Shown here: in pieces, positions 1-64,000 of the stretch | Numbering within the stretch: position 1 is the first letter of the stretch | How the letters are laid out: each line of letters starts with the position of its first letter | Assembly: GCF_030823405.1 (NCBI RefSeq) | Contig: NZ_JAUSXC010000001.1 | Span: 3,765,001 to 3,829,000 of the forward strand | Length of the DNA stretch: 64,000 nt | Reading direction: 5' to 3' | Source: Chryseobacterium ginsenosidimutans | GTDB taxonomy: Bacteria; Bacteroidota; Bacteroidia; Flavobacteriales; Weeksellaceae | Notes under the pieces: generated by a model | Seen by the model: only the letters and a program-made list of their open reading frames with translations | The model's database searches: none | What the model was told of the DNA's origin: nothing | Position numbers and translations under genes: made by a program

Positions 1-348
1 CAAAAGCTTTGGAGATTATGGAAAAATACAAGTCACATCCCCTATTTGCATTCAGCGCGATGCTATGTTACCGATAAGATCAAATCAGAAGATGAATGCA
101 TATTTAAAAGAAATTGCCACGCTGTGCAATATAGATGCTACTCTCAACACGCACAAGGCAAGACGCACCTTTGCAAGTACTGTCACGCTAAATAATGGAG
201 TCCCTATTTCTATTGTAAAGCAATGCTGGGACATAGTTCAGTAAAGCAGACTGAAGACTATGCAATGACGGAACAGGAAACGGTCGGTCATGAAATGACA
301 AAGCTCGCTAAGAAATTATCAATACTTTCTCGTTCGAATGAACTATAA
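1..348 (+). pseudogene. Tyrosine integrase, C-terminal remnant
   Basis: This is the 3' end of a phage/transposon-type tyrosine recombinase, broken in at least two places. One frame reads a catalytic-core stretch with THKARRTFAS (the HxxR box), followed by VTLNNGVPISIVK. After a one-base slip near position 222 the next frame reads MLGHSSVKQTEDYA, the usual box with the second His and the catalytic Tyr. A stop interrupts the frame near position 72. The upstream part lies outside the window. Similar enzymes move Bacteroidota conjugative transposons and integrative elements, so this is probably the scar of an element to the left. The assignment to the family is firm; the identity of the element is unknown. 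Confidence 0.75.
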
Positions 349-420
349 AAATTGAAGGTGCTATTCAAAGGCTTGAAAATGAACTAACCGATTTAAAGGA
401 CAATAACAAAGCTCGCTATA

Positions 421-1165
421 ATGAAAAAAATCATTTTACTATTCTCAATCTTGTTCGCATGTCAAAATCAATTGTTTGCACAAAGTATTCCCACCAGAGA
501 CACCTATAACATTACAGTAAACAGAGCTGATCTGTTTGGTCCCGGGATACCGGGCTATGCGGATACCGGCGCCACATTTTTTATAAAAACAGGCACAAAC
601 GAGCAGAATAACTTTTTTGCAAAGACCGACGTTCTTTCCAAGACCTATACGTTTCCGTTATTTATACATTGCAGGGAAGTCCGTAACCTGTTCGCTATGT
701 GAAGTTGATTTTTGACAACCCGGTAATGTCAAGTGGATACTATCCCCTGACAACTAGCGTTGGTGATCATACCACAATATTGCCCGTCGTATATAACAAT
801 CAATTCGGTATGGAGCATACATATATTGTACGGCATACCCTGATAGTTGCCAAATTTGAATGCTTCAATTGTCCACCTGGCGGGGGAACATCATCGAAAA
901 AAGCAGATATCGATGTTGCAACAGCTTTGGCTCCGAATCCAACCAAAAGTTCAACAGACCTGTTTTATGTAGCAGCAGATAATGAAACGATCTCAGTTAG
1001 CATAACCAATATTTATGGCAAAGTAATCAGAACGTATAGGAACACCTTAACACTGGGAAAAACAAGATACCTATCGACCTTGAAAACCAATCAGCCGGAA
1101 CTTATATTGTTACGTGGAAGTCCGGCACTGGAAAGAATGGAATCTTGAAAGTTGTTAAAAACTAA
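421..1165 (+). pseudogene. T9SS type A sorted secreted protein, frameshifted
   Basis: The gene opens with a signal peptide (MKKIILLFSILFACQNQLFA) and, read through three frameshifts (near 655, 712 and 1075), ends in a typical type A sorting domain. Around 925 a segment APNPTKSSTDLFY starts that domain, and in the restored frame the end reads AGTYIVTWKSG, then GILKVVKN and a stop at 1163-1165. The sorting domain would direct the protein through the type IX secretion system to the cell surface. No catalytic domain is recognisable in the short central part. The reading frames 421-702 and 699-1148 are pieces of one former gene. It follows an integrase remnant, so it may be cargo of a decayed element. 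Confidence 0.7.
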
Positions 1166-1187
1166 AAAAACCATCAATCAAATATTT

Positions 1188-1212
1188 GCTCCCGTATTTT
1201 CGGGAGCTTTTA
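1188..1212 (+). terminator. Rho-independent terminator
   Basis: A 7-bp perfect stem (GCTCCCG / CGGGAGC) with a TATTTT loop is followed by TTTTAT. It lies about 22 bases after the stop of the T9SS pseudogene and fits as its terminator. Confidence 0.8.
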
Positions 1213-1458
1213 TATTCAGCGCCTGTTATATCCTAGAATCCATTTCCGGGCAACCTAAAACTGCTATTTAGGCAGCATTATCAATTTCTGGTTAGTGCCT
1301 ATTTTCCTCTACAACCATCCGCTTAAGAAATGCGTTGCGGCCCTCAGCTGACATTTGAGAATATGATCAGTCCCCCAAGGTATTGCCATTATTTCCCCCA
1401 GTCCTAATGTGTTTTTCCTCGATAACCTTCAGCATAAATGCAACGTTCCTATTTCAGT
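1213..1458. other. Intergenic stretch
   Basis: Between the T9SS terminator and the KAS III-like gene I see no gene. On the minus strand, frames around 1230-1440 give short protein-like pieces broken by stops that I cannot assign, so this may be old decayed coding DNA. Confidence 0.4.
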
Positions 1459-2514
1459 CTATACCTTATATACAAATGCATTAATGTTCATTCCCGCTCC
1501 CACAGATGCAAAGAGAAGTATATCACCCTTGCGGAATTCATGTCTCTCGATCTTCCCTTTCATGATTAGGTCATAGAGCGTGGGAATGGTTGCCACGCTG
1601 CTGTTTCCAAATTTATGGATGGACATGGGCATAATATCCTTTGGCGGTAACATGTTGTAAAGCTCATAGAAACGGCTCACAATGGCCTCGTCCATTTTCT
1701 CGTTGGCCTGATGGATAAGTATTTTTGTTAGGGATTCTACCTTTACATTTGCTCTGTTAAGGCACGACTGCATAGCCAATGGAACCTTTGTAAGAGCAAA
1801 CTCATAGATTTTCCTGCCCCTCATCTTGATATAACGGACATCCTCATCTGACTGCCCGTTGTAGGATTTGCCAAAGTATAGATATTCGGATTCGTCTACG
1901 GCATAGGTGACGCTCTCATGGGACACCAGACCGCTTCCATCCAAGGATGCCTCGACCACTACAGCGCCCGCACCGTCTGCATAAATCATCGAGTCCCTGT
2001 CGAACTTATCGACAACACGCGATAATGTTTCCGCTCCGATCACCAGGCATCGTTTTGCTATTCCAGATCTTATAAAGGCATTGGCTTGTATCATTCCCTC
2101 GTTCCAGCCCGGGCAACCAAACAACAGGTCATACGCCACACAGTGTGGGTTTTTGATACCCAGCTTATTTTTAACCCTTGATCCCAGACTTGGAACGGTA
2201 TCAGATTGGACCTTCCCAAACGCCACATCGCCATAATTGTGACACATGATAATATAATCTATACTTTCCTTGTCAATCCCCGCATCAGTTATTGCACGTT
2301 CCGATGCAAAGAACGCCAAGTCTGAGGCCGTATGTTGCGGCTCAGCGTACCTGCGCTCCTCAATTCCTGTAATATCATGGAATTTCCCAATAACTGCCTC
2401 AGGATACCTCAGCGTGTTACCTGTCTCATCAAAAAAGATATGTTCTGCGAAATCCCCGTTTGTAATAATCTGGTCCGGCACATAGCTTCCAGAGCCTGTT
2501 ATCTTAATATTCAT
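1459..2514 (-). CDS. Ketoacyl-ACP synthase III-like (FabH family) enzyme
   Basis: A 351-residue thiolase-fold condensing enzyme of the FabH/KAS III family. The catalytic Cys is visible in LFGCPGW (about C134), the His in IHQANEKM (about H268) and the Asn in FGNSSVATIP (about N304), which together form the Cys-His-Asn triad of acyl-CoA-primed Claisen condensation. The start MNIKITGSGSYVP at 2514 matches where FabH proteins begin; an in-frame ATG three codons upstream (2523) is an alternative, and the longer frame to 2562 adds a non-homologous tail. The gene stands alone, with no acyl carrier protein or other fatty acid genes beside it. A dedicated role, such as making a specialised acyl chain or methyl-ketone precursor, is as likely as housekeeping fatty acid initiation. 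The substrate cannot be read from the sequence. Confidence 0.85.
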   Translation of the reverse strand: MNIKITGSGSYVPDQIITNGDFAEHIFFDETGNTLRYPEAVIGKFHDITGIEERRYAEPQHTASDLAFFASERAITDAGIDKESIDYIIMCHNYGDVAFGKVQSDTVPSLGSRVKNKLGIKNPHCVAYDLLFGCPGWNEGMIQANAFIRSGIAKRCLVIGAETLSRVVDKFDRDSMIYADGAGAVVVEASLDGSGLVSHESVTYAVDESEYLYFGKSYNGQSDEDVRYIKMRGRKIYEFALTKVPLAMQSCLNRANVKVESLTKILIHQANEKMDEAIVSRFYELYNMLPPKDIMPMSIHKFGNSSVATIPTLYDLIMKGKIERHEFRKGDILLFASVGAGMNINAFVYKV

Positions 2515-2937
2515 AGCTGGCATTTTAAATTTATCAAATTCCGTTTTTATTTCCTTTGGCAAAATTATGCCAAAATTTGCGATTCTTTGGATTTCTCACA
2601 GTCCGTTTTGCCCACTTTTGGCAGATTTAATATTTTTGGATAGATATGATCCGTGGGGGTCGGTACTACTCTTTCATAAGATTTCAGAAACCTTTATGAT
2701 GAAATGCTCCTGCAATCTTTGACTTTTGGGGAACTATAAGACAACTATAAAATAAAAGCCGGAGCTCCCGATATTGTACGGTGACTTTTCTTAGGTGGAT
2801 TTATCTTACGCATTCATATGAACTGATTATGGGTTATTTCTATGTCAAAAAATGACAAGAATATTTCTGGAAGTATCAATTAATAATTCAGAATTTCTAC
2901 AAAATCAGGTCTCATCTTTACCGCATAATTATAGAAT
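2515..2937. other. Intergenic stretch
   Basis: This gap holds the divergent promoters of the KAS III gene (minus) and the efflux operon (plus). I see no convincing gene or hairpin terminator in it. Confidence 0.4.
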
Positions 2938-4203
2938 ATGGATACTTCTTGTACATATCTCATTCGTGGTTTTTTATTTTTGATGCTTTCTTTCAGTGGT
3001 CTAAAAATAAATGCGCAATCAAAAAATACACTGTCTTATTTTCTTGAAGAAGCAAAAATAAACAGTCCTGTTTTAAATGATTTCAACAATCAGGAGATGT
3101 CTAATCGGATTGACAGTTTAAAATTAAGAGCAACATATGGTTTTATTGTTACGGGAGAAGGAAATGCAGGATATTCTCCCAATATAAAAGGTTGGGGATA
3201 CGACAGTGCACTGACAAACGGACAATCACTTTTTGCTGGTGTAAGAGTTGCCAAAGAATTCATTAGCCGTAATAATCTCAATACAAGACTTTCCGGAATC
3301 AATGCCAGTATTGCACAGGTTTTGGCACAGAAAAACATCAGTCTTCAAACTCTTAACAAACAGATTACCGATCAATATATTGCCACTTATGCAAGTCAGC
3401 AACAATATAATTTAAGCAAGGAAATTATTCATTTATTAAGTCAGGAAGATATTGTTCTGAAAAAACTGACTCAAGCTGCCGTTTTCAGACAAACGGATTA
3501 TCTAACCTTTAAAGTTACTCTTCAGCAAAACGAATTGACATTGGAACAGCAAAAGGCCGATTGGCAGAACAATTATGCTTTGCTCAATTACTTGTCGGGA
3601 ATTGTAGACAATACTTTTGAACCAGTTGAAGCTCCTTTCGTTCAGGAAAGTCCAATTCCCGTTTCTTTTGATAACAGCATGTACACAAAAGCTTTTCAGG
3701 CAGACAGTTTAAAGCTTGCGAATGACGCCAAAATCATTCAATATAATTACAAACCAAAAATAACAGCATTTTCAGACAGCGGTTATCAGTCTTCGTTTAC
3801 AACAACTCCGTATAAAAATTTTGGATTGAGTGTAGGAGTTGGTGTTACCATTCCGATTTATGATGGTCATCAGAAAAAAATGTTGTTGCAGCAAAATCAA
3901 TTATCCCTGCAAACCCGCCAGAAATATCTTGAGCAGACTCAAAGACAATATCAACAGCAGATTCTTCAAATCAGCAATCAGATTGAGCAATATAATAAGA
4001 TCATCAACACTGCAAACGAACAAACGACTTATGCCAAAACTTTGGTGGAAGCCAATGCCAAACAGCTTCCAACAGGAGATGTAAGAATGGTGGATTTTAT
4101 TTTATCGATCAACAATTTGCTGAGTCTCAAAGGAAATATCATTCAGTATAACACGACATTATTCAATCTGAAAAACCAATTGCAATATTTAATCATTCAA
4201 TAA
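2938..4203 (+). CDS. TolC-family outer membrane efflux protein
   Basis: A 421-residue protein with an N-terminal signal peptide ending near INAQS, followed by the long alpha-helical, Gln/Asn/Leu-rich repeats of an outer membrane efflux protein. Two similar halves are each rich in heptad-like helices (for instance around residues 130-210 and 310-420). It should form the trimeric channel-tunnel through which the RND pump encoded downstream exports substrates. The next gene starts six bases after its stop, so the two are surely co-transcribed. Its length is normal for the family. The substrate is not predictable; cation (CusC-like) and drug efflux are both possible. Confidence 0.88.
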   Translation: MDTSCTYLIRGFLFLMLSFSGLKINAQSKNTLSYFLEEAKINSPVLNDFNNQEMSNRIDSLKLRATYGFIVTGEGNAGYSPNIKGWGYDSALTNGQSLFAGVRVAKEFISRNNLNTRLSGINASIAQVLAQKNISLQTLNKQITDQYIATYASQQQYNLSKEIIHLLSQEDIVLKKLTQAAVFRQTDYLTFKVTLQQNELTLEQQKADWQNNYALLNYLSGIVDNTFEPVEAPFVQESPIPVSFDNSMYTKAFQADSLKLANDAKIIQYNYKPKITAFSDSGYQSSFTTTPYKNFGLSVGVGVTIPIYDGHQKKMLLQQNQLSLQTRQKYLEQTQRQYQQQILQISNQIEQYNKIINTANEQTTYAKTLVEANAKQLPTGDVRMVDFILSINNLLSLKGNIIQYNTTLFNLKNQLQYLIIQ

Positions 4204-4209
4204 AAAGTC

Positions 4210-5136
4210 ATGAAAAAAGTAATCGCCCTCATTATATGGTCTCTTGTTGTTCTGAGCTGTAACAAAACTGTAGATAGTCCTCCGGCAGAAGCAGCTGCAA
4301 CAGAGACGAAACCAAAAACATTAGTCACGGTAGCTTATCCGTCTGATACAGCTCAACTCAATAATATCATAACGCTAAATGCAACGGCCACTTATCTGTT
4401 AAAATCTGATGTAAAAGCCAACAGCACAGGTTACATCACAAAAATAACCATTAAACAGGCGGACCATGTTGGCAAAGGTTCCGTTCTTTTTGGATTGCAA
4501 ACCAAAGAAGCAAGAGCATTGGGAAATACCATCAATAAATTAGATAAATCCTTTCGTTTCAACGGCGCAACGACGGTAACAAGCCCTGCAACAGGTTATG
4601 TGGCGATGCTGAATCACCAGATCGGAGATTATGTCCAGGACGGGGAAGTTTTGGCAACAATTACCGATTCGGGAAGTTTTGGTTTTGTGGTCGATGTGCC
4701 TTACGAATACCTTCAAATCATAAAAACTAAAGGTTCCTTACCTATTACTTTACCCGATAATACAATCTTGCAGGGAACAATCGCAAAAGTGATGCCTTCT
4801 GTTGATGCCATTTCTCAAACTGTAAAAGTGTTATTACAAGTTCCCACTAATAATATTCCCGAAAATCTGATTGCTACAGTAAGCTTTTCTAAAACTTCAG
4901 CTTCCGGTTTGTCTGTCCCTAAAATGGCGGTAGTAAGTGACGAAACCCAATCTTCTTTTTGGGTAATGAAATTAATCAACGATACGACAGCCATAAAAAC
5001 AGACATCACAAAAGGCCTGGAAACGGATCAATATATTCAAATACAATCAGGGAATTTGACAACAAAAGACAGAGTGATTGTCTCAGGAAATTTCGGATTG
5101 AGTGATACGGCAACTGTGAAAATACAAAACCCTTAA
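4210..5136 (+). CDS. RND efflux periplasmic adaptor (membrane fusion) lipoprotein
   Basis: A 308-residue HlyD/AcrA-type adaptor. The N-terminus has a lipobox (VVLSC), so the mature protein is probably tethered through a lipidated Cys. A lipoyl-like half motif (KANSTGYITKITIKQADHV) and its partner (SPATGYVAMLNHQIGDYVQ) flank a short helical hairpin region, and a beta-barrel domain follows around residues 150-300. It bridges the inner membrane pump and the TolC channel. It sits between these two genes with gaps of six and four bases. The hairpin is unusually short (about 30 residues between the lipoyl halves), as in compact adaptors of Bacteroidota. Confidence 0.87.
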   Translation: MKKVIALIIWSLVVLSCNKTVDSPPAEAAATETKPKTLVTVAYPSDTAQLNNIITLNATATYLLKSDVKANSTGYITKITIKQADHVGKGSVLFGLQTKEARALGNTINKLDKSFRFNGATTVTSPATGYVAMLNHQIGDYVQDGEVLATITDSGSFGFVVDVPYEYLQIIKTKGSLPITLPDNTILQGTIAKVMPSVDAISQTVKVLLQVPTNNIPENLIATVSFSKTSASGLSVPKMAVVSDETQSSFWVMKLINDTTAIKTDITKGLETDQYIQIQSGNLTTKDRVIVSGNFGLSDTATVKIQNP

Positions 5137-5140
5137 TCTG

Positions 5141-8100
5141 ATGAAAAAGTCTTTTTTTGTAACCTATAAAAATCCTTTGCTGGTATTGATTTTACTGATA
5201 CTGGCGGGCGGAATTTATTCTTATACCAAAATTCAGTCGGCCTTATTTCCACAGATTACTTTTCCGAAAATAAAAATCATTGCCGATGCAGGACAACAAC
5301 CTGTCAATCAAATGACAGTCGGCGTGACCAAAGTGTTGGAAGATGCAGTGAAAAGAGTTCCAGATTTACAGGTTTTGAAAAGCACAACGAGCCGGGGAAG
5401 CTGCGAAATCTCCGCCTTTATGGATTGGAATGTGAATGTAGATTTAGCCAAACAGCAGATAGAAAGCAGTGTTAATGAAGTTAGAAATCAGTTGCCTACA
5501 GATGTTGGTATTTCTGTTGAAAAAATGAATCCATCGATTCTTCCGGTAATGGGATATTCTTTAAACTCAAGTTCAAAAGACCCGATTGCGCTGAAACAAT
5601 TGGCACTTTACACTATAAAACCTTTTCTTTCGCAGGTTGCGGGAGTTAGCGAAGTGAGAATCATCGGCGGACAGGACAAGGAATTCCGTGTGATAATGAA
5701 TCGGGCGATGATGGGGAGATTAGGAATTACTCCTGCATCGGTAGAACAGGCGATTAATACATCCAATTTCATTAAGTCAAATGGATATTCCTCTGATTTT
5801 CGATACCTCTATTTAACACTTACCGACGCTCAGATTCGTAACGAAAGTCAATTGAAAAGTCTGGTGGTAAGCAATAATGGAAACCGTATTATTTTGTTAA
5901 GTGATATTGCTCAAATCAACATTCATAATGCGAAACAATATATTAAGGTCAATGCCAACGGACAGGAAAGTATTCTTATTGCAGTAATACAGCAACCCAA
6001 CGTAAATGTGGTGGATTTAAGTAAAGCGATGGAGGCAAAAATTGCCGAGCTTCAAAAGACCCTACCGAAAGATATTGTTTTAAAACCTTATTATGTTCAG
6101 GCTGATTTTGTAAATGATTCTATTAAAAGCGTTACGGATGCGTTATGGATTGGATTGATTTTAGCGATTATCGTGGCAATTATTTTCCTCCGTTCCTGGA
6201 AAGCCAGTGCGGTTATTTTAATCACGATTCCGATTACGTTGAGCCTTACGATGCTTGTTCTCTATACAATGGGTCAAACATTCAATATTATGACGTTGGG
6301 TGCAATTGCCGCTGCCATAGGATTAATTATTGATGATGCGATTGTGGTGGTGGAACAAATCCACAGAACTCATGAGGAGCATCCCGAAGAATCTTCGAAG
6401 ACACTGGTACAAAAAGCGATTAACTATCTGTTGAAAGCAATGGTTGGTTCGTCACTCAGTACCATTGTGATTTTCTTACCTTTTATGCTGATGAGCGGTG
6501 TTGCGGGAGCTTATTTTAAAGTAATGACCGATACAATGATCATTACGCTGGTCTGTTCTTTTTTTGCAACCTGGATATTACTTCCTATCGTTTATTTACT
6601 GTTATCCTCAGGAAAGAAAAAAGAACAAGATCTCCGGCATCACGATGTAAAAGAAAGAAAATGGGTGGGATTTTTTATCAGAAAACCTTTATTCAGTTAT
6701 GTTTTTATTATAATATTAATTATTTTAACAGTAATTATTCTTCCCAATATCAGTACCGGATTTTTACCCGATATGGATGAGGGAAGTATTGTTTTAGACT
6801 ACAATTCGCCTCCGGGAACTTCATTGGAAGAAACAGACAGAGAACTGAAAGAAGTTGAGAAAATTATCACTTCAACACCCGAAGTTCAGGCGTACAGCCG
6901 AAGAACGGGAACTCAAATGGGATTCTTCATTACCGAACCGAACCGGGAGATTATTTGATTCAGTTAAAGAAAAACAGAAGTAAAACAACGAACGAAGTAA
7001 CAGATGCTATCCGTGCAAGAATTGATGCTTCAGGCTTGCCGTTAACCGTAGATTTTGGACAGGTAATTACCGATATGCTCGGTGATTTGATGAGCAGCGT
7101 TCAGCCGATTGAAATTAAAGTTTTCGGGACAGACCAGAAAGTCATTGAAGATTATTCTCGAAAAATTGCCGGAATTGTAGAGAAAGTCAACGGAACAGCA
7201 GATGTTTTCGATGGAATTGTAATTGCAGGACCATCAATGGTTGTCAATCCTAAATTGCCTCTTTTAGCGCTGTATAACATTTCTCTGCCCGATTTTCAGA
7301 ATCAGTTGCAGGCAAATCTGGATGGGAATGTTGCGGGAAACATCTTCGATAACGTTCAATACACGCCGATACGATTATTATACAACGAAAAAAGCAATCA
7401 GTCTTTAAGCGACATTAACAACAGTATGATTGCTTTACCGAACGGAACTTTGAAACCTTTGAGTGAATTTGCAACGGTAAGTGTTGTAAAAGGGTCTGCC
7501 GAAGTCAACAGGGAAGATTTGCAAACGTTAGGAATCGTAACGGCAAGATTGGATAACGGAAATCTGGGCGGAACGATTCAGGAAATACAGAATCAGATTA
7601 ATCAGAAAATAAAACTGCCAAGCGGATATTCTGTGGTTTATGGCGGAGCTTATGCTGAACAACAACAATCGTTTAAGGAATTATTGATTATTCTGATAGT
7701 TTCGAGTTTACTGGTTTTTTCAGTGATGCTGTTTTTATTCAGAAATGTTTTGGTGGCTCTTATCATCTTATTCGTTTCAGTTTTGGGACTTTCGGGAGGG
7801 ATTTTATTACTGTATTTAACCAACACTCCTTTGAATGTCGGCAGTTATACCGGACTCATTATGATGGTAGGAATCATCGGGGAAAACGCCATTTTCACGT
7901 ATCTGCAATTCCATGAAAGCTTAGCGACAAAAACTAAAGAAGAAGCTGTAATTTATGCCATCAGTACAAGACTTCGCCCGAAATTGATGACTGCTTTGGG
8001 AGCCATTATCGCCTTAATGCCTTTAGCATTGGGAATAGGAACGGGAGCACAAATGCATCAACCTTTGGCGATTGCTGTTATCGGCGGATTCATCGTTGCA

Positions 8101-8181
8101 TTGCCACTTTTACTAATTGTTTTGCCAACATTGCTCAACAAAATCAATTTAAAACAAGAAGAAATAAACAACCCAAAATGA
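5141..8181 (+). pseudogene. RND efflux pump permease, split by one frameshift
   Basis: An AcrB/CusA-type resistance-nodulation-division pump. The first part (5141-6958) holds the porter domain, TM1-6 and the TM4 proton relay (GLIIDDAIVVVEQIHRTHEE, two adjacent Asp). The second part (from about 6955) holds the second porter half and TM7-12. Together they make about 1013 residues, the normal family length. The break is at about 6945: adding one G to the run in ccgaaccgggaga restores EPNRGDYLIQLKKNRSK without a gap. No stops or other lesions occur in either half. It may be a recent inactivation, phase variation in a short G tract, or a sequencing error. The distal part overlaps the next gene by four bases. 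Confidence 0.88.
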
Positions 8182-9197
8182 AAACAAAAACTTTCATCAT
8201 TACAAGCGCATTTCTATGCCTTTCACTCAACGTTTCAGCTCAGAACGCAACTTCTGTAAATACCATTAAAACGTTCAAAATAGGAGGAAACAGTGACGGT
8301 TGGGATTACTTAACCGTAAATCCTAAAAACAACTTATTATATGTAAGCCACGGAACCAGAGTCAATGTTCTAAATAAAACGACAGGCGAAAGTATTGGCG
8401 AAATTAAGGCAACAACCGGTGTTCACGGCATCGCATTTACTCCAAATTCTACGAATGGATTTATTACTTGCGGGAAATTAAATTCTGTAAAAGTATTTGA
8501 TATTAAAACTAATCTGGTTACAGCTGAAATTCCTGTCGGACAAAATCCCGATGCTATCTTCTATGAAGCTTTCTCTAAAAAGCTTATTGTCTGCAACGGA
8601 AAAACCAATAATATAAGCGTGATTGACCCAAAAAACAACACGGTTGTAAATACCATCGACGTTGGCGGTAAACCCGAAACAGCCGTAAGCAACGGAAAAG
8701 GAAAAATCTTTGTCAATATTGAAGATAAAAATGAAATTGTTGTGATTGATGCTAAAAAATTCACGGTAACCAATCATTGGAATTTAAATAAAGAAGAAGG
8801 GCCTTCCGGACTTGCGATGGATCCAAAAACGAACAGGCTTTTCAGTACCTGCGACAAAATGTTAGTGATTTTAGACTCCGAAACGGGAAAACTGGTTAAG
8901 AAAATGCCGATTGGAGACGGTTGTGACGGTGCCGTTTTCGATGATAAAACAAGCACAATTTATACTTCCAATGGCGAAGGAAATATTTCTGTGATTCTGG
9001 AGAAAAATGCCAGTCAGTTTGTTGCGCTCAAAAATATTATCACTAAAAAAGGAGCGCGTACCATTGCATTAGATAGCTCAACCCATCATTTGTATTTACC
9101 GACAGCAGATTTTGAGGACAAAGAAAAAGACAACCGAGGAAGACCAAGAATTAAAGAAGGAACTTTTCAGGTTATTGCCGTGAAAACCATTAAGTAA
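8178..9197 (+). CDS. YncE-like beta-propeller (YVTN repeat) secreted protein
   Basis: A 339-residue protein with a clear signal peptide (cleavage near NVSAQN). It is built of about seven blades with repeats such as LLYVSHGTRVNVLNKTTGE, KLIVCNGKTNNISVIDPKNN and IYTSNGEGNISVILEKN, typical of YncE and other YVTN-family propellers. Its ATG overlaps the pump stop (ATGA), so it is translationally coupled to the efflux operon. Similar propeller proteins often accompany metal or small-molecule transport in Bacteroidota and may bind ligand in the periplasm; here the ligand is unknown. The gene itself is intact. Confidence 0.8.
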   Translation: MKTKTFIITSAFLCLSLNVSAQNATSVNTIKTFKIGGNSDGWDYLTVNPKNNLLYVSHGTRVNVLNKTTGESIGEIKATTGVHGIAFTPNSTNGFITCGKLNSVKVFDIKTNLVTAEIPVGQNPDAIFYEAFSKKLIVCNGKTNNISVIDPKNNTVVNTIDVGGKPETAVSNGKGKIFVNIEDKNEIVVIDAKKFTVTNHWNLNKEEGPSGLAMDPKTNRLFSTCDKMLVILDSETGKLVKKMPIGDGCDGAVFDDKTSTIYTSNGEGNISVILEKNASQFVALKNIITKKGARTIALDSSTHHLYLPTADFEDKEKDNRGRPRIKEGTFQVIAVKTIK

Positions 9198-9429
9198 AAG
9201 GTTGAATTTAAATAAAAAGTAAAAATATATTTCTTAAAACCTGAAAATTCAAAATTTCTTCTAAATCGTTTCTGAATATTGTATAAATGAAAAAGGTAGC
9301 AACTTTATTGATAGCGATGACAGCTGTAGCTTTATCTACAATAACGAGATTGATACTTTTTCGGTAGAAGACCTTTATCTGAAAATTAATGTATTTCTGC
9401 AAATCAGGAAACGCAAAATTGAATAGCAT

Positions 9430-9699
9430 TTTTTAGATTTCTAAAGGTTTTGGGACTCAATTGACAGCTGTTTATCTGGCTTCGGATATTATTCGGCAAG
9501 GGAAAATAGGTTCGAGGTTTTCAATGGATCTGGGAGTGAAGAATCAATGAAAACGGAAAAGGGAGAATTTTTAATGCTACAGATTTTGCTGAACGCCATG
9601 GTAATCAAGAAAAAGATACAAGGGAATGGATTTGCTTATACGGGTGATGGATATTATGAAACTCAAGTTGTAAGATTAGGCTATAGTTATAAATTTTAA
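9430..9699 (+). pseudogene. Outer membrane beta-barrel (TonB receptor-like) C-terminal remnant
   Basis: Three reading frames together give the end of an outer membrane beta-barrel protein: GTQLTAVYLASDII and KIGSRFSMDLGVK in one frame, IFNATD in another, and the last strand GYYETQVVRLGYSYKF with a final aromatic residue before the stop at 9697-9699. At least two indels and the missing N-terminal part show that it is a pseudogene. A short separate frame at about 9287 starts with a signal-like MKKVATLLIAMTAVALSTI but stops after 26 codons; it may be the start of the same deleted gene. The rest of the 9198-9713 gap shows nothing else. Confidence 0.65.
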
Positions 9700-9719
9700 T
9701 AAAAAACTCAACAGTGATC

Positions 9720-10313
9720 ATGGATAATTTGGTAGAAGCTGTAAGCAGTTATGTGACATTATTTCTTTCGGAAAGTCTTTCGAAGGATCTTTCTTTTCAC
9801 TGTATGATGCATACTTATGATGTAGTGAGTGCAGCACTAGAAATTGGCACACAATGCCATTTGTCGGAAGAAGAAATGCTTGTCTTACAGGTAGCAGCAT
9901 GGTTTCATGACTGCGGATATGTGAATCTTTATATTGGTCATGAAGAGGAAAGTAAAAAAATAGCACAGAATTTCCTAGAAAATTTCGGATGTGAGAAAGA
10001 TTTTATTGATGCTGTTTTAAGCTGTATTGATTCTACAAAATATCCCCCAAAACCATCTTCTTTACTGGAAAAAGTGCTGTGTGATGCAGATATGTATCAT
10101 TTGACATGTCCGAATTATCCAAAGTATGAAAAAGCCATACGGCAAGAGTTTGAAAAATATCTTGGACTGTCTTATACCGATGAACAATGGGCGCTAAAGA
10201 ATTGTAATTTTTTTAAAGATCATGAATATTACACAGACTACGGTCGAACAGTTCTTGCAAAGTTTAAAGAAGTGAATATTAAATTAATGAGCTATTCCAA
10301 ATGCGTTTTTTAA
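9720..10313 (+). CDS. HD-domain hydrolase
   Basis: A 197-residue HD superfamily metal-dependent phosphohydrolase. Visible metal ligands are H31 (in HCMMHTYDVV), H63-D64 (AAWFHDCGY) and a distal Asp in LCDADMYHL. The overall plan is that of the small stand-alone HD proteins often annotated as phosphohydrolases, with nucleotides or phosphodiesters as usual substrates. I place the start at the ATG at 9720; a GTG two codons upstream (9714) is the alternative. The gene is followed 21 bases later by a PAP2 phosphatase on the same strand. No fused signalling domain is present, so a second-messenger role is not indicated. Confidence 0.78.
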   Translation: MDNLVEAVSSYVTLFLSESLSKDLSFHCMMHTYDVVSAALEIGTQCHLSEEEMLVLQVAAWFHDCGYVNLYIGHEEESKKIAQNFLENFGCEKDFIDAVLSCIDSTKYPPKPSSLLEKVLCDADMYHLTCPNYPKYEKAIRQEFEKYLGLSYTDEQWALKNCNFFKDHEYYTDYGRTVLAKFKEVNIKLMSYSKCVF

Positions 10314-10334
10314 AATCAATTAATAATTACGAAG

Positions 10335-11132
10335 ATGTCAAAATTCACTAAAAAAACAACATTCCTCCTTTTTGTGATAATTTTTGCTTGTGGAAAAATG
10401 ACTGCACAAACAGGCAATGATACTATTCAGGTCCAGGCGCCAGAGAAAGACAGTACTGTTGTATTAGCTACTGAAAAAAATCACTTGAATTACAAAACCT
10501 TAATCATTCCTACTGCATTTATTGGTTACGGAGTAGCCAGCTTGTCCGTGAATGGTCTTAAACAATTAAACTTCTCCACCAGGGACGAAATTAATGAGCA
10601 CAAACCCGATCATATCAAACTGGATAGTTATAGCCAGTTTGCACCCGCGGTATTGGTTTTCGGATTAAATGCAGCCGGAGTCAAAGGAAAACATAACTTT
10701 AAAGACAAGAGTATCATTTATGGAACTTCAATGTTGATAACATCGGCCATCACCATCCCTTTAAAACACATTGTTAAGGAAGAAAGACCGGATGAGTCCA
10801 ATAATCTATCGTTTCCCTCAGGTCACACGGCCATAGCTTTTGCTTCTGCACAGTTTATGTTCAGAGAGTATAAAGACACAAATTTTTGGCTGAGTATTTC
10901 TGGGTATTCCCTGGCAGTATTTACAGGAGTCTACAGAATGTTAAACGATAAGCATTGGGTCGGAGATGTGGTTGCCGGAGCCGGCTTTGGGATTCTTTCC
11001 ACAGAATTGGCATATTGGTTATATCCTAAAATCAATCATATGTTGGGTGGTAAAAACAAAAACACGGCTACAATGGTAATGCCATTTTATCAGAATAAAA
11101 GCGTTGGAATAGGCATGGTTAAAACTTTTTAA
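10335..11132 (+). CDS. PAP2-family phosphatase
   Basis: A 265-residue type 2 phosphatidic acid phosphatase-like membrane protein with an N-terminal signal peptide (ACGKMTAQ). All three catalytic motifs are present: K144xxxxxxRP (KHIVKEERP), PSGH (161-164) and RMLNDKHWVGD (R201, H207, D211). Enzymes of this family dephosphorylate lipid phosphates such as phosphatidate, phosphatidylglycerol phosphate, undecaprenyl pyrophosphate or lipid A phosphate on the periplasmic side. It lies between the HD hydrolase and an EamA transporter, all co-directional with short gaps. The exact lipid substrate cannot be told. Confidence 0.88.
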   Translation: MSKFTKKTTFLLFVIIFACGKMTAQTGNDTIQVQAPEKDSTVVLATEKNHLNYKTLIIPTAFIGYGVASLSVNGLKQLNFSTRDEINEHKPDHIKLDSYSQFAPAVLVFGLNAAGVKGKHNFKDKSIIYGTSMLITSAITIPLKHIVKEERPDESNNLSFPSGHTAIAFASAQFMFREYKDTNFWLSISGYSLAVFTGVYRMLNDKHWVGDVVAGAGFGILSTELAYWLYPKINHMLGGKNKNTATMVMPFYQNKSVGIGMVKTF

Positions 11133-11154
11133 ATTGATTATTAAAAACAAAAAT

Positions 11155-11571
11155 ATGTGGTTCTATTATGCTTTATTGTCGGCTTTATTTGCTGCATTTA
11201 CTGCTGTTTTTGCCAAAATGGGAGTTTCCAATATCAATTCTAATCTTGCAACAGGTATAAGAACCATCATAATTCTTGTTCTGGTCTGGAGTGTTGTATT
11301 CATAAAAGGTGAAGCCAAGGATATCGGTTCATTATCCAGGTATAATGTTATTTTTCTTATATTATCAGGAGTTGCAACGGGTTTATCGTGGCTGTTTTAT
11401 TTTAAAGCTTTACAAATTGGGAAAGTTTCACAGGTTGCAGCAGTTGATAAGCTAAGTGTAGCAATAGCCATAATTCTATCAGTATTATTTTTTAAAGAAA
11501 CATTAACGCTAAAAACAATAATCGGAGCTTTACTGATTATTAGCGGAACTATTTTGTTTGCAGTGAAATAA
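11155..11571 (+). CDS. Half-size EamA-family transporter
   Basis: A 138-residue membrane protein with about five transmembrane helices that matches a single EamA domain, half of the usual ten-helix drug/metabolite transporter. Features include the N-terminal SALFAAFTAVFAKMGV helix and the C-terminal FFKETLTLKTIIGALLIISG pair, the diagnostic EamA end. Single-domain members must dimerise. I start at ATG 11155, 22 bases after the PAP2 stop, because the longer TTG-started frame adds only a Lys/Asn-rich stretch. Substrate unknown. Confidence 0.82.
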   Translation: MWFYYALLSALFAAFTAVFAKMGVSNINSNLATGIRTIIILVLVWSVVFIKGEAKDIGSLSRYNVIFLILSGVATGLSWLFYFKALQIGKVSQVAAVDKLSVAIAIILSVLFFKETLTLKTIIGALLIISGTILFAVK

Positions 11572-12039
11572 TTACAAGTAATTATAATATCAGATAAAAT
11601 TAATCATCCCATCTATAATATTATCTGTACTTAAAACTATAATCATGGCGGCGTCTTTCCCAGTAATATTTTTTAAAAAATTCTATCTTTCCCTTGAATC
11701 TTTAATGTCTTTTTTCTGTCCGATTCTATCCCAGAGACGAATTAACCATATTAGTGACAGATATTCATCGGTTCTTGCTGGATAACTGAGTTTCGCAAAA
11801 AAAGTGAGCATTTAAATATGCCCACTTAATTGGTTATCAATTATTTTAGATTTTGACCTGCCAACAGGTCTCCATCACAGTTCAAGCGCTGCGGTTATCC
11901 CCAATTGTCTGATCTGAAAGTAAGAAGTCAATTGTTTTATCAACATCTTCGCACTGCCAAAAGGTTTGTCTCTTAAGTTTTGTTAGAAGCTTATTCCCAT
12001 TAACAGAAATTTGAACGGTGCGGAAGTCACAAAACATAC
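11572..12039. other. Intergenic stretch with small open frame
   Basis: The only open frame of note is on the minus strand at 11882-12037 (51 codons from ATG), beginning two bases past the phospholipase gene. It has no recognisable domain and I do not call it a gene. A GACCTG/CAGGTC inverted repeat lies at about 11857-11872, and a minus-strand terminator follows. Confidence 0.4.
11796..11826 (-). terminator. Terminator, minus strand
   Basis: On the minus strand a 9-bp stem (AGTGGGCAT / ATGCTCACT, one G-U pair) with an ATTTAA loop is followed by seven T. It lies about 215 bases beyond the phospholipase stop and could end the receptor-phospholipase transcript. Confidence 0.7.
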
Positions 12040-13254
12040 CTACTTATTACTACCACAGTTTTCAGGTGAATTTACGGGATTGCATCTTGCAGTTTCACCC
12101 CCAGGCATTGTGACGTAATAACCTGTGCCGTAAGTATTCCCTTTCCTGAAAAAATCTGTTGAAACTACTTGCGCCCCACTGCTAAAAGCCGCTTTTTCCC
12201 TGGTTCTGTCATTTACCTTTGCTTCATAAGTTTCTATATCCGATCGGGTTCTTACCAGATAGCCCTCTTTTACAAGCTTTTGGATCTCATTTTGTCTTAC
12301 AATTGCATTGTCATAAAGTATAAATGCAGAATACTCTTTCCCGGGAGCAGACTCTATAAACATCATTCTCCCTTTAAGGCTGGGATGCCCTGCGAGATAA
12401 GGTGATTCATTATTGCTGATTCCCGCACTCGATGGCAACAGGATAAATACAAACTTCCCCCTTGAACCAGTTACCGTTGGCCAGTTATTGTGAAGAACGG
12501 CCTCATTCAAAGTTTTATATTTTCCCTTTACATCATCAGGAGCAATGATCTTATTTCTTCCCAATACGGAAACTATCTCGTGATCCAGATCGTCAAATGC
12601 TTTTTTATCAAATTTCAACACCTCGGCAGCATTGGGGAAAATAGGAAGTCCGGAATCTTTCGCCTCGATCTGAATAAAGATCGGAATATGATCCGGGTTT
12701 TTATCAGACCAGTTCTTTAACGCCTGAAGTGCTTTTTTTAAAGTGGTGTAATGCGTTCTGAAATCAAGATCTGCAATGTGCATTACCTTAAAACCGGGCT
12801 TCTCCATATCCTCCACAGAAAAAGATGCCAGATCCGTAACACCCTGCTTTTTCAGGAGCTCATAGGAGGCGGGCTTGGTGAACCTGTTTCCTGTAGGATC
12901 GTAGTAAACATCTATTTCGAGATTTCTAAGGCCAGCAGTCAGCTGTTCATTAAAATCCGGATGGTTATAGTTCAATGCGTCGGCAAAATCCAATCCGTTT
13001 GGATGATACTCCTGAAACTTGGTCTTTTCTTCCGCAGACATCTTATCAAAATAAGAACCCTTGAACTTATCCATTATTCCGGTTGCCAGTTTTAGCACTT
13101 TCGGATCCACGGGCTTTGCATAGCTGTTATGCGTTCCCAGGACCTGGATCTGGTTAATCTTTAGGTCTTTTGGATAACCGCTGAATTCTCTCGGTTCTTG
13201 AGCCATAGACATTGCTGATAACAAGCCTAGGGCGGCTATTATTACTTTTTCCAT
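12040..13254 (-). CDS. Secreted PI-PLC-like phosphodiesterase (PI-PLC-C1-like)
   Basis: A 404-residue protein with a signal peptide (cleavage near MSMAQEP) and a phosphatidylinositol-specific phospholipase C-like TIM barrel of the calcium-dependent bacterial type. Visible motifs are VLGTHNSY (first catalytic His), LTAGLRNLEIDVYYDP (metal-binding acidic residues), VMHIADLDF (second His) and IFIQIEAKD. Such enzymes cleave phosphoinositide-type phosphodiesters outside the cytoplasm. It lies 128 bases downstream of a TonB-dependent receptor on the same strand, so the pair may release and import a phosphate- or inositol-containing product. The C-terminal third (RCNPVNSPENCG) carries two Cys that may form a disulfide. 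Confidence 0.82.
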   Translation of the reverse strand: MEKVIIAALGLLSAMSMAQEPREFSGYPKDLKINQIQVLGTHNSYAKPVDPKVLKLATGIMDKFKGSYFDKMSAEEKTKFQEYHPNGLDFADALNYNHPDFNEQLTAGLRNLEIDVYYDPTGNRFTKPASYELLKKQGVTDLASFSVEDMEKPGFKVMHIADLDFRTHYTTLKKALQALKNWSDKNPDHIPIFIQIEAKDSGLPIFPNAAEVLKFDKKAFDDLDHEIVSVLGRNKIIAPDDVKGKYKTLNEAVLHNNWPTVTGSRGKFVFILLPSSAGISNNESPYLAGHPSLKGRMMFIESAPGKEYSAFILYDNAIVRQNEIQKLVKEGYLVRTRSDIETYEAKVNDRTREKAAFSSGAQVVSTDFFRKGNTYGTGYYVTMPGGETARCNPVNSPENCGSNK

Positions 13255-13284
13255 ACGTAGATAATTGTTTGTTTTTGTTGATGA

Positions 13285-13306
13285 ACCTGCCTGCTGACAG
13301 GCGGGT
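13285..13306. repeat. Short GC-rich inverted repeat
   Basis: A near-perfect palindrome, ACCTGCCTG-CTGA-CAGGCGGGT, lies in the gap between the TonB receptor and phospholipase genes. It is strikingly GC-rich for this AT-rich genome, is not followed by a T tract, and resembles a REP-like dispersed repeat. A related short GACCTG/CAGGTC repeat lies beyond the phospholipase gene. Confidence 0.55.
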
Positions 13307-13382
13307 GGAATCGCACATCTTTATTGGTTTCCATTTTACATAAACCTCTTGACAATACGATTTAATAATGACGATCTATTGA

Positions 13383-16229
13383 TTAGAAGTTTAGCGAAAC
13401 GCCCATCTGTCCGCGGAAACCGGTGTAAGAGACACTTTCTGTTCTCGCCTGTTCTCCGTGATAAAATCTGTTGGGCTCATTGAATAGATTATTAAGCTCT
13501 GCAAACAATCTTATTCTTTTTGAGATCGCATAAGAAGCGGAGGCATCAAGGGTAAAGTTCTTGTCAAACCATTGATAATGTTCCGGCCCGGCCAAGGAAC
13601 GGATGGTATTGAGGTATTTTCCCTTGTAGTTTCCTGCAAACCTTATCATAAACTTATCGGTCTCAAAAAAGATACTCGCATTGAAGATATGCTTCGCCTG
13701 CTTGGGGAGTGTCGTTCCAATTTTTTCTACGGCGGTTCCATTATACACCGGGATCTCAGTTTTCGAATCTACAAAAGTATAGTTTCCCTCAAATCCCAAG
13801 TGTTGCAAAAAGCCCGGAAGCTCTGTAAAACGCTTGCTGAAATTGGCTTCTAAACCAAACAACCATCCCTTTTCTAAATTGCCCGGCGAGGTTTTGAGGT
13901 AATTAACCCCATTTCTCTGCTCGACAGTTTGATCCTGGTAAATGATATTACCAAGGCCTTTGTAAAAACTTCCTACAGAGATGATTCCCAAATTGGAAAA
14001 ATATCTCTCAAACATCAGGTCAAAACTGTTGGCATAGGTCGGCTTGAGGCCTGCGTTGCCCTCCGTGATGGTCTGAAGCGCATCATTGATCTGTAAGCCC
14101 GGATTAAGGTCTCCAAAATCTGGTCTCGCAAATGATCGGGTGTATGAGGCTCTCACAATAGTATTGTCATCCAGATTGTACCTCATATTCACCATTGGCA
14201 AAAATGCATTGTACCTGTTTTCTCTTTCCACAGGTTCTGCTGTGGCGGTAGCGCCTTTTATTACAACGCTATTTCCCTTGAAATTGGTAACATTATATTC
14301 GTTCCTGAATCCACCGATGACCGTGAATCTTTCTGTCAGCCTGAAATTGCCCATTAAATAGGCAGCATAAACATTTTCCTTTCCCGAATATGATGCTGCA
14401 AGGTTACTTGCGGTATTGGCTCCCTGTACATTAAGCATCGAGTTGCTCGCCATAAACTCCGGGGTGTACATCTGATCGATCTGTCCATTGGTAATCTGGT
14501 TGATCAAAACATTGTTATAAGGCTGATCCAATGGATTCAGAAAGCCGCCATTGTACGGAAAGCCCTCTGTCCGCAACTGGTTCAGGTAAACAAGTGGCGC
14601 CGCTCCGGGAATGCCCAACAGTTTTGAGGGCATCCAGACGTAAATACTGGAAGCAAAGCTTTTGTCCTTATCAACTATTTTTCCGCCGGCTTTCAAGTTG
14701 ATCTTGTCGTTGAGCTTATAGCTAAAGTTAACTTGTGCCCTGTAGTCCCTTTCGCTGTTTTTGTTTCTGCTGATAATGGTTTGGTAGAGGCTTAACTTAG
14801 ACGGGTCTAGTGACTCTAAATTATGTGGCAAAACAATATCCGCTGCATCTCCTGTACCATCGGGAGAATCCATTGCGAGATATTTCAGCCCGTCGTTCGA
14901 TAGGTTCCCATACGTCATATTTTGTCTGAAAGCCACAATAGGATAGCCTCTTTCGTCCTTGCCCAGGTTTTTGGGCGAATTGAACTCAAAGTTTGACCTT
15001 GATTTTACCAATGACCAGTCGAGTTTCAGCCTATCGGACAATTTATGCTCACCTCCCAGATCAAAAGAGTACAGATCGGTTATGTAATCGGCGTGCCTTG
15101 CCTGCAGCTGAACATTTTTTGTGTTAAAATTAAAATAACTCTCGCGAACAGTCTGTTGATCAAGATACTGGCTGTACAATCCCTTGAAATAAAGCTTGTT
15201 GTTTTTGTTGATCTGGTAATCCAAAGCTCCGTTAAAGCCCAAAGTTCTTCTTTCCGCAACATAATCTCTCAACTGCAATTGATTGATGGCAAAAGACTTA
15301 AGCTTATCCTTATTGTTAAAGTCGTATACCATCTGGAAATTGTCAATGCCTGTCTCTCTGTTCCAGATAACGGCTGATGTGATGAACCTCAGTTTGTCGG
15401 TAATTTTATTTCCATAAACCACCGAAGCGTTATAGCTGGGAGATTTGGTTTGGTTTACAAATCCCCCTGCCAGATTTACAGAAAGTGTTTCCTTATTTAC
15501 GGCAGTTTTTGTAATGAAATCAATTGTTCCCCCGATCGCATCTCCATCCATATCCGGAGTGAGTGTTTTTGATAATTTTACAAACTGAATCAATTCCGAG
15601 GGGAAAATATCCATCTGCAATCCCCTGTTGGCATTGTCCCCACTGGCACTTGGCATTCTGTTTCCGTTGAGTGTAGAAGAGCTCCATTGGATAGGCGTTC
15701 CTCTTACAGCGGCAAACCTACCCTCTCCCATATCCCTCTCGATCGTTACGGCCGGTAATCTCTGGATGGCCTCGGCAGCATTCCTGTCCGGTAATTTCCC
15801 GATAGCGTCAGAAGCCAGAACATCGGATATAGTTTCAGAATTCTTTTTAATATTCAGTGCTCTGGCTTGTGATGGTTTATAGGCAGAAGTGATTATGACA
15901 CCTTCGATGCTTTTTGTTTTTTCCCTATTCTCCAAAATGATGACGCCCAGATCTGCAATTTTTGGATTCGCAGCGGTATCTATATCAATCGTCTTGTCGG
16001 AATATCCCTCGTAGGTAATGATAATCGAGGCAGAGCCTTCCGGCAGGGCAATATTGAAATTTCCCTGATTATCCGTGAGCACAAAGGTTTTGTTGTCATT
16101 GGTCAAAATTTTTGCCTGCGGAAGTCTTCCCTGTGAGTCTTCGACCTTTCCGCTCACCTGGATCTGGGCAAAGGAGTATATGGAGGAAAAGAAAAGGGCA
16201 ACGGCCAAAGTCGATGTTAGTTTTTTCAT
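13383..16229 (-). CDS. TonB-dependent receptor with carboxypeptidase-like N-terminal domain
   Basis: A 948-residue outer membrane transporter. In order: signal peptide (to about residue 22), a carboxypeptidase-regulatory-like beta-sandwich (about 23-95, IQVSGKVEDSQGRLPQAKIL), the plug domain with DAIGKLPDRNAAEAIQRLP and DMDGDAIGGTIDFITK (about 130-245), and a 22-strand barrel ending in the expected aromatic residue (GVSLNF). The plug motif is that of the subgroup first defined on Xanthomonas/Caulobacter receptors. It imports a ligand across the outer membrane with TonB energy. It is co-directional with the downstream secreted PI-PLC-like enzyme, suggesting that the receptor takes up that enzyme's product; this is inference. 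Confidence 0.9.
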   Translation of the reverse strand: MKKLTSTLAVALFFSSIYSFAQIQVSGKVEDSQGRLPQAKILTNDNKTFVLTDNQGNFNIALPEGSASIIITYEGYSDKTIDIDTAANPKIADLGVIILENREKTKSIEGVIITSAYKPSQARALNIKKNSETISDVLASDAIGKLPDRNAAEAIQRLPAVTIERDMGEGRFAAVRGTPIQWSSSTLNGNRMPSASGDNANRGLQMDIFPSELIQFVKLSKTLTPDMDGDAIGGTIDFITKTAVNKETLSVNLAGGFVNQTKSPSYNASVVYGNKITDKLRFITSAVIWNRETGIDNFQMVYDFNNKDKLKSFAINQLQLRDYVAERRTLGFNGALDYQINKNNKLYFKGLYSQYLDQQTVRESYFNFNTKNVQLQARHADYITDLYSFDLGGEHKLSDRLKLDWSLVKSRSNFEFNSPKNLGKDERGYPIVAFRQNMTYGNLSNDGLKYLAMDSPDGTGDAADIVLPHNLESLDPSKLSLYQTIISRNKNSERDYRAQVNFSYKLNDKINLKAGGKIVDKDKSFASSIYVWMPSKLLGIPGAAPLVYLNQLRTEGFPYNGGFLNPLDQPYNNVLINQITNGQIDQMYTPEFMASNSMLNVQGANTASNLAASYSGKENVYAAYLMGNFRLTERFTVIGGFRNEYNVTNFKGNSVVIKGATATAEPVERENRYNAFLPMVNMRYNLDDNTIVRASYTRSFARPDFGDLNPGLQINDALQTITEGNAGLKPTYANSFDLMFERYFSNLGIISVGSFYKGLGNIIYQDQTVEQRNGVNYLKTSPGNLEKGWLFGLEANFSKRFTELPGFLQHLGFEGNYTFVDSKTEIPVYNGTAVEKIGTTLPKQAKHIFNASIFFETDKFMIRFAGNYKGKYLNTIRSLAGPEHYQWFDKNFTLDASASYAISKRIRLFAELNNLFNEPNRFYHGEQARTESVSYTGFRGQMGVSLNF

Positions 16230-16389
16230 TTTTACAGATATATTTCTTGCCGTAAAACTATCGCGACTTTTAATTTGAAAAGTTCATTTCTGTTGAGATG
16301 AACATATTTGCGGCATTTGAACTTTTATACCGATGAATATCAAGTACTTAAAATCAATTAATTATTTATTAACAAATAAAAACTTAAGA

Positions 16390-17490
16390 TTAATTGAGTT
16401 GCTGCAACTCTTTTTCCTTAAGTATCTTTTTTCTGTAATCATTGGGATTTACACCTGTTTCCTGTTTGAAATATTTGTAAAAAGTAGCCTTGGACCTAAA
16501 TCCGCAGTGGAAATAAAGCTCACTGATCTGTAGCTCCGGATTTTGATTTATCTGCTCAATAAATGCTTCGATCCGGTACTTATTGATAAGATCGTAAAAA
16601 GTGGTGTGAAGCCCCTCGGAAATACATTGGGACAAATGGTTCTTGGAAATATGGATCATATTGGAGACATCATCCAGGCTTAGATCTTCCTTGGTATAGA
16701 TCTTTTTGTTCTTTAAGAGTTCAATTAATCTGTTATTGGTGTTTGTAACGTAATCCTGGCTAAGTACAGAGGTCCTGTATTTCGTATTTTTCCTTTGGCT
16801 TTCTTTGGTCACCGGGGCCTCATTTACATTTGTACTATTAAATCCGTCAGTCTTCAAAGGCTGGTTGTCTACTTGTGTCAGCCGAATCAGGAAAACAAAC
16901 TGCACAAAGAACGAAAAGGTGTAGATCATCCTTAAAACCTCACCGTCTATTAATCTCCCATATCCACATATCAGATACCCAGTTACCGAGGCAAGGACAA
17001 AACATAGAAATTGGACAAACAGCTTCTGGAATTTATTTCCGCTGCTCCTACCCCTTACCTGCCCCACAATGGTAACAATCAAATAGCCAGCCCAGTAGAA
17101 AGGATAAACCTTAAAAATCCATAAGTAAAACTGATGGAAACGCTGGGATTCCGTGCCTATGAACAAAACAATAATGTTAAAGATAAACACCACAAAAAAA
17201 GGAAGAAAATGCAGATACTGTTTCCAGGTATTGTTACGATTCAGCAAATGTCTGCCAACCAAAAACAACAGGGGGCCTTTCAATAGCCTGAAACTTGTGG
17301 GATACTGGTCTATTAAAAAGGTATTTCTATTCCCGAAACTAAAAAGGAAATACTCACAGAGAAAGTCCAGGGTTACAGTTACGATATAGAGAATCAAGAA
17401 AATGTTCTTCTTGGAATCTTCTTTCTTAATCAAAAAAAAGGAGAGAATGGCTTCTAAAATTACAGCTAAAAAGGCTCCTGAAATCTCCAT
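16390..17490 (-). CDS. Membrane-anchored AraC-family regulator
   Basis: A 366-residue regulator with about seven hydrophobic helices in the first 215 residues and an AraC-type double helix-turn-helix at the C-terminus (about 255-355; ISELYFHCGFRSKATFYKYFKQ is the second helix-turn-helix region). The linker (about 215-255) is polar. This design places DNA-binding domains at the inner membrane and suggests sensing of a membrane or envelope signal. It lies upstream of the TonB receptor and phospholipase genes on the same strand (about 160 bases away) and is their most likely regulator, though no operator could be read from the gap. Confidence 0.85.
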   Translation of the reverse strand: MEISGAFLAVILEAILSFFLIKKEDSKKNIFLILYIVTVTLDFLCEYFLFSFGNRNTFLIDQYPTSFRLLKGPLLFLVGRHLLNRNNTWKQYLHFLPFFVVFIFNIIVLFIGTESQRFHQFYLWIFKVYPFYWAGYLIVTIVGQVRGRSSGNKFQKLFVQFLCFVLASVTGYLICGYGRLIDGEVLRMIYTFSFFVQFVFLIRLTQVDNQPLKTDGFNSTNVNEAPVTKESQRKNTKYRTSVLSQDYVTNTNNRLIELLKNKKIYTKEDLSLDDVSNMIHISKNHLSQCISEGLHTTFYDLINKYRIEAFIEQINQNPELQISELYFHCGFRSKATFYKYFKQETGVNPNDYRKKILKEKELQQLN

Positions 17491-18013
17491 AATGAATCAA
17501 TAATAAAAATTTTCAGAAAAGTAATATTTTTAAAAGGGAATAGCTGGAAACCGGAATTAACATATTATTAAATCTAGCCTCAATCTGCAAGTTCCTTGGA
17601 ACTTGCGAATGAAACCTTACACTGTAACTTTATCGGTTATATCCTAATCGGCACACTGATCACTGTAATCAACCAATAGCTGACTATAATTTATTTTTAA
17701 ATTCAGCTGTAATTGTTATATATGCAACAGTTGATTATGGATATCTTCAAAAAACTCAACTTTCCTAACAAAGCACTACTCTTAGGAATATGATTGAAGT
17801 GAAACATTCCTGTCTAGTGGCCTTTTGACTTAAAGCGCTTCACATAGCAATCAGAATCACTTTTTTTAACCGCACTTTATATCAATTAGTGAAATTAACT
17901 GTCGGATATATTTGAAAAACAGTTACTTTTACCCATCGTATTTCAAGGATAAGTCATAAATGGCGCAGCCAAAAAAGAATTACGGTTCAAAGATCTAAAC
18001 AAATTAAAAACAA
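17491..18013. other. Intergenic stretch
   Basis: This is the divergent spacer between the AraC regulator and the CPBP protease. Apart from one palindrome (separate entry) I find no gene or terminator. Confidence 0.4.
17587..17606. repeat. Perfect palindrome
   Basis: GCAAGTTCC-TT-GGAACTTGC is a perfect 9-bp inverted repeat with a two-base centre. It lies about 100 bases upstream of the AraC regulator start. It could be an operator for a dimeric regulator or a REP-like dispersed element; the very short centre makes a terminator unlikely. Confidence 0.55.
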
Positions 18014-18577
18014 ATGAACCAGGAAATAAAATCTTCACTCATCAGGGTTTTACCATTTCTCATAATTTTAATTGTGCTGCTAATTGCTACCAAAAAAAAG
18101 AAAATCGAAGTAGAGGAACTGTATTTACGCAAGCCCAATTCAATTGTCAATTTCCTGTTTTGGGCTATGGGCTTTTTTCTTTTTGTCTTATGTATCGAAT
18201 TTGCACTCAGCCACTTTGGTATTTTAGACGTCAATAAATGGAATCATCCGTTTTTACCCTCTGTTATCAGGATATTTGGAGCTGTAATTTTGGCGCCCAT
18301 TGCCGAGGAACTGGTTTTTAGAGGATTGATCTTATCCAAATTAATAAACAGAAAACTGAATATCCATTTGGCAGTTTTTATACAAGCCTGTGTATTTGTT
18401 CTACTTCATAATTTTACCTACGAAAACACCCTATCATCAAACATAGGAATTGCCCAAAGCTTTGTTGATGCTTCCTTATTTGGCTACGCCAGATTATATA
18501 CAAGATCTATCTATACATCAATAGCGATGCATATTACAGGGAATTTTATTGCAACAATAGAACGGTTTATTTTATAA
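18014..18577 (+). CDS. CPBP-family intramembrane protease (CAAX-like)
   Basis: A 187-residue polytopic membrane protein of the CPBP (Rce1/CAAX, formerly Abi) metalloprotease family. The conserved motifs are all present: EE..R (E98, E99, R103 in IAEELVFRG), the first His in FVLLHN (H132) and the final HxxxN (H173, N177 in HITGNF). Family members cut substrates within or near the membrane; bacterial roles include bacteriocin self-immunity and maturation of peptides, but most are uncharacterised. No bacteriocin gene is visible beside it. Confidence 0.85.
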   Translation: MNQEIKSSLIRVLPFLIILIVLLIATKKKKIEVEELYLRKPNSIVNFLFWAMGFFLFVLCIEFALSHFGILDVNKWNHPFLPSVIRIFGAVILAPIAEELVFRGLILSKLINRKLNIHLAVFIQACVFVLLHNFTYENTLSSNIGIAQSFVDASLFGYARLYTRSIYTSIAMHITGNFIATIERFIL

Positions 18578-19941
18578 GTAAATAATCACCAGTGCCCGAT
18601 AAAAAACACTCAAATTAACGTAAGCAGACTTCCAAGTAGAAAAGTTATAAAATTCTACAGTAATGGAAAGAGCAAGTTATCTATTGCTTTCTAAAAATAC
18701 AGTTAAAAACACATTTCCCTGTTTGATAATCCTGGGTTTGAGCCTTGATGCGATCATGAGAAGAGATACCCAGCTGAAACTTTTGTTTTCCAATAACACC
18801 GTCCGCACCACTTAAGGTCGGTTGTTTACTATAAACTGGCAGAGAAGAGGTAATATCATTGATAGAAACATTATTGCTGCTGTCCATAGAATTAATGGGT
18901 ATTGACCCATAGCTTCAGTTATTGTAATTAACAAAAAAACGTTGACCTATCGCATACTGTCTTACAGGAATATTTTCTTTTTCCATTTGAGAAACTCCCT
19001 TGTTTTAAGCATCCCATTGGCCGGCTTTCCGCTCTATCTCACTTACAGGAGGATGCCGCTACAATCCTTGATGCAGCAAATATTGAACGGCCATTCTGTT
19101 GACCAATCGCAACCAAGCCTTATATCAAAACACGTCTATCTGCCTTTTTGGAGATAGGCAACAGCTTAAAAAATTGCTCTTGAGATACTATCTCGCAGGT
19201 ACACTCACCCCTACCATTCTTAGGAAAACAAAATGCCTTACTATGAGCAAACATAATGACACTATTTTTAATTCTCAGTTTGAGCTACAAAAGCATATTT
19301 TCAGCTATTACCTCAATACAGTTTTATAGACCACCAAATTTTTAATTGCTGATGTTATAAACATATTAATAGAAAGATTTTTCAATACGAAACGGATAAA
19401 AAGGCAGCCAAGGTAATGCGGCCAGCCCTCCTCGGATGTTAGTGGAAAAGTATTGTGATTATTAATGTAGGAAAATAAGCTGTTGATGGATTATTTTTTT
19501 GGTTAAAAGATGGCTTCTCAATTTACAAAATAGATTTGTTATTGGAAGATTAATGAAATTACATTGAAAACATTCCCTCAACATATAGTCGGGAACTAAC
19601 AGTTTTAGAACTACATATCCTGATATATTAATAGCATCGAACCGAAAAAAGTGCACAGTTTAATCATAATTCATTAATTAAAAATACGTTATAAGGACAA
19701 AGATGACTTTGTAAAGCGCATCGTGTATGAAGAGGTGCACGAATGAAGGAAGTTGTAAACGAGGATTTTGATAAATTACGCTACAAAACTAGCAATTATT
19801 TAACTACCTTAATAATTAATAACAGTGACTTATTTGTTTTACTTAATCGTTAAAAATACGACATAGTAGTTTTCTTTCACATCATGCTCAAAACCCATCT
19901 ATGTTACCAAATGCGTACTTTCTCCGCAGAATATAAAAATT

Positions 19942-19970
19942 AAAAGTTGTAATTAATTACAACTTTTTTT
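19942..19970. terminator. Bidirectional terminator hairpin
   Basis: AAAAGTTGTAATTAATTACAACTTTT forms a long AT-rich hairpin flanked by A and T runs. It lies 40 bases beyond the stop of the minus-strand gene ending at 20012. Confidence 0.7.
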
Positions 19971-19975
19971 ATTTA

Positions 19976-20007
19976 ACAAAACCTTCAATTTTAGTTGAAG
20001 GTTTTGT
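19976..20007 (-). terminator. Terminator hairpin beyond orphan oxidoreductase-like gene
   Basis: ACAAAACCTTCAA and its complement TTGAAGGTTTTGT enclose a short loop, with a T-rich context on the minus strand. It starts five bases past the stop codon of the gene at 20012-21820 and probably ends its transcript. Confidence 0.75.
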
Positions 20008-20011
20008 TAAG

Positions 20012-21820
20012 TTAATTATTTCCTATTTGCGGAATTTCTATATCTAAAAGCAGTAATTGATATTCACGAAGTTGTTGATTGATAAGCAGGTCTTTCTTAA
20101 AGAAATCTGATGCTGTAAAAATATTTTCGTAATAAACAATTCCTTCCAGAAGATTATCTTTAAATGTTTTCCACTTTTTAACCTGAGATTTATTAAACAC
20201 TCCTATGAAATTATTTATCTCCTTTTTCAAGTATTCAACATAAATTTTCAACTCGTTGATAAACATATTCGGTCGATTGTTATCTGAAAGAATATTGTCA
20301 TTCCCATAAATATGTCTTACCATTTTTGAAAGAGAAACTTCCTTATCAAAAAATGCTAAATTAGGTCCTGGGCAAATGACAACTCCCTGTTTCTCACCTT
20401 TTATTTCCAATTTTTGCTCTATATAAGCTGAATTGACTAAACCAACGCAAAGACAGGCTTTTTCGGTAATACTTTCCTTTCTTTTTTTAAATATTTCTAT
20501 GGAAGTTCCTTCTTTTTCGGCTTCCAATTCTTTGAGTTTAATCTCCTGATACTTTTTTGAAGCCGTACAAATTCCTTCCTGCGAATATTCTTTACTTAAA
20601 GCCAATAACTTTTTCGGGCACGAACTTCCGTATCGGTTTCTTTTTTGCCTTTCGTGTCTGATAATTTCATTAGAACTCCCTTTTATCGTATTAAAAGGAA
20701 CTCCCAAAGGCGAAAGATTACTTAAATAAAAATCTTCTTCTTTGGACTTTAAAAGCAATTTTCTTGTTTCATCATCAACCGAAGTTGCTTCCGGAACTAA
20801 TAAGAATGGTGATCCCCAACCGACACTGTCAATATCATAAGTTTTTAAAAGAAAATCGTGTTCTTCAGATGTTCCTACTCCACCCTGAACTGTAATTTTC
20901 ATTTCTAAAGGTTCAGAAACAGAATATTTACCTTTTTGTTCCAAAGCTTTAACCATTAAATGATAAGCAGATTGAATCAACTCATTCCTTTTCTCTTTAA
21001 ATTCTTCCAAAATTGGCCCAAGCAGCAAACCTTCTGTTGCAAACGCATGTCCACCACAATTTAACCCAGATTCTATTCTGTATTCGGAAACCCAAAGTCC
21101 TTTTTTGGCCAAAAAATTTCCCTGGATCATGGCAGAACGGAAATCACTGACTTTCAAAATAATTTTCTTTTTCAAAAACCCACTTTTGTCCGGAAAAAAA
21201 TCATCAAATTCTTCAATATAGCTGTACAAACGAGGATTCATCCCTGCAGACAGAACCATCGACGAAGATAATTTGCTCTTGGCAAAACCACGTAAAGAGG
21301 CATGAGCATCATTATAAATTATAGGTAACTGCTCATTATTCTTAAAATTATCCTTATCAACTTTAGTCATAATGTTGACATCAATATTTCCGGGAGAAAG
21401 ATGATTTTCAATAAAATTTTTAATGACAGAAGTGATATTTTCCTTTTGATTCAGGAAATTCTGCAAACCGATTTTCAACTCTGAAGTATTCGGAAGCATT
21501 TCTATAAAATTTTTCAGAGCTGTTTTGTTCTTTGAAATTTCTTCTTTGAATACCTCAAATTTTTCATTCACAATATCGTCTACCATGTCCAGATAAGCCG
21601 TAATTCTTTTGGCTCGGTAGTCGTCAATCCTAGTTGAAATACTTACATAATTCAGATTAAACTTCTTGCTGTAAAAATTTTTCATTTTTTCTATAATCTC
21701 ATCATCAATTATAGAAACTACGGAAGAAATCCCGTATTGTGCCACACGAATAGGGCTATCTATCGTGTAAGCTAATCCCATTACGGGAATATGGAAATTG
21801 TGTAAAGGCTTTTTGATCAT
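20012..21820 (-). CDS. Cysteine-rich protein with nitronate monooxygenase-like TIM-barrel features (orphan)
   Basis: A 602-residue soluble protein I cannot assign to a characterised family. The N-terminus (HIPVMGLAYTIDSPIRVAQYG) resembles the substrate/FMN-side start of nitronate monooxygenase-type TIM barrels, as do GLNCGGHAFATEG (about 250-265) and GGVGTSEEHDFLLKTYDIDS (about 315-335), where FMN-phosphate loops occur in that family. The C-terminal 250 residues add a distinct domain with conserved-looking Cys (SSCPKK, GICTAS, ACLCVGL, VICPGPN) that could hold an iron-sulfur cluster or disulfides. No signal peptide or membrane helix is present. It is monocistronic, with terminators at its end. 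Related hypothetical proteins are probably common in Flavobacteriia; function unknown. Confidence 0.6.
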   Translation of the reverse strand: MIKKPLHNFHIPVMGLAYTIDSPIRVAQYGISSVVSIIDDEIIEKMKNFYSKKFNLNYVSISTRIDDYRAKRITAYLDMVDDIVNEKFEVFKEEISKNKTALKNFIEMLPNTSELKIGLQNFLNQKENITSVIKNFIENHLSPGNIDVNIMTKVDKDNFKNNEQLPIIYNDAHASLRGFAKSKLSSSMVLSAGMNPRLYSYIEEFDDFFPDKSGFLKKKIILKVSDFRSAMIQGNFLAKKGLWVSEYRIESGLNCGGHAFATEGLLLGPILEEFKEKRNELIQSAYHLMVKALEQKGKYSVSEPLEMKITVQGGVGTSEEHDFLLKTYDIDSVGWGSPFLLVPEATSVDDETRKLLLKSKEEDFYLSNLSPLGVPFNTIKGSSNEIIRHERQKRNRYGSSCPKKLLALSKEYSQEGICTASKKYQEIKLKELEAEKEGTSIEIFKKRKESITEKACLCVGLVNSAYIEQKLEIKGEKQGVVICPGPNLAFFDKEVSLSKMVRHIYGNDNILSDNNRPNMFINELKIYVEYLKKEINNFIGVFNKSQVKKWKTFKDNLLEGIVYYENIFTASDFFKKDLLINQQLREYQLLLLDIEIPQIGNN

Positions 21821-21956
21821 TTTTATATTGATTAAAATAATTTCTTACCTCTAAATTCCCATCAAACTAATTCATTGGCAAAAGTATCAGTTTAAAATTA
21901 ATTATGCCTCAAATAACAATGAATTTTCTTTGGATATGTTTAAAATCATTAAATAG

Positions 21957-21991
21957 GAGTTTCGGGCAAATCTTCGATTTGCCCGAAACTC
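21957..21991 (-). terminator. Long perfect hairpin abutting the GH88 stop
   Basis: A 16-bp perfect stem (GAGTTTCGGGCAAATC and its complement) with a TTC loop begins two bases after the GH88 stop codon. The tract after it on the minus strand (CCTATTTAATG) is only weakly T-rich, so termination or 3'-end protection are both possible. Confidence 0.7.
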
Positions 21992-21993
21992 TA

Positions 21994-23172
21994 TCAATAC
22001 CAATCTTTATATCTCTTTAAAGCTTCCAAAAAATAATAATCCGCATAAATCAGCGGAACATCAATTTCAGAATTCAGAGGAAGCCCACCTGTACTGTGCA
22101 TCAATAAAAACCCTCCGTTTTCGCCTAGTTTTGATTGATACCTTTCACCTGACAGACTAATTATCATCTGTTTTGCAGAATCCACATAACTTTTCTTTTC
22201 ATCTCCACTTGTATATTGTCCCAATTCCAATAAAGCAGATGCAATAATTGCAGCCGCAGAAGCATCCCGCGGAACATTTGGAATTTCAGGATCATTAAAA
22301 TCCCAGTATGGAATTTTGTCCTTTGGTAATGTTGGATTATTTAATATGAATTTTGCAATATTCTGTGCCTGAACCAAATATCTTTTGTCTTTTGTAAACC
22401 GATACATCATCGTATAACCATACAAAGCCCAACCCTGACCTCTAGCCCAAGCCGAAGAATCGGAATATCCCTGAAAAGTTTTTTTAGCTAAAACCTGGCC
22501 TGTATTTACATCATAATCGATAACGTGGTACGAACTGTAATCCGGACGAAAATGATTTTTCATTGTTGTATTAGCATGAGCAACAGCAATTTCTTCCAGT
22601 TTTTTATCACCTCCGTTTTGCGAAGCCCAGACAAGCATTTCAAGATTCATCATATTATCAATGATAACAGGGCCTTTAAAATCTGCCATTTTATCCCATG
22701 ATAAAATCGCCTGCATTCCCGGACGGAATCTCGTAGAAAGTGATTTTGCAGATGTGAGAATAATATCTTTATATTTCGGATCTTTTGTAATTCTGTATGC
22801 ATTTCCGTAACTGCAAAACATCATAAAACCCAAATCATGATCTCTTGTAAAAGTTTTATTTGTCTCAATGATTTTTAATGTTCTTTCAGCTTCTTTTCTA
22901 ATCTCAGGATTTTTTGTCTGCTCATAAATCATCCACAATGACCCTGGATAAAATCCCGAACACCACCAGGAAATATCTTTTGTAACAAGCTTTCCATCTT
23001 TATAGGATTGTGGCATTTTATCCTGAGGAACTGTGTGAATTAAAAAATTATACTGTTTTTCTGCAAATTGAAATTCATTTCGAATTAATTCCGACATTTC
23101 TTTTTTATTCTGAGCATGAAAAACAACACTTAAAACAGAAAAAGCAACGATATAAATTTTGTGTAAAGTCAT
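21994..23172 (-). CDS. Glycoside hydrolase family 88 (unsaturated glucuronyl hydrolase-like)
   Basis: A 392-residue exported enzyme (signal peptide ending near VFHAQN) of family GH88. It has the (alpha/alpha)6-barrel signatures, including DHDLGFMMF and DNMMNLEMLVWAS, which carry the two catalytic Asp used in hydration-type cleavage of unsaturated uronic acid residues left by polysaccharide lyases. WARGQGWALYGYTMMYRFT and the late PRDASAAAIIASALLELG are further family blocks. Its usual role is the last step of degrading glycosaminoglycans or other lyase-cut uronic polymers. No lyase or SusCD pair lies next to it, so it works either with distant genes or on a scavenged oligosaccharide. Confidence 0.88.
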   Translation of the reverse strand: MTLHKIYIVAFSVLSVVFHAQNKKEMSELIRNEFQFAEKQYNFLIHTVPQDKMPQSYKDGKLVTKDISWWCSGFYPGSLWMIYEQTKNPEIRKEAERTLKIIETNKTFTRDHDLGFMMFCSYGNAYRITKDPKYKDIILTSAKSLSTRFRPGMQAILSWDKMADFKGPVIIDNMMNLEMLVWASQNGGDKKLEEIAVAHANTTMKNHFRPDYSSYHVIDYDVNTGQVLAKKTFQGYSDSSAWARGQGWALYGYTMMYRFTKDKRYLVQAQNIAKFILNNPTLPKDKIPYWDFNDPEIPNVPRDASAAAIIASALLELGQYTSGDEKKSYVDSAKQMIISLSGERYQSKLGENGGFLLMHSTGGLPLNSEIDVPLIYADYYFLEALKRYKDWY

Positions 23173-23250
23173 TTATTAAAAAAATCTTTAGGCACAATTT
23201 ACTTAATTTTTAAATCAATATAAAAGATTACCCTTCAATTAATTTTAAAT

Positions 23251-24249
23251 TCAGGATTTATCATTTGGGGATTTAAATTTAATAAACATATAAGCCAAGC
23301 CTAATCCAAGTCCGGCTACCATAGCAATTTTTGTCTTTCGTGAAGGAACAGGAAGTATTGTTTCACCATAAATTCTGTGAGGTTCTGAAGAAGGTTCTAA
23401 TACATTTCCGGAATCAGAAGGTGCATTTTTTACTTTCATTAATAATCTCATAGCAGCGGAAGCTGTATTAATGATAGGTTTTGGAAATAATCCGTACATA
23501 TTTTTCAGTAACATTGAAGTAATATCCGGAAAAAAATCCTTTCTTGGTTTTTTTGCGAGTTCAACCATTTTTGCCGCCGTATCTCTGGGATCCGCTGCAA
23601 ATGGGGGAATTTTAAAATCAAGTCCTGAATATTTTGCAGAATGCATATTCCCTGTAGAACGCTGAATCTGGGGATACAAATTACAAATATGAATCTCTGA
23701 AAAATCTGAAATTTCGCCATGAAGACATTCCATCATTCCGCGGATTCCGAATTTTGTTGAAGAATAAACCGCGCTGTACGGAGCCGGCATAAAACCGCCA
23801 ATTGAAATGTTATTGATTAAAATCCCTTCATTTTGTTTTTTGAAAATCGGCAGAACGCTGTAAGCTCCATGCATGTAACCGAAAAGGTTGGTTTTAATAA
23901 CCTGCTCATTCAGATCCATCGGGATTTCTTCAAATTTCCCACTTGCCATTACTCCAGCATTATTTACCCAAATATCTATTCTTCCATTAAATTGCAACGC
24001 CTTATTCGCAAGATTCTGAACATCACCTGCAATCGAAACATCTGTAGGAACCGCTAAAGCTGCAACGCCCAGATCCCTGCATAAATCAACAGTCTCGTCC
24101 AAAGCTTCCTTTCCTCTGGCTGCGACTACAATATTGCAGCCTTCCAACGCAAATGCCTCAGCTGCAGCCCTTCCTACTCCGCTGCTTCCTCCGGTGATAA
24201 CAACCGTTTTACCTTTAAGATTTTTTTGTAATATATCCTTTGATTCCAT
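23251..24249 (-). CDS. SDR-family oxidoreductase with C-terminal membrane anchor
   Basis: A 332-residue short-chain dehydrogenase/reductase. The Rossmann motif (TGGSSGVGRA, residues about 19-28), NNAG (about 97-100), the catalytic Ser (NNISIGG) and YSAVYSSTK (Tyr-x3-Lys) are all intact. After the SDR core (about 260 residues) a Ser/Pro-rich linker leads to a hydrophobic helix (KIAMVAGLGLGLAYMFIKF) near the C-terminus, so the enzyme may be tethered to the inner membrane with its active site in the cytoplasm. It lies alone between GH88 and a small hypothetical gene. Substrate unknown; NADP or NAD use cannot be decided. Confidence 0.87.
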   Translation of the reverse strand: MESKDILQKNLKGKTVVITGGSSGVGRAAAEAFALEGCNIVVAARGKEALDETVDLCRDLGVAALAVPTDVSIAGDVQNLANKALQFNGRIDIWVNNAGVMASGKFEEIPMDLNEQVIKTNLFGYMHGAYSVLPIFKKQNEGILINNISIGGFMPAPYSAVYSSTKFGIRGMMECLHGEISDFSEIHICNLYPQIQRSTGNMHSAKYSGLDFKIPPFAADPRDTAAKMVELAKKPRKDFFPDITSMLLKNMYGLFPKPIINTASAAMRLLMKVKNAPSDSGNVLEPSSEPHRIYGETILPVPSRKTKIAMVAGLGLGLAYMFIKFKSPNDKS

Positions 24250-24723
24250 TTTGTAATATTTTGGTTAGTTGTTTAAAATCAACCTATTATTATGCCACAA
24301 AGAATATTTTAAACTTAATTTTCAATTCTTAGAATATTTATCAGCTGACAATTTTATAAATTTTTCATTGCAGGAAAGAAATTTTATTTGAATAGAAATC
24401 ATCAAATGAAACAAAATATGAAAGGATTTTATGGAGTAAGGAAAATTTGTCGATTAAAAAATTTTATTATTTTTTCTTAAAAAATCTTAAATAACCTTAA
24501 TTTTTCTTTTCAGCTAAATTAATGGCATAATATTTTAATACTAAAATATAACTCATGTTTAATTTGAGTTTTCATGGTTATTAGTTTTTATCCTCAGAAT
24601 CTTTCTGGGGATTTTTTTGTTTTCCAACGATCAATATAGGATTATTAAGTTGTAAACAAAAAGGAACAAAATTTATAAGCTGTTCCTTTTATTTATAGTG
24701 ATTTTTAATTTAAAGATGTAAAA
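24250..24723. other. Intergenic stretch with isolated terminator
   Basis: This AT-rich gap carries no open frame of note. A plus-strand terminator (separate entry) stands without a plus-strand gene before it, so a short unannotated RNA starting around 24500-24560 is possible. I see no strong promoter to support it. Confidence 0.4.
24591..24618 (+). terminator. Terminator without an upstream gene
   Basis: TCCTCAGAA / TTCTGGGGA forms a stem (one G-U pair) with a TCT loop and is followed by TTTTTTT. No plus-strand gene precedes it; it may end a small RNA. Confidence 0.7.
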
Positions 24724-24942
24724 TTAAATGGCATATGCTCCCTTATTTTGAAAAACATTCATGCCTTCAATTTTATTATTTTGCGTGTTATAAATAACTT
24801 CTACAGAAAAATACGAAACTTCGTAAAGAATATATTTTATCGTATCTACCGTTCTTTCATTCATAACTCGTCCTTCATTCATAACGAAACTGCACTGCGC
24901 CTGATTCGGCATATTTTTAAAATCGTAATAAGAAATATTCAT
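24724..24942 (-). CDS. Small hypothetical protein
   Basis: A 72-residue cytoplasmic protein of unknown function. The sequence alternates beta-strand-like segments (TIKYILYEVSYFSVEVIYNT) and ends in GAYAI. It has no signal peptide, Cys cluster or DNA-binding motif. It is transcribed in the same direction as the AlkB gene upstream (gap about 120 bases) and ends before a long AT-rich spacer. The composition is gene-like and the ATG is plausible, but I recognise no family. Confidence 0.5.
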   Translation of the reverse strand: MNISYYDFKNMPNQAQCSFVMNEGRVMNERTVDTIKYILYEVSYFSVEVIYNTQNNKIEGMNVFQNKGAYAI

Positions 24943-25064
24943 AGCTGTTTTTTTAATAATTCAATTACTTATACACAATTTCTTTGCCAATTTATTATTG
25001 ATAATATTAATTTTCGTATTGTATTTAAAAAAAGTAAAAACTCATTTAGTCAAGAATAGCAGCT

Positions 25065-25676
25065 TTATAACTCACGGATCAGCCGAAAAGTAAGATTAAT
25101 TCTTGGTTTCAGAAGTTTTACCGACTTTGCAATGCGATGCTCCCAATTGACCTGTAGATCACCTTTCATAATTAGTAATGAACCATGCTGCAATGCCAAA
25201 CTATATTTCTGCTTATGGTTAGCAATATTTCTAAAATCAAAATTTCTTACCTGCCCGAGGCTCACAGAAGCAATTACAGGACGGTTTCCCAACTCACTTT
25301 CTTTGTCGCGATGCCATGAGACCGAATCATTTCCGTTGCGGTACAAATTCAGTAAAACAGAATTAAATTGATGGCCTGAGAACTGTTCGATTTTATGTTT
25401 CAGCTCTGATAATTCCGGCAGCCATTGATTAACATTAAATTCATTTCCTCCTAAATGATAAGATGTATCATCGTTACCATACCAAGCTGTTAAACGTGGT
25501 GTGAGAACAGTTTTATCATACATTTTTTGAGTATTTTGCTTCCACGGAACTATTTTTAACAGTTTATTTTTGAGTTCTGTTGCTTCTTGTTCGGACAGAA
25601 AATGCTCGGTATATTCCAATAATTCTTTCGGAAACTCATAATATTCATCTGCATTAAATAAACTTAGCTGATTCAT
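25065..25676 (-). CDS. alkB: AlkB-family 2-oxoglutarate/Fe(II) dioxygenase
   Basis: A 203-residue AlkB-type dioxygenase that repairs alkylated bases (1-methyladenine, 3-methylcytosine and similar) in nucleic acids by oxidative demethylation. Iron ligands H122 and D124 (WHRDKE) and H180 (WEHRI) are present, and the 2-oxoglutarate-binding Arg pair follows in PRINLTFRLI (R192, R198). The length matches the compact bacterial AlkB2/3-like group. It starts nine bases after the AsmA-like gene stop, so the two are co-transcribed. Other DNA alkylation repair genes lie 7 kb further on. Confidence 0.92.
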   Translation of the reverse strand: MNQLSLFNADEYYEFPKELLEYTEHFLSEQEATELKNKLLKIVPWKQNTQKMYDKTVLTPRLTAWYGNDDTSYHLGGNEFNVNQWLPELSELKHKIEQFSGHQFNSVLLNLYRNGNDSVSWHRDKESELGNRPVIASVSLGQVRNFDFRNIANHKQKYSLALQHGSLLIMKGDLQVNWEHRIAKSVKLLKPRINLTFRLIREL

Positions 25677-25685
25677 TTTAATCTA

Positions 25686-28577
25686 TTATTTTTCTTTAAG
25701 ATCTTTATTGATTTGATTTTCAGAATTTTTGGCTTTTTGTTCCTGAGCCTGTTTTTCTTTACGCTGCTGTCTTCTTGTTTTTTTCTCAGCCCTTCTTTCC
25801 TCCCGGATTACTTTGTTTAGTTTTTTGTTATAAAGCGCATCGATGATGCCCTGTCCGGTTTTACTGAAAATTTTCACTTTCGGTTTCTCATGAGTTCCTG
25901 TCACGACGATCGGAAAACCAATCAACCCACCGGGAAGAATTCCTACTCTTATTCTTAAATCCAACAGTCCGTTAAGGCTTGTTGTTCCACTGATTGTAGG
26001 TCTTAAAATAGAAACTTTAAAGGTAAATTTATCAACGTGAATCAGATTATTTTTAATGTGAGTTTCAATATTTACGCCTTTCATATCGGGATCATTAAAA
26101 GCTTTTGCACCGATATTGTCTCCAACCGCGGAAAGCATTTTCAGGTTTTTCACCTCTACATCACGAAGATTTACCACTCCTCCACCTTCTAAAGATGGGT
26201 AAATAGGTTTCATATTTTTATCAAAATCTCCTTTTAATTTATAATCCAAAGAAACAATTCCCTTCACATTTTTCGCTGCCGTTGCCATCTCACGAACCAT
26301 ATCAATCTCGTTATAAGCTCTCTGAACATCAAAATCAAGAACTTTTAAGGCAACATCATAATTTGCCGTTAACGGAGATTCATCCTGGTAACGTGCGTCA
26401 ATATTCATTCTGCTTCCGATAATATCAAAAGAGGTATTTTTAAGATAAATCTGCCCCGCGTTTACTGAAGCAAGACCTTTTAAATGGTTCAAAACTAATC
26501 CTTTAAACTCAACTTTTCTGGCATTGGCTTCTAATGAAACATCAAGATTTTTCGGAATGATCACTACTCCGCTGCTTTTCGGGTTTTCAGCTTTTGCATA
26601 CTCTACTTCTATCGATTTATCAGAATTATCACCATTCTTGAGTGCCATAAATTCATCAATTAAAATATAATTAGAATTCAAAACAAATTTTCCGTGAAGC
26701 GTGCCTTTTCTTTCAATAAAATAATTAATTGTATTTAAAAGGTAGCCATTTAAAGCAAAATCTGACTTTCCATACGTCGCAAAAAACTTTCTGAACCACA
26801 TCTTCTCATTTTCAAACTGGAAATTCCCTTCTTTAATGTAAAATGATTTCGGAAGGTATTCTGTAGTTGCTTTTATATTCTTTAAAATTAAAGTTCCTTT
26901 GTTATCAAGCTTGCTGTATTGGCCGTTTGTGGCATAACTTTGTCGTCCGTTTAAGGATAAATCTGCCATAATTAAACCACTTACATCGAATCCTTCTTTC
27001 GCAAAAACCTTATAAATTCTTCCAACATTTAAAACACCTTTTGCACGTACTTTATACAGTACATCTTCGAAATTCTGCAGATCTGCATTTACAAAAACAG
27101 GATTTCCCTCAAAATCAAATTTAAATGGATCTAATTTTACGCCTAAACTCTTAAAAGTGCCGTCAGTATTAATAATAGTAGCAACAACATTGATATTCTG
27201 AATCGGATTGGGATAATATTTTGTCTTTAACCAACCATTTTTCAGATTCAGATAACCGTTTGTTTTTGGGAATAATTTTTTATCTAAGCTAAAAATTCCG
27301 TTCGCCTTAATATTTGTATCCATCAAACCCCGGACATCAATATCTTTCAATCCTAAAGCCTGGTCGAGTGTCTGCAAATCAACAGCACCTTTAATATCTG
27401 CATTGATCTTCATTTCATTTAAGCCTTTCGTTCTTACAACAGCTTTGAAATTATTATTTGTGCCAAGATCAAAGCTTAAATTTTTAAGATCAAGACCCAA
27501 TTGTTCGGTATCCAGAGAAGGCAAATCTACATTAAGATCCATATTAAGATGATTCATAGGAATCGGAGCTTTTCCATTGGAAACAAAGCCGTCTTGTACA
27601 AACAATCGTGCTTTCAGTCTCGGTTTAAGATTTCTCTGCTCACTGAATCTTCCTTTTAAGCTAAAAAACAAATCACTGTTTCCTTCTATTTTGGTATCTT
27701 TTGCCCAATCCAGATATTGTGGCGGCAACACAGAAATCATATCACGAATGGTTGTTCTTTCGGAAGCTGCATTAATGTTAAGATTATAACCGTCTTTTAA
27801 AATACTTACAAAACCTGTAAACTTCAACGGTAAATCATTGATTCTTAATTCATTTTTTCTCAACACAAAAGTCAGGGCATTCGTATTAATTCTTGTAATA
27901 AGATCTGCATGTAAAGTTTTTTGTTTGGCATAATAGATCCTGTTTAGGCTAAAATCTACTTTATCAATATCAAGATCGGTTTCAAGGTCGAAAATATCTT
28001 CACTTAAACCACCTTTTCCGGTATAATTCAAGCCTTTTGCATCTACTAAAACCCTTGCGGAATGATCATTATATTTTATATTCCAGTTTCTTAATTTAAT
28101 TAAATCCAACTTTACAGAAGTTCCGGCTTCGGTAGTATCTTTTTGTTTTTCAGAAGGTTTAGAGATATAAACATTATAATTAGCTTCCCCTTTGCTGTTC
28201 ACAAAAACATTGGCATACGCATCGGTTACATATATTTCGTCTATTTTTATTTCACGGTCGAAAATCAGATTTTTCAAATTAATTCCCACCGCAACTTCTT
28301 TTGCAGCCAACAAAGTATCTTCCTGAAAAGGCTTTGACCCTTTCAATAAAAAATTATCTACAGAAACTGTAAGAGAAGGAAAATGTCTGAAAAATGTGAG
28401 GTGCGTCTTTCTGTAATCAAGTTTTCCGGCAAGATGCTTATTGGCAAATATTTTTACCTGCTCAGAAATAGTTCCCGGAAACAAAATGGGAATAATAAAC
28501 ATCAGAAAGAGAATTGAAGCAATAGAAATCCCCGCCCATTTCAGAATTTTCAAAATTATTTTTTTAAACTTTTCCAT
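25686..28577 (-). CDS. AsmA-family protein
   Basis: A 963-residue AsmA-like protein. One N-terminal transmembrane helix (about 12-34, ISIASILFLMFIIPILF) anchors it in the inner membrane. The rest is a long series of beta-strands of the repeating groove type found in AsmA/TamB/VPS13-like proteins, with the AsmA N-terminal region (FFRHFPSLTVSVDNFLLKG) and the AsmA C-terminal region (about 800-900, TSLNGLLDLRIRVGILPGG). A basic, Gln/Lys/Glu-rich tail follows. Such proteins are thought to move phospholipids between the two membranes. It heads a two-gene unit with alkB. Confidence 0.85.
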   Translation of the reverse strand: MEKFKKIILKILKWAGISIASILFLMFIIPILFPGTISEQVKIFANKHLAGKLDYRKTHLTFFRHFPSLTVSVDNFLLKGSKPFQEDTLLAAKEVAVGINLKNLIFDREIKIDEIYVTDAYANVFVNSKGEANYNVYISKPSEKQKDTTEAGTSVKLDLIKLRNWNIKYNDHSARVLVDAKGLNYTGKGGLSEDIFDLETDLDIDKVDFSLNRIYYAKQKTLHADLITRINTNALTFVLRKNELRINDLPLKFTGFVSILKDGYNLNINAASERTTIRDMISVLPPQYLDWAKDTKIEGNSDLFFSLKGRFSEQRNLKPRLKARLFVQDGFVSNGKAPIPMNHLNMDLNVDLPSLDTEQLGLDLKNLSFDLGTNNNFKAVVRTKGLNEMKINADIKGAVDLQTLDQALGLKDIDVRGLMDTNIKANGIFSLDKKLFPKTNGYLNLKNGWLKTKYYPNPIQNINVVATIINTDGTFKSLGVKLDPFKFDFEGNPVFVNADLQNFEDVLYKVRAKGVLNVGRIYKVFAKEGFDVSGLIMADLSLNGRQSYATNGQYSKLDNKGTLILKNIKATTEYLPKSFYIKEGNFQFENEKMWFRKFFATYGKSDFALNGYLLNTINYFIERKGTLHGKFVLNSNYILIDEFMALKNGDNSDKSIEVEYAKAENPKSSGVVIIPKNLDVSLEANARKVEFKGLVLNHLKGLASVNAGQIYLKNTSFDIIGSRMNIDARYQDESPLTANYDVALKVLDFDVQRAYNEIDMVREMATAAKNVKGIVSLDYKLKGDFDKNMKPIYPSLEGGGVVNLRDVEVKNLKMLSAVGDNIGAKAFNDPDMKGVNIETHIKNNLIHVDKFTFKVSILRPTISGTTSLNGLLDLRIRVGILPGGLIGFPIVVTGTHEKPKVKIFSKTGQGIIDALYNKKLNKVIREERRAEKKTRRQQRKEKQAQEQKAKNSENQINKDLKEK

Positions 28578-28740
28578 AAGCAGATAATTTTGACATTAAT
28601 AAATTAGCAGGTATCTAAAATCAAGCCATTACGGTTGTTCTTTTCATACAGTACTATTATAAATGCTGAATTATTAATTACAAATATATTTTATGGCATA
28701 ATTTATTCATTAGCCAAATAATACTATTAAAAATCATTTT

Positions 28741-28974
28741 ATGAATTATAAAGAAGCTAAAGAACACAAAAAAGAAGCTCTGAAAAATGCCGATGAATCT
28801 GTATTACAACTTTTTCATATTGTGATAAGCCCTTCAAATACAGATGAAAGTATAAAGTTTATTGAAGATTTTTTAAAAGATCCCGAATCTTTCAATGATG
28901 AAAGCTGCAAAAATTATTGTTCTGATGGCAATTACCAAGTGATGAGTTTTAAGAAAGAGCCTGAAGATGAGTAA
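28741..28974 (+). CDS. Small acidic hypothetical protein
   Basis: A 77-residue, charged, probably helical protein (MNYKEAKEHKKEALKNADES) with two Cys close together (CKNYCSDG). It has no signal peptide or known domain. It is flanked by the divergent AsmA gene and the co-directional FHS symporter 139 bases on. The coding look and the ATG are good, but the function is unknown. Confidence 0.5.
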   Translation: MNYKEAKEHKKEALKNADESVLQLFHIVISPSNTDESIKFIEDFLKDPESFNDESCKNYCSDGNYQVMSFKKEPEDE

Positions 28975-29113
28975 GCTTAAAAACATTAACTGGAATTTTA
29001 CTTTGTAAATCCAGGCGTTTCACTCGGTAACTTATCATTAATTTTAACATATTTAATGTCTCGAATTGAGATTTTATCAACAAAAGAGATTATCTTTAAG
29101 CTCTTTTTAATAA

Positions 29114-30544
29114 ATGAATGTTATGATCAATGAAGTTAAAACAAAAAGCAGGAATTATACTGTTCCGCTGATTACTATTACGCTTTTATTTTTTATGTGG
29201 GGATTCATCACCTGTATGAATGACATCCTTATTCCTTATCTGAAACAGCTTTTCAGCCTGACATTTTTCGAATCGATGCTGGTGCAGTTCTGTTTCTTCG
29301 GAGCTTATTTTATCGGCTCATTAATTTACTTTTTAATCTCGACAACCAACGGAGATCCTATTGATAAAGTAGGTTATAAGAAAGGGATTCTTTTTGGGAT
29401 TTTCCTTGCCGCATTAGGTTGTGTTCTATTTTATCCGGCTGCAACATTTTCATCTTATGGTCTTTTTTTGGGAGCATTATTTATTTTAGGATTAGGATTT
29501 ACCGTCTTACAAATCACGGCAAACGCTTATGTTTCCCTGCTTGGGCCGGAAGATTCTGCATCCAGCCGACTGAATATGACGCAGGCTTTCAATGCTTTCG
29601 GAACTACGATTGCTCCGGTTTTGGGCGGACATTTGATTTTCGAATTATTCTCTGCGCCTGATGGTTCTTTCAGCGCTGCAGCTACAAAAATTCCTTATCT
29701 TATTTTTGCGGGGATTTTATTGTTGGTTGCCTTATTAATCTCAAGAGTTAAGCTTCCTGACTTTCAGGTAAAAGGAGAAGAAAGTGTAAAAGGTTTCGGA
29801 GCATTGCAACACAATCATCTGAAATTCGGAGTTATTGCCATGTTCTGTTATGTGGGTGGAGAAGTAGCGGTAGGAAGTTTTATTATCAGCTTTTTGGAGC
29901 AGCCTCAGGTGATGAATTTATCTGAAGTAGTGAGTAAAAATTATCTTTCTCTATATTGGGGAGGTGCGATGATCGGGCGTTTTTTAGGCGCTATTTCATT
30001 GAATCATTCCATAAGTCAAGGGAAGAAAGCTTTATATATGTTGGGAGCGGCAACTGCTGTTTTCCTTGTAATTTTCAGTATTGTTGATTTGACATTTGCA
30101 CAGATCAGTTTCTTTTTGGTATTTATTGCTCTTAATTTCATTGCATTTTTTATCGGAAAATCTGCTCCGGCAAGAACATTATCCATCTTTGCAGGAATCA
30201 ACGTTCTGTTACTAATTTCAGCAATGTTGAATCATGGCGAAATGGCGATGTACAGCATTTTAGGAATAGGAATTTTCAATTCTATTATGTTCTCTAATAT
30301 TTATACGTTGGCCATTTCAGGATTAGGAAAATATACAAGCCAAGGTTCTTCTTTGGTCGTGATGGCAATTTTAGGAGGTGCCATTGTCCCTATTTTCCAG
30401 GGATATCTGGCTGATCAGTTTGGCGTTCAGCATTCCTTCATTATTCCAGTGTTTTGTTATATTTTGATTTTAATTTTTGGTGCGTATTGTACTAAATATT
30501 TAGGTCATGTGAAACAGGATGGAGAGACGAAATCGGGACATTAA
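29114..30544 (+). CDS. FHS-type sugar:H+ symporter (FucP/GluP-like MFS)
   Basis: A 476-residue major facilitator with 12 transmembrane helices, of the fucose-galactose-glucose:H+ symporter family. Family marks include LLFFMWGFITCMNDILIPYL in TM1 and GFTVLQITANAYVSLLGP around TM4-5, where the conserved Asn and Gln lie, followed by a TQAFNAFGTTIAPVLGG block. It takes up a hexose or deoxyhexose across the inner membrane. It is a single-gene unit closed by a clear terminator. Confidence 0.9.
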   Translation: MNVMINEVKTKSRNYTVPLITITLLFFMWGFITCMNDILIPYLKQLFSLTFFESMLVQFCFFGAYFIGSLIYFLISTTNGDPIDKVGYKKGILFGIFLAALGCVLFYPAATFSSYGLFLGALFILGLGFTVLQITANAYVSLLGPEDSASSRLNMTQAFNAFGTTIAPVLGGHLIFELFSAPDGSFSAAATKIPYLIFAGILLLVALLISRVKLPDFQVKGEESVKGFGALQHNHLKFGVIAMFCYVGGEVAVGSFIISFLEQPQVMNLSEVVSKNYLSLYWGGAMIGRFLGAISLNHSISQGKKALYMLGAATAVFLVIFSIVDLTFAQISFFLVFIALNFIAFFIGKSAPARTLSIFAGINVLLLISAMLNHGEMAMYSILGIGIFNSIMFSNIYTLAISGLGKYTSQGSSLVVMAILGGAIVPIFQGYLADQFGVQHSFIIPVFCYILILIFGAYCTKYLGHVKQDGETKSGH

Positions 30545-30566
30545 GATCTTTAAACTTTAAAATATT

Positions 30567-30593
30567 AAAACCTGCTGTGATGGCAGGTTTTTA
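30567..30593 (+). terminator. Terminator of the sugar symporter gene
   Basis: AAAACCTGC / GCAGGTTTT stem with a seven-base loop, followed by TTATTTT, 23 bases after the symporter stop. Confidence 0.85.
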
Positions 30594-30950
30594 TTTTGAT
30601 TATTAATCACGAGCTGGAAGCTCGCGTTAGCAAAAATAAACCAACTCCAACTCTTAATTGTACATATTTCTACTTAAATCAAGCCTTATAAAGCTTTCAC
30701 AATCCTGTTTACAACCTACACAACTCCTCCTCAACTCACAAAACAACTGTTTTCAAACCAAACGACTTTTACTTTTATTTCAAATCAGGTGTTTTGTAAT
30801 AAAACACAATTGGCAGAGGTTTCCTACAGTTCGTTTGAAACAAATCACAAAGTTGTTTTATTTCCCACAGAACATTTGGAATAAAACAATAATTTATTTA
30901 CATTTAAAACATAAAACAAATGAATTATTAATAATTAAAACACAGAATGT
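30594..30950. other. Intergenic stretch with small inverted repeat
   Basis: Near 30609-30623 lies CGAGCT-GGA-AGCTCG, a six-bp inverted repeat of dispersed-repeat type. The rest is low-complexity A/T sequence. The open frame at 30658-30954 has no coding character. Confidence 0.4.
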
Positions 30951-31658
30951 ATGAAAATTACGTTATCAAAACTGAGTACCAAAGATTTGGCTACTCTCAC
31001 TCAGAGAATCATTAATTCTTCCGATTCGGGAAAATATGCTGTAATCACCAATCATCCTTTACTCGCGGATCTCAAAACGATATATGCAAATTATGACACC
31101 GTTTACACAAAACAGGTTTACAGTGGAAAAGGGAATGATGTAGCAAATTCAGACAGGGAGAGAGATCATGCCTTCAGAAGCCTGAAAAATTTCCTGAACG
31201 GTTACAGAAAAATGATTTCTTTGCCTAATTATCAATTTGCGGAAGATCTTTATCAGAGTATTAAAACTTTTGGTCTTGATATCGACAAGATGAGCTATTC
31301 TTCCCAAAGTGCACAGATGAAAAAACTCATCGAGGAGCTTGAACCCCCCGAAAACAGCCAGAAGGTTAATGCCTTGCTTTTGACGACAGCTTTTAATGAG
31401 CTGAAGTCTAAACAAAATGCTTTTGAAAAGTTATTTTCCGAACAGACAGAAGCCAATGCTGATCTTCGCCAGATGAAAAGTGCATCTGCAATCCGCAGAG
31501 ATTTAGAGAAAATATTAAAGTCTTTCATTAATCTTATTACCGCTATGAAGGATATTACAGACTGGAAATTATTGTATGCAGAAATTAATGAACTGGTAAA
31601 AGCTGCAAAAAATTCTACCATTGCAAGTCCCGAAAAGAATAATGTAAGTCAGGAGTAA
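30951..31658 (+). CDS. DUF6261-family protein
   Basis: A 235-residue, almost wholly helical soluble protein. It begins with the characteristic KITLSKLSTKDLATLTQRII and contains a KQVYSGKGNDVANSDRERD segment, as in proteins of the DUF6261 type that are abundant, often in several copies, in Chryseobacterium and relatives. Function unknown. It is monocistronic with its own terminator. The family assignment is from memory of the pattern and should be confirmed by a profile search. Confidence 0.65.
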   Translation: MKITLSKLSTKDLATLTQRIINSSDSGKYAVITNHPLLADLKTIYANYDTVYTKQVYSGKGNDVANSDRERDHAFRSLKNFLNGYRKMISLPNYQFAEDLYQSIKTFGLDIDKMSYSSQSAQMKKLIEELEPPENSQKVNALLLTTAFNELKSKQNAFEKLFSEQTEANADLRQMKSASAIRRDLEKILKSFINLITAMKDITDWKLLYAEINELVKAAKNSTIASPEKNNVSQE

Positions 31659-31660
31659 AC

Positions 31661-31690
31661 AAAAGAGGTGAACATTTTCACCTCTTTTTT
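31661..31690. terminator. Bidirectional terminator between convergent genes
   Basis: AAAAGAGGTGAA / TTCACCTCTTTT is a 12-bp perfect stem with a four-base loop and A/T runs on both sides. It separates the convergent DUF6261 and SDR genes. Confidence 0.88.
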
Positions 31691-32478
31691 TAATATGTGT
31701 TATTCAAACCTCCATCCAAAGGAATGCTTGTTCCTGTAATGTAGGAAGCATATTTGGAAGCCAGAAATGAAACCAGATGACCATATTCTTCAGGTTTTCC
31801 CAGCCTTTTCATCGGGATTTTATCTTCCCTCCCCTTTTTAATTTCGTCCTCCGATCTGCCGCTTTGCTGTGCTTCATGGCTGATCATATTTTTAATTCTT
31901 TCCGTATCAAAATATCCCGTGAGGATATTATTAATCGTCACATTATGCTTTGCAACTTCAATAGAAAGTGTTTTCGACCACGCAATGACCGCCGAACGAA
32001 TAGAGTTTGAAAGTGCAAGATTAGCAATCGGTTCTTTCACAGATAGCGACGAAACATTGATGATGCGTCCGTTATTTTGTTTGATCATATAAGGTAAAGC
32101 CAAAGATGTCGTTTCGCAGACCGTTTTAAAAAGAAGATCAAAAGCTTTCTGATAATCGTCAACATTTTTATCCAAAGCCACTCCGGGATCGGGACCATTG
32201 CTATTATTGACAAGAATATCAATCGTATTATTTTTGAAATATTCAGTTATAATTTTTTTATAGTCTTCAAAATCTGAAAAATCAGCAACGAGATACTGAT
32301 GTTTCTGGTTTTCATGCAAAACAGGCAGAGAAGCTACAAAATTTTTCAGCTTTTCTTCATTTCGAGCCATTACAGTAACATTGGCTCCGCATTTTGCCAG
32401 CTCGGTGGCTATTCCTGCTCCTATTCCCTGCGTTGCAGCTCCTACCAAAGCATTTTTTGAGTTAAGTTGAATATTCAT
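31690..32478 (-). CDS. SDR-family protein lacking the usual Tyr-x3-Lys
   Basis: A 262-residue FabG-like SDR. The start at MNIQLNSKNALVG (32478) is chosen because the longer frame overlaps the glycosylase gene. The glycine motif (AATQGIGAGIA) and the Asn-containing NNSNGPDPG are near normal, and the catalytic Ser is in INVSSLSVK. Where YxxxK should stand, the sequence reads LALSNSIRSAVIAWSK, with no Tyr and a shifted basic residue. A subgroup of BKR-like SDRs with this deviation is known, so the protein may bind NAD(P) without classical catalysis or use another residue. It is the last gene of the glycosylase operon. Confidence 0.82.
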   Translation of the reverse strand: MNIQLNSKNALVGAATQGIGAGIATELAKCGANVTVMARNEEKLKNFVASLPVLHENQKHQYLVADFSDFEDYKKIITEYFKNNTIDILVNNSNGPDPGVALDKNVDDYQKAFDLLFKTVCETTSLALPYMIKQNNGRIINVSSLSVKEPIANLALSNSIRSAVIAWSKTLSIEVAKHNVTINNILTGYFDTERIKNMISHEAQQSGRSEDEIKKGREDKIPMKRLGKPEEYGHLVSFLASKYASYITGTSIPLDGGLNNTY

Positions 32479-32515
32479 ATAAATATTTTTGAATGTGTTT
32501 GATAAATTTAGCGAA

Positions 32516-33013
32516 TTAAACAATAGTCCTATAAAAATCACTGTAAGCTTCTACCAGATTTTCCAATGTAAAACTACGGTTCAAGCCGCTTGTATTGGGC
32601 AAAACCCAAACTTCAGATCCACAAAAGTCTTCCGGCTGCTTTCCCCACAGAATCTCTTTTTTCTTAGAAAATGCCTTGTATGCCGCTTTCCCGAGGAATG
32701 CAATATATTTTGGCTGAAAGTGATTCATTTTAGCTTTAAAAGCTTCAAGTGAGTGCTCAAATTCTTCTTTTAAAAGTTCGTCGGCTCGTGAGGTTGCCCT
32801 TTCCACGGCTGTTGTCAACCCATATCCGAAGTCTAAAATGCTTGTGTCATTTACAGCCTCAATTTGATACGGCGTAAACCCTGACTGATGCAAAACTTTC
32901 CAGAAACGATTGCTCCTTCCCGAAAAATGATGCCCGTCATCAGCTGATTTTAAACCTGGATTAATACCGCAAAAAATAACGGTGAGCTCTTTTCTGATAA
33001 TATCTGTTAACAT
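32516..33013 (-). CDS. mug: Mismatch-specific uracil/thymine DNA glycosylase (Mug-like)
   Basis: A 165-residue glycosylase of the Mug/TDG family in the uracil-DNA glycosylase superfamily. The active-site motif VIFCGINPGLKS with its catalytic Asn, the FWKVLHQSGFTP block and the late LPNTSGLNRSF DNA-intercalation loop are all visible. It removes uracil, ethenocytosine and thymine from mismatches. It lies 41 bases after the AAG-type glycosylase and 37 bases before the SDR, so all three form a unit. Confidence 0.9.
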   Translation of the reverse strand: MLTDIIRKELTVIFCGINPGLKSADDGHHFSGRSNRFWKVLHQSGFTPYQIEAVNDTSILDFGYGLTTAVERATSRADELLKEEFEHSLEAFKAKMNHFQPKYIAFLGKAAYKAFSKKKEILWGKQPEDFCGSEVWVLPNTSGLNRSFTLENLVEAYSDFYRTIV

Positions 33014-33054
33014 TTAAATTTGGATTAAAATTAAATTTAAAAAGCCTTAAACCT

Positions 33055-33672
33055 CTAATTTTCAGGATTAATCTTATTAGGTTTACTTATATATCTGTTT
33101 CCTTTCACAAAAAATCTCCACGGCAGAAGTGCATCTTCCTGAGCATAATCTACCCCAACGCGTGGTACTTCTGCAATTTCATTGGGCAGATACCGAATCC
33201 CATGATCTTCAATCCAGATTTCTTCTCCCGTTAATTCTTTTTTATTGAATGAACGATTAATTCCCAAAGCCTTTGCAGCAGAACCCGGACCTGAAGAAAT
33301 TGCAGCTTTTGCAGAAGGCATATTTCGTCTTAATTCCATAATTTCTTTGCCGATCAATGGTTCGATGGCTCTTACCAAAACCGCATGAGGTTCATCCTTC
33401 ACGGAAGTTACGATATTGAAAAGATGATGAATTCCGTAACACAGATAGACGTATGAAACACCGCCCTCGCTGTATAACGGTTCGGTTCTTTCGGTTCGCC
33501 GATTTCCATAGGCGTGAGAGGCTTTGTCTAAAGCTCCGAAATAAGCTTCTGTTTCTACAATAATTCCTGCAGTAATTTCTCCTTCTATTTGCGTAAAAAG
33601 TACTTTCCCCAAAAGATCTTTAGCCAAAAATAGGACGTCCGGATTTTGATAATAAGAAAATGGTAATTTCAA
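33055..33672 (-). CDS. DNA-3-methyladenine glycosylase (AAG/MPG family)
   Basis: A 205-residue alkyladenine-type DNA glycosylase. Family marks are LAKDLLGKVLFT, IVETEAYFGALDKASHAY (catalytic Glu and base-pocket residues), YVYLCYGIHHLFNIVT (with the base-stacking Tyr and His) and the late GSAAKALGI segment. It excises 3-methyladenine and related lesions. It is the first gene of the glycosylase unit. Its start 'MKLPFSYYQNPDV' is typical. Confidence 0.92.
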   Translation of the reverse strand: MKLPFSYYQNPDVLFLAKDLLGKVLFTQIEGEITAGIIVETEAYFGALDKASHAYGNRRTERTEPLYSEGGVSYVYLCYGIHHLFNIVTSVKDEPHAVLVRAIEPLIGKEIMELRRNMPSAKAAISSGPGSAAKALGINRSFNKKELTGEEIWIEDHGIRYLPNEIAEVPRVGVDYAQEDALLPWRFFVKGNRYISKPNKINPEN

Positions 33673-33775
33673 TTTAACTGAATTTTATTCGATTAATAAA
33701 AATACTACTTTAAGCGGATGAATGCAATTTTTTGAGACATTTCCAATTCTTAGACGGAAAATGTTTCAATCATAT

Positions 33776-34588
33776 TTAAAACTTCTCATCCTTTTCAATT
33801 TTTGTGGGGCTGTAGCCAAATTGTTTTTTAAAAGTATATGAAAAATGAGAAAGATCTTCAAAACCAAGGTCGATATAAATATCTGAAGCCGATCTGTTTT
33901 TGTCTTTAATAAGAAAATGGGCTTCACTCAACCTTTTCTGTAAAATCCATTGGTGTGGCGAGGTTTGAAAAACCTTTTCAAAATCACGCTTAAATGTGGC
34001 AAGACTTCTTCCTGTGAGATAGGCGAAACGATTGAGATTGACGTTATATCTGTAATTTTGATTCATAAAAGCTTCAAGATCGATCTTGTGAGGTTCGGAA
34101 AAATCAAACAGAATATTTTTAAGATCCGGCTGAGTCTGTAATAAGATCAGGAGAAGTTCTTTTATTTTTAAATCAATCAATGGCTTGTTGCTTAGATTAC
34201 CGGTGGCGATAATTGTCTGTAAAGAATTTATATAGTTTTGAAGCAGAGCATTCATTTCTACAGGTACAAGAGGTTTTACCGGAATAAACTGATCAGCAGA
34301 AAAATCATATTCTTTGGCAACAGCGAGCAGATTTTCTTCACTTAAATAAATATTCATGCTTTCAAATACACCATTTTCAGGAGGATATTTTATGAATTTT
34401 ACCAGTTGATTTTTTCTTATTAGATTAAAATCTCCCGGCTCTGCACTATATTTTTCTTTACCGTCTGCCAAAACAAAACTACCCGACAACTGATACGAAA
34501 GCGTATGCTGCGGAACAAAATTCTCCCCTTTTCTGCTTAGCTCATGATAACAGGAATAAACAATATCGGATTTCTGCATTTTATTCAT
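33776..34588 (-). CDS. AraC-family transcriptional regulator
   Basis: A 270-residue soluble regulator with an N-terminal cupin-like sensing domain (about 1-120, GSFVLADGKEKYSAEPGDFNLI) and a C-terminal AraC double helix-turn-helix (about 165-265; FAYLTGRSLATFKRDFEKVF and FEDLSHFSYTFKKQFGYSPT). It probably senses a small molecule. It is transcribed in the same direction as the aldehyde dehydrogenase gene, whose stop lies 58 bases upstream, and likely regulates it or a neighbour. Confidence 0.88.
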   Translation of the reverse strand: MNKMQKSDIVYSCYHELSRKGENFVPQHTLSYQLSGSFVLADGKEKYSAEPGDFNLIRKNQLVKFIKYPPENGVFESMNIYLSEENLLAVAKEYDFSADQFIPVKPLVPVEMNALLQNYINSLQTIIATGNLSNKPLIDLKIKELLLILLQTQPDLKNILFDFSEPHKIDLEAFMNQNYRYNVNLNRFAYLTGRSLATFKRDFEKVFQTSPHQWILQKRLSEAHFLIKDKNRSASDIYIDLGFEDLSHFSYTFKKQFGYSPTKIEKDEKF

Positions 34589-34646
34589 TGTGATAAAAAT
34601 ATAAAGCGCTATCCTTGCGACAACGCCCTATCAAATTTACAAATTA

Positions 34647-36062
34647 TTATTTCAGAATTGCTTTTGGTTCAAGATAAGCCTGTAATCCGTAAGCACCATA
34701 TTCTCTTCCGATACCGGATTGCTTAAATCCTCCGAACGGCACCATCGGATCATGACTGAAACCGTTGATACAAACCCTTCCTGCATCAATCTGTGATGCT
34801 ACACGAACTGCATGATCATAATCTTCCGAACTTATATAAGCAGCCAGACCATATGGCGTATCATTGGCTATTTCGAGCGCTTCTTCTTCCGTTTTATAAG
34901 GAATAATACACAATACAGGACCGAAAATCTCTTCCTGAGCTATACGCATATCATTTTTAACATGAGTAAAAATAGTGGCTTTTACAAAATTTCCTGCTTC
35001 TAATTCTTTTGGTTTTCCTTCTCCTCCAATCAATAAAGTAGCTCCTTCTTCCAAGCCTAATCTTATATAACTCTGAACTCTTTGAAACTGCTTAACACTT
35101 ACCATCGGACCTATATTGGTATCTTCATTTTCGGGTAATCCCACAATTATTTTTTCGGCCACTGACTTTGCAATTGCGTTAACTTCTTGCAATTTATTCT
35201 CAGGAACCAAAAGTCTCGTTGGCGCAATACAAGCCTGCCCGCTATTCATATATGCTCCGTAAACAGCCATTGGTATTGCTTTTTGCAAATCTGCATCTTC
35301 TAAAATAATATTTGGAGATTTCCCTCCCAATTCCAATGTGATACGCTTCATCGTATCGGCAGCATTTTTAGCAATCAGTTTTCCTACTGCAGTAGAGCCT
35401 GTAAAAGAAATTTTAGCAACATCAGGATTATTAGTCAGTTCTGTTCCTACAACATTTCCTAAACCTGTCACAAAATTAATCACTCCATTCGGTAAACCTG
35501 CATCATGAAAAGCTTCCATCAGAACCTGTGTTTGCAGACTGCTCATTTCACTGGGTTTAATCACTAGTGTACATCCTGCCGCAACAGCAGCAGCAACTTT
35601 ACTACAGATTGAGCTGTTGCTTGCGTTCCACGGGGTGATAATCCCAACAACTCCGACAGGCTGTAATCTTACAACAGAAGAATTAATATTTTTTTCAAAC
35701 TCAAAATGCTGAAGTACTTTTATCATACTGTCGAACCAACTTCCCGTATGTTTGTTACTCAAGGTCACAAACTGATGGGTCCCTCCATATTCTTCAATCA
35801 TAATATTGGTGAGTTCCTGTTCTTTTTTCAATACTGCATTTTTTAATTTTTCCAGATATTGAATCCGTTCTGCAACTGTGGCTTTAGAAAACTTTTTAAA
35901 TGCGGCTTTTGCTGCTGCAACGGCTTTCTTTGTATCAGTTTCATCAGCAAGAATTACTTCACCAATTTTTATATTACTGGCAGGATTAATCAGATCAAAA
36001 ACTTCTGTTCCGTTTGGCGTTACAAATTCGCCATTGATGTAAATTTTATTTACTCTTTTCAT
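34647..36062 (-). CDS. Aldehyde dehydrogenase family protein
   Basis: A 471-residue NAD(P)-dependent aldehyde dehydrogenase. The catalytic Cys is in NSGQACIAPTR, the general-base Glu in LELGGKSPN, and the cofactor motif in FTGSTAVGK. The start MKRVNKIYINGEF at 36062 is preferred; the longer frame to 36140 adds 26 hydrophobic residues not typical of the family. It oxidises an aldehyde to the acid in the cytoplasm; the substrate is unknown. An AraC regulator lies downstream on the same strand. Confidence 0.92.
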   Translation of the reverse strand: MKRVNKIYINGEFVTPNGTEVFDLINPASNIKIGEVILADETDTKKAVAAAKAAFKKFSKATVAERIQYLEKLKNAVLKKEQELTNIMIEEYGGTHQFVTLSNKHTGSWFDSMIKVLQHFEFEKNINSSVVRLQPVGVVGIITPWNASNSSICSKVAAAVAAGCTLVIKPSEMSSLQTQVLMEAFHDAGLPNGVINFVTGLGNVVGTELTNNPDVAKISFTGSTAVGKLIAKNAADTMKRITLELGGKSPNIILEDADLQKAIPMAVYGAYMNSGQACIAPTRLLVPENKLQEVNAIAKSVAEKIIVGLPENEDTNIGPMVSVKQFQRVQSYIRLGLEEGATLLIGGEGKPKELEAGNFVKATIFTHVKNDMRIAQEEIFGPVLCIIPYKTEEEALEIANDTPYGLAAYISSEDYDHAVRVASQIDAGRVCINGFSHDPMVPFGGFKQSGIGREYGAYGLQAYLEPKAILK

Positions 36063-36254
36063 TTCTTTAATTTTAGCATAACAAAGGTAGAATGGAAAAA
36101 AAAAGAAAACTTTGTAGAAAAGCTCAATCTTACTTTGCAAAAAGGCTCATTAATCAAGAATTAAATAAAATATCTTTAAATATATTTATAAAATTACCCG
36201 TGATTAAAATGCACAACAGTTTATTTATTTTAACAGTACTTTAACATTTTTGTT

Positions 36255-36262
36255 TATCTTTG
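36255..36262 (+). promoter_or_regulatory. Bacteroidota -7 box upstream of the FkbM gene
   Basis: TATCTTTG matches the TAnnTTTG -7 consensus of Bacteroidota housekeeping sigma. It lies 23 bases before the FkbM gene start. The -33 element is weak. Confidence 0.5.
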
Positions 36263-36284
36263 CTAGTCGTCAAAAACCCTAAGG

Positions 36285-37076
36285 ATGTCTTTATATCAGA
36301 GAATTGCCGAAAAGCTACAATTTATCAGTCCAAGTTTTTATAAAAACAGGTATTTTAAGAGTTTAAATAACCTGAATAAAGATAATTTCTCCACCAGGAA
36401 TGTAGAACCGGAACTGGTATGGATCAAGGAATTCTTACATAAAAATGCTGTAATTCTGGATATTGGTGCAAATGTGGGAACTTTCCTGTATCAGCTGGAA
36501 AACAGGCTGAATCATGAAAACATTTATGCTTTTGAGCCTAATAAAAAGCTTTACAGACGACTGAAAAGGCTGTTTCCTGCAATGACAGTTCTTCCTTTGG
36601 CACTTTCTGACGAAAATACGACCGCAGAATTCAAGGTTCCTATTATCAACGGAAAAATGATTGCATCACGTGGAACACTTAACACCGATTACAAAGAAAA
36701 AGGTGAAGAAGAAAGCTACACCGAAAAGGTAAAAGTAATTAAACTTGACGACTGGGCCGCAATTGAATACTTCAACAGGCTGGATTTTATCAAAATAGAT
36801 GTAGAAGGAAATGAAATGAAAACTCTTTACGGAGCAAAAAAAATCATTAAACAATTTACCCCTACATTAATGGTAGAAATGGAACAAAGACACCATGAAA
36901 CACCAATCTGGAAAGAAATTTCTGAAGTCGAATCCTGGGGATATGATGCAAAATATCTGAACAGAAATAATTTTGAGCTTGAAAAATTAACTGAAGAAAT
37001 CCTACTAAAAAACATAAGTGACGAAAAAAATAAAACAGAATACATAAACAACATTATTTTTATTCCTAAAAACTAA
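36285..37076 (+). CDS. FkbM-family methyltransferase
   Basis: A 263-residue SAM-dependent methyltransferase of the FkbM type. The SAM motif VILDIGANVGTFLYQLE (about 56-72), the acidic EPNKKL (motif II) and FIKIDVEGNEMKTLYGA (about 166-182) are plain. Such enzymes O-methylate sugars of surface polysaccharides. It is followed eight bases later by a flippase gene, which supports a role in cell-surface glycan synthesis. Confidence 0.87.
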   Translation: MSLYQRIAEKLQFISPSFYKNRYFKSLNNLNKDNFSTRNVEPELVWIKEFLHKNAVILDIGANVGTFLYQLENRLNHENIYAFEPNKKLYRRLKRLFPAMTVLPLALSDENTTAEFKVPIINGKMIASRGTLNTDYKEKGEEESYTEKVKVIKLDDWAAIEYFNRLDFIKIDVEGNEMKTLYGAKKIIKQFTPTLMVEMEQRHHETPIWKEISEVESWGYDAKYLNRNNFELEKLTEEILLKNISDEKNKTEYINNIIFIPKN

Positions 37077-37084
37077 AAAAAGTC

Positions 37085-38584
37085 ATGAGTGTAGTAGCAA
37101 GACAAGGATTCAAATATTCCATCATTGGCTATATCGGCTTTTTATTGGGTACCCTTTCGATTTTCATTTTCATGAATAATCTTGAGTTCTACGGAACATT
37201 AAGATACATCATGCCAACTGCAGAAATGCTTGTACCTTTCGTAGTTTTTGGAATTTCTTATTCCAATGTAAAATTTTTCAACAAGGTAGATAAAGACGGA
37301 AAGCGGCAAAATATGCTTTCGCTTTCTCTAGCGGCTGTCTTTATTAATTTTATTTTATTCTTGTTCATTTTTTTTCTGCTTCCGTATATTTTTCCGGGAT
37401 TTAAGAATATGAAAGCCTGGAAGGCGAAAGAGATCATCCTTCCACTTACATTAATGCTTTCATTTTGTGCTATTTTCAATAAATATATTTCAAATTATAA
37501 AAGAATCGTTGTTTCAAATATTTTCGACAACCTCTTTCCAAAAATAGCCAATTTAGGAGCTTTTTTAATCTTTATATATCTGGTTTCACACTATTCGGAA
37601 ACCTCATCAATACCCGAAAAAGCGGCATTACTATTTTTCTTTGCGATGTTCTTCTTCATGTTTATCGGATATATATTTTATACGAATAAGCTGGAAAGAA
37701 TTAAGTTTGATTTCAGTACAGATTATTTCAAAAAAGATGATTTTTACAAAGAATTTGCAGCTTACAGCTTTTTTGGTTTCCTGGGAACATTTGGTAATTA
37801 TCTCGCCATCAACAACTTTATGATTGGAGAGTTTCTGGGAATGGAGGAAAATGGAATATATTCTACACTTTACGCATTGATCTCCCTGATTTCTATTCCA
37901 CAATTAGGTTTATTCAATATTTCGGCACCCATTATCAGCCAAAATCTTGCAGATGGCGACATGGAGGGATTAGACAAATTTCACAAAAAAACCTCACTTA
38001 CATTATATTTTCTGGGCGCAGTTTTATTTTCATGTATCATGGTAGGATTTCCTTTCCTTACACAATTTATGCCTAAAAACGGAGTATTACTGAGAGAATA
38101 CGAACCCGTTGTCTGGATTTGGGGATCAGCAGTTTTGGTGGACCTTGCAACAGGATTTAACGGAAATATTATTTCTCTTTCAAAATATTACAAATTCAAT
38201 ATTCTGGTGATGCTTCTATTGGCAGGATTAACGATTGGCTTAAATTTCTATTTCCTAAAACATACAGATCTGAAACTGATTGGCATTGCCTTATCTACCG
38301 CAATTTCCCTAACAACTTATAATGTTGTAAAAATTATTTTTAATTATTGCGTATTTAAAGTTTCACCGTTAACTATTGAGATGATTTTTGTTTCGATTAT
38401 ATGTACTCTGGCAATTACAGTGGCAATTGTTTTGCCAACTTTCGATAATAACTTCATCAACTTGATTTATAAACCGACTGTTGTTTTGATCTTGATTTTT
38501 ATTGGTAATTATTTCACCAAAATATTTCCGATTGAAGATTATTTGAATAAAAAATTTATTAAAAGTATATTTAAATTTAAATAG
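37085..38584 (+). CDS. Polysaccharide flippase (Wzx/MATE-like)
   Basis: A 499-residue membrane protein with 12-14 hydrophobic helices of the MOP exporter superfamily, in the oligosaccharide flippase group. The N-terminal RQGFKYSIIGYIGFLLGTL helix is typical. It should move lipid-linked sugar repeat units across the inner membrane. It is coupled to the FkbM gene. Its stop overlaps by eight bases the end of a convergent glycosyltransferase gene. Confidence 0.85.
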   Translation: MSVVARQGFKYSIIGYIGFLLGTLSIFIFMNNLEFYGTLRYIMPTAEMLVPFVVFGISYSNVKFFNKVDKDGKRQNMLSLSLAAVFINFILFLFIFFLLPYIFPGFKNMKAWKAKEIILPLTLMLSFCAIFNKYISNYKRIVVSNIFDNLFPKIANLGAFLIFIYLVSHYSETSSIPEKAALLFFFAMFFFMFIGYIFYTNKLERIKFDFSTDYFKKDDFYKEFAAYSFFGFLGTFGNYLAINNFMIGEFLGMEENGIYSTLYALISLISIPQLGLFNISAPIISQNLADGDMEGLDKFHKKTSLTLYFLGAVLFSCIMVGFPFLTQFMPKNGVLLREYEPVVWIWGSAVLVDLATGFNGNIISLSKYYKFNILVMLLLAGLTIGLNFYFLKHTDLKLIGIALSTAISLTTYNVVKIIFNYCVFKVSPLTIEMIFVSIICTLAITVAIVLPTFDNNFINLIYKPTVVLILIFIGNYFTKIFPIEDYLNKKFIKSIFKFK

Positions 38585-39632
38585 AAATCAAACTGTTCAA
38601 AACTTTTTCAAGGTTTTTCCGAACTGTTTCTTTATTATAGCTTTCCTGAAAGTTGAAATGACTGTTTTTAAGCTCTTTAAACTGTTCAATTACATTTTTC
38701 TGTTCCAGAATAATGAACTCTAATTTGGAAGAATAATTTTTAGGGAAAACAGCCAATTTACCGAATTTTATAGCATCACCTAAGTTTCCTGTCATTTTTG
38801 TTTTACCATAAATCTCTTTTTGGCTAAAAAATTCCGTTTGCTGTTGAATCGGGCACCAAAGAAGATCAGCTTTCTGCATCCAATTCTCAAAATCATTTTG
38901 AGAAACTCTTTCTGAGAAAAATTTAATGGTGACATTTTGAGGAAGATTTAACACCAAATTTTCTAAATGTTTCAGTTCATTTCCTTGTACTTTCCCAAGA
39001 AATACAAATGTAAATTTTTCATCAGTTTTCATATTTCTGATGATTTTGAAAACATGATTGTAATCTCTCCTTTTTTGAGAAACTCCACCAGGAATTACAA
39101 TTATTAAATCCTGATTTATTGGTTTTTTATTAATTTTTGTGTAAAAAAGAGGTAAAAATTTAAATTGATCAGAAGATAATTCTTCATCTAAAACCAAAAG
39201 ATTTTTCGCTTTCGGATATACTTTTGATGAATAAAATAAACCTTCTTTCCACCAGAGCTTCAATCTGTAAATCATATCTTCTTTAAAAATACTTCGCATT
39301 AAATCTAATCTTGAAGCATTCATAAAATTGAGATTATGAACAATAACCGAAGAATTATATTTCTGGATAACAGCCTGAAATGTATTGAAATAACGATGAA
39401 CGGTTCCGATGATTATAAGGTCATAATTCTTTAGTTTCAATTGATCCAAGATCATGGAACTGTCTGACAGGAAAATATTTTGTTCAGATTCTTTGATCTG
39501 ATCTTTAATTTTTTTTGAAAAGTAATAATCTACATCAAACTCACTCGAATCCTGCATGATTTCCATAAAATCCTGCGCAACTTCTGCATGAGTATCAATT
39601 TCTATGTAAGTTATTTTTTTCAAATTTGACAT
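38577..39632 (-). CDS. Glycosyltransferase-like protein (probable GT-B fold)
   Basis: A 351-residue protein with a two-domain alternating strand/helix pattern. The second half shows a GT-B-like nucleotide side: LIIVIPGGVSQKRRDYNHVF (about 170-190), KFTFVFLGKVQGNELKHLENL and ADLLWCPIQQQ, with a later GDAIKFGK block where an acidic residue often contacts UDP-sugar. The family is not certain. Its place between a flippase and a GT2 gene supports a role in surface glycan assembly. It lies 24 bases after the GT2 gene on the same strand. Confidence 0.65.
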   Translation of the reverse strand: MSNLKKITYIEIDTHAEVAQDFMEIMQDSSEFDVDYYFSKKIKDQIKESEQNIFLSDSSMILDQLKLKNYDLIIIGTVHRYFNTFQAVIQKYNSSVIVHNLNFMNASRLDLMRSIFKEDMIYRLKLWWKEGLFYSSKVYPKAKNLLVLDEELSSDQFKFLPLFYTKINKKPINQDLIIVIPGGVSQKRRDYNHVFKIIRNMKTDEKFTFVFLGKVQGNELKHLENLVLNLPQNVTIKFFSERVSQNDFENWMQKADLLWCPIQQQTEFFSQKEIYGKTKMTGNLGDAIKFGKLAVFPKNYSSKLEFIILEQKNVIEQFKELKNSHFNFQESYNKETVRKNLEKVLNSLISI

Positions 39633-39656
39633 TTATTTCAATACAATCTTTATAAA

Positions 39657-40511
39657 TTATCTTTTTAACCACTTCTTTTTCAACATATTCCAACGTTGGT
39701 TATTGATGATTTTTTGCTCTGATTTTGATATTTTTAATTCTAACTTCTGAGAACGGCAATTTTCGTAGGACCTCATTATTTCAAATAAAAAAGAAACCGA
39801 TTTGATTTTCATTGCTTCTTTTGCAGATGCAATGTACGCCAGGAACCTCTTTAAACCTAAAAAATAAAAATATCTTCCGTAATAATCTGCAGGTTTTATG
39901 GTATAATCTGCACCTTTCACCTTAATTAATTTTACGTGTAATTCTGGAATTACAATTTCTTTCCAGCCCAAATTTTCCAACAAAATAGAATCAATATTAT
40001 CCCAGCCCAATGTTTCCCTCAAACTTCCCATTTGACTAAAACTCTCCTTTCGGTAAGCCTTCATCGGACCTCGGACATGATGTTTGTTAGAATTACCTTC
40101 ATATACCCAATTTCCATCTCTTTCAACATATAAAAGGCCTCCAATTAAACCATATTGTGGATTGTTTTTAAAAGAATTTTCAACAGTTTCGAGATAATTT
40201 TCAGGCAAAATTACATCTGCATCGAATTTACAGATGATTTCAAATTCGTCGATATTTTGAGTATCTAAACCATTTTTAAAAGCGTTAACCACTTTTGAAC
40301 CGGGCTGATGTGCCGACTTTTGAAGATTAATAGTTTCAAAACGTGAATCGTTATCAATATATTTTTTGATAATTTCTGCCGTTCCATCCGTAGAACCGTC
40401 ATTAACTACGACCACTTTAAAATCCTTAAAACTTTGCAGTCGTAAGGAATCCAGAGTAAATGAAAGATTATTTTCCTCGTTATGTGCAGGAATTATGATT
40501 AAAAATCTCAA
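39657..40511 (-). CDS. Glycosyltransferase family 2 protein
   Basis: A 284-residue GT-A glycosyltransferase. The nucleotide-sugar start (FLIIIPAHNEENNLSFTLDSL), VVVNDGSTDGT and the metal-binding DxD (CKFDADVILPENYLE) are present. It has no transmembrane helix of note, and it ends in a basic tail (NMLKKKWLKR). It transfers a sugar, probably to a surface glycan or lipid-linked intermediate, together with the neighbouring glycosyltransferase. Confidence 0.9.
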   Translation of the reverse strand: MRFLIIIPAHNEENNLSFTLDSLRLQSFKDFKVVVVNDGSTDGTAEIIKKYIDNDSRFETINLQKSAHQPGSKVVNAFKNGLDTQNIDEFEIICKFDADVILPENYLETVENSFKNNPQYGLIGGLLYVERDGNWVYEGNSNKHHVRGPMKAYRKESFSQMGSLRETLGWDNIDSILLENLGWKEIVIPELHVKLIKVKGADYTIKPADYYGRYFYFLGLKRFLAYIASAKEAMKIKSVSFLFEIMRSYENCRSQKLELKISKSEQKIINNQRWNMLKKKWLKR

Positions 40512-40596
40512 GGTGAAATTGTATTAATGAAAATAATGAAACGACAAATAATAATTGCAAATTTACATCAATTATCATTTGTCGTTTACTATCCGA

Positions 40597-41997
40597 TTAT
40601 TTATTGTGAGGTGTCAGCATGTTTTTAGGATCAAGGATCTCATCAAGTTTTTCCTGAGAAAGAAGTTCTTTTTCCAACACTAAATTATAAACGCTTTTTC
40701 CTGTTTCCAATGCCTCTTTTGCAATCTCTGTCGATTGTTTGTAGCCGATATACGGATTCAGTGCTGTTACAATTCCGATGCTGTGTTTTACCATATTTAA
40801 ACAAATTTCTTTGTTCGCCGTAATGCCAACAATGCATTTTTCACGAAGCGTATCTAAAGCATTACTCAAAAAGTGAAGGTTTTCCATGATTGCATGTGAA
40901 AGCACCGGTTCCATTACGTTTAACTGTAACTGCCCGGCTTCGGCAGCGAAAGTCACCGTCAGATCATTTCCAAAAACTTTAAAACAAACCTGATTTACAA
41001 CTTCCGGAATTACAGGATTTACTTTTCCTGGCATAATTGAAGATCCCGGCTGCATTGGTGGTAAATTAATTTCAGAAAGTCCCGCTCTTGGTCCTGAAGA
41101 AAGCAATCTTAAATCATTACAAATTTTTGACAGCTTCACAGCAAGACGCTTCATTGCAGAAGAATAAATGACGTAAGAACCCGTATCCGGCGTTGCTTCA
41201 ACCAAATTCGGTGCAGAAACTACAGGAAAACCTGTTAACTGAGCTAAATTTTTCGCACAAAGTCTTGCATAACCGATCGGTGCGTTTATTCCTGTTCCGA
41301 TCGCGGTTGCGCCCATATTTACTTCCACAAAAAGATTGGCGTTGTTATTTAATTTAGAAATATCTTCTTCCAGAGTTGCTGCAAAAGCTTCAAACTCCTG
41401 ACCTAAAGTCATCGGAACAGCATCCTGAAGCTGCGTACGTCCCATCTTAATTACATCCTGAAACTCCTCTCCTTTTGCTCTGAAAGCTTCAACAATTTTC
41501 TCAAGTTTTTCAACCAAAGCAATATTCATTTGCAATAATCCCATTTTGATTGCCGTGGGATAAGCATCATTTGTGGATTGAGAAAGGTTGATATGATCGT
41601 TTGGTGAACAAAATTGATATTCTCCTTTATTTTTTCCTAATTTTTCTAAAACCCTGTTGGCAATTACTTCATTTGCATTCATATTGATTGAAGTTCCTGC
41701 CCCTCCCTGAATCATATCTACAGGAAACTGCTCATGAAGCTCACCATTAATTAATTCATCACAGACTTCAGCAATTTTAAAATATAAATCTTCATTAAGC
41801 AGACCAAGTTCATAATTGGTTTTTGCTGCCGCTTTTTTCACGAAAGCCAAACCTTTGATAAATTCCGGATACGAAGATAAAAGCTGTCCTGATATTTTAA
41901 AATTATTGATCGCTCTTTGCGTCTGTACTCCATAATAAGCATTTAACGGAACATCTAATTCGCCCAATAAATCGCTCTCTTTTCTGAAATTTTCCAT
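40597..41997 (-). CDS. aspA: Aspartate ammonia-lyase
   Basis: A 466-residue member of the fumarase/aspartase family that interconverts aspartate with fumarate and ammonia. The signature GSSIMPGKVNPVIPEV, the NDHINLSQSTNDAYPTAI block and the TGSYVIYSSAMKR region fit aspartase. I start at MENFRKESDLLGE (41997); the longer frame adds 13 residues with no match. It stands alone on the minus strand. Fumarase class II is the main alternative, but the GTGINAPIGYA and LNPYIGYK segments favour aspartase. Confidence 0.88.
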   Translation of the reverse strand: MENFRKESDLLGELDVPLNAYYGVQTQRAINNFKISGQLLSSYPEFIKGLAFVKKAAAKTNYELGLLNEDLYFKIAEVCDELINGELHEQFPVDMIQGGAGTSINMNANEVIANRVLEKLGKNKGEYQFCSPNDHINLSQSTNDAYPTAIKMGLLQMNIALVEKLEKIVEAFRAKGEEFQDVIKMGRTQLQDAVPMTLGQEFEAFAATLEEDISKLNNNANLFVEVNMGATAIGTGINAPIGYARLCAKNLAQLTGFPVVSAPNLVEATPDTGSYVIYSSAMKRLAVKLSKICNDLRLLSSGPRAGLSEINLPPMQPGSSIMPGKVNPVIPEVVNQVCFKVFGNDLTVTFAAEAGQLQLNVMEPVLSHAIMENLHFLSNALDTLREKCIVGITANKEICLNMVKHSIGIVTALNPYIGYKQSTEIAKEALETGKSVYNLVLEKELLSQEKLDEILDPKNMLTPHNK

Positions 41998-42068
41998 TAC
42001 AGATTTTTTAAGTATTTTAAGGTTTAAATATAGCAAAAACGCACCGAAACCGATGCGCTTTAGTTTAT

Positions 42069-43094
42069 TTATTTTACCGGATATTTTTGTATTAAGGCCT
42101 GTAATATTGAGAATGTTTCCGCATCCATAATTCCGTCATAATTTTGTGGGCGGAAGTGATACTGGAAAGCTTCGATTGTTTTCTTTGTGGCATCGTCCCA
42201 TTTTCCGCTGAGATCCAACCCGTAACCGAATTTTTGCAATTGGGTCTGAACATTGAAAATAAATGAAGGATCATTATATTTAATCTGAAAATCTGTGGAT
42301 GTTTCCAAATCATAGAAGCCTTGTTTGATTGTCTCATCGTACCACATACCGATTTGATATTCGTCATATAATTTTTTCCAAGGAAATAGCGGTCCCGGAT
42401 CTTGCTTTCTTGCTGGAGCAATATCCGAATGTGCAAGAATATTGGTTGCGGGAATATTGTATCTTGCTGCAATATCTTTTACCAAAGCTGCCACTTTTTT
42501 CACCTGGGCATCATCAAAAGCCACGAAAGTTCTTTTCCCTGTTGCATCAGCTGTGAAACCCATATTTACAATCTCAATTCCTATGGAAGTATCGTTAAGA
42601 TTTTTATCTGATCTCCAAGAGCTTACTCCGGCATGATAAGCGCGTTTGTTTTCATCAACCAACTGATAAATCTCGTTATTTCCTGTATTGTTAACCAAAT
42701 AATGAGCACTCACGGCTTGCTGTGTTAAAACTGTAATTGATTTATCATCTGCCAAAGCTGTATAATGCAGGATCAGGTATCGCTGTCTAAAATTTTGTGC
42801 CACAGCAGGGAAATAGGTTTTTACAACCTTGTAACCTGCCGGTTTAGCAGAAACTATAGAACCATAACTTGCCGTATTATCGTTCTTTGTTGGATCTGCT
42901 ATGTTAGTAGTAAAAAACTCTACTCCATGCTCAGATGTAACTTGTGGTTTCGGCTTTTCAGAAGTTGTTTTTGCAGCTGTTTTTGGCTGTACCACAGGAG
43001 TTCTGGGGATGTATTGTTTTTTCTTAGCATTTTGTTGAGAAGTACACGAAAAAACGAGTGTACTTAATCCGATGATATATAATGTCTTACGCAT
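42069..43094 (-). CDS. N-acetylmuramoyl-L-alanine amidase with peptidoglycan-binding domain (lipoprotein)
   Basis: A 341-residue cell wall hydrolase. The lipobox (LVFSCTS, Cys17) predicts a lipoprotein. An amidase_2 domain follows (about 100-260) with the Zn ligands visible in ILHYTALADD and AHSDIAPARKQDPG and the VSAHYLVNNTGN and IGIEIVNMG blocks. A C-terminal peptidoglycan-binding type 1 domain (about 285-338) starts near VQTQLQKFGYGLD. It cuts the amide bond between MurNAc and the stem peptide, most like AmiD, and probably serves in recycling. It is the last gene before the tRNA cluster. Confidence 0.9.
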   Translation of the reverse strand: MRKTLYIIGLSTLVFSCTSQQNAKKKQYIPRTPVVQPKTAAKTTSEKPKPQVTSEHGVEFFTTNIADPTKNDNTASYGSIVSAKPAGYKVVKTYFPAVAQNFRQRYLILHYTALADDKSITVLTQQAVSAHYLVNNTGNNEIYQLVDENKRAYHAGVSSWRSDKNLNDTSIGIEIVNMGFTADATGKRTFVAFDDAQVKKVAALVKDIAARYNIPATNILAHSDIAPARKQDPGPLFPWKKLYDEYQIGMWYDETIKQGFYDLETSTDFQIKYNDPSFIFNVQTQLQKFGYGLDLSGKWDDATKKTIEAFQYHFRPQNYDGIMDAETFSILQALIQKYPVK

Positions 43095-43153
43095 TTATTT
43101 GTTTTTTTATTAGTTTATAAGCTCAAAAATACACAAATTTTTCTTGAAAAATA

Positions 43154-43185
43154 TTTGGTAAATAAAGAAATGTATTCTATATTTG
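43154..43185 (+). promoter_or_regulatory. Promoter of the tRNA-Ser-Pro-Arg cluster
   Basis: TTTG at 43154-43157 and TATATTTG at 43178-43185 are spaced by 20 bases, a close match to the Bacteroidota consensus TTTG-N19/20-TAnnTTTG. It lies 46 bases upstream of tRNA-Ser. Confidence 0.8.
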
Positions 43186-43231
43186 CACTCGCAATAACGG
43201 AACAACGATCATTCGAAATAACGTTATAGCA

Positions 43232-43318
43232 GGAGAGTTGCCTGAGAGGCCGAAAGGACATGTTTGCTAAACATGCGTACTGGTAACGGTACCAAGGGTT
43301 CGAATCCCTTACTCTCCG
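43232..43318 (+). tRNA. tRNA-Ser (GCT)
   Basis: An 87-nt class II tRNA. The acceptor stem is GGAGAGT/ACTCTCC, the anticodon loop TTTGCTAAA gives GCT (AGC/AGU codons), there is a long variable arm, and the T-arm is GGTTCGAATCC. The CCA is not encoded. Confidence 0.95.
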
Positions 43319-43332
43319 CAGCAAAATTAATT

Positions 43333-43407
43333 CGGGGCGTAGCGTAGTCCGGTCATCGCGCCTGGTTTGGGACCAGGAGGTCGCAGGTTCGAATCCTGCC
43401 GCCCCGA
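43333..43407 (+). tRNA. tRNA-Pro (TGG), copy 1
   Basis: A 75-nt tRNA with acceptor CGGGGCG/CGCCCCG and discriminator A. The anticodon stem CTGGT/ACCAG encloses TTGGG with anticodon TGG. An identical copy lies at 58661-58735. Confidence 0.95.
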
Positions 43408-43439
43408 CTGTTTTGATAATTTTCTCAAAATTACACAAT

Positions 43440-43513
43440 GGGTGCGTAGCTCAGCTGGATAGAGCATCTGCCTTCTAAGCAGACGGTCAAAGGTTCGAAT
43501 CCTTTCGCGCTCA
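43440..43513 (+). tRNA. tRNA-Arg (TCT), copy 1
   Basis: A 74-nt tRNA with acceptor GGGTGCG/CGCGCTC (G-U pairs) and anticodon loop CTTCTAA giving TCT (AGA/AGG). An identical copy lies at 58768-58841. A serine recombinase gene ends 335 bases beyond it, suggesting that the locus is an insertion hot spot. Confidence 0.95.
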
Positions 43514-43516
43514 CTT

Positions 43517-43552
43517 AATGAGACAACTTTTTAAAAGTTGTCTCATTTTTTA
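43517..43552 (+). terminator. Terminator of the first tRNA cluster
   Basis: AATGAGACAACTTTT and its perfect complement, then TTTTTT, directly after tRNA-Arg copy 1. Confidence 0.9.
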
Positions 43553-43702
43553 TACCCATAAAAATCTGTGGCCCAATCTTTTACAATTGGGATATTTAGA
43601 GTTCGATTTTTGAAGCTAGAATTCCTCTATTATTTGTTTGAAATTATCTAGAAGAGCCTCAATATATTTCCTATAGGACTTTTTCGCAAATTCGAAATCT
43701 CC

Positions 43703-43864
43703 TTAAGGATATAGTGTCTTTTTTTCTGGTTTTTTGTAATTTTTTGAGATAAGATAAAGCAAGTCCAATATAACTGCTATTTCTTCATCATCTACTTTAA
43801 TGCCATTTTTTGCTAATAGGGCAATTGCCTGTTCAATTGATATTTTTTTATAAGTGAAATTCAT
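43703..43864 (-). CDS. Small conserved protein downstream of recombinase
   Basis: A 53-residue protein (MNFTYKKISIEQAIALLAKN, then VDDEEIAVILDLLYLISKNYKK). I recall near-identical small proteins in Flavobacteriia placed directly after serine recombinases. Its ATG lies within the last codons of the recombinase gene (overlap 17 bases), which suggests translational coupling and perhaps a recombination directionality or accessory role; this is inference. An A/T-rich stretch with possible remnant codons follows the stop toward the tRNA cluster. No known domain. Confidence 0.55.
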   Translation of the reverse strand: MNFTYKKISIEQAIALLAKNGIKVDDEEIAVILDLLYLISKNYKKPEKKTLYP

Positions 43865-45336
43865 TTTTCATATTTTTTCGGTTAGCTTTTTTCGATAGTA
43901 CTTTTAATAATGCATCATTTAGATCTAAAGAAAGGCTCCCTTTTTGGTAGTCAACATCAACAGGAGGAATCAAACTCAGAAGATGTTTTTTATCAGCTGT
44001 ATCAAATTCCGAAAATCCGTGAAAAAGATCCAAAAATAATTTGCCTTCCAATTGTTCCTGCTTATCAATATCTCTTAATTTAGTATTGATATTACGTAAC
44101 TCTTTTTTTAAGCATTGAGAATTAACCTGGTTCTCTTTTTTAATTCATTGTAATCATCCAGTTTCAAATCCTTGCTACAAATAGCTTTCTAGCTTGGGAA
44201 AGAGTTAATCCTTCTTCTTTCAATTTCCGCTCTGCTAACATCCGTTCATGTAAATAATTTGTTTTCTGTGTTTTCATATTCTGATCTTCTAAAATACTGT
44301 TGAATAATTCGGCTGCATTATTTGATAATATTAGTTCTTGAAGTTTATTCTGATAACATTCATTGAGAAGAATTGCATTTATTCTTGTCTTACATCGCCC
44401 ATGACAGTGATAGTAGGGATATTTTTTGGTGTTGCCTTTAGAAAAGCTTCCACTAAGTTTTTGATTACAATGGGGACATATTAAGAATCCTCTTAGAAAA
44501 AATGTTGCTTTTAGAGTATCTGCTTTAGCAGTAACTTGTCTTTTTGTTGTAATAATACGCTGCACGTCATAAAACTGACTTTCAGAAATTAATGCCTCAT
44601 GCATTCCTTTAACCATTTGTTGTTCTTCGGCGCTAATATTTACTGGTATAAGACCACAATAAACCGGATTACGTATCAATCTGAAAAAATGCGATCGTGA
44701 GCATATCAAACCTTTATCTGTCGCCATTTTTCTAATCTCTTCTATCTTATGAATATTTTTTGAAAGTTGATGAAATACCCATTTTATAATTTCTGCTTCC
44801 GGTTGTTTAGGTGTAATTATTTTTTTACCATCTAACAGTGTCAGATTAATAAATCCTAATGGAGCCTTATTAGTATACCTACCCATTAGTTTCGCCCGAC
44901 GAATGCCATTTGCTGTATTCTGGGCTCTCCTACTGTTTTCAGCTTCTGGTACAGAAAGGTACACAGCAAGCATAACTGTACTTTCCGGAACTGAAAAATC
45001 TACAGGCTGATCAATAGCCATTGCTGTTGTTTTGTATTTCCGAAGCTTTCCTATCATTTCATAGGCATACTCAACATTACGACTGAATCGATCCCATTTA
45101 ATAAATAATATATTAGCTTCTTCCTTAGGTGATTTATACTTAATTGTTGTGAATAGGCTTTTCCATTCAGGCCGATTGAAATTCTTAGCTGAGAAGTCTT
45201 CACGATAAATCCCCTTGACTTCAATATTGTTATATTTACAATATTTTAATAACCTGTCCTCTTGCTCGGGTAAGGAGTACCCTTTTCTTTTTTGCTCGTC
45301 TGTACTTACACGGACGTATAAATAGGCTGTTTTCAT
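43848..45336 (-). pseudogene. Large serine recombinase, C-terminal frameshifts
   Basis: A large serine recombinase that once had about 490 residues. The first 390 are intact (44164-45336): the resolvase domain with catalytic Ser11 in YVRVSTDEQ, RFSRNVEYAYEMIGKL and AIDQPVDFSVPES, the recombinase domain (APLGFINLTLLDGK) and the zinc-ribbon (FLICPHCNQKLSGS with CHGRCKTR). After LFVARI the frame is lost; one frame gives KDLKLDDYNELKK and the third resumes with ENQVNSQCLKKELRN and ends FHGFSEFDTADKKHLLSLI, stop at 43848. Two single-base slips thus remove the coiled-coil/C-terminal segment. It probably integrated the island to its right. Whether the truncated form still works is open. Confidence 0.85.
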
Positions 45337-45769
45337 ATGAATAATGTTATTTAATCTACTACAACAAGATTAGTATTTTTAAACACATGGAAATGAAAAA
45401 CGAAAATAGTTTACGCGATATTAAATAAAAAAGCAAATTCGGCAGAAAGATTAGTATCATTTAGAATTTGACTACACACTAACCATTGTACATTTAACCC
45501 TCTTGATAAATTGATGGAAGTTGTTGAGGAAAACAAAAGTCTTTATGAGCGGTTGCTAGCAAGTGAGCGTGAAAGATAGAATTATTGAAAGGCAGAAGCA
45601 CCGAAAATTAACTTTTTAACGGCATTAATAATTTAGCTTGTAACATTTTACCTTTACTGAAAGAATATATTCTTTTAGCCGTATCGGAAAATTTGCGTTT
45701 CCTTACGCTTTTGGGTAACTGATTTTTTGAATTCTGACAATTATAGTCAACTGAGCGACCGACATGCAA
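45337..45769. other. Intergenic stretch with regulator remnant
   Basis: At about 45511-45578 the plus strand encodes LMEVVEENKSLYERLLASER and a stop, the usual tail of small phage-type helix-turn-helix repressors in Flavobacteriia; the DNA-binding part is gone. The rest shows no gene. Confidence 0.4.
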
Positions 45770-46243
45770 TTACTTTTTTAAATACTTTACAGAAATACCC
45801 AGCTGGCCCATATGGTACAAGTCGTGATGGATAAGCCCCTGCAAGAAATACCGAAAGTCTTTCCCATAATCGGCTGAAATGGTATCGAGATAGGTATCAT
45901 CTTTACCGTTCAGGATGTAGATAATCTCCTGCTTGCTTTGGTACAATTCTTTTTTAAGCGTTTCCCACCCGGCGGGACGCAATTCATCGTTGGTTTTCCA
46001 ATTGGAAGGATCACCAGTTTCAGCCGAACCACTGCACCCTGCAAGCGGCCCATAACTGCTCTGTGCCAAACAATAAGATGTGAGATCAATTCTGCAGGAC
46101 TGCAGATCATCAAGCGGCGGCGTAAACGCATCCGTTTCATTGATCTTTTCAAATTTCTTTGCAAAAGTTTCATCTAGCCACACATCTCCATCATGCAGAT
46201 CATTAAGTTGCTTTGTAATATCTTCGATTAGGATTGTTGCCAT
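45770..46243 (-). CDS. DinB-like protein with internally shifted segment
   Basis: A 157-residue member of the DinB/YfiT-like four-helix bundle family. The N-terminus (LNDLHDGDVWLDETFAKKF) and the C-terminal helix (LIHHDLYHMGQLGISVKYL, with the metal-site His) are typical. Residues about 48-68 are not: in the normal place the family has a helix with a metal-binding His, and that helix (PAELISHLIVWHRAVMGRLQG) is encoded here in another frame at the same place. Two compensating indels have therefore replaced it by unrelated residues while keeping the gene open. The metal site probably has lost one His, so the product may be inactive. Function of the family: diverse thiol- or stress-related enzymes. 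Confidence 0.72.
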   Translation of the reverse strand: MATILIEDITKQLNDLHDGDVWLDETFAKKFEKINETDAFTPPLDDLQSCRIDLTSYCLAQSSYGPLAGCSGSAETGDPSNWKTNDELRPAGWETLKKELYQSKQEIIYILNGKDDTYLDTISADYGKDFRYFLQGLIHHDLYHMGQLGISVKYLKK

Positions 46244-46779
46244 AATTTTCTTGTTTTCAGTTTATAAATTACGAAAATTTCTGGATAGTAAATGGTATTC
46301 AGCAAGCTTTCGTTAAGAAAATAAATTACATGCCCTTACTGTTTTCCGTAAGCCATCATTTCATTATATCGCTATTTTTGAAAGGGTATTTTGATCAGAA
46401 ATAATATTTTATTAGAGCTTATAAATTACTTTGAAATTTCATCTGTGGTTGCGAATTAATTATTAAATTGCACTAACTAATAATACTCTCAACATGAAAA
46501 AACCAAGTATACTACCCTATTTAATTCAATAACCTGTTTTACTAAAATATTTGATGCGTTGCACTTTAATTTCAAGGGGCAATTATACATTATACCAATT
46601 TTATTTAGTAGGATTTTGTGTTAAATTCCTGTTATGAAATTTCTTAACCCTCCTCAAATTGACATATTGGTCAGCTGTTTTAAGAATATCATAGCTTTTA
46701 AATATCAATGGGACCATATCTATCTAAAAAAAATATAGATGAATAATATTCAATTATTTACAATTATAAAAAACCTAAA
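46244..46779. other. Long spacer upstream of the MBL/RT/polymerase operon
   Basis: A 536-base AT-rich spacer between the divergent DinB-like gene and the operon. I see no open frame. Because it directly precedes a defence-type reverse transcriptase operon it is the best place to look for a template or guide RNA, but I found no strong hairpin, only a weak ATCTAT/ATAGAT inverted repeat near 46719-46741. Confidence 0.4.
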
Positions 46780-47772
46780 ATGAGTATTAAATTTTTAAAA
46801 GCCGGGACAGGTGATGCTGTATTGATTCAGCATGGAGGTAAAAATATACTTATAGATGGTGGTAATGAATTTAAGTATCTTCGAGATCAGGTCAAAGCCA
46901 TAAATGATTTGAATGAAAAAATTGACTTGTTGATTATTACTCATCATGATGATGATCATATCGCGGGAGTTATATCACTATTAACAATGATAAAAAACGA
47001 AGAATTACCAAGTGATTTTGTATCAGAGGTATTCTTTAACTCGCCTAGAAAGATAAAAGGCAAAATTTCAGACACAACTGCAAATCACCTATCTTATAAG
47101 CAGGCCTACGAGACTGAAGAACTAATTCTTGAGTTAGGCGTCAAATGGGAATTGATAACCGAAAACTCAAATGACGTTAAAATTGGAGAAATCAATTTGA
47201 ATTTTCTTTCTCCTATGCAAGATGATTTGGAAAACTACAGTGAGAAAAAAGGAGCATATCTGACAGGAGATTTTAGATGTGATTGGGATGTTCCAATAAC
47301 AGACATTGAAAAATACATTGATGATGCTAGTCAGGATAAGTCTCTATCAAATAAAACCAGTATAATAATTCTAGCAGAGTTCGATAGTAAAAGATTCTTA
47401 CTTACCGGAGATTGTACTCCCGACAGATTCGAGGCAGCTTTAGATAAAATTGACAAGAATGAAAGCGGTCAAGCCGAATTTTACGCTGTTAAATTACCAC
47501 ATCACGGTAGTTATCGAAGCCTAAACCAAGCAATTATAAAATCTATCAAATGTAGCCGCTTTATTATCAGTACAAATAGCAAAAAATATTTTTTACCAAA
47601 TAAAAGAGCTTTATTAAAAGTGAAAAATTATGCTTTGGATAAAACTGCTCGGATTGAATTTTTTTTCAACTATGAAGAGGCTCTAAATGCACTAAAAATT
47701 ACCGCTGTAGAAAAGACCAGATACAGTTTGATCTTAACTCCAAATAATAAATCTTATGGCATTAGTCTCTGA
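46780..47772 (+). CDS. ComEC/Rec2-type metallo-beta-lactamase-fold hydrolase
   Basis: A 330-residue soluble MBL-fold protein of the type found at the C-terminus of ComEC. The metal motif is HHDDDH (55-60, in LIITHHDDDHIAGV), with DGG (about 26-28) before it, LTGDC (208-212) and KLPHHGSYRS (238-247) after it. It lacks the membrane channel of ComEC. MBL proteins of this kind recur beside protease and STAND genes in several prokaryotic defence systems (for example the MBL subunit of some Avs1 loci), where they act on nucleic acid or nucleotides. Its last 17 bases overlap the start of the protease-RT gene, so all three genes are read as one operon. Its substrate is unknown; nuclease or phosphodiesterase activity is inference. 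Confidence 0.88.
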   Translation: MSIKFLKAGTGDAVLIQHGGKNILIDGGNEFKYLRDQVKAINDLNEKIDLLIITHHDDDHIAGVISLLTMIKNEELPSDFVSEVFFNSPRKIKGKISDTTANHLSYKQAYETEELILELGVKWELITENSNDVKIGEINLNFLSPMQDDLENYSEKKGAYLTGDFRCDWDVPITDIEKYIDDASQDKSLSNKTSIIILAEFDSKRFLLTGDCTPDRFEAALDKIDKNESGQAEFYAVKLPHHGSYRSLNQAIIKSIKCSRFIISTNSKKYFLPNKRALLKVKNYALDKTARIEFFFNYEEALNALKITAVEKTRYSLILTPNNKSYGISL

Positions 47773-50149
47773 TAATTTAAAAAATTGTGGCATTCGAATT
47801 AATGCAAAAGTATGTGGAGTTAATGTAATTGGTTCAGGTGTTTTATATACGACGCCTGATGATGTAACATATAACTATGTGCTTACTGCAAAGCATTTAT
47901 TTCAGGAAGATTCTCAAACACCATACGATGAAAATAAAGTAGGAATCATTGAGATATTTTGTTACGTAGAAGATCAATTTCAGCAATTAGATTTAATCAA
48001 AAAGGCCTCAATAAGTGATAAATTAATTGAGTTCGATGCAGATTTCGTAGTACTCATAGTACAAAAGGACGCTAGATATAAATTTCGTAATTTCTTAGTT
48101 TCAGATTCTGTTGCAGATGGTGACGAGGAATTCTTTTCGTGGGGAGTTTTTGCCGCACTCACTGACGAACTCAGTCTTTTTAATCTCGATCGTAATGATC
48201 ATGCCGCAAAACGATTTAAAATGCATGGCAACTACAAGCCAGATTTTTTACCTGGAATGTCTGGCGGTGGAATTTTCTTTAAAAACAAAAGTGTTCTTTA
48301 TGGCGTGATTTCGAGATATCCAACGGAAGAGTTTCAAAATGAAACTATTGATTGCTCGAAAATTTCCTTTGAAACTGTTAACAGCATCCTTAGGTTACGT
48401 GGTCTGAAAGAAATTGATACAGTGGCAACACCATATAAGCGCGAAATTGAAAATAATGTTGTTGATATTCACCAGACATTCATTAACGGGACCTTTCTTG
48501 ATCTAGAGCAAGCACGTAAGCGTTTATCTTCGGATATTCATGATGATTGGTTTCATGATCCGTTACGATATGTAGATTTGCTTAAACAGGGTTATTTATT
48601 TGATCAACTTGCCCCTTTCATGGCGGACAGGGTATATAAAGCACAAGAGGCAGAGCATTTTTATGTTCCGAAAAAAAAATTCACCTTACGCTTGGCGATG
48701 ATATCACCATTTATAGATCGAATAATGTATATGGCCGCAGTAGGTGTTATTGCTGAAAAACTAGATTCAGCAATGATATCAAATGTTTATTCAGCAAGAT
48801 ATAGTCGCTTTTCAGAAAAGAGTTTGATTTTAAATGGAGTTGAGCAGTGGAAAAAAATGCAATATCAGCTATGGCAAACTGCGAACAAAAAAGACTGTTC
48901 TGACAGATACATATATAAATGTGTTATCGAGATTGACCTACTTAATTTCTACGATAATATTAGCAAAAAACTTTTACATGAAAAGGTGCTACGCGTATGT
49001 GATACTGAAAATGAGCGAAATGCAGCTATGCTACTTAGGGATATACTGAGGCAAATGAGTGACAAAGATGTGGGATTACCTCAAAACAGTGACGCATCTT
49101 CTTTATTAGCTTCATTCTATTTAAACCAAGTAGATATCTTTATGCAGCACCATGCACCAGAATATTATCGTTTCATGGATGATATTAGAATATTATGTAA
49201 AGACAAATTTGAAGCCCGTAAGATCCTGCAGACTTTTGAATTCGAACTCCGAAGATGCTATCTTTCAGTTAATTCACAAAAAACACAGATCATCACAATT
49301 GTGGATGATGCCAATAAAAAGCTTAAAGCAGGGCAGCAACGCAGAGATTATTTTGAAACATCATTTGATATAAATATGGCGCGAATATCAAGATATAGAA
49401 TCTCTCAAAAGCGTCAGTATAGAAACGAAGCATTTCATGCAGCTATAAAGCTCTTAAAAGAGAATATTGGTGTAGACAATAATGATGATGCTTCAAAAAA
49501 GGTAAATTATGGATTTAATACTATAAATTATTTAGCAATCAAGGGCGTAAGACTCGACAGATCGACCCCTGATTTTTACGAGCAAGTGATCAAGGCAACA
49601 AAGAATCTAATCAATAAGCCCTGGTTGACCACCGAAGTATGCAAAGTTCTAAACCTCTTGTCAACTGATGATTTCGAAAGGGATATTTTACCTGACATTA
49701 AAAATTTTGTCACAAAGACAAAATACAACACGTATGCATTTCAAAGTTATCAGTTATGGTTACTACTAGCGAAGCATAAATGCAATGATGAGCATTTAAA
49801 ATCTTATGCAGTCAAGCAGATTGAAAAAAATGATGACACTAGTACTGCTAGTATTGCGGGAATGATTATTTACATGTGTGCAGTAAATAAAGATTATCGG
49901 CGAGTCATCCTCCGGAAGTTAGGACAAAAATTTACTCATGGCTATTTTCAAAATCGCATTGCTTTGGTGTCATTGCGAAACTTCCGTACTGATCTTATTA
50001 ATGACAGCTGTTTGATCAATGAAACTCTTACACAAGCTCATTCCTATAGCTATGAATTTAAAGATAAAGATCTCGTTTTTGTGCGTGGTTTTGATGAATA
50101 TATGAATAGCGAGGACGATAATCCTGAAGAACAAAAATATTCCATATGA
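47756..50149 (+). CDS. Trypsin-like protease fused to reverse transcriptase (Abi/UG-like)
   Basis: A 797-residue two-domain protein. Residues about 1-220 form a trypsin-like protease with the whole triad visible: H47 in LTAKHLF, an Asp in FDADFVVLIV (D94 or D96) and S169 in LPGMSGGGIFF. Residues about 260-530 are a reverse transcriptase: motif A CVIEIDLLNFYDNI (D394), motif B VGLPQNSDASSLLASFYL, motif C YYRFMDDIRIL (D475, D476) and motif E SVNSQKTQ. The last 250 residues are helical and look like the HEAT-like repeats of Abi/UG-type defence RTs. There is no group II intron maturase domain or signature, and no CRISPR array. Its ATGA overlap with the polymerase gene indicates tight coupling. 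Confidence 0.88.
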   Translation: MALVSDNLKNCGIRINAKVCGVNVIGSGVLYTTPDDVTYNYVLTAKHLFQEDSQTPYDENKVGIIEIFCYVEDQFQQLDLIKKASISDKLIEFDADFVVLIVQKDARYKFRNFLVSDSVADGDEEFFSWGVFAALTDELSLFNLDRNDHAAKRFKMHGNYKPDFLPGMSGGGIFFKNKSVLYGVISRYPTEEFQNETIDCSKISFETVNSILRLRGLKEIDTVATPYKREIENNVVDIHQTFINGTFLDLEQARKRLSSDIHDDWFHDPLRYVDLLKQGYLFDQLAPFMADRVYKAQEAEHFYVPKKKFTLRLAMISPFIDRIMYMAAVGVIAEKLDSAMISNVYSARYSRFSEKSLILNGVEQWKKMQYQLWQTANKKDCSDRYIYKCVIEIDLLNFYDNISKKLLHEKVLRVCDTENERNAAMLLRDILRQMSDKDVGLPQNSDASSLLASFYLNQVDIFMQHHAPEYYRFMDDIRILCKDKFEARKILQTFEFELRRCYLSVNSQKTQIITIVDDANKKLKAGQQRRDYFETSFDINMARISRYRISQKRQYRNEAFHAAIKLLKENIGVDNNDDASKKVNYGFNTINYLAIKGVRLDRSTPDFYEQVIKATKNLINKPWLTTEVCKVLNLLSTDDFERDILPDIKNFVTKTKYNTYAFQSYQLWLLLAKHKCNDEHLKSYAVKQIEKNDDTSTASIAGMIIYMCAVNKDYRRVILRKLGQKFTHGYFQNRIALVSLRNFRTDLINDSCLINETLTQAHSYSYEFKDKDLVFVRGFDEYMNSEDDNPEEQKYSI

Positions 50150-51591
50150 TCTCAAAAAAAATAGCAGTTCTAAATGCAGGGGACTTTTGGTATGGTATTG
50201 ATATAGCGAATCCTGATAAATTAATTGAAAATGTTAGAATTGCAGGTAGTGTGACATTAATTACTTCGCAAACAGCAGATTTAGTAAGATTTATTAAATC
50301 AGAAAAAATGAGATTTACAACTATCAATATTATTGACCTAGAATGTCTGGATAAACAAATGTCACAAGCTGGAAAGGATGTGCATGCAATCAAAAAATGG
50401 CACTTATTAGTTAGGCTTAAATATCACAAATTTCTAGCTAACGATTTTCGTCTGACGGATTTAACACTGTTAGAGTGTTTGCAAGGTATGGCCAAATTTT
50501 ATGAAAATCTAATAAGTAAAGACACTGACGAGACAAATCGGTTTGATTGTATTGAATCGCAAATCAATAAAATAATTTACCGCCGCCAGTTTTTAGGTGT
50601 TCCAATTGATTCTGCTATCGCTAAGCAATTATGCTCCGAATTGGACGCCCAGATTTATATGGTTAAAAACGTGCTTCAGCGAAAATATAATATTTTTGAG
50701 CCTGATAATGAACAGCAGCAAATAGCGTATCTAATTTCAAAAAAGTATCAAATATTAAGATCTCCATTATTTACATTCAAAGCAAGACGTAACCACGATG
50801 ACGGCTGCAAACATTTTTATGATATGCTGCGAAATCAGCGGGATTTGGACAGCTTATTATTTATGCTTTCGCATTGGGGTGGTGAAAATAAAGCAATACC
50901 AACCTATTACGGCTTCGGCACTATTACTTCTCGCATTACAGTGAGGGAGCCAGGTATTCAAAATTTACGGAAGGGTAATCGAAAAGTAATTGTAGCTGAT
51001 AGTGGCTTTAAATTGCTTTATATTGACTACTCACAATTTGAGGCAGGGATTTTAGCCGCCCTTAGCAATGACGCTACTTTACTAAAACTCTATGATTCAG
51101 ACATATATAGTGATCTTGCATTATCACTGTTTAATGATGCAACAAAGAGATCTGACGCCAAAGTTATTTTCTATAGGTATATGTATGGCGACACCTCATT
51201 AAATGGTGCGAGTAAAGCCTATTTTAAAAAATTCAAGGGCTTGGAAAACTTTCGAAAATCTATCGAAGATGAAATTAATAAAAATCATCGTATAGGTACA
51301 AACGAGGGTAATTACCGCATTGCTACTGAGGGAAATTGCGGTTGGGCATTAAGTCATTTAATTCAGTCAACGGCTTCTTTAATTTATAAGCGAGCTCTAA
51401 TCAGAGTATCCGCCGAGGTAAATGCAGCTAAATTCCTAGTGCCAATGCATGACGGAACCCTTTACCAGATTCCGGAATATCTTTATGAAGCTACCGTGAA
51501 GAAGATAGAATTGATTTATAAAATAGAATTTGAAAAAGAATGTCCAGGTATTATTGCAAGAGTTAATTGTTCGGATAAATTTTATGAGTGA
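50146..51591 (+). CDS. Short family A DNA polymerase with altered motif C
   Basis: A 481-residue PolA-like polymerase. Visible are the FGTITSRITVREPGIQNL block (TGRLSS-like), motif A LLYIDYSQFEAGILAALS (D294), an O-helix-like SDAKVIFYRYMYG (K339 to G348), RIATEGNCGWALSHLIQSTA (equivalent of the RxxxNxPIQG helix) and motif C VPMHDGTLYQIP (H435, D436). The Glu normally after that Asp is Gly, and the O-helix lacks the usual phenylalanine-glycine pair. No 5' nuclease is present, and the first 140 residues show no 3'-5' exonuclease DxE motif. Both metal-binding Asp are kept, so catalysis remains possible. It overlaps the protease-RT gene by four bases and probably acts on the DNA that the RT makes. 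Confidence 0.85.
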   Translation: MISKKIAVLNAGDFWYGIDIANPDKLIENVRIAGSVTLITSQTADLVRFIKSEKMRFTTINIIDLECLDKQMSQAGKDVHAIKKWHLLVRLKYHKFLANDFRLTDLTLLECLQGMAKFYENLISKDTDETNRFDCIESQINKIIYRRQFLGVPIDSAIAKQLCSELDAQIYMVKNVLQRKYNIFEPDNEQQQIAYLISKKYQILRSPLFTFKARRNHDDGCKHFYDMLRNQRDLDSLLFMLSHWGGENKAIPTYYGFGTITSRITVREPGIQNLRKGNRKVIVADSGFKLLYIDYSQFEAGILAALSNDATLLKLYDSDIYSDLALSLFNDATKRSDAKVIFYRYMYGDTSLNGASKAYFKKFKGLENFRKSIEDEINKNHRIGTNEGNYRIATEGNCGWALSHLIQSTASLIYKRALIRVSAEVNAAKFLVPMHDGTLYQIPEYLYEATVKKIELIYKIEFEKECPGIIARVNCSDKFYE

Positions 51592-51601
51592 CAGTTAAAC
51601 C

Positions 51602-51850
51602 ATGAACTACGAAAAAGCGCTTTCCTTCTACAAAAACGACAAAGCCATGCAGCCGTTGCGGGCAGAGCACTTTCCGCTGCTGCTGAGCTTCCTCCATCTT
51701 GTATTTAAACATCCGAGCAGGATTGTGTACCTCCAAAACGTTTTGCAAAGCGTTATGAGTAATTATCTTTTTCTCTCCTATTTGTATGATGTTAACGAAA
51801 TGCAAAGTTCAGTTATCAGATTAACCAAAGGAATAAGGTATGCTTCATAA
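51602..51850 (+). pseudogene. Truncated JetA-like (DUF3375-type) N-terminal stub
   Basis: An 82-codon frame whose first 60 residues (AMQPLRAEHFPLLLSFLHLVF, then YLQNVLQSVMSNYLFLSYLY) resemble the N-terminal winged-helix part of DUF3375-type Wadjet JetA proteins. After about residue 68 the similarity ends and the frame closes inside the start of the next gene (overlap 11 bases). The first 150 bases are richer in G+C than the surroundings. It may be a scar of an earlier Wadjet copy joined to the present one, or a frameshifted true N-terminus of the following JetA. I lean to the first, because the next gene starts well on its own. Confidence 0.45.
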
Positions 51851-53198
51851 AGATCTGTACACCAAATATGAGCTACTTCTTCCCCCAAAACTTGATGGGG
51901 GCTATTTGGTTATTGTTCTTTATGAAAAAATTAAAAACCGTGAAATCGAGGAATACTTCACCCAAAAAGAAATCAATGACATCCTTTCAGATATCAAATT
52001 TGAATTCAACCTGGAAAACATTCGTCCATGGAACAATATTAAAGATCAGCTCTTTCACTATTTCCTGCGTAACATCCCCGATGAGCCATGGAAGTATTAT
52101 CTAACGGAGTATGCAAAAGATGTAGTAGGTTTGATGATAGGCAAATTAGAAAATTCTCACAAAGACCTTCCGCTCAAAAAAAGTATCCAAGATTCCTTTA
52201 CCATACGATATGGAGAAATCGAAACTATTGACGAACTGGAAAGAAAATTCGGAAGGATATTTATTCAGGGTTCAAAAAAAATTATAATTGATCATCTCGA
52301 AGCTTTAGAAGATGAATTGCGGGGGGCTTACAAAGCGTTAAACGATATTCTTAGGAAGGAAGACGAGCAGAGTGCTACTTCTTTAGTACGGGATTTTACT
52401 ATTATTTTTAAAAAATTTGGACAAAGAGCAGAGGATATTACGGAAGCGATCATTTTTAAAGACCAATTTCTTAGTAGTTTACTTTCGGTAGTTGACCATT
52501 TTTACAGAAAACTGGAAGACGATGGAAAGTTTAGTCCTAATGATGTTCAAAAAAGCAGAGCTGACTGGGAAAAAGCGCAGGACATTTATACAGACATCAG
52601 AAATTTTTTCAATTCGGTAGACCTCAAAGTACATATTATACGGAGGCAGATTAACCATGCCAGTGAAAAATTAACTGAATTGCAGGAGCAGTTTTCTGTC
52701 CGCGCCTCCTTCAGGCTGCAACTCAAAAAATTACACCGTACCATGTTGGAAATATCTGAATACACTTCAGATGGTGTTCGATTTAGAAATAATTTTTCGC
52801 TCAAACAATTCGTGTATGAGCCTTTGCGAATGTTTTATGCAAGGTATTACGAATTTGAGCAGCCACAACCCAATTACATTGTAAGCATTGAGGCAGATGA
52901 AAGGTATGAGCGTATTGAGAAGGATAAGATAGAAAAAGAAATCAGCCGGCAGCAAATCATCAATCAATGGGTAGACAAAGCCAAAAATATGCTTGAAGAC
53001 AGAGGACAACTGGCGGTAGATGAGCTGATGAATATGGTTTTGAATACTGAAAAAGATTTATCTGTCGCATACCAGGTAGCTTCCCGCATGATCGCATACG
53101 TATCTGAAAATAATGAGGTAAGCATAGATATAGAACAAAAAATCATTTCCTTACCTCAACAAAATCTATCCCTATGGAAAACGAAAATTATGAAATAA
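51840..53198 (+). CDS. jetA: Wadjet JetA-like kleisin subunit
   Basis: A 452-residue, mainly helical protein in the first position of a JetABCD-type SMC operon. It has an N-terminal winged-helix-like part (YFTQKEINDILSDIKFEFNL to YYLTEYAKDVVGLMIGKLEN, about 35-105), a long helical middle and a C-terminal wing-like part (about 375-445, RGQLAVDELMNMVLNTEKDL), as expected for the MukF-like kleisin that bridges the SMC heads. The gene is intact. It overlaps jetB by 25 bases. Wadjet systems cleave small circular DNA such as plasmids; the other three subunits here are broken, so the system is probably inactive. Confidence 0.7.
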   Translation: MLHKDLYTKYELLLPPKLDGGYLVIVLYEKIKNREIEEYFTQKEINDILSDIKFEFNLENIRPWNNIKDQLFHYFLRNIPDEPWKYYLTEYAKDVVGLMIGKLENSHKDLPLKKSIQDSFTIRYGEIETIDELERKFGRIFIQGSKKIIIDHLEALEDELRGAYKALNDILRKEDEQSATSLVRDFTIIFKKFGQRAEDITEAIIFKDQFLSSLLSVVDHFYRKLEDDGKFSPNDVQKSRADWEKAQDIYTDIRNFFNSVDLKVHIIRRQINHASEKLTELQEQFSVRASFRLQLKKLHRTMLEISEYTSDGVRFRNNFSLKQFVYEPLRMFYARYYEFEQPQPNYIVSIEADERYERIEKDKIEKEISRQQIINQWVDKAKNMLEDRGQLAVDELMNMVLNTEKDLSVAYQVASRMIAYVSENNEVSIDIEQKIISLPQQNLSLWKTKIMK

Positions 53199-53848
53199 GC
53201 GATTATTCTTTCCTGGCTGAAGAAGCAATTGAAAAACATTTTGCGGACATCAACATATTATTGTTGTCGGGCAAGCATATCGATCAAAAGTATTATGTAC
53301 CCTATACGGTACTGGAAAGTTATGAAGCACAATGGAAAATTTTTTACAGGAACTTGTACAGGCTCAACCTCGTGGCTGATATTTTTGATCGAAGCAGATA
53401 TTATTATCTGGATTTTACAGAAAACGAGAAGGGAAAATTAAACGATTCCAGCCGCAATAGAGAACTTACTCCATTGCAAACACTCGTTGGATTAACGCTT
53501 CTGGATATGTATTATCAAAGGTATTTTGATGAAGAAAAGATTATACACTGGAACGATATCAAAATACAAATATTAGAAAGCGATCACCAGGAAGCATATA
53601 AAAGGATTTTACTTAATGACATTCGGGAATCTTATGATGAAAAAGAGTGGAGCGAGGTTCACGGAAAATTTAGCAAAACCATAGATAATTTTGATAAATT
53701 GGGTTGGGTCGAAAAATAATCAGGTAAAAGTGAAGAACTGGTTTTCGAAATACGTCCTGCCATTCACCGTTTAGCCAAATTGTATAATCAGGAACTTCAG
53801 AATTTTGAGGCCTTTAGTCAGCAACTTAGAAACGACGATCCGCTATGA
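53174..53848 (+). pseudogene. jetB: Wadjet JetB-like KITE subunit with in-frame TAA
   Basis: A 224-codon gene for a DUF4194-type KITE protein, the second subunit of a JetABCD complex (WKIFYRNLYRLNLVADIFDRSR, LTPLQTLVGLTLLDMYY, WNDIKIQIL). A single TAA at 53717-53719 interrupts it after WVEK. The reading frame then continues without any shift as SGKSEELVFEIRPAIHRLAK and ends exactly in the ATGA overlap with jetC (53845-53848). The substitution therefore removes the last 43 residues, the second winged helix. This is a nonsense mutation rather than a natural gene end. Confidence 0.75.
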
Positions 53849-56800
53849 ATTATCCGAGAATTTATTCCTTATCAACAGTTGGTATCCTTAAGCATTTCAA
53901 ACATGATTATCTTTTTCATCCTATAAGAACTGATTTCATTGGCTCGAATGGTGTTGGAAAATCCATCATAGCGGATCTACTTCAGATGATTTTTGTATAT
54001 GATAAAGACCTGATTAAATTCGGCACAGATGGGGTAAAAACCGAAGATCGGCTGATTAACACACTTCCCTATCAGACGAAATGGGCCTATTGCTTTTTGA
54101 ATATTGAAGCCGATCCTGGTCAGTTCATCACTATTGGAATACAAATCAACAGCCAAAAAGGAAGGCGTATTATTCCATTTGTAATAACCAGGCAGGCAGA
54201 TATTAACGTAGATATAAGCGATCTGACCCTTAAGAAACAAGATTTACTTTTTGCGAAAATTTGTTAAAAGTAAATGAAAAGAATGAAGAAATACTGGACT
54301 TAAAGGATTTGGCCATATTTCTTCACGAAAAGCATCAGCTTCGATTAAATTATTTCAGTAATAATGAAGAGGTCAGCAAGTATTACAAATTTCTTTATGA
54401 CAAAAAGATATTGCCGCTCAACCTCAGCCAGGATAAAAACTTAAAAGCCTTTGCCAAGGTGATCCAGTCTTTTTCCAAAGCTAAGACTCTCAATCTAAGT
54501 GGTAATCAGGCTTCTAAAAACCTAAAGGAGTTTCTCTTTGAAGAATCTGATGAAGATATTTTATCAAACTTTCAAAAAGAACAGGCTGAACTTGAAAAGA
54601 TATTGCGTGAATATGAAAGGTTAGATAAAGACATTCAAAATTTGTCCAACAAGCAAAAAATGTTAACCAACTTACGAGAGTTGGAACAATCTCACAAAGT
54701 AAAATTTAAATCTTTTAAAGAAGCTGAATTACAAAACACCTATATAGAACTAAAGCAATTAGAAAGAAAAGAATCAGAAGGAAAGACGCTAATAAAGATC
54801 CGAGAAACTGAATTTAATGAGCTAAAAGCAGTTATTGAAAATCTTCCAGCAGAAGAAGAAGAAGTAATACAAAAAAGTTACGATGAAGCAGATGCAAACT
54901 TTAATATGTTCAACCATTATCAAGACTTGTCCAACAGTGTAGAAAAGTTGAGTAAAGATATCAACGACCTTAAAATGTTTATTCGTCCTGAAGTAGATGA
55001 TAGTTGGTTAAATGAGATACAGAGAATTGATATTTTAAGCAGAAACAATGAAGATATTAAAAGAGAAATTACTTTTACGAAACCTTATCTGGAAAAGTAT
55101 AAAACACTTGAAAATATTGTCCGAATCAGAAAAGTGCAATTGGAGATTTTGGATGAATTAAAATCTTCATTAAAAAATGATAAAACAACTAAAGAAAGAC
55201 TATTAGGGCTATTGCAAGACAACGATGAGAATGGACTTTTAAACTGGTATATTAAGAATCTACCGCTGTTGGGTCATGAACAATTACAGACGGTTTTGTA
55301 TTATGCAACCAAACCTATTTCTGAGATGTCTAATCCTAACGATTCATCTCAATATATCAATCCTGATGAGCTGATTAATAATTTTAAAGCAACCCCATCT
55401 GAAGATGGTTTTTGGTTAAAACTGGGTGCACTACATCAATTTATACAATTTAATCCACATGTAATGCTATTAGAAGACAGAACAAATCTGGAAAAATCTT
55501 TAAGACAACTAATTCAAAAGTTGAGCACTGAAATCAGTTCCATAAATACCAAGCTAGAAGCATTACAGAATATCTCAGATGGAAAGCTTTACGATGTAAA
55601 TCTATTTGACTATTCCTTTGATATCTCTATTGCTGTTTTTAGCAATATTGAAAAATTGAAAAATGCAGTAGCCTGTATCTTACAGATTGATGAAAAGACC
55701 TCACAATTGCAATCGTTAAAGAAAAGAGAGGAAGAAGAACTATTGGAAATCAAAAGCCAGTTTAAGGTTGTATGATGAGCCTGAAGTCGTAAAAAAGGAG
55801 TTGTTAAAAGTTCGCAAAGAATGGAGCGATAAGAAAAATAAGTTTTATGAACAAAAAGGAGTTAAGCAAACAAAGCTTGGAACTCTGGAAAGCAATATAC
55901 AGCGTGATAACAAGGATCTACAAGTAATTATTGTTGATCTAACAAATAAGCAAACGACATTTAATACGCTTAATAGTATCTATTATAATCATTTCCAAGA
56001 AAACGTAGACGTCTTTCCATTGGCATTTCAGAACGAAGAAGAACTAGAGCACATCTATAATGAGTTGTGGGAAGAATATAAAACAGTATTTATTGGCATT
56101 TCTAATTCATTTGAGGAAACGAGTAATCAGAAAAATCCAGCAATAGAATTAACGATAAAAGACCAGAGTTTTTCATTCAGGGTTTTGGAAGAAGCATTAT
56201 TGGGAAATAGGATTAAATCTACGGATGATATTGCCACCGCTTTGAATGAAGCTAATCAAACTCGGAATACTATCGCTAATGGTATCAGAGATAATATGTT
56301 TAAAATATTTAGTAAGACCACCGAACGGTACGAAAAGTATGAAAGCCAGATCAAAAGGATCAATACGTTTTTTGTTGATCGTAAAATCAGCAATAAATTT
56401 TATTTCAACCTTAAATTTGAGCCGAATAAAGAAATAAAGATCGATTACATCCGGCAAATGGCGTATGAAGTGAGAAACACAGCGACGAAGGGAGAATTAC
56501 AATTCGGACAATCTATTGTTGATTTTATAGAGGAATTTTTCAAAAAGCAGGCGAAAATTAAAAATTCAGTGCCAATTGACAAACTGCTAAATCCCAAAAC
56601 GTATTTTGAACTGTCTGCCAAACTTACCGATCAGTTTGGAACAGAAATACCAGGAAGTACAGGAGAAACCTACTCTGCTATTGCGCTCCTGGGTATCGCA
56701 AGACTATCAGCTGTACAAAAGGAAAAACGTGATGGCTTGCGATTTATTATTTTAGAAGAATTAGGAAGTCTGGATAACACCAATTTCAATACTTTTCCTG

Positions 56801-57015
56801 CGATCGCAAAAGAATTTCAGTACCAAATTATCACGATGGCCCCTCATACCTTCAATATTGGACTGTCTGACGAATGGTATGCCCATCACTTGATTAAAGG
56901 AAATAAAAATGATAACATCAACTATTATCCTTCGGCTTCATATTTTAAAACCAATGATAATAACGAAGATCTGAATATTTACATAAACCAATTAGAGAGA
57001 GATGAATTGGATTGA
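53845..57015 (+). pseudogene. jetC: Wadjet JetC-like SMC ATPase, two frameshifts
   Basis: An SMC-type ATPase of about 1055 codons spread over three frames (53845-54267, 54261-55775, 55768-57015). Walker A is at residues 33-40 (GSNGVGKS). Long coiled-coil arms follow (Glu/Lys/Leu-rich, for example EKEQAELEKILREYERLDKDIQ-like stretches). The C-terminal head has GSTGETYSAIALLGIARLS (signature-like) and FIILEELGSLDNTNF in the Walker B place, with Glu-Glu instead of Asp-Glu. The slips are at about 54260 (LLFAK / NLLKVNEK) and 55768 (SQFK / RLYDEPEVV). Apart from these it is well preserved, so decay is recent or the indels are assembly errors. Confidence 0.78.
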
Positions 57016-57931
57016 ATTGAGAGCATTAAATAGTTTATATAAGACTGGTGAAGTAAAACTAAATGAAACTTTAAAACAAAGTGGTGAAATCAATTATTTG
57101 ATCAATTCATTAAGCGTGCTTGACCGGTCGCATACAACCCTATTCGTTTTAGAAGGCTTTGATAAAATATACGAAAAAGATTATCTGGAAAAATATAATC
57201 AATATATTACTTTCCTAACTGAAAATAATCTTCTAAAGCCTTGGATCCGCTTCGACGAAAAAGATATTAAAATACTTATAAGCATAAAAGAGGATATGGA
57301 TAATGGTAATCTGGAACCCTTGCGCGAACAGATTATAAAAAATGAAGCCACTGTCAGAATTGTATCGCTTATGTTTTTCAAAAATGAAAAGTATTTATTG
57401 TGAAAAGACGCCTTGATCAATGCTGTAAAAATACTTTTAGACATTGAAGAATTAGCTGATGATAAAGATTTGCAATACAAATATGTGCTGGAATGTCACC
57501 ATCCAAAATGCATCGTATTGTGTGAAAATATTGATTTTTTAAAGCGTCCTACTTTGGCCCGGGCAAATCATATCGAACTTTGGTATGCCGGTGGTAAAAA
57601 CATTACTAAACTTGATTATGCCGATACCAGAGGCTTGCCCATTTATTATTCGTGTGACTGGGATTATGATGGGCTATTTATTATTTATCCTTTGGTAAAA
57701 AACAAAATACCAAATATTACACTGCTTACTCCAAACGCCGCCCCAAAAACAATTAAAGAGACAGAGCATCTTAGTAGATGGGAAAATATTAAAGATAAAA
57801 ACATTGACTTGCTACTAACTGATGCGCAAAAAATCATTTTAAATGATTTGATTCAACGTGATGAATGGATAATTGAGGAAGCTAACTTACTATTAGATAT
57901 GGTAGCAGATAAAACGTCTACGCTTATATAG
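57002..57931 (+). pseudogene. jetD: Wadjet JetD-like Toprim nuclease with in-frame TGA
   Basis: A 309-codon gene for the nuclease subunit of a JetABCD system. The C-terminal Toprim part is clear: KCIVLCENIDFLKRP carries the metal-binding Glu and YYSCDWDYDGLFIIYPL the DxD. The N-terminal 130 residues are helical and should be the SMC-binding arm. An in-frame TGA at 57401-57403 splits it (EKYLL / KDALINAVKI) with no change of frame, leaving 133 codons before and 172 after it. It overlaps jetC by 14 bases. A terminator follows 90 bases on. Confidence 0.75.
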
Positions 57932-58020
57932 GTTATTTAAATTATTTTTATTGCGGTTGAATTCTGCAAATTAATTGTAAATCATTAATAAAATAGTTCG
58001 AAGATAATCCTGTTGGGATC

Positions 58021-58058
58021 ACAAAAAACCTCATAACAAAAGTTATGAGGTTTTTTGT
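58021..58058 (+). terminator. Terminator of the Wadjet-like operon
   Basis: ACAAAAAACCTCATAAC and its perfect 17-bp complement enclose a four-base loop, followed by a T run. The symmetry makes it usable from both strands. Confidence 0.9.
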
Positions 58059-58607
58059 TTTATAGCTAATTATTATTTTGAGAATATCTTAAAGTCACCC
58101 TTCACCTTCAAATTATACACTTCCACATTAATTTATAATTCAACGATATAAGTACATAAAGTATGCTTAATTATTTAGTTTCCCAACCAAAAGCGCTGGA
58201 AACATACGTGTTTTCAAAAATACTTTGTGTTAGAAAACGATCCTGACTTTCCATCTGCTTATCTTTTTTATGAATAAGCACTTTTATTAATTCTCCTTTA
58301 TGATGATATCCATGCAAAATAATCGTATTAACGCCTTGTAAATCTATGATTTTTACAAATTCAACAAACCTATCAATTGGATTAAACCATCTAGAAAATT
58401 AAAGTTAAAATCTAAAAATCTATAGTCTTCTCAACAACTACTTGAGTCAAATTCATCAAACAACTATGTCCTGAAAAATTTTCAAATAATTTATCTATTA
58501 AAATAGGATCGGTTTCAATTATATTATGTAAAGTTAGTAAAAAACTATTCTAAAAAAAATAATGAAAAATTATTCCAAATTTATTTTCATAATTCAAAAA
58601 AAGACTA

Positions 58608-58615
58608 TATATTTG
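58608..58615 (+). promoter_or_regulatory. -7 box of the second tRNA pair
   Basis: TATATTTG followed by GCACC, as at the first cluster (TATATTTGCACTC), 45 bases before tRNA-Pro copy 2. No good -33 TTTG is seen at the right distance. Confidence 0.6.
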
Positions 58616-58660
58616 CACCCACAAAAAACAAGGTAATTCTTGTTAAAAGATGACCTTAAT

Positions 58661-58735
58661 CGGGGCGTAGCGTAGTCCGGTCATCGCGCCTGGTTTGGGA
58701 CCAGGAGGTCGCAGGTTCGAATCCTGCCGCCCCGA
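58661..58735 (+). tRNA. tRNA-Pro (TGG), copy 2
   Basis: Identical over 75 nt to the copy at 43333-43407, with anticodon TGG. It is preceded by its own promoter-like box. Confidence 0.95.
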
Positions 58736-58767
58736 CTGTTTTAATAGTTTTCTCAAAATTATTTAAT

Positions 58768-58841
58768 GGGTGCGTAGCTCAGCTGGATAGAGCATCTGCC
58801 TTCTAAGCAGACGGTCAAAGGTTCGAATCCTTTCGCGCTCA
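58768..58841 (+). tRNA. tRNA-Arg (TCT), copy 2
   Basis: Identical over 74 nt to the copy at 43440-43513, with anticodon TCT. The 32-base spacer to tRNA-Pro has the same length as at the first locus but differs at about five positions. Confidence 0.95.
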
Positions 58842-58844
58842 CAC

Positions 58845-58885
58845 AACCGACATTTGAATTTTCAACGATTTGATGTCGGTTTTTC
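58845..58885 (+). terminator. Terminator of the second tRNA pair
   Basis: AACCGACAT / ATGTCGGTT stem with a 19-base loop, followed by TTTTCT, just after tRNA-Arg copy 2. Confidence 0.8.
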
Positions 58886-60060
58886 TATTCCCTAAAGCGT
58901 TGTTAGAAGATACACCTTGCATTCTAGTTCATTTCATCAATTCGAAACTCTGTTCCGGGGAACTCAATTTTGGGATATATCGAACTCGCGATCTTTCTTT
59001 TTTATTTCTATATCGCCCTCTATGTAAACTTTGACACTTTTTTAAATAGCATTTAAAGCATTATCGAGCTTTGTTTGAATATCAATGGCTTTTGTTTCAG
59101 AAATTATAAAGCTAAGTTCCTCTTCCAGTTTGTCACTCTCCGATTTTCCATTGGTCTTTATTTCCCTATAATCATCCTCGTCCAGCTTATCAGCAAGGTA
59201 CATTTCCTAGCTTTCGATATCCTTTCATTGATTGAGGCTATCTGTCTGGATACCGCTTCCTTTTCTCGTCGAGGCTGCCCGTTAATGATCTGTAATTATC
59301 AACCAGAAGCTTTTTCAAAATATTCCTCAGAACCGGTTTGAACTCGAATTTGGAAAGTCCCCTCACAAATAAATCATTAACTATATGAGAATGACATCTA
59401 AACCCACACCTTGAACTACAATGGTAATAGATTTTTGAATGTCCCTTGAACCACCGCCCGTCAAATTGTTTCCACATCTCGGGCAGGTCAATATTCCCCT
59501 TAAGGGAAAATGTTCGTTGTTCAAAATCTCCTTCGAGTCTTACCTCTTTCTTTTTGCCATCCAACACATCCTGAACCTTGTAAAAAGTATCTCACTGATC
59601 AATGGCTCGTACTTTCCCTGAATATAACAACCCTGCTTATACTTCACTAATATAGATCCTACACAGTATACCATATTCTTCAAAGCGGTTATAAAGGTAT
59701 TCCGGGTAATGTTCCTACCTTCTCTTTTGTTCATTAGAGTTCTTACATGATCAGCCGGGAGATGCCCTTTGCTATTTCGTTAAATGTCCAAATCATATTG
59801 GTAGCCTCAGGCTCTTTGACCGCAATATATTTTCTGCTGTCCTCAATGCTGCTATTGATATACCCATATGGAGGTGTCCCCATTATTCTTTCTTCTTTTT
59901 TTGTCTTTCTCATTCCATGGAAGACATTTAACGTTGTCGACTTCAGGTGAGGCCAAATAAATTGCCAGCACAAGCTTATTTTCCGGGACAGCCATATCCA
60001 GTGGCTGCTCTATAGCTTGAGGATTTACTCTAGCCTAGCAAACTTATCAGAATAGATATG
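58886..60060 (-). pseudogene. Second serine recombinase, heavily decayed
   Basis: Pieces of a large serine recombinase in several minus-strand frames. From 5' to 3': QAIEQPLDMAVPENKLVLAIYL and the following SLNVFHGMRKTKKEERIMGT-like block, PPYGYINSSIEDSRKYIAVK, then a zinc-ribbon-like GRWFKGHSKIYYHCSSRCGF (one Cys pair lost to mutation, as it reads DLPEMWKQF instead of CPxCG), then LADKLDEDDYREIKTNGKSE and a tail VKVYIEGDIEIKKK. The N-terminal resolvase domain is missing and stops occur throughout. It ends next to tRNA-Arg copy 2, as the first recombinase does next to copy 1, and it is not a close relative of that one. Confidence 0.8.
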
Positions 60061-60474
60061 TTTTTGAATATCTTAGCAAAAAATACTATGTACTCTAAAA
60101 AGTCAATTTATACACTTATGCAAAGCAACGACAAATCAGCTTTCTTTATCTAACTTATAATCTAGATGTTATGAACCAATTGATAAGTGACCTACTTGAC
60201 TTATAAAATCCTGATGCCGATTTTTAGACAATTATTCTAAGTAAAATAAAATCGTGTTAGGTACAATTAGTTATGTATCCATAATTTTGACAGAAATTAA
60301 AAGTAATACCGATGTAGTTAAACAGCCGATAATGAATTTAATAGATTTACAGAATAGAACTAAATCAACTTGAATTAAATTAATTTAGATAAACTTTTAG
60401 CTTAAAAATCATGCAGAAGAATTATGATGAAGTTTTGTCTCGTTAATTAGACTTTTAACTTAAATTTAATTAAT
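60061..60474. other. Intergenic stretch
   Basis: AT-rich sequence between the recombinase remnant and the lipoprotein gene. I see no gene, hairpin or strong promoter. Confidence 0.4.
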
Positions 60475-61278
60475 ATGAAAAGTAATATATTGACACTTCT
60501 GTATTTAAGCCTGCTGTTTCTATTCGGATGTAATCCTTTCCCAAAAAAAGATAAGCATCCAGAGGTTCCGATAATTACAGATTTGTTGAAAGACAAAACA
60601 AAATTTAGAAAGGTTGCTGATCTGACCGATCTAAGCGAAATCATTGTCTTAAAAGATGACCGAGTTCTGTTGAAGCCTAATAACAGCAACCTTGAATTTA
60701 AGATAATCGATGTCGGAAATAAGCTAATCTTTAAAGCTAAATATGATTGGAAGATTCCTTTTTATATAGATGACCACGGCGATCTATATATCAACCGCAA
60801 AAAATATTTTTATCCGGAATATACAAAGATGCAGGAATTTAAAACTGTTGTTTTCCAAGACAGCATCGACAATAAGTTTGCAGATTTGAGTCATTTAAAC
60901 GATAGCCTTAGGTCAAAAGCTGTTGATGAGTATGAAAAAAAACTTTTAAAGACCTATGGTTTAGTTCCATGTGAATACCAAGTGGTAAATACAAAAAGCT
61001 GTGATGTTTTTGAGATTAGAAATGATGCCTTAATTATAAGACAAAGCGAGTTGTTTAAAGTCGACTTCCTAAAGCCTAAAAAAGATATCCCAAAATTTGA
61101 TGATGATGTTTTGATTGCCTGGAGAAATGGTAAAGTACCCACTCCCACTTATCTTTCTTACTACCAATTCGATGGCTTGAAATTTAAGTGTGGGCATATG
61201 ACATATCCAAAAACAATAAGGATTGCGAAGAAGGATTATCTCTATTCGCCGGATTTTGGATTATATGAAATCTTATAA
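60475..61278 (+). CDS. Hypothetical lipoprotein
   Basis: A 267-residue protein with a lipoprotein signal (LLFLFGC, Cys19) and a charged mature part rich in short beta-strands (KVADLTDLSEIIVLKDDRVLL, YWKIPFYIDD-like segments). It contains two further Cys in VPCEYQVVNTKSCDVF and one in FKCGHM. I recognise no family. It is a single gene in a recently rearranged area next to the mobile region and may be cargo of the second island. Confidence 0.65.
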   Translation: MKSNILTLLYLSLLFLFGCNPFPKKDKHPEVPIITDLLKDKTKFRKVADLTDLSEIIVLKDDRVLLKPNNSNLEFKIIDVGNKLIFKAKYDWKIPFYIDDHGDLYINRKKYFYPEYTKMQEFKTVVFQDSIDNKFADLSHLNDSLRSKAVDEYEKKLLKTYGLVPCEYQVVNTKSCDVFEIRNDALIIRQSELFKVDFLKPKKDIPKFDDDVLIAWRNGKVPTPTYLSYYQFDGLKFKCGHMTYPKTIRIAKKDYLYSPDFGLYEIL

Positions 61279-61376
61279 CTTTTCCTGGTTATGACAATGA
61301 AAGATCTTTATGTTTCTACCATTACTTTATGATTATTAAAAACAATATAAAATCGGAAAGAAACTGAATTTAGCTA

Positions 61377-61781
61377 CTAAACTTTCAATTTGCCGGACTT
61401 ACCCATAGACATTTCAGCTTTAACTTTTTCGCGATGCTGCATTCCCCATTTTGTCATCGCCGTGACGAGTTCTTCTAATGTATCGCTATATGGTAGAAGT
61501 TCATACTCAATAGTCACAGGGTATCCATTCTCTACTTTTTTGACAATAAATCCGTTCATTTCCAATTCTTTTAATTCGCTGGAAAGAACCCTTGCAGAAA
61601 TTCCCGTGACCTGCCTCTGGATTTCTGTAAAACGTTTATTTCCTCTCGCCATGGCTATGATGATCATGAGTTTCCACTTTCCACCTATCACATACAATGC
61701 ATCCGAAACTGCCATTAAAACTTTATGACATTCTTCTGTGAATGCTTTATTCTCTCCTTGATTTTCTTCTGTTCCTGACAT
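61377..61781 (-). CDS. HxlR-family winged-helix regulator
   Basis: A 134-residue regulator of the HxlR type. The core reads DALYVIGGKWKLMIIIAMARG, then RFTEIQRQVTGISARVLSSELKELEMNG (recognition helix) and the wing KKVENGYPVTIEYELLPYSDTL. I start at MSGTEENQGEN; the longer frame begins with TTG. It lies divergent from a SnoaL-like gene 125 bases away and probably regulates it. HxlR proteins commonly respond to reactive electrophiles or small metabolites. Confidence 0.9.
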   Translation of the reverse strand: MSGTEENQGENKAFTEECHKVLMAVSDALYVIGGKWKLMIIIAMARGNKRFTEIQRQVTGISARVLSSELKELEMNGFIVKKVENGYPVTIEYELLPYSDTLEELVTAMTKWGMQHREKVKAEMSMGKSGKLKV

Positions 61782-61835
61782 AAGTTTGCTTTTGATTAGC
61801 TCATAACCTTTAGGTAACAACTAATAAATTGTAAG

Positions 61836-61843
61836 CAAATATA
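61836..61843 (-). promoter_or_regulatory. -7 box for the HxlR gene
   Basis: On the minus strand TATATTTG fits TAnnTTTG. On the plus strand TAATTTTG at 61847-61854 may serve the divergent SnoaL-like gene. The two boxes lie nearly back to back, a good place for mutual repression. Confidence 0.5.
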
Positions 61844-61906
61844 ATATAATTTTGTTCAATAATAATTACAGAAGGTAATTTTCAACAATTCATTAATAAC
61901 AACATT

Positions 61907-62341
61907 ATGACACAACAAATTTTAAAAACAAAAGAAGATTTAAGAGACCTGATCGATAATTATGCTTACTTAAGTGATGATAAAAAAATCGCTGAGGTGA
62001 TGGATCTTTTCACTCCGGATGTCTCTTATAAAGTATACATGGGCGGGAACCTTGTTGCCGATGTATCTGGAAGGCAAAATATGGAAAAGGACTTTAACAG
62101 TCATGCATCCGAAGTAAAAACTTACTTCACATTGAACGGACAGCATACGGTTAATATCGAAGGGGATACTGCTACAGGCATTTCATTTACACAGATAAAA
62201 ATGATAAGAGAAGCTGAAGGCAAAGACATTCTAACAGATTACAGTGTGAAATATGATGACAAATATGTTCTGGATAATGGAAAATGGCTTATCAAAGACC
62301 GGGTGGCTCACTTTCTGATTATTGAATCAAGAGCCCTTTAG
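61907..62341 (+). CDS. SnoaL-like / NTF2-fold protein
   Basis: A 144-residue cone-shaped alpha+beta barrel protein of the SnoaL/NTF2-like superfamily. The N-terminal helices (LRDLIDNYAYLSDDKKIAEV), the FTPDVSYKVYMGG strand start and the closing WLIKDRVAHFLIIESRAL strands are typical of stress-related NTF2-fold proteins. Roles range from small-molecule isomerases to ligand binders, and the chemistry cannot be inferred here. It is divergent from the HxlR gene, which suggests an inducible response unit. A strong hairpin follows the stop. Confidence 0.82.
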   Translation: MTQQILKTKEDLRDLIDNYAYLSDDKKIAEVMDLFTPDVSYKVYMGGNLVADVSGRQNMEKDFNSHASEVKTYFTLNGQHTVNIEGDTATGISFTQIKMIREAEGKDILTDYSVKYDDKYVLDNGKWLIKDRVAHFLIIESRAL

Positions 62342-62822
62342 TAATTTGATTCCGATTTAAATCAATAAATCCTTGAATTCTTTATTCAAGGATTTATTGT
62401 AGTGTTAAGTATTATAGTGAAATTTTAAGGATAATAACAATAATGACGGTATTATTTTTAAACTCTTGCAAAAAATCTCTCTATGACAGTGAATCCTCCA
62501 GCGAATAATTCACCTTTTAACATGTGCCTAATTTCTCACCTGTTTATGATCTACAATGAATACTTTAATAAAGTTTCCGGTTTTCCAGATAAAACCGCGC
62601 TACTACAATCAGGCATAAGACATTTATAAACAGAGCAACTGAAACGCTTTTTGACAATCAACAATAAAGGCTTTATTCGAAGAAAGTGATAGAACATACC
62701 TTCCTATAAGGATTATTCCGACAATAGCAGCAGACTGCTGAAAGGTAATAAAATCCAAGAATAACTAATTGATAATCTTTTACAATCATTATCAATAATC
62801 CGTCACAGCTACATAAAACCGA
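62342..62822. other. Intergenic stretch
   Basis: After the SnoaL-like terminator the sequence has a plausible decayed coding look with frequent stops. No family is recognisable. Confidence 0.4.
62363..62399. terminator. Terminator after the SnoaL-like gene
   Basis: CAATAAATCCTTGAAT and its perfect 16-bp complement with a TCTTT loop, 21 bases after the stop. AT-rich flanks make it bidirectional in principle. Confidence 0.8.
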
Positions 62823-63734
62823 TCATTCTTTAATCCGTAAACTAATCCCGATCGATGCGTATGGTGATGACTCAATGTTATGACTTCTCCCATCCAAGGC
62901 CTTAAAACTGCTGTCGAGAAATTCGTACTCCCTTGCAAAATTCATTCCCACTTTGGCCTTTATCCATACCATCCCCTTTATTTTTACAGCTCCCGTCAAA
63001 GCAACAGGTATATTGATAGTCTTTGTGTATTGCGCCCCATAATCATTTTTTGTGCCGATATTATAAATTGCTGTTTCTAAATTGGCATCAATACCGTACT
63101 CTAATATCTTACTGGGCGTCATCACAAACTGGGCTTTAACAGGAAGCATTATATCCACTCTGTAGTCAGAAGATGAATAAGATACTGCAAACAGCGGAGT
63201 GAACGTATTCTTTGTAAAGTCCCTACTATAAGAGCCACCATACCCCCATTGCAGCCCCTTATGGTTTGCCGATTGGTTCATCGCAATTACAGCAAGCGCA
63301 GGAAAAAAGTCACGGCTTCCGAAATTGCTTTTAAAATTAGAGCGAACAATAAGCTGTGGCAAGGCAATCAGGCTCCATCGTTTGTTAAGCTGCTGCCTCA
63401 TCAGTAAAGCATACTGGAGATCACTGAGATTACCCGGATAACTTATTGCATTCCCTTCCTCCGATCTAACTGCATAATTTGATGATTTGTAAGCAAATAT
63501 GTTATTAAGCTTTAGGTTTTTCCCAATGTTGATGGTAGGAGTTATCAAATTTATGTCTACCGTACCAACGCGCACATTGCCAACATTTACAGCTCGAGAT
63601 CTTGATGCAACTGAATAGGAAGCCGAGAAAAACTCTGTTGATTCCTGTCCGTAGATGCAAAACGGAATCAAAAGTATTATCACCATCACTTTAAGCCCCC
63701 ATAATTTCAAAGTGCACATTATTTTTTTATCCAT
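62823..63734 (-). CDS. DUF6268-type outer membrane beta-barrel protein
   Basis: A 303-residue protein with a signal peptide (to about IPFCIYGQES) and a regular pattern of amphipathic strands ending in SIGISLRIKE, consistent with a small outer membrane barrel of the DUF6268 type. I start at the ATG at 63734 (MDKKIMCTLKLWG); the GTG three codons upstream is less likely. Function unknown; a porin-like or surface role is inference. It is divergent from the regulator gene at the window end, which may control it. Confidence 0.68.
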   Translation of the reverse strand: MDKKIMCTLKLWGLKVMVIILLIPFCIYGQESTEFFSASYSVASRSRAVNVGNVRVGTVDINLITPTINIGKNLKLNNIFAYKSSNYAVRSEEGNAISYPGNLSDLQYALLMRQQLNKRWSLIALPQLIVRSNFKSNFGSRDFFPALAVIAMNQSANHKGLQWGYGGSYSRDFTKNTFTPLFAVSYSSSDYRVDIMLPVKAQFVMTPSKILEYGIDANLETAIYNIGTKNDYGAQYTKTINIPVALTGAVKIKGMVWIKAKVGMNFAREYEFLDSSFKALDGRSHNIESSPYASIGISLRIKE

Positions 63735-63889
63735 AGATCTCACTATACTTAAATCGTTTATTTTTGCGTTATAGATTGCCCGTACATACTTTTTTATCGG
63801 TGAACAGGCAATTCTGGTCTTGTGGCTGCAAATTTGGATGATTTTAAATTCACGGGACGTTGATCAGAATCAATAATAATAAAAATTTT

Positions 63890-64000
63890 ATGGAACTTTT
63901 TAATGTCCTGGACAATATCATATCCCTTGATAAAGCACACAAAGACCAAATTTCTGAACTTGTTGAGGTGAAAAATTACAAAAAAAATGAAAAGTTTCTT
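63890..64000 (+). CDS. Crp/Fnr-family regulator, 5' end only
   Basis: The first 37 codons (MELFNVLDNIISLDKAHKDQ, then ISELVEVKNYKKNEKFL) match the start of the cyclic-nucleotide-binding-like domain of Crp/Fnr-type regulators common in Flavobacteriia. The gene runs off the window, so the DNA-binding domain is not seen. It is divergent from the DUF6268 gene. Confidence 0.6.
   Translation, partial: MELFNVLDNIISLDKAHKDQISELVEVKNYKKNEKFL

Follow-up and report, generated by a model that had tools for sequence, protein, structure and literature searches.

We identify three consecutive genes in a 64,000-nucleotide stretch of the Chryseobacterium ginsenosidimutans genome (the whole stretch is referred to as the window; the genome is a single contig of 4,296,724 bases) that are, judged by sequence, a UG9-type defense-associated reverse transcriptase (DRT) operon of an already catalogued kind, and that likely defend against phage. 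The genes lie on the plus strand and encode, in order, an MBL-fold protein (MBL), a protease-reverse transcriptase fusion (protease-RT), and a family A DNA polymerase (PolA). Successive genes overlap by 17 and 4 bases, and the open reading frames and alignments show the active sites to be intact (Table 1). The original prediction was right about these positions, overlaps, parts, and gene order, and the defense role that it proposed still appears likely.

Table 1. Features of the UG9 operon and its setting in the window
Feature	Position	Strand	Basis or remark
Likely mobile island	43332..58842	.	tRNA-Pro/tRNA-Arg repeat at both ends; setting, not mechanism
Serine recombinase in island	44164..45336	-	
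MBL-fold gene RTasMBL, 330 aa, likely gated pro-nuclease	46780..47772	+	PADLOC profile and conserved residues
Candidate first gate, MBL residues 90-110 (I92, L104)	47047..47109	+	Insertion relative to ComEC, conservation; putative role
Candidate second gate, MBL residues 150-185 (L161)	47227..47334	+	Insertion relative to ComEC, conservation; putative role
Protease-RT gene RT_UG9_large, 797 aa	47756..50149	+	PADLOC profile and predicted model
HtrA-like protease domain, residues 1-217	47756..48406	+	
RT domain, residues 239-536	48470..49363	+	
Helical-repeat domain, residues 537-775	49364..50080	+	
C-terminal peptide EQKYSI with S796 (50141-50143), the predicted primer	50129..50146	+	Conservation; putative priming role
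Family A DNA polymerase gene RTasPolA, 481 aa, KlenTaq-like	50146..51591	+	

All three proteins match models that PADLOC-DB 2.0.0 (2023) files under DRT components: RTasMBL (3.1e-126), RT_UG9_large (PDLC03785; 1031.5 bits, residues 1-797 on profile positions 1-772 of 772), and RTasPolA (5.2e-139). The operon has all three proteins in common with the UG9 DRT of that database, with full-length profile matches and no measurable difference. We take the UG9 family to be the one from Mestre 2022. In complete genomes, a 2021 survey found the polA-like family PRK14975 close to 94% of the UG9 RTs (PMC8934634), and a 2025 paper names DRT as a host of the MBL-trypsin pair (PMC12799240). The gene composition is not new, because DRT models exist in PADLOC-DB and both the UG9-polA and the MBL-protease associations are in print. 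The candidate new defense system of the original prediction is thus ruled out by these models and publications, and the set is in large part already named. Our literature search, which was incomplete in coverage, found no experimental study of UG9 and no published explanation for its family A polymerase; a study of the trypsin-MBL module (reference 28 of PMC12799240) may cover DRT.

The co-occurrence that the original prediction proposed to check holds across other genomes. RT relatives were scanned in one genome per species, yielding 20 loci, and tblastn placed PolA directly downstream of the RT at all 20 and MBL directly upstream at 19; the contig of the 20th (L022) starts inside the RT. Gene order is kept at 19/19 loci where MBL is visible and at 20/20 for PolA. 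MBL and RT overlap by 11 to 26 bases across the 19 loci, 17 being commonest, and RT-PolA spacing runs from -4 to +5 bases at 19 of the 20, the remaining one (L017) being broken. Frame breaks fall in the RT and PolA of L017 and in the PolA of L020. The loci are partly non-independent: L007 and L008 are identical over 14.1 kb, L010 (Pedobacter soli) and L011 are 99.6% identical over 17.5 kb, and L003 and L016 share one contig. L007 and L008 are two scaffolds of one Pedobacter assembly, with the UG9 operon inside the identical sequence and a further 2.1 kb identical beyond differing spacing, which could reflect a recent duplication or an assembly artifact. A divergent second protease-bearing UG9 group (L002/L029 and P0237) also exists, and the L002 proteins are 28 to 30% identical to those of the window. 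UG9_large occurs in 3 of 98 genomes of the window's kin, its own genome counted, and the congeneric genome G014 carries a copy. Viral carriage was considered and rejected: no relative was among 29 pattern stretches from a scan of viral contigs, and phage records gave no match at E values up to 1e-20.

The operon sits in a stretch of approximately 15.3 kb bracketed by a 183-nt tRNA-Pro/tRNA-Arg repeat (43332-43514 and 58660-58842; 178/183 identical), together with a serine recombinase and an MksE-containing gene set, and this stretch is likely an integrated island. In an empty-site comparison, the right flank follows a different tRNA-Arg in four of five relatives, and in the fifth it begins at a contig end. 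In the Wadjet-like set, the SMC gene (53845-57015) is divided among three overlapping ORFs in differing frames, and the same SMC is a single frame of 1054-1055 aa in two relatives of the genus; the window copy is either broken or an assembly error, and intact copies exist. Relatives of the final SMC piece occur in two genomes of the genus that lack UG9_large. Lamassu combines LmuA, LmuC, and an SMC-type LmuB in one operon; here the third gene is PolA, and the adjacent SMC belongs to the separate MksE-containing set. Beside four UG9 loci, 6 of 10 chosen neighbors matched defense models (a type I restriction pair, PDC-M26A, two PDC-M48B, and MkoC). At L029, an MkoC-like gene adjoins UG9. A Chryseobacterium locus (L024, 14068-18173) carries beside UG9 two extra MBL-like genes, which match PDC-M48B candidates, as well as a 434-aa protein whose start reads as patatin-like.

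In the predicted model of the protease-RT (pLDDT 87.8, pTM 0.85), the protease domain superposes on HtrA/Deg, and the RT plus helical repeats (residues 239-775) superpose on DRT6 and DRT4 (5 A rmsd); DRT9 aligns over residues 236-536 only, and DRT1, DRT2, and DRT3b do not figure among the matches listed, to which we attach no weight. The model thereby shows an RT fused to a helical (alphaRep) domain, as in class 1-like UG/Abi RTs. The longer DRT4/DRT6 alignment is the basis of this class 1 reading, because the highest Z score among the matches listed (19.5) belongs to a group II intron RT, for the RT domain alone, and DRT6 ties with it. The place of UG9 is unclear in an older tree (PMC4244168), and no paper found in our literature search names its class. 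According to reviews, DRT4 and DRT6 are template-free RTs, with DRT4 template-independent and Tyr-primed, but both are described there without a protease, MBL, or PolA.

The first two genes resemble a known effector module. The MBL-trypsin pair of Hachiman and AVAST is a protease-activated pro-nuclease, its protease cuts the MBL open after isoleucine, and forced dimerization switches the Hachiman protease on (PMC12799240). In the window, the MBL likewise precedes a trypsin-fold protease that is fused to the N-terminus of its partner, and the active sites are kept, as in such pro-nuclease pairs; the suggestion in the original prediction that MBL and protease are regulated effectors agrees with the published pair. 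The MBL resembles the ComEC nuclease domain (9ic4, 4.8e-5), also matches PADLOC LmuA (7.1e-64) and Avs1a (2.4e-29), and has H55, D57, D59, H60, D211, and H241 invariant in 18/18 sequences. Between the same aligned blocks, its residues 67-185 comprise 118 residues versus 64 in ComEC 9ic4, which, by sequence, gives it the insertions close to the active site that characterize MBLs of such pairs. Position 161, in the second candidate gate, is Ile in one of the 18 sequences and Leu in the other 17, and the first gate is variable, with I92 present in 12 of 15 main-group MBLs. These sites are candidates only, because the published cut sites are isoleucines. In an alignment of the MBL with plasmid-borne MBLs of Lamassu (two), AVAST (one), and Canu-like (two) type, from 5 records opened of 36 plasmid records that hold an MBL relative, the metal motifs were common to all and the variable inserts sat in the same stretch. 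The LmuA profile (PDLC03855) matches protease-RT residues 5-282 (1.1e-25); no hit was obtained when the protease half was compared directly with two LmuA proteins. The operon has the MBL-protease pair in common with Hachiman, AVAST, and Lamassu, but its protease forms one protein with an RT and is followed by PolA, and its candidate gates carry Leu where the published cut residue is Ile (PMC12799240).

The predicted fold of PolA superposes on KlenTaq, and D294, E299, R335, K339, H435, and D436 are kept in 21/21 sequences. Polymerase motif C (window 51448-51456) reads HD[A/G] in all 21 aligned RT-associated PolAs and HDE in Bacillus Pol I; PolA activity may thus be changed, because Ala or Gly follows HD where Bacillus Pol I has Glu. 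UG9-type RTs without a protease were found in 2 of 294 genomes (besides G000) and on two conjugative plasmids opened of five hit records. At the four protease-less loci opened, PolA immediately follows the RT every time (three are RTasPolA by profile, and the fourth was matched by tblastn), and no MBL was detected at E values up to 1 within 11-18 kb. On the two plasmids (L031 4893-8136, Dinoroseobacter; L032 4905-8190, Paraburkholderia), RT and DNA polymerase overlap by 8 bases and both RTs end in Tyr-Asp, the L032 RT having been assigned without a profile scan. In an unrooted tree made by a quick method from 85 RTs (29 protease-bearing and 56 UG9_small rows), a single branch splits protease-bearing from protease-less RTs (SH-aLRT 96), consistent with a single gain or a single loss. 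With midpoint rooting, the small protease-bearing group (L002, P0237) adjoins the protease-less rows; a UG21 search for rooting returned only two UG9_small loci. Since RT-PolA occurs without the MBL-protease pair at 4/4 loci opened, RT and PolA appear to act together and the pair appears to be removable. We accordingly read RT and PolA as the putative shared core of UG9, and the MBL-protease pair as an added or removable effector.

The C-terminus of the protease-RT is also conserved. We counted 119 protease-bearing RTs of >770 aa, the window's included, among 120 listed of 209 matches, and 111 UG9_small RTs of 525-600 aa among 120 listed of at least 415 found in 7992 candidates, with one 822-aa protein set apart and 8 shorter ones dropped; ten UG9-related RTs were profile-checked (9 UG9_small and 1 UG9_large). 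Among the matches listed, the last six residues of the protease-bearing RTs are conserved as [E/D]QLYS[I/L] after a variable acidic linker, with E/D in 117, Q in 112, L in 111, Y in 111, S in 118, and I/L/V in 117 of the 119. Across 60 aligned protease-bearing RTs, with identity down to 29%, position 796 is always Ser, and position 795 is Tyr in 55, Phe in 4, and Ile in 1. Residues 783-797 are unplaced in the predicted model (pLDDT <50); the other invariant hydroxyl residues (Y31, Y41, S169, S448, Y455, and Y470) sit in folded parts. The UG9_small RTs among the matches listed carry Ser or Tyr within the last two residues in 108/111 and within the last three in 111/111. Because the C-terminal Ser is conserved and C-terminal priming is described for DRT3b (Y666 of 667; PMC13174585), DRT10 (Ser or Tyr; PMC12632851), and DRT9 (Tyr residues; PMC12483538), we predict that S796 primes DNA synthesis. 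Unlike these C-terminal primers, the primer of DRT1 is an internal residue, S402 (PMC13275509). The very last residue of the tail is I/L/V in 117/119 protease-bearing but 1/111 protease-less RTs among the matches listed. HtrA proteases generally prefer an aliphatic residue just before the cleaved bond. As the aliphatic end tracks the protease, and the related protease cuts after isoleucine, the RT tail may also touch the protease domain; the aliphatic end and the protease count as one observation, because a single branch splits the two RT groups.

The reading that we favor, tentatively and at somewhat less than an even chance, is a chain in which S796-primed DNA, given a second strand by PolA, turns the protease on and so opens the MBL nuclease for phage defense. 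Phage infection would start or stabilize DNA synthesis by the RT on its own C-terminal S796, presumably with no RNA template, and PolA would copy the RT-made strand into duplex; the division proposed in the original prediction, with the RT making the first strand and the polymerase the second, is plausible. DNA-linked RTs would then assemble and bring their protease domains together, by analogy with forced dimerization in Hachiman and DNA adducts in DRT1, and assembly on DNA would be the protease switch. The activated protease would cut the gates of the MBL pro-nuclease, and the opened nuclease would degrade DNA, probably with abortive infection as the outcome. For UG9, we infer the joining and order of these steps from related systems. 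In DRT1, DNA primed on the protein goes together with assembly and with a fused effector, and its DNA adducts drive both a dormant filament and activation (PMC13275509).

The weakest step in this mechanism is the sign of the DNA signal, on versus off. With the opposite sign, which we consider unlikely, RT-borne DNA would keep the protease dormant, and phage damage to or removal of that DNA would free the protease to cut the MBL. The dormant DRT1 filament fits such a guard (PMC13275509), and the aliphatic C-terminal residue could be its plug; however, the aliphatic end amounts to one change on one branch of the tree, and forced dimerization turns the Hachiman protease on (PMC12799240). Quite unlikely in our view is that the toxic or phage-binding agent is the DNA product of RT and PolA itself, in the manner of DRT3 or DRT4, with protease and MBL as a second effector or a control. 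The products of DRT3 and DRT4 are described as acting by themselves, and the protease-less RT-PolA pairs must work without MBL, if they work at all. However, the MBL-protease pair is under selection at the protease-bearing loci, because it is present at 19/19 testable ones with conserved active sites.

Returning to the favored order of events, a more doubtful version of it is a DNA-writing fuse, in which PolA would again make the S796 DNA duplex, and the Ile/Leu tail would plug the protease until synthesis pulls the plug. Once the plug is out, the protease would cut the nuclease gates and cellular DNA would be destroyed. We regard as very unlikely the alternative that the tail serves to dock PolA or the sliding clamp and not as a primer, with RT-PolA mainly sensing or repairing replication forks. 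The sliding clamp motif QLxLF resembles QLYSL, and the Q, the L, and the last aliphatic residue are conserved among the matches listed, but the invariant fourth-place residue is Ser and not Leu, L002 and P0237 lack QL and keep the Ser, and the UG9_small ends among the matches listed lack QL and keep Ser/Tyr. Least probable is that the RT copies a cis-encoded noncoding RNA, as class 2 DRTs and retrons do, with PolA converting the cDNA: DRT2, DRT9, and DRT10 use such RNAs (DRT9, PMC12483538; DRT10, PMC12632851), but 400 nt on each side of 14 loci gave only short chance-level matches (RT identity of the relatives is 31-61%, so a fast-evolving RNA could be missed there), the predicted folding of the 536-nt leader does not surpass that of its shuffled versions (z +1.06), only tRNAs reach gathering scores in an Rfam scan of 43000-59500, and the DRT9 superposition stops short of the helical repeats.

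The favored chain of S796-primed synthesis, PolA, protease, and MBL has partial counterparts in other DRTs. DRT1 also fuses an RT to an enzyme effector, with serine-primed DNA driving assembly, but its effector is a nitrilase, its primer is internal, it has no PolA, and the paper that describes it places it in class 3 (PMC13275509). DRT3 and DRT7 likewise have two DNA-synthesizing activities per system and a duplex DNA product; however, DRT3 uses two RTs plus RNA and DRT7 an RT-primase-polymerase fusion (a preprint, via a review), whereas the second enzyme of UG9 belongs to family A.

As a find, the operon is ordinary, and its core of an RT and a family A polymerase, its invariant Ser, and its aliphatic end make UG9 a good case. 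The route from DNA to killing is known for only a few defense RT types. In UG9, the primer, product, switch, and effector would each be readable in simple assays, since activation of the effector should leave cleavage behind. If the tail does plug the protease until synthesis begins, UG9 would be a two-polymerase immune switch whose trigger is DNA synthesis itself.
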